This document shows, one piece after another, positions 1 to 34,710 of a stretch of DNA of 34,710 bases (within the stretch, counting starts at the first letter, position 1; the number at the start of each line of letters is the position of its first letter). The stretch comes from Acidobacteriota bacterium (GTDB lineage Bacteria; Acidobacteriota; Thermoanaerobaculia; Multivoradales; JBCCEF01): assembly GCA_039028635.1 (NCBI GenBank), contig JBCCHV010000069.1:1-34710 (forward strand), written 5' to 3'. The notes under the pieces were generated by a model, which saw only the letters and a list, made by a program, of their open reading frames with translations, was not told where the DNA came from and ran no database searches. The position numbers were made by a program, and so were the translations under genes.

Positions 1-94
1 GCCCCGTCCTCGGCGCCGAAGGCGCCGCCTCGCCCGCTGGGCTCGGGGTCCCACGCGGGCCGGAAGCCCTCGAACCTGAACTTTTTCGTCGCCG

Positions 95-2497
95 TTAGGC
101 CGGTAGGCGCAGGGCCAGGATGGTCTGGTCGTCCTCGCGGAAGGTGCTGCCGGTGAACTTCTCGATGTCCCCCAGCACGCCGTCGCGGAGGCCGGCCGGG
201 CCTTCCGGGGCGTGACGTCGGAGGCTGGCCTCGAGGCGGGCGAAGCCGAACTGCTCGTCGCTGCCCTCGCGTCGTGCCTCGACTACCCCGTCGCTGAAGA
301 AGAAGAGCACATCGCCAGCCTGCAAACGGGCGGTGCGAACGTTGACCGCGAGGGGGTTGCGCACCCCCAGTGGATAGGCCACCGATTCGAGGGTGTCGAC
401 CTTGCCTTCGCGGTCGATGCGGTACGGGAAGAGGTGGCCGGCGCTGCCGTAGTAGAGCTCGAGGCGCTCCGGATCGAGCAGGGCGTAGCAGAGGGTGGTC
501 AGCAGACGTTTGCGCGCCGTCTGATAGACCATCCGGTTCATGGTGCGGAAGACGGACTCGACCTCGGGATCGAAGGTCACCTGCACCGACAGGGCGGAGC
601 GCGCCATCGACATCACCAGCCCGCTCGAGACGCCGTGGCCGGCGACATCTCCCACCGCCAGGGCGAGGCGTCCGTCTTCGAGCGCCAGAACATCGTAGAA
701 ATCACCCCCGACTTCCGTCGCCGGCAGATAGGCATGCGCCAGCTCGACACCGTTGAGCTGCGGCGGCAGCTCCGGCAGAATCGACCCCTGGATGCGCCGC
801 GCCGTCTCCAGCTCCACTCGCTGGCGCTCGCGCTCGGCGATGCGGCGCACGTGGGGAGGAACGTCCTCGTAGCGGTAGACGAACTCGCGTCGGCTGAACA
901 GGTGGCGAGCGCTCAACAGAAAAGGCAGAGCCACCAGCCCCAGAGCCAATGAAGCCTGCAGTTGCTGGAAGGTATCGGCCGAGAACAGGAACGGCAGCGC
1001 GCCCCGCGCCACCGTGAAGGTGATCTTGGCGAGGAGCGAAGTGAAAATTCCGTAGCGCAGGAAGAGGAACACGAAGGCTCCGGCCGCCGACAGCCACAGC
1101 ACCAGACTCCAGCGCAGGGGATAGAGCACCAGCGGCGGGAAGAAGATCACCGCTCCGATGACCACCGCCAGCGGCACCGCCACCCAGAGGCCGAAGCGAG
1201 TCGCCAAGGAAGACAACAGCAGCAGGCGACCAAAGAGCTCCGTGTAGGCGCTGTAGGCGATGGCGAAGGCGAGGAGCGAGAAAGCGAACCAACGGTTGCT
1301 CTCCCACCAGGGCCCGATCAGGAAGTCGACCGAGGCCGCTCCCGGCAGCAGGCGGCTGAGGATCAGCAGCCCGGCAAAGATCAGCAACCCCGCCGACAAT
1401 CCGCGGAGCGAGGCTCGCGCCACCGTCGCATTGGCCCAATCGCCCTTGAACAGGGCGTCGAGGGCGGCGAGCTTGCTGCCCCAGCGCTCACGACAGAGGG
1501 ACTCTCCGACGGACCACGAGAAGAAGCAGGTCAGGGCGAGGGGAAAGGCGAACAGCATGATCAGCTGGACCGCCAGCACGCCGGTGACCTGGCCGCGGGT
1601 GAGGACGCCGAAGTTCCAACCGCCGGAAGCATCGGTGGCGCCGATGAGCACCGAAGCGGCGGCGCTCAAGCCGACGACGGTGAAGATCTGCACCCCTCGC
1701 CGGACCCCGATCTCGCCGGCATGGTAGCGGCGGATGAAGAAGAAACCGAGCACCGGCAGCAGCGGCAAGGCGATGAACATCCAGAGCTGGCTCAGCAGGG
1801 TGGTCGCCTGGGCCGTCGCCTGGTAGGCCTCGGAGCGGGCGTCATCGAAGAACAGGCTGAAGCCGGCGAGGCGCTCGCCGGCGAACCGCACCTCGACACC
1901 GTAGGGACTGTCGTCGCCCAGCAAAGCGGCACGATCGCGGTACCGGAAGGTGAGATCGGTGCGATTCTCGAGCTGCCGGCTGCGCACCTCCGGCTCGTCG
2001 AAGGCATCGACGTCGATGCCCTGCTGGGCCAGGAAACGATCGGCACGGGAGCGGGCGGCCTCGGCGGTGGTGTCGGCCCCGGCTTCATCGGCAGGCACTC
2101 GCAGGCGCAGCTCGGTGACCTCGCCGGCAGCGCTCACCCGCGCCCGATAGGTCCACTCGGAAACCGTCTTGCCGCGTTCCCACACCATCACCGTCCAGCC
2201 GATCAGGTCGCGCCCCAAGCGGCTGCGCGTGAGCTCATCGGCCGACCGCTCGTCGAGCAACTCGGCGAGGCGCAGCTCGCGCAACGGCTCGTTGTCCATC
2301 ACGGTGGTGACGTAGGGATCGTCCGGCAGCTCGCCGAGGGCGCGTAGCCGATCGAGGGCGATGTCTTCGGCCTCGTTGACGGAGACCGACCAATCCTGGG
2401 GGAACAGTGGGAAGAGACGCGGGAAGAGCCACGCCAAGCTGAGGATCGCCAAGATCCCGAGCAACAACCAAAGGACGACACTCTGACGACGACTCAT
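95..2497 (-). CDS. Membrane-anchored SpoIIE/RsbU-type PP2C serine/threonine phosphatase
   Basis: The 800-residue protein has an N-terminal membrane anchor (about residues 7-30), an extracytoplasmic region to about 230, a multi-helix membrane section (about 235-530) and a cytoplasmic C-terminal phosphatase domain. The phosphatase motifs are GGDFYDV (597-603), GDVAGHG (616-622), FSDGVVEAR (734-742) and the terminal DDQT (789-792). These acidic residues bind the two metal ions in the PP2C/SpoIIE family. Such proteins typically dephosphorylate anti-anti-sigma factors or act in partner-switching stress and signalling pathways. No anti-sigma partner lies nearby, so the target is unknown. A GTG 30 bases upstream (2527) is open in frame, but the ATG at 2497 is preferred because GGAGAGG sits about 6 bases before it. 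The sensed signal is probably read by the membrane or extracytoplasmic part. Confidence 0.9.
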   Translation of the reverse strand: MSRRQSVVLWLLLGILAILSLAWLFPRLFPLFPQDWSVSVNEAEDIALDRLRALGELPDDPYVTTVMDNEPLRELRLAELLDERSADELTRSRLGRDLIGWTVMVWERGKTVSEWTYRARVSAAGEVTELRLRVPADEAGADTTAEAARSRADRFLAQQGIDVDAFDEPEVRSRQLENRTDLTFRYRDRAALLGDDSPYGVEVRFAGERLAGFSLFFDDARSEAYQATAQATTLLSQLWMFIALPLLPVLGFFFIRRYHAGEIGVRRGVQIFTVVGLSAAASVLIGATDASGGWNFGVLTRGQVTGVLAVQLIMLFAFPLALTCFFSWSVGESLCRERWGSKLAALDALFKGDWANATVARASLRGLSAGLLIFAGLLILSRLLPGAASVDFLIGPWWESNRWFAFSLLAFAIAYSAYTELFGRLLLLSSLATRFGLWVAVPLAVVIGAVIFFPPLVLYPLRWSLVLWLSAAGAFVFLFLRYGIFTSLLAKITFTVARGALPFLFSADTFQQLQASLALGLVALPFLLSARHLFSRREFVYRYEDVPPHVRRIAERERQRVELETARRIQGSILPELPPQLNGVELAHAYLPATEVGGDFYDVLALEDGRLALAVGDVAGHGVSSGLVMSMARSALSVQVTFDPEVESVFRTMNRMVYQTARKRLLTTLCYALLDPERLELYYGSAGHLFPYRIDREGKVDTLESVAYPLGVRNPLAVNVRTARLQAGDVLFFFSDGVVEARREGSDEQFGFARLEASLRRHAPEGPAGLRDGVLGDIEKFTGSTFREDDQTILALRLPA

Positions 2498-2733
2498 CGC
2501 TGGCCTCTCCCGTGAGGAGGCGCCCACGCCCGCCCCCCTCTAACCGTCTTCGCCGGGCTCGATCGACGATCCTGTGACCGCCTCTCGCCGCGCCACCGCG
2601 GCAACTGTCCCGGCTCCCTGCCCCTCAGGCCAAGGTTACGCCAAGATGTACGGAAATGTTCCATGACCGTCGGTGAAGCGCCCGTCCGGCGCCGCCAACC
2701 TCTTGCCGAAGGAAGTCAAGGTATCACGCGTGC

Positions 2734-2748
2734 TACGCTGCGAAAATG
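2734..2748 (+). promoter_or_regulatory. Possible leaderless -10 element of cdd
   Basis: TACGCT (2734-2739) ends 6 bases before the ATG at 2746, and no purine-rich ribosome site is present. A TANNNT hexamer at this distance is the usual sign of a leaderless transcript. No convincing -35 is visible, so this is tentative. Confidence 0.3.
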
Positions 2749-3144
2749 GACTGGACCGCCCTCCGAGACGCCGCCTCGGAAGCCCGTGAAATGGCCTACG
2801 CGCCCTATAGCGGATACCGCGTCGGCGCCGCCCTTCTCACCCGTTCCGGCGAGATCTTTCGCGGCGTCAACGTCGAAAACGGACTCCTGACGCTGGGGGT
2901 CTGCGCCGAGCGCCACGCCGTCGGCAGCGCCGTCTCGGCCGGCCATCGGGACTTCGTGGCCTTGGCCGTCGTCACCGAGTCCTCACCGCCGGCGCGCCCC
3001 TGCGGACTGTGCCGTCAGACCCTCGTCGAGTTCGTCGAAGACCTGCCCATTCTGTGCGTCGGGAAGGACGGCGAGGCGGTCGAGGAGCGCCTCGCCAAGC
3101 TACTGCCCCAGGCCTTCCGCCTCGATCAGGCGCGCAGCGACTAG
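2746..3144 (+). CDS. cdd: Cytidine deaminase
   Basis: This 132-residue protein has the size of the small homotetrameric cytidine deaminases, which hydrolyse cytidine and deoxycytidine to uridine forms in pyrimidine salvage. The substrate-binding NVEN is at 42-45, the catalytic zinc motif CAE at 53-55 (Cys53 ligand, Glu55 proton shuttle) and the PCGLC pair at 85-89 (Cys86 and Cys89). The N-terminal YAPYSGYRVGAAL is also typical. No Shine-Dalgarno precedes the ATG. A TACGCT hexamer lies 6 bases upstream, suggesting leaderless expression. It converges with mqnD; only 26 bases separate the two stop codons. Assignment is firm. Confidence 0.93.
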   Translation: MDWTALRDAASEAREMAYAPYSGYRVGAALLTRSGEIFRGVNVENGLLTLGVCAERHAVGSAVSAGHRDFVALAVVTESSPPARPCGLCRQTLVEFVEDLPILCVGKDGEAVEERLAKLLPQAFRLDQARSD

Positions 3145-3170
3145 GGCTCGCGACCTGCGAGGCCCGGCCT

Positions 3171-4025
3171 TCAGACCTCGATGAAGTCTGCCACCACCCG
3201 CTCCGGCAGCAGTCCCGCTTCGTGGCCACGGTCGAGGAGCTGCTGCACCGCCCGGCGCCCGGCCGCGCCGTAGTCGCGCGTCCACTCGTTGACGTACATG
3301 CCGACGAAGCGATCTGACCGCTCCGGATCGTCCTCGATACCGCGGGCATAGCGGATGGCGTAGGAGAGCGCCTCCTGGCGGTTGTCGAGGGCGTAGGCGA
3401 TGCTGTCCGTCAGCAAACCGCAGAGGCGCCGCTGAAGCGCCGGATCGATGTCCTTGCGCAAGGCGTTGCCGCCGAGCGGCAGCGGTCCCCCGGTCTCCCC
3501 CTGCCACCAGACACCGAGATCGACCACCGAGTGCAAGCCGTCGTCCTGGTAGGTGAGCTGGCCTTCGTGAATCACCACCCCGGCGATCACATTGCCGGAG
3601 GCGACCTCTTCGAGGATGCGATCGAAGGGCACCAACGTGGTCTCGACCTCCGGATTCCACAGCTTGAGGGCCAGGTGGGCGGTGGTCAGCTCACCGGGTA
3701 TCGCTACCGTCTTCCCCGCCAGATCGTCGCGGGTCAGCGCCTGGCGGGCGACCACCACCGGACCGTAGCCGTCGCCGAAGCTGGCCCCGGAAGGCATCAG
3801 CCGGTAGCGGTCGTGAAGGTAGGCATAACCGTGGATCGAAACGGCGGTGATCTCGTAGACCCCCTCCTTGGCCGCTTGATTGAGGCTCTCGATGTCTCGC
3901 AGAACGTGCTTGATCTCGAGCCCCGAATCGTCCAACAGCCCCTGGGTGAGGGCGTAGAACATGAAGGCGTCGTCGGAGTCCGGGCTGTGGGCGATATTGA
4001 TCGTCTGAGTCTTGGCGTCCGTCAT
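3171..4025 (-). CDS. mqnD: 1,4-dihydroxy-6-naphthoate synthase (futalosine menaquinone pathway)
   Basis: MqnD converts cyclic dehypoxanthine futalosine to 1,4-dihydroxy-6-naphthoate in the alternative menaquinone route. The 284-residue length and periplasmic-binding-protein-like fold signature fit the family. The N-terminal block HSPDSDDAFMFYAL is at 13-26, DIESLN at 44-49, and SGASFGDGYGPVVV at 79-92. VIHEGQLTY (151-159) contains His153, equivalent to the proposed catalytic His of the Thermus enzyme. GGPLPLGGNAL follows near 179-189. It is the only menaquinone gene here, so the rest of the pathway must lie elsewhere. It starts 52 bases after the stop of the LanB-C-like gene on the same strand, and the two may share a transcript. 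The related MqnA is less likely because the SPDSDDAFMFYAL block is MqnD-type. Confidence 0.9.
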   Translation of the reverse strand: MTDAKTQTINIAHSPDSDDAFMFYALTQGLLDDSGLEIKHVLRDIESLNQAAKEGVYEITAVSIHGYAYLHDRYRLMPSGASFGDGYGPVVVARQALTRDDLAGKTVAIPGELTTAHLALKLWNPEVETTLVPFDRILEEVASGNVIAGVVIHEGQLTYQDDGLHSVVDLGVWWQGETGGPLPLGGNALRKDIDPALQRRLCGLLTDSIAYALDNRQEALSYAIRYARGIEDDPERSDRFVGMYVNEWTRDYGAAGRRAVQQLLDRGHEAGLLPERVVADFIEV

Positions 4026-4077
4026 AGCGCCCGGGAGGGTATCACCGACCGGAGCAGAACGGAATCCGGCCGCGACT

Positions 4078-5067
4078 TCACTCGATCTTGGGATCGAGAA
4101 GCCGCTCCATGTAAAGGGTGAGAGTCCGCTGCATGGCGAGGGGAATCATCCAGCGGTTCCACTGGAAGATGACGTAGAACGGAAAGATCTTCCGCGGCCC
4201 ATAGAGGAGCTGTCCCTCGTCGGCCGCCCGCCGCAGCCGCTCGGCCACGGCGACGTTCTCCTCGAAGGAGCTTCGCATCACCGATCGCGCCGCCGCGGGC
4301 AGCTCGGAGATCACCTCCTCGGGTCGCCAGACGGCCTTCTCCAGCGCCGGGCGAAAGCGCTCGAAGCCCGCCTCGGCCCGCGCCACGCCTTCCGGACGCA
4401 GGGTCGGCAGGCGGTGGGTCAAGCGCATGTTGCACCACGCGTCCCACATCTCCCAGGGATCTTCCGTCAGCTCCCGCAGCAGGTGGTTGAGGAGCGTCAA
4501 CGACAAGATCGGCAGTGTCTGTGGGCGCACCTCGGCGGCCCGCAGGTCGAGTATCGCCAAGCTGTCGACGGTGAACAGGCGGTGGGCGATCTCCAGCCCC
4601 GTCTCGCCTCCGAACTGGTAGGTCTCGGCGTCGTAGACGGACATCCCATGACCGAGGTGACGCCCGGCGGCGAGCTCTTCGTCGAGCACCGCGATGAGCT
4701 CCGGCCGCAGCCCCCGATACAGGTCCGGGCCGGCGAATCGCAAGCGAATGCCCGGTTCCTTGAGCATGAAGAAGAAATGTTCGAAGCGGCCGTCCGCCCG
4801 CCAACGCCGGAGGGCTCGATGCAAAGGTCCGAGGAGGAGCTCGAAGGCCTGGCGACCGTCGCGCACCGCGACCCCGATCTGCAGCCACGGCGTGGGGTTT
4901 CGGAAGCGTTCGAGGTGCTCGACCCCGGCGAGGATGAACTGCTGACGCAGGTCGGTGAAGAGGAGACTCTCCTCTTCGTCGCCGTCGTAGGCTTCCAAGA
5001 CCGGCGTCTCGAAGCTCTCGACCACCGCCGCCACCAACCGCCGCCAGGCGTCCGGATGATCTTTCAT
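4078..5067 (-). CDS. Stand-alone lantibiotic dehydratase C-terminal / thiopeptide-type biosynthesis domain protein
   Basis: This 329-residue protein resembles the SpaB_C/thiopeptide_ocin family, the small C-terminal domain of LanB dehydratases that acts in glutamate elimination or, in thiopeptides, as a separate elimination or cyclisation enzyme. Numbering from ATG 5067, the visible family blocks are WLQIGVAV (61-68), FFMLKEPGIRLRF (99-111; usual form FFiRYxdPgxHLRlRF), YDAETYQFGG (145-154; usual form dxYxpExxRYGG) and FTVDS (165-169). A C-terminal NRWMIPLAMQR resembles the usual NRLxG region. No large LanB glutamylation domain, cyclase, precursor peptide or exporter was found nearby, so the substrate is unknown. 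A TTG two codons upstream (5073) is an alternative start. It may be co-transcribed with mqnD. Confidence 0.72.
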   Translation of the reverse strand: MKDHPDAWRRLVAAVVESFETPVLEAYDGDEEESLLFTDLRQQFILAGVEHLERFRNPTPWLQIGVAVRDGRQAFELLLGPLHRALRRWRADGRFEHFFFMLKEPGIRLRFAGPDLYRGLRPELIAVLDEELAAGRHLGHGMSVYDAETYQFGGETGLEIAHRLFTVDSLAILDLRAAEVRPQTLPILSLTLLNHLLRELTEDPWEMWDAWCNMRLTHRLPTLRPEGVARAEAGFERFRPALEKAVWRPEEVISELPAAARSVMRSSFEENVAVAERLRRAADEGQLLYGPRKIFPFYVIFQWNRWMIPLAMQRTLTLYMERLLDPKIE

Positions 5068-5242
5068 CGGCAACCCCCGCCGCTCCGCGAGAAGCTCCGC
5101 CGGCGCCGATCACCATGAGTCCATGAGGCTTGATTCAAAGCTTGCTGAGCTTACTTCATAGCCATCAGCAAAAACACCGTCCTCACAACCCCTCCTTCCG
5201 CCTTAGAATGGGGTCCCCCTGATCTCAAGGCGGAGGTGACTC

Positions 5243-6310
5243 ATGAAGCGATCGCTCTGGTTCGGCAGCCCCCTTTCTCCCAGGCTGATCTGTCAGCTCG
5301 TCGGCCTGGCCCTGCTGGTCAGCGGCAGCGTGCCGCTGGCTGGCGCCCAGCCCCTGGCGGAGCTCGGTCCCCTGGCCCATACCTACTCCATCGTGGCGCG
5401 CGATCCCGCCACCGGTCAGCTCGGCGTGGCGGTGCAGAGCCACTGGTTCCAGGTCGGGCCGATCGTTCCCTGGGCCGAGGCCGGGGTCGGCGCAGTGGCG
5501 ACCCAGAGCTTCGTCGACCCGGGCTATGGTCCCAAGGGCCTCCAGTTGATGAAGCAAGGCAAGAGCGCCCGCCAAGCCCTCAACCGTCTTCTCGGTCTCG
5601 ACAGCCAGCAGGGCGTGCGCCAGGTGGCGATGGTCGACGCCCAGGGGCGGGTCGCCGCCTGGACCGGCGAGCGCTGCATCGAAGAGGCCGGCCATCAAAT
5701 GGGCGAAGGCTACTCCGTGCAGGCCAACCTGATGGAGCACGGCACGGTTTGGGCGGCGATGGCCACGGCCTACGAAGGCTCCGCCGACCGGCCCTTCGCC
5801 GAGCGCCTGATCCTCGCCCTCGAGGCCGCCGAGAAGGAAGGTGGCGACATTCGCGGCAAGCAGAGCGCTGCCCTCCTGGTGGTTGCCGCCGAAGCCAGCG
5901 GAATGGTCTGGGAGGACCGGCTGGTCGACCTGCGGGTCGACGACCACGCCGATCCGCTGGGCGAGCTGCGGCGCCTTTACGAGCTGCACCGCGCCTACGA
6001 GGAGATGAATGCCGGCGATGAGGAGGTTGCGGCAGGCGACATCGAAGCCGCCCTCGGCCACTACACCGCCGCCGCCAAGCTCGCCCCGGACATCGTCGAG
6101 CTGCCCTTCTGGCAGGCGGTCACCCTCTACGACTCGGGCCGCCGCAAGGAGGCGTTGCCGATCTTCCGCAAGGTCTTCGCCGCCGAGCCACGCTGGGCCG
6201 AGCTGATTCGACGCTTGCCCGCCTCGGGCCTCCTTCCGGAGGGCCCGGAGGTGATGGAGGAGATTCTCTCGGTCGCCGAGTCGCGAGTCGGCGGCGCCGG
6301 CGAAGACTGA
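5243..6310 (+). CDS. Secreted DUF1028 (Ntn-hydrolase-like) protein with C-terminal TPR-like region
   Basis: The 355-residue protein begins with a signal peptide (about residues 1-35, ending ...LAGAQ). The DUF1028 domain follows: TYSIVARDPATGQLGVAVQS starts at Thr47, PWAEAGVGAVATQSFVDPGYG lies further on, and a MVDAQGRVAAWTGERC region is present. DUF1028 proteins are placed in the Ntn-hydrolase superfamily, where a residue equivalent to Thr47 would be the candidate N-terminal nucleophile after processing. No substrate is established. Residues from about 255 onward form helical repeats resembling TPR (AAGDIEAALGHYTAAAKLAPD and a second copy), suggesting protein contacts. A strong GGAGGTGA lies just before the ATG. 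The methionine aminopeptidase gene starts 16 bases after its stop, so they probably form an operon. Confidence 0.85.
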   Translation: MKRSLWFGSPLSPRLICQLVGLALLVSGSVPLAGAQPLAELGPLAHTYSIVARDPATGQLGVAVQSHWFQVGPIVPWAEAGVGAVATQSFVDPGYGPKGLQLMKQGKSARQALNRLLGLDSQQGVRQVAMVDAQGRVAAWTGERCIEEAGHQMGEGYSVQANLMEHGTVWAAMATAYEGSADRPFAERLILALEAAEKEGGDIRGKQSAALLVVAAEASGMVWEDRLVDLRVDDHADPLGELRRLYELHRAYEEMNAGDEEVAAGDIEAALGHYTAAAKLAPDIVELPFWQAVTLYDSGRRKEALPIFRKVFAAEPRWAELIRRLPASGLLPEGPEVMEEILSVAESRVGGAGED

Positions 6311-6326
6311 GCCAACGGAGCGCTTC

Positions 6327-7097
6327 GTGACCATCGAGTCGGAGGGACAGTACGAGGGCCTGGCGGCGGCGGGGAGAGCGGCAGCGGACGTGCTGGCAAC
6401 GCTCCTGGAGGCCGCCCAGCCGGGAGTGCCGACCCGCGAGCTGGATCGCCTCGGGGAGCTCCGGATGAGGAGCCATGGAGCCCGGTCGGCACCGCGCCTG
6501 GGGGCCGGATTCCCGGCCGCGACCTGCATCAGCGTGAACTCCGAGGTCGCCCACGGAGTCCCCAATCATCGCCGGCTGCGCTCCGGTGACCTGGTCAATA
6601 TCGACGTCAGCGTCGAGCTCGATGGCTTCTGGGCCGACAATGGCGCCTCGAAGGTGATCGGCCGATCCAACCCCGAGCTCGATCGTCTTTGCCAAGCCGG
6701 TCAGCAGACCCTACGCGCCGCCCTCGGGGCCGTCCGCAGCGGCCGCCCCCTGCGCAGCATCGGTCGAGCCGCCCAACGCTGTGCCGCATCCCAGGGCTAC
6801 GAAGTCCTGCGCGACCTTCACGGCCACGGTGTGGGACGCTCCCTCCACGAGGAACCCGCCAACATCAGCTCCCACTTCGACCGCCGGGACCGGCGACGGC
6901 AGAAGGATGGCTGGGTGCTCGCCATCGAGCCCTTCGTCTCCACCGGCGCCCGGCACGTGGTTCAGCGCCCCGACGGCTGGACCCTCGCCACCGAGGACGG
7001 CGGTTTGGCGGTGCAGTACGAGCACACCGTCGTCGTGACCCGCCGCGGCGCGCTGGTGGTGACCGCCGCAGAGCCCTTCCTGCTCGCCGAAGCCTGA
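6327..7097 (+). CDS. map: Type I methionine aminopeptidase
   Basis: This 256-residue cytoplasmic metalloprotease removes initiator methionine from nascent proteins. All pita-bread-fold metal ligands are visible: Asp93 (NIDVS), Asp104 (ADNGAS), His167 (HGHGVG), Glu201 (IEPF) and Glu232 (QYEHTV). The substrate-binding His76 (HGVPN) and His174 (HEEP) are also present. The usual HGDTS/DTGAT loop reads ADNGAS, keeping the Asp. The start is a GTG with GGAG 6 bases upstream. The gene follows the DUF1028 gene by 16 bases rather than sitting in the common rpsM/adk/secY context, so it may be a second map copy. Confidence 0.92.
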   Translation: MTIESEGQYEGLAAAGRAAADVLATLLEAAQPGVPTRELDRLGELRMRSHGARSAPRLGAGFPAATCISVNSEVAHGVPNHRRLRSGDLVNIDVSVELDGFWADNGASKVIGRSNPELDRLCQAGQQTLRAALGAVRSGRPLRSIGRAAQRCAASQGYEVLRDLHGHGVGRSLHEEPANISSHFDRRDRRRQKDGWVLAIEPFVSTGARHVVQRPDGWTLATEDGGLAVQYEHTVVVTRRGALVVTAAEPFLLAEA

Positions 7098-7135
7098 GTC
7101 CACGGCGCCAGGGAGAGAAGAGCGGAGCCCTTCTT

Positions 7136-7160
7136 TATATATTCAACATTTGAATATATA
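7136..7160. promoter_or_regulatory. Perfect 11-bp AT-rich inverted repeat (operator or weak terminator)
   Basis: TATATATTCAA (7136-7146) and its exact reverse complement TTGAATATATA (7150-7160) flank the 3-base spacer CAT. The surrounding sequence is otherwise very GC-rich. It lies 38 bases after map and 121 bases before the next gene. It could be a regulator binding site or promoter element for the downstream secreted protein. A terminator role is weaker, because the hairpin is AT-only and only TTAATTTT follows. Confidence 0.6.
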
Positions 7161-7281
7161 TTAATTTTCAACTACATTCAGAGCGTCCACTCATTTTCTT
7201 CGGCGCGGGCTCTCAGCCTTCTCGCTGACGAACCCTCCGGCCGACAACCGCTCCCGCTCCGGGATCCCAGGAGGTTCGCTC

Positions 7282-8094
7282 GTGAAGAGAACGACCATGC
7301 TGTGCGCTGTCCTCGTCGCACTGATCACCTGTCCAGCCTTTGCCGCCGACAACATCGATCGCGGCATCGATGTCTTCACCACCCTACCCAACGGAACCAC
7401 CTACTACGACTTCGCCCACAACCCGGTACCGGCGGATTTCTTCTGCCCTGGCTCCGAGCCTCTCGAAGCGCGGGTCGATCTCCGCGGTGAGCCCATCGCG
7501 ACCGAGGTCGAAGGCTCCTTGCGCTTCGCCGATACGGTCATCGAGCGCCTCGACGACGCCGTCTTCGATGGCAGCGGCCTGGCAGAAACACGGGTGCGCT
7601 TCCGTGCCCTGTCCCTCAAATCGATCGCTCCGATCGCCACCGAATGCGGCCTCTACGAGCTGATCATCGGCCTCGACGGCAAACAGCAGATGACCACCAT
7701 GCGGATCTATCGCCAGCAAGCCGAGGGCGGTCACTTCAACGTCCCGCTGGCCGCCGACGTCGCCCTCACCTTCCGGCCCCTGGCGGGTGGCAAAGCGCTC
7801 ACCCTCCCAGGACATGTGCGATTCACCGCGCAGGCGATTCCCTGGCGGCACCACGGTCGTGCCGATGGCCGAACCGTAGGACTGGCGAGCTTCGACACCG
7901 ACGGCGACACCATTCCGGACACCAAGCTGTCCGGCTCCACCAACTTCGCCCCCGGCTGGTCCACGGAGGCGGCACGAAGCTTCTGTGCCGCCGGCTGTTT
8001 CGAATGCGAACCGCGAATCTGCCACGAAAGTGGTACTGAGCAGCACTGCAGCGGCCCGATCTGCGCCTGCGGCGGCGACTTCAATTGCCCATGA
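7282..8094 (+). CDS. Secreted protein of unknown function with Cys-rich C-terminus
   Basis: I do not recognise a named family. The 270-residue protein has a clear signal peptide (residues 1-22, cleavage after ...CPAFA). The body is probably beta-rich and is followed by DTDGDTIPD (205-213), which resembles a calcium-binding loop of the thrombospondin-3/dockerin type. The last 36 residues contain eight cysteines (235, 239, 242, 247, 256, 261, 263, 269), suggesting a disulfide-rich or metal-binding knob outside the cytoplasm. Translation starts at GTG, preceded by an ideal AGGAGGT (7269-7275). The next gene converges, with an inverted repeat between them. Confidence 0.75.
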   Translation: MKRTTMLCAVLVALITCPAFAADNIDRGIDVFTTLPNGTTYYDFAHNPVPADFFCPGSEPLEARVDLRGEPIATEVEGSLRFADTVIERLDDAVFDGSGLAETRVRFRALSLKSIAPIATECGLYELIIGLDGKQQMTTMRIYRQQAEGGHFNVPLAADVALTFRPLAGGKALTLPGHVRFTAQAIPWRHHGRADGRTVGLASFDTDGDTIPDTKLSGSTNFAPGWSTEAARSFCAAGCFECEPRICHESGTEQHCSGPICACGGDFNCP

Positions 8095-8210
8095 GCTGAG
8101 CTGGCAGGTGCCGGATTGATTCAGAGTAGTTTCCGAGAGGGGGGCTCCATCCCGGTGCTTTGGCCGGAACCCCAGACGCTCATCCGGCGAGGGGAGCCAA
8201 GAGTTCGCCC

Positions 8211-8237
8211 CCGGTGGCGGAAGGACTCCGCCACCGG
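8211..8237. terminator. Inverted repeat between convergent genes
   Basis: CCGGTGGCGGA (8211-8221) pairs exactly with TCCGCCACCGG (8227-8237) around a 5-base loop. It lies between two converging genes, where a shared terminator is expected. No T-run follows on either strand, so a factor-dependent or pausing role is more likely than a classic intrinsic terminator. Confidence 0.45.
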
Positions 8238-8260
8238 TTCGGGCTCCGAGGGAGTGGCGA

Positions 8261-8749
8261 CTAGAGGCCCGTGTCGGCGTAAAACCAGCTCTCGGTGATC
8301 TGACCGTTGCTCTCGCGCAGCAGCGCCATGCCGGTCATGGTGCGCTTTTCACCACCATCCTTCGGGGTACCCGTCGCACTCCAACGGAAGGCCACCTTGT
8401 CGTCTTGCACGATGGTCTCGTCGATCTCCATCCAGAAGTCCGGATAGGCCTCCCGCCACTCCTGGACCAGGCCCGAAAGGGCGTCGACGCCGCCCACCGA
8501 GCCATCGCCATTGTGGTGCTTGAAGTCTTTGGCGGCGAAAGTGCTCAACACCCACACCTTGCCGGTGCTCCAGATCTTGGAGTAAGCCTGGGAGCTCGCC
8601 TCGCCCGGCTGATACGGCGTCGGAATGACGCCACCGTACTCGGGGTCCCCTTCCTGAGCCAGGGCGAAGGGCGCGAGGGCCAACAGCGCGAGGACGGCGA
8701 AGAAGGTCGTGAGATTTCGCGGAAAGGAAGCGCGATGCGGTCGTGCCAT
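8261..8749 (-). CDS. Secreted SnoaL-like (NTF2-fold) protein
   Basis: This 162-residue protein has a signal peptide (charged MARPHRASFPRN, hydrophobic stretch, cleavage near ...FALAQ). A SnoaL/ester-cyclase type NTF2-like domain follows. The visible cues are DFKHHNGDGSVGGVDAL, VQEWREAYPDFWMEIDETIVQDDKVAFRWSATGT in sequence, and a closing ITESWFYADTGL. Members include polyketide cyclases and many uncharacterised binding proteins, so the activity is not predicted. The ATG at 8749 is chosen because AAGGAGG lies 8 bases upstream; a longer in-frame TTG start (8773) would put that ribosome site inside the gene. Confidence 0.8.
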   Translation of the reverse strand: MARPHRASFPRNLTTFFAVLALLALAPFALAQEGDPEYGGVIPTPYQPGEASSQAYSKIWSTGKVWVLSTFAAKDFKHHNGDGSVGGVDALSGLVQEWREAYPDFWMEIDETIVQDDKVAFRWSATGTPKDGGEKRTMTGMALLRESNGQITESWFYADTGL

Positions 8750-8888
8750 TCTAGTTTCCTCCTTGTGTGCCAAGCGTCTAACTCGGAGCCCGGCTCCGGG
8801 ATCTCCCGGCCGCGACTCGAACCAATCAACCTTCTACCGAAGCCCCCGCGCCTTTACTTCTCCGAGCCTGCGCGAAGGTCGAAAGACC

Positions 8889-9764
8889 TCACTCCTCCGC
8901 CATTAGCAGGGCGCGCTGTTCGGCCAGCGCCCGCAGCTCGTCCTCCGGCAACTCCGGATACTGCGGATCGAGGCGCTCGAGAGCATCCACCACGATCTCG
9001 GCCACCCGCAGGCGCATGTAGGGCTTGTTGTCGGCAGGGATCGCATACCACGGCGCCCACGGCCGAGACGTCTCGTTGATGACGTCCTGGTAAGCCGCCA
9101 TGTAGTCGTACCAGTAGCCCCGTTCGCGCACGTCGCTGGCGGAGAACTTCCAGTTCTTCTTGGGATTGTCGATGCGCGCCAAGAACCGCCGACGCTGTTC
9201 TTCGCGCGACACGTTGAGCCAGAACTTGAGCACCAGACAGCCATTGCGGGCCAGGTGCTCCTCGTGCTGACGAATCGAGGCGAAGCGCTCCGGCCAGCGC
9301 TCCTCGGGCGAGATCGGGCGCGGCAGGCGCTGCCCGCCGAGATACTCCGGATGCACCCGCACCACCAGCAGCTCTTCGTAGTAGCTGCGGTTGAACACCC
9401 CGATCCGTCCCCGCTCGGGCAGACGGCGGGTGGTGCGCCAGAGGAAGTCGTGATCGAGCTCTTCGGCCGACGGCTGCTTGAAGCTGCTGACCTGAAAGCC
9501 GGCCGGATTGACGCCCGTCAGGACGGCCCGGATGGTGCCGTCCTTGCCCGCAGCGTCCATCGCCTGGAAGACCAGCAGAACACTCCAATGGTCTTCGGCG
9601 TAGAGCCGGCGCTGCAGCTCGGCGAGCCGTTCGACCTTGTTCGCCAGCCGGCGCTTGCTCTCTTTGCGGCCCGGCGCCGTGGCCGGCGGAGCCGTCGGCG
9701 AGCGCTCGAGCTCGAAGGAACCGTCGAAGGGGGTTCTATAGGGACTATCGATGGGATCGATCAT
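8889..9764 (-). CDS. ppk2: PPK2-family polyphosphate:nucleotide phosphotransferase
   Basis: PPK2 enzymes use polyphosphate to phosphorylate nucleoside mono- or diphosphates in the cytoplasm. The 291-residue protein has the Walker A form DAAGKDG (70-76) after VFQAM, and the TGVNPAGF and SSFKQPSAEELDHDFLW blocks. A Walker B-like FNRSYYE is at 124-130. The lid module RRRFLARIDNPKKNWKFS lies around 191-208. Single-domain length and the DAAGKDG form are like class III enzymes that accept both AMP and ADP, but class is inferred. The start is ATG with a GGGGAG about 13 bases upstream. No ppk1 or ppx gene lies nearby. Confidence 0.92.
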   Translation of the reverse strand: MIDPIDSPYRTPFDGSFELERSPTAPPATAPGRKESKRRLANKVERLAELQRRLYAEDHWSVLLVFQAMDAAGKDGTIRAVLTGVNPAGFQVSSFKQPSAEELDHDFLWRTTRRLPERGRIGVFNRSYYEELLVVRVHPEYLGGQRLPRPISPEERWPERFASIRQHEEHLARNGCLVLKFWLNVSREEQRRRFLARIDNPKKNWKFSASDVRERGYWYDYMAAYQDVINETSRPWAPWYAIPADNKPYMRLRVAEIVVDALERLDPQYPELPEDELRALAEQRALLMAEE

Positions 9765-9972
9765 CGAAACGGATTCTCCCCTCTCTTGGACGACCGTTCA
9801 ACCATGACAGCCGTACCCATGTGCGTACCGTAACCAGATCTGCTATCTTAAAGGACGAGCGAGGCCAAGCAGGGGCCCAGGCTCTCGCCTATCTCTTGAG
9901 GAAAATTACACCACCGCCGTCGGCCGGGGACCGGCAAGTGTCTCTCGCCGCCTTTTAATGCCAGGAGGATCC

Positions 9973-10653
9973 ATGAAGAGCTGCCGGACGATTTGCTTTT
10001 GCCTCATCGCCTGCCTCCAAGTGGTGGTTTTCGTCGCCCCCGCGCTCGCCGCGAAGGTCGCCGACCTGCCCACCCTCACCAGCTATCACAGTGACCCCTT
10101 CACCGCCGAGGAGCAGGATGCCGTTTTCGCCTGGATCCTCGACCACCCGAAGGTCCAAGCTCTGATCGGCGACGACCGTACCCGCGTGCTGCGCGGTGGC
10201 TCCGACTACCCCAAGGGACCGGACGGCCCCTTCCGCCGGGCCACGATGTTCGTGCGCAACTACGACCAGGGGTTGACCCACGAGATCACCGTCAACCTCG
10301 ATTCTGGTGAATTGCAGCATCGCAACGACCACGGCCTGATCCAGGCCAACCGCGCCGAGATCGACGCCGGCATGGCGATCATCCTCGCCGATGAGGGTCT
10401 GCAGCACTACGCCAACGACCCGGACCACGTCCTCAACGGCGCCTTCTTCCTGCGCAGCCCCTACGAAGACGATCCCTGCAGCCGCAACATCTGCTTGATC
10501 TACCACTTCGTCGACACCAAGAGCACCGTCTCGCGTTCCTCCCAGCGGGTGCTCGTCGACCTGACCCGGCAGGAGATCGCCGACGGGCGGTACAACTTCT
10601 CGGCGGTGTGGGACAGCGAATACGTCAAGAGCTCCGCCACGGAGGGCAACTGA
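9973..10653 (+). CDS. Secreted protein resembling copper amine oxidase N2/N3 domains
   Basis: The 226-residue protein has a signal peptide ending ...VAPALA (about 1-27). Residues 34-115 (HSDPFTAEEQDAVFAWI ... FRRATMFVRNYDQGLTHEITVNLDSGEL) resemble the N2 domain of copper amine oxidases. Residues 130-205 (ending RVLVDLTRQEI) resemble N3. These are non-catalytic domains that pack on the catalytic barrel. The start at 9973 is set by AGGAGG 4 bases upstream; an in-frame ATG 15 bases earlier would precede that site. The next gene, which carries a copper amine oxidase-like catalytic domain, begins 2 bases after the stop. The most economical reading is that the two exported chains together form a split amine oxidase-like protein. 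Homology of this half is weaker than for the partner. Confidence 0.6.
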   Translation: MKSCRTICFCLIACLQVVVFVAPALAAKVADLPTLTSYHSDPFTAEEQDAVFAWILDHPKVQALIGDDRTRVLRGGSDYPKGPDGPFRRATMFVRNYDQGLTHEITVNLDSGELQHRNDHGLIQANRAEIDAGMAIILADEGLQHYANDPDHVLNGAFFLRSPYEDDPCSRNICLIYHFVDTKSTVSRSSQRVLVDLTRQEIADGRYNFSAVWDSEYVKSSATEGN

Positions 10654-10655
10654 GC

Positions 10656-11774
10656 ATGAAATCGAAGACGATCCTCACCGCTGCAGTCCTGGTGACCGCT
10701 CAGCTTGCCCTCTTCGCGCCGACCGCCGAGGCCGGTGGCGGCTGCGCCAACTCGGTGACCTGGCCGTCGGTCAGCCCGGTGTGGGAGTTCTGCTTCCGCG
10801 CCCCGAACAACAGCACGCCGGCCGGCAACGGCTCGGGCCTCGAGATCTACGACGTCAAGTGGAAGGGCACCACCATCCTCAAGACGGCGCACATCCCGAT
10901 TCTCAACGTGCGCTACGCCCCCAATGGCTGCTTCGGTGATCCGTGCTACCGCGACTGGTTCGACGAGAACCGTCGTTTCGACTGCGCCCCGAGCTCCGGC
11001 GGCATCTGCACCGGCACCAGCACGCCGGCGTCCACCGTCTGCAATAACCCGGGTTCGGACTCGGGCTCCTTCTCCGGCGTCGCCGTCGAGGACTTCGGCA
11101 CCAGCCTGCGGCTGACCGCCCAGACCGCCGCCGGCTGGTATCGCTACATTCCGTGGTACGAGTTCTACGCCGACGGGCGCATCGAGGCGCGGGCCAGCTT
11201 CACCGCCGTCGATCACCCGTGCGAGATCGAGGATCACAACCACCACGCCTACTGGCGCTTCGACTTCGACATCAACGAAACCGCCGACAACTGGGTCGAC
11301 GAGGTCGTGGGAGTCACGCCGACGCGCGTCGCCACCGAGAAGTCCTGGGTCGACACCAGCCCGGCCCGCAGCCAGTGGATCGTCGGCAGCAACAGCAGCG
11401 GCCTCACCGTCGAGGTGACCCGCAACGCCGGCGACCAAGGCGCTGGCGATCCTCTGCTGGTGCCCAACGACTTCCCGATGGCGGACGGCTGGGTGCTGGC
11501 CTACAAGTCCAACGAGCTGACGGACTTCAACGGCTTTTCGACCAATCCGTCGGTATGTCGCGCCAACCTCGACGACTTCGACACCAACGAAAGCGTCAAC
11601 GGCACGGACATCGTGCTGTGGGTCCACGCCGGCAGCTTCCACGAGTCGCAGCCGGGCGGCGACAACATGCGCTGCACCGATGCCGGCCCGACCCTGCGGG
11701 TGATCGAAGGTCCGATGTTGGTCGACGGCTTCGAAACCGGCGACACTTCGCGCTGGACTTCCGAGACCCAGTAG
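10656..11774 (+). CDS. Secreted, reduced copper amine oxidase catalytic domain-like protein
   Basis: The 372-residue protein starts with a signal peptide ending ...APTAEA (1-26). It then reads like a shortened copper amine oxidase core. GLEIYDVKWKGTTILKTAHI (61-80) matches the strand before the active site, and DWFD puts Asp103 at the catalytic base position. Tyr162 in GWYRYIPWYEFYADGRIE aligns with the tyrosine that becomes topaquinone. HNH (194-196) supplies two copper ligands and DIVLWVHAGSFH (318-329) the third, His329. The residues beside the tyrosine are W and R instead of the usual Asn and Asp/Glu, so cofactor formation is uncertain. The C-terminus DGFETGDTSRW resembles tails common on secreted proteins of related bacteria. 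The start 2 bases after the preceding stop, with GGAGG before it, implies coupling to the N2/N3-like gene. Confidence 0.68.
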   Translation: MKSKTILTAAVLVTAQLALFAPTAEAGGGCANSVTWPSVSPVWEFCFRAPNNSTPAGNGSGLEIYDVKWKGTTILKTAHIPILNVRYAPNGCFGDPCYRDWFDENRRFDCAPSSGGICTGTSTPASTVCNNPGSDSGSFSGVAVEDFGTSLRLTAQTAAGWYRYIPWYEFYADGRIEARASFTAVDHPCEIEDHNHHAYWRFDFDINETADNWVDEVVGVTPTRVATEKSWVDTSPARSQWIVGSNSSGLTVEVTRNAGDQGAGDPLLVPNDFPMADGWVLAYKSNELTDFNGFSTNPSVCRANLDDFDTNESVNGTDIVLWVHAGSFHESQPGGDNMRCTDAGPTLRVIEGPMLVDGFETGDTSRWTSETQ

Positions 11775-11800
11775 CTCTCGGGATTTCGGCTCGTAGGATG

Positions 11801-11834
11801 ACGCCCGAGGGTTCGCCCTCGGGCGTTTTTCTTT
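11801..11834 (+). terminator. Strong intrinsic terminator after the amine oxidase-like pair
   Basis: ACGCCCGAGGG (11801-11811) and CCCTCGGGCGT (11816-11826) form a perfect 11-bp stem with a stable TTCG tetraloop. A T-rich tail follows (TTTTTCTTT). It lies 26 bases after the stop codon and ends transcription of the two-gene unit before the convergent DUF418 gene. Confidence 0.9.
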
Positions 11835-11859
11835 GGCTGGGATGCGGCCCTCGGAGCTC

Positions 11860-13146
11860 CTAGTCCCGACGCCGCATCGGCTGCAAGCGACCGTAGGTCA
11901 GACTGCGCCACAGCCACTCCGCCGGGCCGAAGCGAAAACGCTCCAGCCACCAGGCCGAGAACACCAGCTGAAAGAGCAGCACCAGGACCACCACCAGGGC
12001 CTGGCCGCTGCGCTCGACGGAGCCGAACCACCCCAGGCCGGTGCCGTAGAAGATCAGCGTGCAGATCACCGACTGGCCGAGGTAGTTGGTGAAAGCCATA
12101 CGGCCGGCCGCCTGGAAGAGCCTGCGCCCAGGAAAGACGGCGGCGGCACCGACGATGATCCCGAGATAGGCGGCCGCGGTGAACAAGCTGGCGAAGTAAT
12201 TCGGCAGGCTGCCGAAGAACATCGACCACTGCCAGGCCCAGCCAGCCTCGAAGTTCTTGACGACACCCCAAGCAGCCAGCGGGACACCCACCGCGAGGCC
12301 GACCAGCGCCAGCCCGCGGTAGAAGCGCCGCGACCGCGCCGCGGAGAGCACTCCGAGCTTGAACAGCGCCATCCCGATCAACATCAGGCCACCGGCGCGC
12401 CACATCGTCCAGAAGAGAAATGCCGGCACCTGCAACTGGAAGGCATCGTCGTTGCGCGCCGGAGCCTGCTCTAGCCAGTTGCCCCGCATCGCCTCCAGCT
12501 CGCTCTCGATCTCCTGCGGCGGCGGTGCCCAGCGCTGCCCGGTGCTGTCCAGAGACTCGGCGGGCCAGTGAGGAATCGAGAAGGCGCTGAGCACGTTCAG
12601 AATCACCGGTACCATCAGCACCAAAGCCCCCACGATCAGAAGCGTGCGCGGCGATCGCCGCCGTAGCGGAAACACCAGCAGGCCGCAGAGGGCGTAGGTG
12701 ACCAGGATGTCCCCGGCCCAAATCACATAGGCGTGAATCAGACCGAAGACCAGCAGCCACAGCATCCGCCGACCGTGAATCTTCCAGGGACTGCCACCGC
12801 GGGCCTCGACGCGCTGCGCCACCAGCACCAGCCCAGCGCCGAACAGGAGCGAGAACAGCGACATGAACTTCTGGTCCGCCAACACATGGCTGAACACCCA
12901 CACGGCGTAGTTGAGGCCGGTGAGATCGCCGTAGGCGGTGGGGTTGAAATAGGCCGCCTGGGGCATCGAGTAACTCTGGATGTTCATCACCAGAATGCCC
13001 ATGACGGCGACGCCGCGAAGCAGGTCGAGGGAGCGGATGCGCTCGCCGCGCTGCACCGGCTCGGCACGCTCCTGGGCCCCGGTTTCGGCCGCGGCATCGG
13101 ACGCCGCGGGATGGTCTTCGCTTGGCTCATGGATCGCTTCCGTCAC
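11860..13146 (-). CDS. DUF418 multi-spanning membrane protein
   Basis: The 428-residue protein has a short charged N-terminus, then RGERIRSLDLLRGVAVMGILVMNI (in sequence about 33-56) opening the first membrane helix. This opening is typical of DUF418 and related acyltransferase-like membrane families. About ten hydrophobic segments follow. The C-terminal DUF418 part carries the signature GRMAFTNYLGQS (about 346-357). Function is not established for the family. The GTG at 13146 is chosen because GGAGG lies 5 bases before it. A longer reading to 13269 would reach the start of the divergent nadE and add a low-complexity leader. It ends facing the terminator of the amine oxidase-like unit. Confidence 0.85.
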   Translation of the reverse strand: MTEAIHEPSEDHPAASDAAAETGAQERAEPVQRGERIRSLDLLRGVAVMGILVMNIQSYSMPQAAYFNPTAYGDLTGLNYAVWVFSHVLADQKFMSLFSLLFGAGLVLVAQRVEARGGSPWKIHGRRMLWLLVFGLIHAYVIWAGDILVTYALCGLLVFPLRRRSPRTLLIVGALVLMVPVILNVLSAFSIPHWPAESLDSTGQRWAPPPQEIESELEAMRGNWLEQAPARNDDAFQLQVPAFLFWTMWRAGGLMLIGMALFKLGVLSAARSRRFYRGLALVGLAVGVPLAAWGVVKNFEAGWAWQWSMFFGSLPNYFASLFTAAAYLGIIVGAAAVFPGRRLFQAAGRMAFTNYLGQSVICTLIFYGTGLGWFGSVERSGQALVVVLVLLFQLVFSAWWLERFRFGPAEWLWRSLTYGRLQPMRRRD

Positions 13147-13271
13147 CGCCCCTCCTCCCGAGAACGTCCCGCTGGGCCGCTCTCCAAGACACGGAAATCG
13201 CCCTCCGCTGGCGAGCCAGGAGCTCGCCCGTACGGATCTGGTAGGGTCCGAGGAACCCCAGGACGACACCG

Positions 13272-15323
<2,052 letters not shown>

Positions 15324-15333
15324 GGCCCGCCCG

Positions 15334-15507
15334 ATGAGCGCCACCCCGGGCGATCGCCTGTGGCGCGCCCTACCGCTGCTCCTGCTCGCCACCATAGTGG
15401 TCCTCGGAATGGTGATCGAAGGCCTGCGCTTTGGCCACCTCGATTGGCCGACCAAGCTGCCGGTCGGACTGCTATTGGTGTTGGTCCTTTTCCCGCCGCG
15501 GCGCTAG
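15334..15507 (+). CDS. Small two-helix membrane protein (57 aa)
   Basis: An ATG 10 bases after the nadE stop opens a 57-residue frame with charged MSATPGDRLWRA, a first hydrophobic helix (about 13-29), a short loop (EGLRFGHLDWPTK) and a second helix (about 42-53) ending PPRR. It has the shape of a small inner-membrane protein but no recognised family. Its TAG stop is part of the CTAG at the left edge of the MITE-like repeat. If CTAG is a target duplication, the same stop would exist without the insertion, so the gene is probably intact. Confidence is limited by length. Confidence 0.5.
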   Translation: MSATPGDRLWRALPLLLLATIVVLGMVIEGLRFGHLDWPTKLPVGLLLVLVLFPPRR

Positions 15508-15687
15508 CCCGCCCTTCTCACCAGCTTTCCGCTGCGCGTCCGTATGTCCGCGAATCTGCAGCGTTATCCGTCGCCTGCTCTCCTCGCAGGACGTCGAGTA
15601 CGGCGGCGTCGTGGCAGCGACGGATGCCTTGCATCTTCAAGAACCGACGGCCTCTCGCCAGGAAACCTCGTGAGAAGGGCGGGCTAG
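15504..15687. mobile_element. MITE-like element with 18-bp perfect terminal inverted repeats
   Basis: The end sequence 15504-15521 (CTAGCCCGCCCTTCTCAC) is repeated as an exact reverse complement at 15670-15687. Matching continues imperfectly inward (AGxTTTCC against its complement), giving about 27-bp ends with two mismatches. The outer CTAG on both sides may be a 4-bp target duplication, which would make the element 15508-15683. Inside, ATCCGTCGC (15566-15574) and GCGACGGAT (15617-15625) form a nested inverted repeat. No transposase frame fits in 184 bases, so it would be non-autonomous. It separates two genes that would otherwise be 8 bases apart. Confidence 0.7.
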
Positions 15688-15691
15688 AGCC

Positions 15692-16252
15692 GTGCAGCAG
15701 TTCGTCGAGTGGCTCACCCTGGCCTTCGTCGCCGTCAGCGCCTTCCACGCCTGGAAGACCGGCCGCGGCGCACTATTCGCCTTCCTGCTCGCGGCTGGTC
15801 TGGTACGCGAGAACTTTGTCGCCCTGCGCGAAATCCTCTACGGCTTCGCCTCCCTGAGCCTCAACTTCGGCAAAGCGCCGGCGATGGCCGCCGTCATCTG
15901 GGCCTACAGCATCTACGCCGCTCTGGTGTGGGCGGAGCACATCCGGCCGCACATCCAGGCAGCGGCCAGAATCGCCCTCGCCTGCCTGTTCATGGTCGCC
16001 CTGGTGCCCTTCTACGAGCCCTTTCTCGCCGCCCTCGAAATGGCCCGCTGGGAAGACGGTACCCGCATGACCGCCGGCATCCCCTGGATCGCCCTGATCG
16101 GCTACCCCACCTTCACCCTCATCCTGCTGGCGCTCTACGAGCGCTTCGAGAACCGCCCCGGCAGTTGGCCGAGCCTGGTCCTCGGCACCCTGCTGGGCGC
16201 CATCGGCCACGCCTGGGGCCTGCAAGAGCTCAAGAACCTGCTCGGCTGGTAG
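15692..16252 (+). CDS. Multi-spanning membrane protein of unknown function (186 aa)
   Basis: I do not recognise a named family. The protein has about five to six hydrophobic segments: roughly 8-36, 60-80, 88-108, 128-150 and 158-178. Short charged loops carry AWKTGRG, RENFVALREILYG and YERFENRPGS. It would sit in the inner membrane. The GTG start lies 5 bases after the MITE-like element and has no good ribosome site, because its upstream region has been replaced by that element. Before insertion it would have started 8 bases after the small membrane protein stop, in the nadE unit. The insertion may have altered its expression. Confidence 0.65.
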   Translation: MQQFVEWLTLAFVAVSAFHAWKTGRGALFAFLLAAGLVRENFVALREILYGFASLSLNFGKAPAMAAVIWAYSIYAALVWAEHIRPHIQAAARIALACLFMVALVPFYEPFLAALEMARWEDGTRMTAGIPWIALIGYPTFTLILLALYERFENRPGSWPSLVLGTLLGAIGHAWGLQELKNLLGW

Positions 16253-16449
16253 GGAGAGAGAATTCTCCGTTCAATGGTCTTTGGCCGCCAGGTGGCTGCC
16301 AACAACGTTGCCCTAGACGGAGGGTGCTGGACGATGATTCCTGCGAGTTCCTCTGCCGTCGGATTACGCCAGTCCTTCTGAAGCTCCGCGACAACTCCGA
16401 CCCACGTCATCGGGAGCACCCCCGCCATCATTGTTCGATTGAGGCGGTG

Positions 16450-17487
16450 CTAAGGCCTGACCTCGTAGTCCATCTTGGAAGGATCTGGGCCTTCTGCAGG
16501 ACCTATTAGTTGCTCGATTTGGGATCGGAACCGCTCAACCAGACTACGCCTCATATTGAAACGATGGAAGTCTCCGGGCGAGGTGTGGTGCTGGAGCACC
16601 GACTCGTAGCCTGCGGACGCCTCGATGTCGTACCTTGAAGGAAACTGTAGCCAGGTGGCCTGGAACTCATCGGACAGCATCCAGTTCAAGTAGAGTCTCG
16701 CTGCTGCCTTGTTCTTGGCTTGGGTGGGGATTCCTGCTCCTTGGAACCAGGTCAAGAAGAAGTCCTGCGTTGGAAGCACAAAGCGGGCGGGGCATTCAGG
16801 AAGCGGCTCAAAGGCCCAGAAGGTGGTGAAGCTCGCTGCATACCATCCGTTGTTGATGGCCACATAGGGCATGGCCGTACCTCGAACCCAAGTGGGTTTG
16901 GTCTCGACCAGTCGCTGCAGATACTCCCAGCCGTACTCCTGCTGGAGGTGCCAGAACTGGTAGAGCACGGCATCATCGCTGTGGGGGTAAGTCAGGATTA
17001 CGCGCCCAGCCAAAGAAGGGTCCAAGTAATCCATCGCATCTCGAGGAGCGCGACTCTCGCTCACCAAGTCGGAGTTGAAGAAATTGCTGAAGGTGACGCC
17101 GTAAAGGCTGACCCACTGCCCGTGGGGGTCTTTGTGGTCCGGGTACACCTTGTCCCAGTTCTTCGGTTTGTACGCCTCTAGCAAACCGTGTTGAGCGTAG
17201 TAATCCAGATTATACTGCGTCTGGAGTTGGATGACATCGGGCACGTCCGACTCGCCGCCAGCCTCCCGCGCATTGTCGTACCGCGGTGCGTGATAGATGC
17301 TGAGCTCTACACTGTGGGTTACGTCGAGTCCTGGAAACCTCGCCTTGAACCTGTCCAGGTAGTAGTCGATCTGATCAGGCTTGTCGCCGCCAGCGCGGAG
17401 GACGAACTCGGCGCCCTCCTCCAAAGCGAGTTCGTACAGGTCTTCTAGGGACCGGGTTTCGATGCTGGGCGTTCTGCGATTACTCAT
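16450..17487 (-). CDS. Solute-binding-protein-like (ABC Fe3+-type fold) protein lacking a signal peptide
   Basis: The 345-residue protein resembles the periplasmic type II binding proteins grouped with Fe3+ ABC transporter substrate-binding components. Cues are LEDLYELALEEGAEFVLRAGGD near the start, RFKARFPGLDV, DVPDVIQLQTQYNLDYY, LEAYKPKNWDKVYPD, RDAMDYLDPSLAGRVILTYPHSDDAVLY, and a C-terminal KAAARLYLNWMLSDEFQ. It starts MSNRRTPSIETRS with no secretion signal or lipobox, and no permease or ATPase lies nearby, so it is probably a cytoplasmic member with a non-transport role. Comparable signal-less proteins are, from memory, known in fungi. Its ATG lies inside the end of the luciferase-domain gene (8-base overlap), so translation is coupled. 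GC content is lower than in its neighbours. Confidence 0.75.
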   Translation of the reverse strand: MSNRRTPSIETRSLEDLYELALEEGAEFVLRAGGDKPDQIDYYLDRFKARFPGLDVTHSVELSIYHAPRYDNAREAGGESDVPDVIQLQTQYNLDYYAQHGLLEAYKPKNWDKVYPDHKDPHGQWVSLYGVTFSNFFNSDLVSESRAPRDAMDYLDPSLAGRVILTYPHSDDAVLYQFWHLQQEYGWEYLQRLVETKPTWVRGTAMPYVAINNGWYAASFTTFWAFEPLPECPARFVLPTQDFFLTWFQGAGIPTQAKNKAAARLYLNWMLSDEFQATWLQFPSRYDIEASAGYESVLQHHTSPGDFHRFNMRRSLVERFRSQIEQLIGPAEGPDPSKMDYEVRP

Positions 17488-17977
17488 GCTCTGAGGCTCC
17501 ACCTTTGGCTGGGTGAGCGAAGGCGTGAGCCTCAGCGATGAGCGTTTTGACGGCCTCGAGCTCGTCTCGATCTCTCGGCCCATAGACCATGACCACATTC
17601 TCAGGCACGATCCCGCGAGCCGCGAGCGGGTGCTGTTCGGCCCATCCCTTTTCGATGGCTAGCTGCATGACATCTAGGGGCAAGTTCAAGTGCAGGCTAC
17701 CGTCCCTTGGAGGGTGCAGGTGGCAGAACTCGCGATCGATCATGAAGGCGTTGGGCGGTCCCGCCTCGCAAGCTTCCTGCAGCCACATCGCGCGAGCACC
17801 AGGAACCGAGATTTTGGACGCGACCTCTCGCACACACGAGAGGCTGAACATGAACTCCGCTGTTTCCCGCTGTAGCGCCTCCGGAGCGTTCTGCTCTAGT
17901 TGTGTATGGGGATTCGTTGGGGTAGTTCGGGGGCGGGAGCCGCGACGTTCTGGCAGCTCATCGGGTGTCAGGCGCAT
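17480..17977 (-). CDS. Luciferase-domain (DUF5519-like) protein
   Basis: This 165-residue protein has no signal peptide. Residues about 55-160 carry blocks seen in the small luciferase-domain/DUF5519 family: VPGARAMWL, the His-rich EFCHLHPPRDGSLHLNLP, then KGWAEQHPLAARG and VMVYGPRDRDELEAVKTLI. The name comes from distant similarity to a luciferase segment; no reaction is established. GGAG precedes the ATG. The downstream solute-binding-like gene overlaps its end by 8 bases, so the two form a coupled pair. The pair diverges from the HxlR regulator gene and is probably under its control. Confidence 0.65.
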   Translation of the reverse strand: MRLTPDELPERRGSRPRTTPTNPHTQLEQNAPEALQRETAEFMFSLSCVREVASKISVPGARAMWLQEACEAGPPNAFMIDREFCHLHPPRDGSLHLNLPLDVMQLAIEKGWAEQHPLAARGIVPENVVMVYGPRDRDELEAVKTLIAEAHAFAHPAKGGASEHE

Positions 17978-17997
17978 TGGTGTTTCTCCTGCTGTCG

Positions 17998-18045
17998 CTA
18001 GTTGAGGCCCACCAGAGTGAAGGGCTTGTGCAGACCTGAGTTCAT
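17998..18045 (-). CDS. 15-codon ORF with ideal ribosome site; possible relic of an Old Yellow Enzyme-type gene
   Basis: AGGAGG followed 5 bases later by ATG opens MNSGLHKPFTLVGLN and then TAG. It ends 20 bases before the luciferase-domain gene, which has its own GGAG. The peptide resembles the extreme N-terminus of Old Yellow Enzyme-type flavin reductases (xxPFTLGxLxLxNRIVMAP). HxlR regulators often control such reductases. It could therefore be the stub left by an internal deletion, or a true leader peptide. A TTGACA-N17-TCAAAT promoter overlapping its ATG would leave it untranslated if used. Confidence 0.35.
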   Translation of the reverse strand: MNSGLHKPFTLVGLN

Positions 18046-18058
18046 TTGAGCCTCCTAG

Positions 18059-18110
18059 TTACTCATTGTCAAGTAGGTACGATGTGATAACCTACTTACA
18101 ATATGAGTAA
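18059..18110. promoter_or_regulatory. Nested dyad operator between hxlR-type gene and divergent pair
   Basis: Outer arms TTACTCAT (18059-18066) and ATGAGTAA (18103-18110), and inner arms AAGTAGGT (18071-18078) and ACCTACTT (18090-18097), are all perfect and share one centre to within half a base. The outer right arm contains the start codon of the HxlR gene. TTGTCA (18066-18071) with TAACCT 16 bases on could be its promoter. TTGACA on the other strand (18072-18067) could serve the divergent genes. HxlR proteins bind such dyads as dimers, so autoregulation is likely. Confidence 0.65.
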
Positions 18111-18498
18111 GAAAGCCATCCGCCACGAGGGTCTGTGTCCCATCGAGCGCGTCTTGAGCGTCTTCGCCGGCAAATGGAAACCCGCCATCCTCTTCGCCTT
18201 GGAGGCTGAAGGGACGCTGCGTTTCAACGAGCTGAGGCGTCAGATACCGGGCGTCAGTCAGCGGATGCTCACGCAGCAGCTGCGCGAGCTCGAGAGAGAC
18301 GGTCTTGTGTCACGCGAGCAGTTCCTGGAGATTCCTCCTCGCGTGGAGTACAAGCTGACATCGCTCGGCCAGAGCCTGAGCCCGGTGGAAGCGGCGATCG
18401 ACGCCTGGGGTCAAGCGCATATGCCGCGGATTGAAAAGGCGCGGCAGCAATACGACGACCTACAGCAGGAGCGTTCAGCCGGGGGCAAGGCCCGGTAA
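18103..18498 (+). CDS. HxlR-family winged-helix transcriptional regulator
   Basis: The 131-residue protein has the compact HxlR (DUF24) layout: an N-terminal Cys in GLCPIERVLSVFAGKWKPAIL (residues 10-30, Cys12), FNELRRQIPGVSQRMLTQQLRELERDGLV as the winged-helix core, and PPRVEYKLTSLGQSL as the wing. Cys12 is at the position that senses electrophiles or redox stress in several members. It diverges from the luciferase-domain and solute-binding-like pair across a dyad that covers its own start codon, so it probably represses itself and the pair. No Shine-Dalgarno is visible, and a TAACCT hexamer 9 bases upstream suggests a very short leader. Confidence 0.9.
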   Translation: MSKKAIRHEGLCPIERVLSVFAGKWKPAILFALEAEGTLRFNELRRQIPGVSQRMLTQQLRELERDGLVSREQFLEIPPRVEYKLTSLGQSLSPVEAAIDAWGQAHMPRIEKARQQYDDLQQERSAGGKAR

Positions 18499-18580
18499 TA
18501 AGAAAGTTCTCACCTCGGGCCAAGTCGACGGCAGATCGAATAGAGATCGACTCGGGGTGCTGTTTCCGCTCCAGAAGAGC

Positions 18581-20896
18581 TCAGGCCTCTGCCTGCGACC
18601 TAGCGGCCTCGGCGGGGCAGGCCTCGATGCGTGCGGGAACGTGCTTGTGCCAAGGAGTTCCGACGAAGGGATCCCGATGGTCGGCACTGGTCAGCTCATT
18701 GGTCGGCACGCCGGCCATTCCGCCGGGCTCGAAGGCGAGGCCGAAACCGTTGGGCAACGAGACGTGACCGGCCCGCATCGTGTCAGTCACGTCGACGTCC
18801 ACGATCACCGACCCGCGTCGGGTCGACAATCGCACGCGATCTCCGGTCTCGACTCCGTGGGACGACGCGTCGGCAGGGGAAATGCGCAACTCGGCTCCTC
18901 GCGGCCGTACCGTCGGATCGCGGAGAATAGTGTTGGTCGTCGAGGACCTCCGCTCGCCGGCGGACAGCACCAAGGGATAGTCCGGGTCGGGGGCGGGCGC
19001 CCCGTCGGCCAGCGCGGTGACGGAGTCGAAGAGCTCCGGCAGGGCCAATTGGAAGCGTCCTCCGGGAGTCCGGACTCGGTCCCAGGTCTCGTCGTACTCG
19101 GACTCGGAGAAGACGATGCCTCTCCCGGACAGAACGTCGTCGAAGAGTCGCTCGGCAGCCCGCAGCGCGAATCCCGTGTAGCCAGCCCGGGCCGCACTGG
19201 AACGTTCCGCGCGCAGGTAGGCGTGGCACACCGGCCATAATGCGGCCGCCTCGCGGGTGCCGGCGGGAAGACAGGGTCCGAGAGCGCGGTAGAGGAGAAC
19301 CGGGAGGAAGCCAAACCAGTCCGGCCGCTTTCGCAGGAGCAGGGCCAGCGCAGCGGCGAGAGCCGGACGGCCGAGCCTCGCCGCGATTCTCAGGGGTCGA
19401 AGGTGGCGATCGGTGATGCCTGCCAGTCTCTCGACCAGGCGGCTGTGGATCTCGGCTTCCGGAAGGGTTCCCGGCGCGGGGTCGAATAGGGCGCGGCGCA
19501 GGTGGAAGGTGTTGCGGGGAAACTCGATGTTGAAGAAGGTGCACTCCGCTTTCTCGAACTGGCTGGCCGCCGGCAGAACGTAGTCCGCGCAGCGTGCGGT
19601 CTCGGTCATCGCGACGTCGAGGACCACGGAAAACTCCAGGGCGGCCATCGCCTCCCGCATCCGCGGACTGTCCGCGATGGAATGCACCGGATTCCCGCTC
19701 TGGATGATCATGGCGCGGAAACGCTCGGGGTGGTCCGCGAGGATTTCCTCGGCCATGACGTTACAAGGGATCAGGCCGATCACGATCTTCGACCCGGTGA
19801 CAGGACTGACGCGCTGGCGTCGACGGCGCTCCGCGGACTTACCGGCCACGTTCCCCTTGCTGGCCGCGGAGAGTGAGAGGAAGGGAACGAACGCGTTGTT
19901 TGACCCTTGCTTTCCGAAGTGTCCGGTGAGCATCCACACCAGCCGGTGGAGGTAGCTCGCGAGGGTGGAATGCTGGTTCATCTGCAACCCGAGGTCTTCG
20001 AAGGTGGCGACGCTTTGGGCGGCCGCGATGCGCCGCGCCGTCCGTCGCAGGAGCTCTTCGGGGACGTTGCAGATCGCGGCGTAGGCGGGGACGTCGATGT
20101 CCGCAAAGAGGGGAGCGACGCGATCGAAGCCGTCGGCGTGCGCCGCGACCCAGTCGTGCGCGACCAGATCCTCCTGAACCAGGATGGCTACGAGCGCTGC
20201 CAGACACCAGGCATCGGTGCCGGGCTCGAGTTGGAGATGGATATCTGCGCGGGCCGCCGTCTCCGAGCGCCTCGGATCGACGACGATCAGAGTGCGGTTC
20301 GGATCCTTCTTGAACGCGTTGATCACCGCACGAGCGCGAGCGAATCCGTGCGAGTGCCAAGGGTTCTTGCCGAGGAAGAGCCCCACTTCGGCGTGCTCGA
20401 AGTCACCGTGCACACCGGCCCCGAGCATCTTGCCGTTCACCCAGAACTCACCGGACTTCTCCTGAGCGAGGGCGTTGGAGCGATAACGGACGCCGAGCGC
20501 CTTGAGGGTAGACTCGCAGTAGGTACCTCCCAAGTGGTTCCCCTGGCCGCCGCCGCCGTAGAAGAGGATCTTCTCACCGCCGTGCCGTTCCCGGATGCTC
20601 GCCAGACGGTCGGCGACCTCGCGGATCGCCGTATCCCAGCTGACCGGCTCGAAGGACCCGTCCGGCCGGCGCCGGAGTGGGGTGGTGATCCGATCCGCGG
20701 CCGACTGGTAGGCAGTGATCCGCCGCGCCTTTTCGCACACATATCCCTGGGAACCCGGGTGATCAGGGTCTCCACGCACCTCGGTGATCGCTCGGCCCTC
20801 CGTCCGAACCTCGAGTCCGCAGTTGAGGGAGCAGAAGATGCAGGCGGTCTTTTGCCAGCCCTGGGCATTGGCCGCGGAAGTCGGTTCTGTGCTCAT
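18581..20896 (-). CDS. Molybdopterin-dependent oxidoreductase with N-terminal 4Fe-4S site
   Basis: The 771-residue protein belongs to the DMSO reductase/formate dehydrogenase superfamily. Cys19, Cys22, Cys26 (CIFCSLNC) and Cys54 bind a 4Fe-4S cluster. Molybdopterin-binding stretches include LFYGGGGQGNHLGG (111-124), LFLGKNPWHSH, LIVVDPRRSETAARADIHLQLEPGTD, IIQSGNPVHS, VLPAASQFEKAECTFFN and the C-terminal dinucleotide-binding domain with LSAGERRSSTTNT and LPNGFG. No Tat signal is present, so it is cytoplasmic. The region where formate and nitrate enzymes carry the Mo-binding Cys or Sec reads ALAQEKSGEFW, with no Cys, so the Mo ligand differs. The substrate is unknown. Its ATG overlaps the stop of the marR gene by four bases, so expression is coupled to that regulator. 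Confidence 0.85.
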   Translation of the reverse strand: MSTEPTSAANAQGWQKTACIFCSLNCGLEVRTEGRAITEVRGDPDHPGSQGYVCEKARRITAYQSAADRITTPLRRRPDGSFEPVSWDTAIREVADRLASIRERHGGEKILFYGGGGQGNHLGGTYCESTLKALGVRYRSNALAQEKSGEFWVNGKMLGAGVHGDFEHAEVGLFLGKNPWHSHGFARARAVINAFKKDPNRTLIVVDPRRSETAARADIHLQLEPGTDAWCLAALVAILVQEDLVAHDWVAAHADGFDRVAPLFADIDVPAYAAICNVPEELLRRTARRIAAAQSVATFEDLGLQMNQHSTLASYLHRLVWMLTGHFGKQGSNNAFVPFLSLSAASKGNVAGKSAERRRRQRVSPVTGSKIVIGLIPCNVMAEEILADHPERFRAMIIQSGNPVHSIADSPRMREAMAALEFSVVLDVAMTETARCADYVLPAASQFEKAECTFFNIEFPRNTFHLRRALFDPAPGTLPEAEIHSRLVERLAGITDRHLRPLRIAARLGRPALAAALALLLRKRPDWFGFLPVLLYRALGPCLPAGTREAAALWPVCHAYLRAERSSAARAGYTGFALRAAERLFDDVLSGRGIVFSESEYDETWDRVRTPGGRFQLALPELFDSVTALADGAPAPDPDYPLVLSAGERRSSTTNTILRDPTVRPRGAELRISPADASSHGVETGDRVRLSTRRGSVIVDVDVTDTMRAGHVSLPNGFGLAFEPGGMAGVPTNELTSADHRDPFVGTPWHKHVPARIEACPAEAARSQAEA

Positions 20897-21336
20897 GGGC
20901 TCTCCAGTGGGGCGGTCTCTTTTCCGACCGCGATCAGGTTCTCGAGGAATCGGGCCACGGTGGCGAGTTCATCGTCGGTAAAGCCGCTCGCGATGCGGGC
21001 GTTGGCGTGATCGAGCAGACGCCGGCCGCGCTCGGCCTTCGCGACGCCGGCGTCCGTCAGCTCGAGCGGTGCCTTGCGACGGTCGTTCGGGTCGACAACC
21101 CGCCGGGCGACGCCTTTGCGGACGAGTTGTTTGGCGAGTCGGCTGACCACCGCGTGGTCGACGTGGAGCGCGTCCGCGAGGGCCTGGATGCCGAGTCCCG
21201 GTCGGGAGGAAAGCGCCCACAGAGCGGTGAGCTCGAGGGTCGTCAGGCTGACGGCGGCACGGGTCTCGCGCTCCATGCGGCTTCTCAGGGCGTGATGAGC
21301 GCGATGAATCAGTAGGAAGAAGCGGGGTCGGGACAT
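20893..21336 (-). CDS. MarR-family transcriptional regulator
   Basis: The 147-residue protein has the MarR arrangement: a dimerisation helix (FFLLIHRAHHALRSRMERE), a winged helix with LGIQALADALHVDHAVVSRLAKQLVRKGVARRV in sequence, and the wing motif DPNDRRKAPLELTDAG (about 90-105). A C-terminal dimer helix follows. It is the first gene of a two-gene unit, with a four-base overlap into the molybdopterin oxidoreductase. A 32-bp near-perfect palindrome covers its own start codon, and no ribosome site is present, so it is probably leaderless and autoregulated. Confidence 0.92.
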   Translation of the reverse strand: MSRPRFFLLIHRAHHALRSRMERETRAAVSLTTLELTALWALSSRPGLGIQALADALHVDHAVVSRLAKQLVRKGVARRVVDPNDRRKAPLELTDAGVAKAERGRRLLDHANARIASGFTDDELATVARFLENLIAVGKETAPLESP

Positions 21337-21362
21337 TTACGTGATATATCACGAAAATGTCC
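21331..21362. promoter_or_regulatory. 32-bp palindromic operator overlapping the marR start codon
   Basis: The left half GGACATTTACGTGATA (21331-21346) and the reverse complement of the right half (21347-21362) match at 15 of 16 positions. The marR ATG (21336-21334) lies inside the left end. On the minus strand TATATC sits 6 bases before the ATG, consistent with a leaderless -10 in the centre of the operator. Repressor binding would block both polymerase and the start site. Confidence 0.75.
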
Positions 21363-21610
21363 CTCCTGGAAGGCGCACAGGCAAGTTTTGGACCGTGTTC
21401 CCGGCCGCTGACCGTGGTCCTGTGACGCCTCAGCCAGCCGCCCAGGCGGAGCCTCAGGGTATTCGTCTGACATGGCCGTTCTCCGGTAGCCACCCGCTGC
21501 CCGCGAGTCCCTGTTCGACGACCAGCGCGACACCCTGCAATTTCAAGACGCCAACACCTCCGGCCGGCGGGCGCGGCATCCCGGGATCGAACGCTGAAAG
21601 GGCGAGCGAC

Positions 21611-22891
21611 TCAGGTCACTTGGCGGCGCCGCCGAACGGCCCGATAAAGGGGCCAACCGACGACCGCCAGCAGCCCTCCCGCTGCAATCAGGATGACCTG
21701 CTCATTGGGCGCCGGTAGCGCCGTCGCGGAGGTCACCGCGCGCAGCAGCAGGCTGACCCCGAGCACGCAGGCCACCGCCACCACCAGGGCGAGGACGAGA
21801 TTGCTGACGGGACCGTTGAGGCCTCGCTCGCCCATCAGGCGACGATCGTTGACGGCGAGGAGCAGGAAGATCGCCACCAGCGGCAGGAGAACCCCGTTGA
21901 GGGCCTGGGCGACGAGGATGACCGGCACCGGCCGAATGCCCGACAGACCGAAGAGCAGCCCGACCGCCAGCACCCCACCCCAGACGGCGCGAAAGCGCCC
22001 ACCGCGCTCCTGCCAGCCCTCACCACCGAAGGCACCGCGGGCGGTGATCGCCGCCGCCAGCGGTGCGGTGACGGCGGATGACAGACCGGCAGCGAAGAGC
22101 CCCCAGGCGAAGAGCGATCGGGCGCCGCGACCGAGGCGGTCTTGGAGGACGTCGGCCACGGCGGCGAAAGACAGGTGCCCCTCGACGGCGGCGCCGGCCA
22201 CCAACACCGCCATCGAGATCAGGCCTCCCAGACCCACTGCCACGGCGAGGCCGAAGCGCAGCTCGCCGAGGGATTGACCGCGCGCCAGACCGGAACCGAG
22301 AAAGAGGTTGTAGGGCACCACGGTGGTGCCGATGAGGCCGAGCACCAGCAGCCCCGATCCAGCCGGCAGGCGGGGCAGCAGCGCCCCCCGCGCCAGCTCG
22401 CCGAGGGGCGGCTCGAGACGGATCGCCGCCACCAGGAAGGCGACTCCCATCACCGCCACCAGCAGACTGAGACTGCGCGCCGTCGCCCGCGGCGAGCCGG
22501 CGAGCAGCAGCAGCGCCGCCACCGCGCCGGTCGCCAAGGTCCACAGCTCACGCGAGCCCGGCAGGGCGAGAATCACGCCGGAGACTCCGCCCAGGATGTT
22601 GCCGGCCTCGTAGGCGGCACAGCCGATCACCACCCCGCCGATCATCAGCAGAACCATCCAGCGACCGCCAGCCCAGTCGCGCAGCGCCGAGGCCAGGTCG
22701 CGACCGGAGACCACCGTCAGGCGAGCGCTCGCCTCCTGCAGCACGAAAGTGGTGACGGTCGAGAACAGCAGCGCCCAGAGCAGTGCGTATCGATGGCCGG
22801 CACCGGCCGCCGCGGCGGTCGCCACGGTACCCGGACCGATGAAGGCGGCAGCGATGGCAGACCACAGCAGCACCGACAGCAAACGCTTCAC
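21611..22891 (-). CDS. NRAMP-related membrane transporter with atypical ion-site residues
   Basis: The 426-residue protein has about eleven to twelve membrane helices and the NRAMP fold signatures in altered form. The TM1 motif, normally DPGN, reads GPGT (19-22, in AAFIGPGTVATAAAAGA). The TM6 motif, normally MPH, reads VPYN (192-195, in TTVVPYNLFLGSGLA). The usual metal-binding Asp, Asn, Met and His are therefore absent, and a substrate other than Mn2+ or Fe2+ is likely. The GTG start overlaps the hyuB stop (GTGA), with GGGGGAG before it. The B. subtilis NRAMP-like YcsG, recalled from memory, also sits beside a 5-oxoprolinase subunit, so this gene may import the hydrolase substrate. A start 5 codons earlier (TTG 22906) is possible. 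Confidence 0.85.
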   Translation of the reverse strand: MKRLLSVLLWSAIAAAFIGPGTVATAAAAGAGHRYALLWALLFSTVTTFVLQEASARLTVVSGRDLASALRDWAGGRWMVLLMIGGVVIGCAAYEAGNILGGVSGVILALPGSRELWTLATGAVAALLLLAGSPRATARSLSLLVAVMGVAFLVAAIRLEPPLGELARGALLPRLPAGSGLLVLGLIGTTVVPYNLFLGSGLARGQSLGELRFGLAVAVGLGGLISMAVLVAGAAVEGHLSFAAVADVLQDRLGRGARSLFAWGLFAAGLSSAVTAPLAAAITARGAFGGEGWQERGGRFRAVWGGVLAVGLLFGLSGIRPVPVILVAQALNGVLLPLVAIFLLLAVNDRRLMGERGLNGPVSNLVLALVVAVACVLGVSLLLRAVTSATALPAPNEQVILIAAGGLLAVVGWPLYRAVRRRRQVT

Positions 22892-24429
22892 GAGGGCTCC
22901 CCCCAACCGCCGCCACCCGGCGTTTCGAGAATCAGCCGATCCCCCGGTTGCAGGCGGCGCCCGTCGACGGAGGCCAGCTCTTCCACCTCGCCATCGCGCC
23001 GCACCACCCGCTGGCGGCCGCGCGCGCCGGCCTCGCCACCGGCGACGCCGAAGGGCGCCTCGACGCGGTGCTGGGTCAATACCGAGAGCTCGACCGACTC
23101 CAAGAAAGTCATCTCCCGCACGATGCCGTCTCCTCCCGCAAAGCGACCCGCGCCGCCCGAACCGCGGCGCACCTCGAAGCGTTCGAGACGCACCGGATAG
23201 CGATGCTCGAGGATCTCCGGGTCGGTGATCCGAGTGTTGGTCATGTGGCTGTGAACGGCGTCCGCGCCAGCGAAGCCGGGCCCGGCACCGACCCCACCAC
23301 CCACCGTTTCGTAGTAGCCGAAGCTGTCGTTGCCGAACAGCACGTTGTTCATCGTGCCCTGACTGCAGGCGGCCAATCCGAAGGCTTCGAGGAGCGTATC
23401 GACCACCCGCTGGCTGGTCTCGACGTTGCCGCCCACCACCGCCGGATCGCGCGCCGGATCCTCCCCGAAGGGCGGATCGAGCAGGCCCGGCGGGACTCGC
23501 AGGTCGACCGCCGCCATCAGCCCCTCGTTGAGCGGCACGGGCTCGTCCACCAGCAGCCGCAGCACATAGAGCAGAGCGCTCCGCACGACCCCGGGAGGAG
23601 CGTTGAGATTGCCCGGATGAACCCGTGCGGTGCCGGCGAAGTCAACCTCCAGCCGATCGCCCCGCTGGGCCACGGCGACGGCGATCGGGCTGCCGTCGTC
23701 GAGACGCTGCAGGCCGCGGGACGGGTGGCGCGGCCGCGCTCGAAGCACCGAGCGCAGCAACCCGGAAGCTCTTTGCGCCAAGGCGGTCATGTTGCGTCGC
23801 ACCGCCTCGGCACCGTGCTGATCGAGCAAGGCGAGCAGCGCTTCGACACCGCGCTGGTTGGCGGCCAGGGCGGCATCGAGGTCGGCGACGTTCTCTTCCG
23901 GCGAGCGCGACGGGAACGGCGCCTCGAGCAGTCGGCGACGCAACTCGTCCCAGCGCGGCTCTCCCTCGGCGACCAGCCGAAAGGGAGGCAGCACGACACC
24001 CTCCTCGATCAAAACGCGAGCATCCGGCGGCATCGAGCCGGGCCGCTTGCCGCCGATCTCGGCATGGTGCGCCCGATTGGCGACGTAGGCGATCGCCTGG
24101 CCTTCGAAGAACACCGGGCTCACCACCGTCACGTCCGGCAGGTGCGAGCCGCCCCAGCCCGGGTGGTTGGTGACCACCGCATCGCCGGGCCGAAAGGTCA
24201 CCGCCTGGCGCAGGCGGCGCACGCACAGTCCGAGAGCCCCGAGATGGACCGGTATGTGCGGCGCGTTGACTACCAATCGGCCGTCGCCGTCGAGCACGGC
24301 GCAGGAGAAGTCGAGGCGCTCGCGCACGTTGGTGGAGACGGCGGTGCGCTGCAGCATCTCCCCCATCTCGGCCGCCACGGCGGCGAAGCGATGGGTGAAC
24401 AGCTCGAGCTCGATGGGGTGGCTCGTCAT
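22888..24429 (-). CDS. hyuB: Hydantoinase B / oxoprolinase-type subunit B
   Basis: The 513-residue protein belongs to the HyuB/OplB family, the partner of HyuA in ATP-dependent opening of 5-oxoproline or N-methylhydantoin-like rings, or the related acetone carboxylase chemistry. Family cues include an N-terminal ELFTHRFAAVAAEMGEMLQRTAVSTNVRERLDFSCA segment, HIPVHLGALG, VVTNHPGWGGSHLPDVTV, NRAHHAEIGGKRPGSMP, GGNVETSQRVVD, TMNNVLFGN and a final LILETPGGGGWG. The exact substrate cannot be read from sequence. The ATG at 24429 overlaps the hyuA stop by four bases (ATGA), and the GTG of the NRAMP-like gene overlaps its own stop, so the genes are translationally coupled. Confidence 0.92.
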   Translation of the reverse strand: MTSHPIELELFTHRFAAVAAEMGEMLQRTAVSTNVRERLDFSCAVLDGDGRLVVNAPHIPVHLGALGLCVRRLRQAVTFRPGDAVVTNHPGWGGSHLPDVTVVSPVFFEGQAIAYVANRAHHAEIGGKRPGSMPPDARVLIEEGVVLPPFRLVAEGEPRWDELRRRLLEAPFPSRSPEENVADLDAALAANQRGVEALLALLDQHGAEAVRRNMTALAQRASGLLRSVLRARPRHPSRGLQRLDDGSPIAVAVAQRGDRLEVDFAGTARVHPGNLNAPPGVVRSALLYVLRLLVDEPVPLNEGLMAAVDLRVPPGLLDPPFGEDPARDPAVVGGNVETSQRVVDTLLEAFGLAACSQGTMNNVLFGNDSFGYYETVGGGVGAGPGFAGADAVHSHMTNTRITDPEILEHRYPVRLERFEVRRGSGGAGRFAGGDGIVREMTFLESVELSVLTQHRVEAPFGVAGGEAGARGRQRVVRRDGEVEELASVDGRRLQPGDRLILETPGGGGWGEPS

Positions 24430-26714
24430 CCTTCCTCCCGACTCAAGATCAGGGCGCCGCTGGCGTCGGCGCGACAGCTCCAGCCGACCGCGACCACCGT
24501 GGTGCTGTGCTCCTCGACCACCAGCGCCGGCCCGGAAATAACGTGCTCGCCGGCGAGGGCCCGGCGTTCCCACACCGGCGATTCCAGCCAGCGCCCGGCA
24601 CCGGCCTCGCCAAAAAGGGCCGACCGCCGGCCCACCGGGTTGCCGTCGGCGATCGCCACCTGGCGCTGCCCAGGGCCGCGACCCGTCGCCGGAGGCTGGC
24701 TGGCGATCACCCGCAATTCGACGACCTCGAGAGGTCGATTCTCGGGATGGTAGCCGTAGCGACCGCGGTAGGCCGCCAGGAATGCGTTGGCGAGGAGCTC
24801 ACCGGTGCCCGCGAAGGGCACGGCGAGGGTCGACTCCTGGCCGGCGAAGCGCAGGGTCGCGACCCGCTGGCGGATCTCGACATCACCAGCCTCGAGGGCT
24901 CCCTCGGCGGCCGCGGAGCTGGCGGCCACCACCGCCTGCCGGGCCTCGGCGGTGAGCTCGTCGAAGAAGGCCGGCAGGTTCGCTCCGCATTCGTCCAGCC
25001 TGGCGAGGAGCTGGCGGGAAGCAAACCGTTCGATGCGCGCCGCCTCCAGCCCGAGAGCGCTCAGCAACCCGGCATCGCGCGGCATCACCACCCGCGATAT
25101 GCCGAGAAGCCCGGCCACCGAACAGGCGTGCTGGCCGCCAGCGCCACCGAAAGCCACCAACGCGAAATCCGCCGGATCACTACCCAGCCGCACCGAGATG
25201 CGACGAATCGCCTCGGCCATGCGCTCATCGGCGATGGCGAGCAGGCCGAGCAACAGGTCATCCTCGGAAGGGGTCGACCCGAGGCCTGCGGCGACCTCCG
25301 ACAGCAGACGATCGCAGGCCTGACGGGCGGCCGCCGGATCGACCGGAATTCCGAAGCGATCCGGATCGAGTCGGCCGAGCAGCAGGTTGACGTCAGTCAC
25401 CGTCAGCGGACCGCCGGCGCCGTAGCAGGCCGGCCCCGGCCGGGCGCCGGCGCTTTCCGGCCCCACCACCAAGGCGACGCCATCGAAGCGACAGATCGAG
25501 CCACCGCCGGCGGCCACCGTCTCGATGGCCAGCGCCGGCGCCGCCAGCCGAGCCTCGCCGACACGCTGCTCGAAGCGGTACTCGAGCTCGCCATCGCAGC
25601 GCGCCACGTCGGTGCTGGTGCCCCCCATGTCGAAGGAGATGATGCGCTCGAAGCCTGCCAGGCGACCGGACCGCAGGGCGCCGACGACGCCCCCCGCCGG
25701 TCCCGACAGCAGGCTGTCCTTGGGGCGGTAGTCACGACGCGGCACCAGGCCGCCGGCGCTGGTCATGACCTCGAGTCGGCTGGCGGCCCCGAGGGCCTGC
25801 GCCACGCGGTCGAGGTAATCATCGATCACCGGCGCCAGGTAGGCGTCGACCACCGCCGTCTCGGCGCGCCTCAGCCAGCCGATGCGGGGCGTCAGATCCG
25901 CCGAGGCAGAAACGTGGCGCAGCCCTGCCTTGCGCAACAGCTCGGCAACGCGATCCTCGCCGTCTGGAAAGCGATCGCTGTGCAGCAGCGCCACCGCCGC
26001 CGATTCGAAGCCGGCGGCGATCAAGACGGCGACGTCCCGCCGCACCTGCTCCTCGTCGAGGGGTACCAGAATCTCGCCGGCGGCCGAGCAGCGCGCCGAC
26101 ACCGCCACCGCGGTCTCGTAGAGGGGCTCCGCCTTGCGCACCTCGAGGGCGAAGAGCTCCGGCCGTTGCTGGTCGCCGATGGTGAGCAGATCGGTGAAGC
26201 CGACGGTGACGAAGAATGCAGTGCGCGCCCCCCGACGCTCGAGCAAGGCGTTAGTGCCGCGGGTCGTCGCCAGGCGCAGGTTCATCGCCGGCAGGGGCTC
26301 GTCGCGAGGCGTACCGGTCACCCAGCGCGCGGCGAGCAGCGGCGCTTCCTCGTCACTGCTCAGCTCGACGGCCGACGCCGCGCCGATCAGGTCACCGGGC
26401 GGCGCAGGGAGGTCGCCGTCGAGGTCGAGCCAACCGCTGGCGGCGGCGTGACGGCGCACCCTCGCGCCGCCCTCGGCCCCCAGCCAGCGCAGCTCGAAGC
26501 CGCGTAGGAAATCGTCCGGCAGGGTCCGGGAGAAGGGCGCCAGGCGAACCCGGCGCGCTCCCTCGGCGGCTACGACGGTGGCACGCAGGGCGCTCGAGCT
26601 GAGCACCTTGGCGCGCCACCGCTCACCCTGCGGCGATTCCGCCAGGCAGTCCGTGAAGGTCCCGCCGGTGTCGATCCAGAGACGCCACAGCCGCGGCGTC
26701 CCCTCCTCAGGCAC
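24426..26714 (-). CDS. hyuA: Hydantoinase A / oxoprolinase-type subunit A
   Basis: HyuA is the ATP-using subunit of the hydantoinase/oxoprolinase family, with an actin-like ATPase fold. The 762-residue protein has the first phosphate loop DTGGTFTD (15-22), ATTRGTNALLERRGARTAFFVTVGF in sequence, and LTPRIGWLRRAETAVVDAYLAP. The second loop is FDMGGTSTDV, followed by IETVAAGGGSI, FGGAGGQHAC and a C-terminal domain with FAGQESTLAVPF, GRYGYHPENRPLEVVELRV and VVEEHSTTVVAVGW. HyuA and HyuB are fused in eukaryotic 5-oxoprolinase but separate here. It starts at GTG, 6 bases after the aquaporin stop. 5-oxoproline, hydantoins or related lactams are all possible substrates. Confidence 0.92.
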   Translation of the reverse strand: MPEEGTPRLWRLWIDTGGTFTDCLAESPQGERWRAKVLSSSALRATVVAAEGARRVRLAPFSRTLPDDFLRGFELRWLGAEGGARVRRHAAASGWLDLDGDLPAPPGDLIGAASAVELSSDEEAPLLAARWVTGTPRDEPLPAMNLRLATTRGTNALLERRGARTAFFVTVGFTDLLTIGDQQRPELFALEVRKAEPLYETAVAVSARCSAAGEILVPLDEEQVRRDVAVLIAAGFESAAVALLHSDRFPDGEDRVAELLRKAGLRHVSASADLTPRIGWLRRAETAVVDAYLAPVIDDYLDRVAQALGAASRLEVMTSAGGLVPRRDYRPKDSLLSGPAGGVVGALRSGRLAGFERIISFDMGGTSTDVARCDGELEYRFEQRVGEARLAAPALAIETVAAGGGSICRFDGVALVVGPESAGARPGPACYGAGGPLTVTDVNLLLGRLDPDRFGIPVDPAAARQACDRLLSEVAAGLGSTPSEDDLLLGLLAIADERMAEAIRRISVRLGSDPADFALVAFGGAGGQHACSVAGLLGISRVVMPRDAGLLSALGLEAARIERFASRQLLARLDECGANLPAFFDELTAEARQAVVAASSAAAEGALEAGDVEIRQRVATLRFAGQESTLAVPFAGTGELLANAFLAAYRGRYGYHPENRPLEVVELRVIASQPPATGRGPGQRQVAIADGNPVGRRSALFGEAGAGRWLESPVWERRALAGEHVISGPALVVEEHSTTVVAVGWSCRADASGALILSREEG

Positions 26715-26720
26715 AGGCCA

Positions 26721-27398
26721 TCAACGCCCCTTGAAGGCCACTCGGTAGAGCACCGCAGCGGCGAGGCCGCCGATCGCTGGACCGACCAGGTAGACCCAGA
26801 AGTCGGCGAAGTTGCCGGTCGCCAGCGCCGGACCGAGGGTGCGCGCCGGATTGAGGCTGGCACCGGTCAACGGTCCGCCCATCAGGATGCAGAAGGTCAG
26901 CGTCAGGCCGATGGCGATGCCGGCCTGGTTGCCCGCCTTGCCGCTGATGCCGGCGTTGAAAACGGCGTTGACCAGGAAAAAGGTGAGCAGCGCCTCGATC
27001 ACCACGCCCATCACCGGCGTCACCTGGATGGTGGCATCGCCGACCTCCAGGGACTGCGCCAAGGTGGTGGCGCCGAGACCGGTCTCGGTGCCACCCAGGC
27101 AGTAGGCGAGGGTGAAGCCGGCGACGGCGCCGCCGGCGAGCTGGACCACGATATAGCTGATCGCCTTGCCGGCATCGATCGCGCCACCGGCCCACAGACC
27201 GAGGGTGACGGCGGGGTTGATGTGGGTGCCGGATAGATGGCCATAGGCATAGGCGAAGCCCAGCACCACCAGACCGTGGGCCAGGGCCACGCCCACCAGC
27301 CCGCCGATGCCGAGGGCGCCGGCGCCGGCGCCGATGAAGACCAGGGCGAAGGTGCCCACGAACTCTGCGACCAATGCCGTCGAAAGACTTGGTTTCAT
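26721..27398 (-). CDS. MIP-family channel (aquaporin-like) with TIP-like selectivity filter
   Basis: The 225-residue protein has six membrane helices and both half-helix motifs: HINPAVT (NPA at 61-63) and SLNPARTLGPAL (NPA at 183-185). By direct register with E. coli AqpZ, the selectivity filter is His41 (AqpZ Phe43), Ile171 (His174), Ala180 (Thr183) and Arg186 (Arg189). This H/I/A/R set resembles plant TIP channels, which pass ammonia, urea or peroxide besides water. This goes beyond the strict water filter of AqpZ and lacks the GlpF pattern. AGAGGAGA precedes the ATG. It is the first gene of the operon with hyuA, hyuB and the NRAMP-like gene. Confidence 0.92.
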   Translation of the reverse strand: MKPSLSTALVAEFVGTFALVFIGAGAGALGIGGLVGVALAHGLVVLGFAYAYGHLSGTHINPAVTLGLWAGGAIDAGKAISYIVVQLAGGAVAGFTLAYCLGGTETGLGATTLAQSLEVGDATIQVTPVMGVVIEALLTFFLVNAVFNAGISGKAGNQAGIAIGLTLTFCILMGGPLTGASLNPARTLGPALATGNFADFWVYLVGPAIGGLAAAVLYRVAFKGR

Positions 27399-27475
27399 GC
27401 GCAGTCTCCTCTAGCGGACCGGTGGCGACGAGACCAGCGCGGTCCGCGAAATCGATCAATCGAAGGATGCGCTGA

Positions 27476-28663
27476 TTATAGCGACGCCGGGGCCTCCGGC
27501 GGCGGCCCGACGACCTGATTGCGGCCCGACCCCTTGGCTTCGTAGAGGCGCTCGTCGGCAAGGGCCAGGACCTGACGCAAGGACGATCCCTCGCGCGGAA
27601 AGCAGGCCGCCCCGACGCTGACCGTCATCGGAGCCGAGCGACCACCCCAGAGCGGCACCGGCGACTCGGCGACGGTGCGGCGGATGGCCTCCATGCGCTC
27701 GATGGCGCGGGCCGGCGCGAGGCCGACGACGATCACCGAGAATTCCTCACCGCCGTAGCGGGCGACGACGTCCGAGGAGCGGAAGGAAGCTCGCAGCACC
27801 GAGCCGATGACGCGCAAGGCCTCGTCGCCGGCGCTGTGGCCATAGGTGTCGTTGAAGCTCTTGAAGTGATCGATGTCGATCATCGCGCAGAGGGCCGATT
27901 CGCGACGGTGCTCGATGCGCGCCGCGTCCTCTTCGAGGCGCTCGTCGAAATAGCGCCGACTCATCACGCCGGTGAGGAGATCGCGAGAAGACAGACTGCG
28001 CAGCTCTCGACCGCGCACTACCAGGGTGGCCGCCAGCAGAGTCGCCGCCAGCAGCAAGACCACCCGCGCCGCCTCGTCGACCCAGGCGTTGAGGGCGGTG
28101 GGGGCCTCCGGCACCAGGCCCTGCACCCAGTGCTCGACCACCACGTACTGCAGCGCCGCCGCGAAACCGGTGACGACACAGACCCGCACATCGAAGCGCA
28201 GAGTGGTGGCGAAAATCGCCAGGAAATAAATCAGGAAGACGACCTCGCGACCGGGTCCCGCAGGACCCTGGCCGAAGAGCGCCGAAGCCAGCAGAGCGGC
28301 GCTCACCAGGGTGACGTCGAGGAGACTGCTGGCGAAACCCAGCCAAGGCAGCTGGCCGTAACGCCGCAGGACGCGGTAGACGATCAGGGTCTGGACGAAG
28401 AGCACCCCGACGAGCAGGAATCCCGCCTGCACCGACGGGCGCTGCGGGTCGAGCACCAGCCCCATGGCTGGGATGATCAGGACGAAGAGACCGAGAACCG
28501 CCCGAACCTGGGCCACCAACAGCTCGCCGGAAGCACCGGCATGGCGAAAGGCGGGGTCGGGCTTGACCCAAAGCTGACCGAGAACCAGCCCCAAACGCCC
28601 TCCCCGGCGAGCTCGAGCCCTGCTAGCTCCGGCACGGCTAGCTCCGGCACTGGCGGCTTCCAA
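27476..28663 (-). CDS. Membrane diguanylate cyclase (GGDEF) with I-site
   Basis: From the chosen TTG the protein has 395 residues: a low-complexity leader, six predicted membrane helices (about 50-218), then a GGDEF domain. RDLLTGVMSRRYF opens the domain, DIDHFKSFND (263-272) holds metal and substrate residues, and the catalytic loop is GGEEF (304-308), an active variant. RSSD (295-298) five residues before it is the product-inhibition I-site. It should make cyclic di-GMP at the inner membrane in response to an unknown signal read by the membrane part. The start is ambiguous: TTG 28663 has GGAGGGG about 6 bases before it, whereas an in-frame ATG at 28936 would add about 90 residues of implausible, unstructured leader. 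Confidence 0.88.
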   Translation of the reverse strand: MEAASAGASRAGASRARARRGGRLGLVLGQLWVKPDPAFRHAGASGELLVAQVRAVLGLFVLIIPAMGLVLDPQRPSVQAGFLLVGVLFVQTLIVYRVLRRYGQLPWLGFASSLLDVTLVSAALLASALFGQGPAGPGREVVFLIYFLAIFATTLRFDVRVCVVTGFAAALQYVVVEHWVQGLVPEAPTALNAWVDEAARVVLLLAATLLAATLVVRGRELRSLSSRDLLTGVMSRRYFDERLEEDAARIEHRRESALCAMIDIDHFKSFNDTYGHSAGDEALRVIGSVLRASFRSSDVVARYGGEEFSVIVVGLAPARAIERMEAIRRTVAESPVPLWGGRSAPMTVSVGAACFPREGSSLRQVLALADERLYEAKGSGRNQVVGPPPEAPASL

Positions 28664-29022
28664 TTCGCTCCCCTCCGGCCGTGATGACGGCGTCAGCGAC
28701 GAACCTACAAATTGGCATGTGGCAAGAAATCGAAGGGATCGCGTCCAGCCATCCCACGACGGTGCTCGGTGGCCGCCAAATCCTGCCCCACGCCAGGATG
28801 ATCGCCCAAGGCTACCATCGCCGGCCGCAGGGCTCCCTGGGACGGCTTCGGACCCGCGATGTCCACAGGGCGCCTTGACGGCAGCGGAGGATTCGCCGCG
28901 TCCGCCTTCATCCCCTCGTAACGTACTGTTGGTCATGAACCCCGATACAGGGAGGAATGGGGTTTCGGCTGGTCGTCGTCAGGCTTCCCGGACCTCGACC
29001 GACGGACACTAGAATGACTGCC
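28664..29022. other. Divergent intergenic region between the diguanylate cyclase and lhr
   Basis: About 360 bases without a convincing gene. The only structures seen are a weak hairpin with AACCCC (28938-28943) and GGGGTT (28959-28964) arms, and a TAGAAT -10 hexamer (29010-29015) just before lhr. No cyclic di-GMP riboswitch consensus was recognised on either strand. Confidence 0.5.
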
Positions 29023-29025
29023 ATG
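29010..29025 (+). promoter_or_regulatory. Leaderless -10 element of lhr
   Basis: TAGAAT (29010-29015) matches the -10 consensus at five of six bases and ends 7 bases before ATG 29023, with no ribosome site. Initiation would fall on or next to the start codon. The hexamer overlaps the upstream ATG at 29014, which argues against that start. Confidence 0.45.
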
Positions 29026-32000
29026 GTAGAGACGTCGACCAACCGCTCGCAGCCACCCCTGGCGGCCTTCCATCCCGCCGTCGAGCAGTGGTTCGGCCGC
29101 GCCTTCGAAGCCCCAACGGCGGCCCAGAACCTGGCCTGGCAAGCCATCCAGCAAGGGAACCACACCCTGATCGCGGCGCCCACCGGCTCCGGCAAGACCC
29201 TCGCCGCCTTCCTCTGCGCCCTCGACGAGCTGGTGCGCGAGGGGCAACAGGGCTCGCTACCGGACGAAACCCGGGTGGTTTACGTTTCCCCCCTCAAGGC
29301 GCTCTCGAACGACATCGAGCGCAACCTCGAGATCCCCCTCCGCGGCATCGCCGAGGCCCTCACGGAGCTCGGCGCGGCGCCGGTCGAGATCCGCCGGGCG
29401 GTGCGCACCGGCGACACGCCGCAGCGCGAGCGCAGCCAGGTTTTCCGCCGACCGCCGCAGGTGCTCGTCACCACTCCCGAGTCGCTCTACATCTTGCTCA
29501 CCAGCAAGAGCGGCCGGCGCCTCCTCGCCCCCTGCCGCACGGTGATCGTCGACGAGATCCACGCCGTCGCCGGCGACAAGCGCGGCAGCCACCTCGCCCT
29601 CTCCCTCGAGCGACTGCGCAAGCTGGTCGCCGACCACGGCGGTCACCTGCGCCGCATCGGCCTGTCGGCGACCCAGAACCCGATTTCCGAAGTGGCCCAC
29701 TTCCTGGTCCCCGGCGAAGAGCCCTGCACGGTGGTCGACACCGGCCACTCGCGAACCCTCGACCTCGCCCTCGAGGTTCCCGACTCACCCCTCGAAGCGG
29801 TGCTCTCGAACGAGGTCTGGGAGGAGATCTACGATCACCTGGCGGAGCAGATCACCGCCCACACCACCACTCTGGTGTTCGTCAACACCCGACGCCTGGC
29901 GGAGCGGGTGGCGCGGCACCTCGCCGAACGCCTCGGCAACGACGCCATCACCTCGCACCACGGTAGCCTGGCGAAGGAGAAACGCCTCGACGCCGAGCAA
30001 CGGCTGAAGGCCGGCACGTTGCAAGGGCTGGTCGCCACCGCCTCTCTCGAGATGGGCATCGACGTCGGCAGCATCGACCTGGTCTGCCAGATCGGCTCGC
30101 CGCGCTCCATCGCCACCCTGCTGCAGCGCGTCGGCCGCTCCGGCCATCACCTCGCCGCCACCCCCAAGGGACGCATTTACCCGCTCACCCGCGACGAGCT
30201 GGTCGAGTGCACCGCCCTCCTCGATGCCGTCGAACGCGGCGAGCTCGATCGCCTGATCTGGCCGGTCGAGCCGATCGACGTCCTGGCGCAACAAATGGTT
30301 GCCGCCGTCGCTTGTGAAGACTGGCGGGAAGACGACCTCTACGCCCTGGTGCGCTCGAGCTGGCCTTACCGCAACTTGCCTCGGACGCGCTTCGATGCCG
30401 TCGTCGCGATGCTCGCCGACGGCTTCAGCACCGCCATCGGACGGCGCGGCGCCTACCTCCATCGCGACGCCGTCGAGGGTCGCCTGCGAGCCCGCCGCGG
30501 CGCCCGCCTCACCGCCCTGACCTCCGGTGGTGCGATCCCCGACACCGCCGATTTCGATGTCGTCCTCGAGCCCGAGGGCGCCACCGTCGGCAGCGTCGAC
30601 GAGGACTTCGCCGTCGAAAGCCTGCCCGGTGACGTCTTCCAGCTCGGCAACTCGTCCTGGCGCATCCTGCGCATCGAGCAAGGCCGGGTGCGAGTCGAAG
30701 ACGCGCGCGGCGAGCCGCCCAGCATTCCCTTCTGGTTCGGCGAGATGCCGGGCCGCACGAACGAGCTGTCGGCCGCCGTCTCACGGCTGCGGGTCAGCAT
30801 CGCCCAGGACATCGGCGACGGCTCCGCCGAAGGGCGGGCGTGCGCCGCCGCCAACCTCGCCGAGCGCCTGCCCCTGCCGCCGGCGGCGGCCACCCAGCTA
30901 ATCGACTACATCGCCGCCGCCCACCGCGCCCTGGGCACCGTGCCGAGCCAGCAAAACTTGGTGCTGGAGCGCTTCTTCGACGGCGCCGGGGATCTCCACC
31001 TGGTGCTCCACTCGCCCTTCGGCAGCCGCATCAACCGCGCCTGGGGGCTGGCGCTGCGCAAGCGCTTCTGCCGCAAGTTCAATTTCGAGCTGCAGGCCGC
31101 CGCCAGCGACAACGCCATCCTGCTGTCCCTCGGCCCGTCGCACTCCTTCCCCCTCGCCGAAGTCTTTCGCTACCTCAGCTCCGGGAGTGTCCGCGACCTC
31201 CTGATCCAGGCCCTCCTCGACGCCCCGATGTTCGGCGTTCGCTGGCGCTGGAACGCCTCCCGGGCCCTCGCCCTGCCGCGCTTCCGCGGCGGCCGCCGGG
31301 TGCCGCCGCCGCTGCAGCGGCAGGCCGCCGAGGACCTCGTCGCCGTGGTCTTTCCGGATCAGCTCGCCTGCCTCGAGACCATCTCCGGCGACCGCGAGGT
31401 GCCGGACCATCCCTTGGTCGAGGAGACCCTTCAGGACTGTCTTCAGGACGCCATGGATCTACAAGGCCTCGAGGCCGTCCTCGAAGCGCTCGAAAGCGGC
31501 CGTCTGACCACCGTCGCCAAGGACCTCACGGAGCCCTCGCCCTGGGCTCACGAGATTCTCAACGCCATGCCCTATGCCTTCCTCGACGACGCGCCCCTCG
31601 AAGAGCGACGCAGCCGAGCGGTGATCACCCGCCGCTGGGCCGATCCCGAGTCGGCCGAAGATTTCGGCATTCTCGACCGCGAGGCCATCGAGCGGGTGCG
31701 CTCCGAGGCGCGACCCGACGCCCGCGACGGCGAGGAGCTGCACGACGCCCTGATGATCTATGGCTACCTGCCGCCCCTCGCCGGCCTCGCAGAAGGCTGG
31801 CTGCAAAGCCTCGGCCACGCCGGCCGGGCGGCATGCCTCACCACCAGCGGGGGGACCGAGATCTGGATCGCCGCCGAACGCCTCGACCAGGCCGAGGCGG
31901 CCTTCGAGATCGCCGACCTGGCGCCCCCAATCGATTTTCCGGAGCGACTCGAGCGGCGCCCTTGGACCGCCGAAGACGCCCAGGTCGAGCTGCTGCGCGG

Positions 32001-33363
32001 CCGCCTCGAAGCCCTCGGGCCGGTCACCGTCGCCGACCTCGCCGCCGAGTCCGGCCTGCCGGAAGCCGCCGTCGCCGCGGCCCTCGGCCGCCTCGAGAAC
32101 GAAGGCTTCGTGCTCCGCGGGGCCTTCACCGGGAGCGAAGAGGAGTGGTGCGAGCGCCGCCTGCTGGCGCGTATCCACCGCTACACCCTCGGCCGTCTGC
32201 GGCGCGAGATCGAGCCCGTCGACCGGCGTACCCTGGGGAGGTATCTGGTCGAATGGCACGGCCTGCAGGAAGTCGACCGCGGCTCCGGCCTCGACGCCCT
32301 GGCGGCGGTCCTCGAGCAGCTCGAGGGCTTCGCCGCCCCGGCGGCGGCCTGGGAGTCGGACCTCTTGCCGGCCCGGGTCGCCGACTATCAGCCGGCGTGG
32401 CTCGACCAGCTCTGCCTCTCCGGCCGCTACCTCTGGTGCCGACCGATCGCTCCATCGACGCTGCGGCGCGCCGCCCCTCTGCGCACCACACCCATCACGC
32501 TGCTGCGCCGGGAGAACCTCGCCGACCTCGCGGCCATCGAAGCACCCGATCCGGCGACCCTGGCGGCGGCACCGCGAGCCGTCTTCGAGGTCTTGGCGGA
32601 GAGCGGTGCCTGCTTCTTCTCGGACCTGGTCCTGAAAACCGGCCTGCTCGCCACCCACACCGAGGAAGCCCTCGCCGAGCTCGCCGCCCGCGGTCTGGTC
32701 ACCTCGGACAGCTTCGCCGGCCTGCGGGCCCTCCTGGTGCCGCCATCGAAGCGACCGACACCCCAGTGGCGCGGCGGCCGCAGCCGCGGTCCCCGCTCGC
32801 CGGTTCAAAGCTCCCTCGAGAGCGCCGGGCGCTGGTCCCTACTGACGGCGCCGCCGGCGCGCGAGCCGGCGGAGACCGTCGCCGGCACCCTGTTGCGCCG
32901 CTATGGCGTCGTCTTTCGCGCTCTCCTCGGTCGCGAAGAGCGCACCGTGCCCTGGCGCGAGCTGCTCTACTGCCTGCGCCGCTGGGAAGCCCGCGGCGAG
33001 ATTCGCGGCGGGCGTTTCGTCAGCGGATTCTCGGGGGAGCAGTTCGCCCTGCCGGAGGCCGTGGCGGCGTTGCGGCGAGCTCGCCGCAACCCACAAGGGC
33101 GCCTCTCCCTGAGCGCCGCCGACCCCCTCAACCTGGCCGGCATCATCACTCCGGGAGCGCGCCTGCCGGCCCTCACCGGCAACCGCCTGCTGCTCGAAGA
33201 CGGCCTGCCGCAGGCCTTCTTCGAAAGCGGCACGACCCGCTTCCTCGGCGATGCCCCCAGCGACCCGGTGGAGCGCAGCCAAGCCGAGCGCCTGCTGCGG
33301 CGCCTACCGGTGCCCTCCTCCTGGACCACCCTGACGGGCCCCCCGACCGGCCAGCCGTCATGA
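29023..33363 (+). CDS. lhr: Lhr-family ATP-dependent DNA helicase, full length
   Basis: Lhr is a large superfamily 2 helicase with 3'-5' translocation, linked to DNA repair. The ~1446-residue protein carries Walker [28 protein letters not shown], the DEIH box, GLSATQNP (motif III), [34 protein letters not shown] and QRVGRSGHH (motif VI). The Lhr winged-helix and beta-barrel core follow, then the long C-terminal extension with further winged helices ([18 protein letters not shown]). This makes it full-length Lhr rather than Lhr-Core. An in-frame ATG at 29014 is the alternative start; 29023 is preferred from the -10 position. The alpha/beta hydrolase gene starts within its stop codon (ATGA). 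Confidence 0.93.
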
Positions 33364-34205
33364 GTCGAACCACCTCGGCGCCACCACCGCGTCCCGGCGC
33401 GGTCGAGGAGTACTTCGCCAGCCGGATGTTTCGCTGGCTCGCCCCACCGGTCCCCCGTCGCGGCCTGCCGGATCCCCCCGAGGGGCTCGCCCCCTGGCGC
33501 CATCTCAGCCTCGAGCGGCGCCGCGGCGGCAGCCTGTCGGCGACCTGGTACCCGCCAGTGGGAACCTTCCGCGGCGTCGTGCTGATGGTGCCGCCCTGGC
33601 TCGAATGGGGACGTTCCTACTTCCACCGCCGGGGACGGATTCAGGCCCTGCGGGGCGCCGGCTACAGCGTCCTGGCCATGGACCTCTCCGGCTTCGGTGG
33701 CAGCAAGCGGCACCACTCGCTCTACGACCGCGACGTCGAAGACGGCCTGCGCGCCGTTCGACAGCTGGTGACGCAGGGCCCTCTCCACGTCTGGGGCGTC
33801 AGCTCCGGCGGCTACTGGTCCCACGCCGCCCTCTCCCGCACCCACGCCGCCAGCGGCGCCTTCTTCGAGGACGTCTCGCCCCATCTGATCGAGTGGTCCG
33901 AGCGCATGGTGGCGCGAGGCAAGCCCTTCTACCGCTTCTTCCGGTCGGCCCTGCGACGGTCCTACGGCTTCCTCGACATTCGCCGCCACGCCCCCCACCT
34001 CGGGGTCGGCGCCGTCGCCTACGTCGGTGGCCAGCGCGACCGCGGGATTCCGCCCCAGGACACCCAATCCCTCGCCGAAGCGGCCGACGGCGAGCACCTG
34101 CTAGTGCCGCAAGCCGGCCACCTGGCGGCGATCAAGCTCGCCAACCAGGAAATCCTCGACCTAGCCCTAGCCACCTTCGCCCGCGCCGAGAAGGGTAAGG
34201 ACTAG
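33360..34205 (+). CDS. Alpha/beta hydrolase
   Basis: The 281-residue cytoplasmic protein has the serine hydrolase order. An oxyanion-region [16 protein letters not shown] is near 73-88 and [11 protein letters not shown] near 105-115. The nucleophile elbow is GVSSG (146-150, Ser148). Candidate acid Asp227 lies in [12 protein letters not shown] and the base His254 in QAGHLAAIK. The substrate is unknown. The ATG overlaps the lhr stop by four bases, so the two are translated together. Lhr genes are often coupled to nucleases or phosphoesterases, so a hydrolase with a serine triad is an unusual partner. The first 45 residues are Pro/Arg-rich. Confidence 0.85.
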
Positions 34206-34620
34206 CCAGCCGCCCGCACGACATGTGCGTGCGGCCCGGACCGCGCGGCCGAGGGGGTCTAGAACAGACCCCTGACTCAAGATTCAAAGAGATTAGCGGA
34301 GCGAAAGCGGTCACAAATCGACCGAGCCCTCCGAGAGGAGGGCGAGCAAGCCGGAGGCTTGTCCTCGGGGCCGCCCTGGACTGGGGTGAGGCCTAGCCGG
34401 CCGCACCGCACGACACGTGCGTGCGGCCCGGGCCGCGCAGGCGAGCGGGTCTGGAACAGACCCCAAAGATCAACATCCGACAGAGATCAGCGGAGCGAGA
34501 GCGGTCACAAATCGACCGAGCCCTCCGAGAGGAGGGCGAGCAAGCCGAAGGCTTGTCCTTGGGGGTGAGAGCCAACGACATGTGCGTTGGCTCGAGGGGG
34601 TCTGGAACAGACCCCAAAGA
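34206..34620. repeat. Tandem multi-hairpin repeat (two full units and one partial)
   Basis: Each full unit of about 190 bases contains four hairpins in the same order. A: loop ACAYGTG closed by 7-bp stems at 34214-34234, 34406-34426 and 34571-34591. B: GGGTCT stem with loop RGAAC at 34254-34272, 34447-34463 and 34597-34615. C: GCCCTCC/GGAGGGC with GAGA loop at 34326-34343 and 34520-34537. D: CAAGCC/GGCTTG with a 3-base loop at 34347-34361 and 34541-34555. A near-identical block reading about GCGGTCACAAATCGACCGAG precedes C. The third copy stops after B. Stem A is CCGCACG/CGTGCGG in copies 1 and 2 but GCCAACG/CGTTGGC in copy 3, with the loop kept. This is a structured, repeated element, possibly REP-like or transcribed. 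No gene is supported in 34206-34710. Confidence 0.75.
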
Positions 34621-34710
34621 TCAAAAGCTTCTATCGCATTACGACGCAGTAGCAACCGAGGCACAGACCTCACCGAAATTGCAGAAGTGTTTGGAGTATT
34701 TGAAGGATAA

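Follow-up and report, generated by a model that had tools for sequence, protein, structure and literature searches.

Copper amine oxidases (CAOs) containing topaquinone (TPQ), such as AGAO, ECAO (TynA), HPAO, and VAP-1, are recognized by the Pfam core model PF01179 together with the N2 and N3 models. According to passages of a 2012 review (PMC3382800), all the CAOs whose structures had been solved by that year are homodimers of single 70–80 kDa chains, and the tyrosine from which the cofactor derives is embedded in the consensus T/S-X-X-N-Y-D/E, the Asn residue preceding it being called strictly conserved. Mutants at both flanking positions are described in the same passages: in HPAO-1, the replacement of this Asn by Ala leaves 5–10% of TPQ, and that of the Glu following the tyrosine by Gln makes TPQ formation tenfold slower (PMC3382800); part of another paper describes the N381A variant of AGAO as 160-fold slower (PMC9491219).

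The locus that is the focus of the present analysis, contained in a window of 34,710 nucleotides (the whole stretch of DNA that was analysed) from an Acidobacteriota bacterium, codes for a pair of proteins sharing with these enzymes the core fold, the three His residues, and the precursor Tyr, as well as the Tyr at the VPY position, probably the base Asp (by alignment), and N2-N3-like domains. The canonical enzymes, however, are composed of one chain, whereas here there are two, of 226 and 372 residues instead of a 70–80 kDa subunit, the N2-N3-like domains being encoded by a separate upstream gene; moreover, the canonical N-Y-D/E-Y is replaced by W-Y-R-Y. Since the pair departs both from the consensus and from the one-chain layout, it is not classified here as a canonical TPQ CAO. 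An open-access literature search, judged mostly by titles and abstract openings, brought up no publication dealing with split CAOs or with a W-Y-R-Y branch.

Organization of the Locus

The genes for the N2-N3-like subunit (gene 1) and for the core subunit (gene 2) are separated by 2 bases (10654–10655) and are read in different frames (see Table 1). Judging from the GGAGGG sequence located inside gene 1, translation of gene 2 may be coupled to that of gene 1. The long open reading frames on either side (8889–9764 and 11860–13269) are found on the opposite strand, an arrangement suggesting an operon of two genes. A search for sigma-70-like promoters between positions 9700 and 12000 gave none; gene 2 is followed by a strong terminator-like hairpin, one of five such sites found in the whole window, where 1.3 were expected. 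Compared with their counterparts in another genome of the same genus (G060), gene 1 displays 60% identity and a dN/dS of 0.42, gene 2 78% identity and a dN/dS of 0.28, and a neighbouring open reading frame, over 210 codons, a dN/dS of 0.19; both genes of the pair are real genes under purifying selection.

The core subunit also carries a C-terminal tag, DGFETGDTSRWTSETQ; the FADGFESGDTSAWS-like pattern occurs 29 times in the genome, its reversed version not once, and in 19 of the 20 loci read (L162–L181) it is found at the C-terminus, 15–28 residues before the stop. It is possibly a sorting or surface-anchoring tag.

Table 1: Features of the two-gene locus, in window positions. Residue counts refer to 88 aligned rows (80 loci and 8 from the class; four genes are present twice, once per collection).
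Feature	Position	Strand	Basis
Gene 1 (P0001), putatively exported N2-N3-like subunit	9973..10653	+	ATG 9973 to stop 10653; profile homology
Gene 2 (P0002), putatively exported CAO core subunit	10656..11774	+	ATG 10656 to stop 11774; PF01179, predicted model
Shine-Dalgarno-like AGGAGGA ahead of gene 1	9963..9969	+	Read from the sequence
Shine-Dalgarno-like GGAGGG for gene 2, within the 3' end of gene 1	10641..10646	+	Read from the sequence
Signal-peptide-like stretch of gene 1, residues 1–26, ending in APALA	9973..10050	+	By eye
Signal-peptide-like stretch of gene 2, residues 1–26, ending in PTAEA	10656..10733	+	By eye
Tyr87, column of the canonical Tyr (VPY) hydrogen-bonded to TPQ O4 (Y284 in AGAO)	10914..10916	+	Y in 86/88 rows
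Asp100, probable general base	10953..10955	+	Conserved; canonical base column in the 50-row alignment
Asp103, base of the earlier note	10962..10964	+	Poorly kept
W161-Y162-R163-Y164, Y162 being the TPQ-position tyrosine	11136..11147	+	W 88, Y 87, R 88, Y 88 of 88 rows; on GNYDY of AGAO
His194 and His196, first two copper-ligand positions	11235..11243	+	87/88 and 88/88 rows; alignment to AGAO
His329, third copper-ligand position	11640..11642	+	80/88 rows
C-terminal tag of gene 2	11724..11771	+	29 genomic matches to the pattern
Intrinsic terminator-like hairpin and T tail, 3' of gene 2	11800..11827	+	12 pairs, 9 of them G-C

The Core Subunit

The earlier note on this DNA had read gene 2 as the catalytic core of a CAO, a reading that is upheld by both profile search and structure prediction. 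Gene 2 matches Cu_amine_oxid (PF01179) with an E-value of 1.4e-8 and 34.5 bits, above the curated cut-off of 27; the same model matches seven of the eight proteins of the family alignment A1 (at E up to 1), and its cut-off is exceeded by all seven single-chain relatives scanned. A six-frame search of the organism's own genome with PF01179 gave no match at E 0.001, although the protein scan had matched gene 2, a miss that reflects the strong divergence of the latter. When gene 2 alone is compared with the sequences of solved structures, the top rows are unrelated proteins (E 0.0042 and worse), CAOs appearing only at 0.31 to 0.38; with a profile of six sequences, the first 34 rows are all CAOs, AGAO being found at 1.6e-8. 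In this profile alignment GWYRY falls on GNYDY of AGAO, H194 and H196 on its HQH pair, and H329 on the third ligand, so that each of the three copper-ligand positions has its counterpart by alignment.

The AlphaFold2 model of gene 2, built from 61 sequences, has a pLDDT of 83.9 and a pTM of 0.85. All 50 Foldseek and all 50 VIA matches listed for it are CAOs, including the rows of PPLO, a CAO despite being named a lysyl oxidase; the best VIA match, among the matches listed, is 1avk (Z 25.6, rmsd 3.8, 296 residues aligned), and the D4 beta-sandwich fold is present in the predicted model. By homology and predicted fold, gene 2 is a CAO core.

In the lysyl oxidase (LTQ) family too, copper and a Tyr-derived quinone are employed in amine oxidation; gene 2 gave no row with the lysyl oxidase model PF01186 at E up to 10, a range in which the HMMER filters drop most matches above about 0.1. 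According to the review cited above, LTQ-containing LOXL proteins share no homology with TPQ CAOs (PMC3382800).

The N2-N3-Like Subunit

With gene 1 alone, database searches were of little help: its sole Pfam row is DUF4179 (E 0.14, under the cut-off), NCBIfam likewise gave nothing over cut-off, and the sequences of solved structures returned two unrelated rows only, at E 1.5 and 1.7. The Pfam N2 and N3 models were not found in gene 1, in the W-Y-R-Y-type (W-type) partners of L140, L027, and L021, or in the single-chain relative P0005, and a comparison of profile with profile was therefore necessary. The family of 12 partners matches the canonical N2-N3 stretch, defined as the region that begins 390 residues and ends 150 residues ahead of the cofactor Tyr in 10 canonical CAOs, with E 2e-7 (reversed control 0.71), and the N-terminal half of 68 single-chain relatives with E 5.6e-10 (reversed control 0.36); the latter in turn matches the canonical N2-N3 stretch with E 1.8e-6 (reversed control 0.75). 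On the strength of these profiles gene 1 is homologous to the N2-N3 domains of CAOs; the N2/N3-like character attributed to it earlier thus stands by profile–profile comparison but not by the Pfam N2 and N3 models.

The Active Site and the W-Y-R-Y Motif

All the positions listed in the earlier note (Asp103, Tyr162, His194, His196, and His329, with W161 and R163 flanking the tyrosine) are present in gene 2; one of the roles assigned there should nevertheless probably be revised. Asp103, proposed as the general base, is Asp in only 11 of the 88 rows, against 86 of 88 for Asp100. In a joint MAFFT alignment of 50 rows (10 canonical CAOs, 5 relatives in which N usually precedes the Tyr, here called N-Y-type, and 35 of W-type), it is Asp100 that lies in the column of the canonical base, where Asp is found in 10/10 canonical, 4/5 N-Y-type, and 33/35 W-type rows; the two W-type exceptions are the paralogues L013 and L014. 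HHalign, applied to W-type against canonical sequences without the intermediate group, chose another register, with E104 and not D100 opposite the base. The assignment of Asp100 is strengthened by the fact that the paralogues lose it together with the third His, and this alignment evidence indicates that the general base is probably Asp100 rather than Asp103.

Among the eight rows without His at position 329, four (L004, L022, L024, and L043) have a His directly before the aligned residue; the others are L072, a truncated gene, L098, and the decayed paralogues L013 and L014. These paralogues belong to a second split pair of the same genus, found at 1483–2583 on the minus strand of L013 (G000:C53, the organism's own genome) and in L014 (G060:C35). 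Both cores have lost Asp100 and the third His, and L013 has also lost the cofactor Tyr, now Ser; both keep the upstream partner gene, and, as far as these residues tell, they likely represent a pseudoenzyme pair. In three other W-Y-R-Y relatives (L098, L136, and L139), Arg is found at the first and third His positions (by eye in L136 and L139); a subgroup with such residues could not, as it appears from the alignment, hold copper in the usual way.

The most unusual and most interesting feature of the family is the invariant W-Y-R-Y. In all 88 rows the consensus around the precursor tyrosine is altered at both flanks, N being replaced by W and D/E by R. As the flank mutants of HPAO-1 are impaired, functional TPQ cannot be taken for granted when W and R occupy these positions: either TPQ is made with another set of helper residues, or the cofactor itself is different. 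The former option is preferred here, because the base, the quinone-holding Tyr, and the copper ligands are kept; TPQ would then be formed with different helpers in the W-Y-R-Y family.

Distribution and Evolution of the Two-Chain Layout

One scan of genome contigs yielded 113 confirmed relatives, 80 of which were kept. Their hosts include Acidobacteria, Rubricoccaceae and other Bacteroidetes-labelled bins, Bacillota, Actinomycetota, and Chloroflexi, together with Pseudomonadota, Geobacter, Nitrospira, and an Omnitrophota bin. Ten of the 80 are split, 67 look single-chain (an open frame of at least 190 residues precedes the core), and three (L067, L071, and L073) are cut or shorter in that region. 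Within the class, a clear relative (E 1.6e-40 or better) is found in six of 148 genomes, five split and one single-chain; within the phylum (297 genomes), 17 are matched by the family profile, a number that also counts canonical CAOs, and the partner profile matches at least five, one of which (G214, 5.2e-5) is probably due to chance, this count being a lower bound in that the partner of G216 was missed, and a direct scan of its locus L140 gave 1.6e-10.

The two-gene pair proved to be conserved in this survey: in 15 of the 15 W-type split cores read, coming from more than one phylum, a partner gene is located upstream on the same strand, and the split cores whose start was read each have their own N-terminal signal-like stretch. 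Twelve of these partners were used to build the partner profile, and the other three match it at 2.4e-10 to 5e-11. The proposal of the earlier note that N2/N3-like domains and core reside on two coupled exported chains is supported by profiles, predicted model, and 15/15 pairing.

Single-chain W-Y-R-Y relatives (e.g., P0005 of L006, and those of L023, L026, and L082) share with the pair the RDW, GWYRY, and HxHH motifs, the third His, and the small size, but have the N2-N3 part fused to the core, in roughly 510–600 residues by open frame. The model of P0005 (543 residues; pLDDT 89.6, pTM 0.89) displays two alpha/beta stretches before the core, and its superposition on residues 10–616 of AGAO (Z 26.2, rmsd 4.1, 433 residues aligned) comprises N2, N3, and core together. 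As regards the shrunken core described earlier, the shortening itself is confirmed (residues 19–353 of the gene 2 model against 229–618 of AGAO, that is, about 335 against 390 residues), but the single-chain relatives are equally small; the small core is common to a wide single-chain family and is not peculiar to the split form.

A second split lineage, of N-Y type, is represented by the core-only CAO-like genes of L141 (G217), L122 (G060), and L007/L008 (G082/G081). It shares with the W-type pairs an upstream N2-N3-like gene and a core-only gene, but N precedes the Tyr in all but one of the four cores compared, S taking its place in the remaining one, and N or V follows the Tyr; in the 50-row tree this lineage branches with the canonical CAOs, apart from the W-type. 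Each N-Y-type core is preceded by a separate gene, which in L007 and L008 is cut by the locus end. Three aligned N-Y-type partners match the canonical N2-N3 stretch with E 1.4e-10, in a run made without reversed control, and the W-type partners with E 5.7e-10 (reversed control 0.51). In L007/L008, two N-Y-type cores are found in tandem, the second within a much longer open frame.

A single fission of a one-chain W-type gene is one possible origin of the split. In the tree of W-type sequences only, a branch (support 100/98) separates the 67 single-chain rows from a side made up of 12 split rows plus the two paralogues. Once canonical and N-Y-type outgroups are added, the split rows of W-type form a grade, with weak support (81/42); their grouping as one clade is not rejected (p-AU 0.257). 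The placement of all split forms, W and N-Y, on one side of a branch is rejected with p-AU 0.0165, for a group that was named after the tree had been seen and with long branches present (L122 and L140). The free 50-row tree needs two changes between one chain and two, and the two-chain layout has probably been gained or lost at least twice.

No neighbourhood conserved through the family was found among the flanking open-reading-frame clusters and the neighbours scanned. Among the 25 largest clusters, from a clustering in which shadow frames were retained, those with more than five loci belong to Nonomuraea and its close relatives; one Bacillota locus, L038, is also a member of the largest cluster and of a smaller one. 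A Pfam scan of 20 neighbours from 14 loci found, once each, a galactose-oxidase-like protein (L077), a lysyl oxidase (L094), and a DUF6345 protein (L032); L022 and L043, two related loci, have a short-chain dehydrogenase gene upstream. The neighbourhood was considered as a clue to the substrate and set aside, recurrent neighbours being too few to argue from. A graspetide group is said, in part of one paper, to co-occur with a copper amine oxidase (PMC13097080).

Possible Roles of the Pair and Alternative Explanations

The reading that we favour, with a probability of about 0.6, is that the pair is a two-chain exported relative of CAOs, whose subunits assemble and bind copper at three His residues. 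Each chain would be exported via its own signal peptide; the N2-N3-like subunit and the core subunit would then assemble, in the periplasm or outside the cell, into the equivalent of one CAO monomer, and the assembled unit would probably pair as other CAOs do. Copper would be bound by His194, His196, and His329, and quinone formation and amine oxidation may be carried out by the pair. Homology places the pair within the CAO superfamily, and we infer that it works like a CAO.

A different chemistry on the same fold, in which W and R block TPQ or give another cofactor derived from the Tyr, and in which something other than a simple primary amine serves as substrate, appears to us unlikely. Such a copper protein would agree with the invariance of W and R (88/88) in an otherwise retained active site, a combination suggestive of a selected change and not of decay, and with the impairment of TPQ formation when either flank is mutated in a known CAO, as given in passages of the review (PMC3382800); lowered biogenesis, however, is not absence, and the base Asp and the quinone-holding Tyr are retained, as expected for the same reaction. 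That the fold could be retained for binding or for a structural role without catalysis is illustrated by the paralogue of the same genome, which keeps its partner although Ser has replaced the Tyr and both Asp100 and the third His are gone; gene 2, on the contrary, keeps every catalytic position and both genes of the pair are under purifying selection, so that a pseudoenzyme or structural protein is an improbable description of this pair.

Two further explanations concern the pairing itself. Two frames that differ and lie 2 bases apart might result from a frameshifted single-chain gene or from an assembly error, an origin which we consider next to impossible: it is refuted by the same two-gene order in 15/15 split cores from more than one phylum, and the split cores whose start was read carry a signal-like stretch of their own. 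The lack of any Pfam match over cut-off would allow gene 1 to be regarded as an unrelated exported chaperone or metallochaperone serving gene 2; this is very improbable, given the profile homology of its family to the canonical N2-N3 stretch and to the single-chain N-terminal half (controls 0.71 and 0.36), and given that the single-chain forms carry the N2-N3 half covalently.

Concluding Remarks

Taken more broadly, these observations would describe a large bacterial branch of CAOs in which W-Y-R-Y replaces N-TPQ-D/E-Y, the cofactor being made or used differently, in which part of the members consist of two separately exported subunits, and in which the change between one chain and two occurred at least twice; as a whole, this proposal is advanced tentatively. 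Expression of a core-only chain, either together with its N2-N3 partner or by itself, would reveal the contribution of the N2 and N3 domains, a question hard to ask in single-chain enzymes, and the W-Y-R-Y family, otherwise complete, would represent a natural test of the roles of the flanking residues in topaquinone formation, with no need for mutants.
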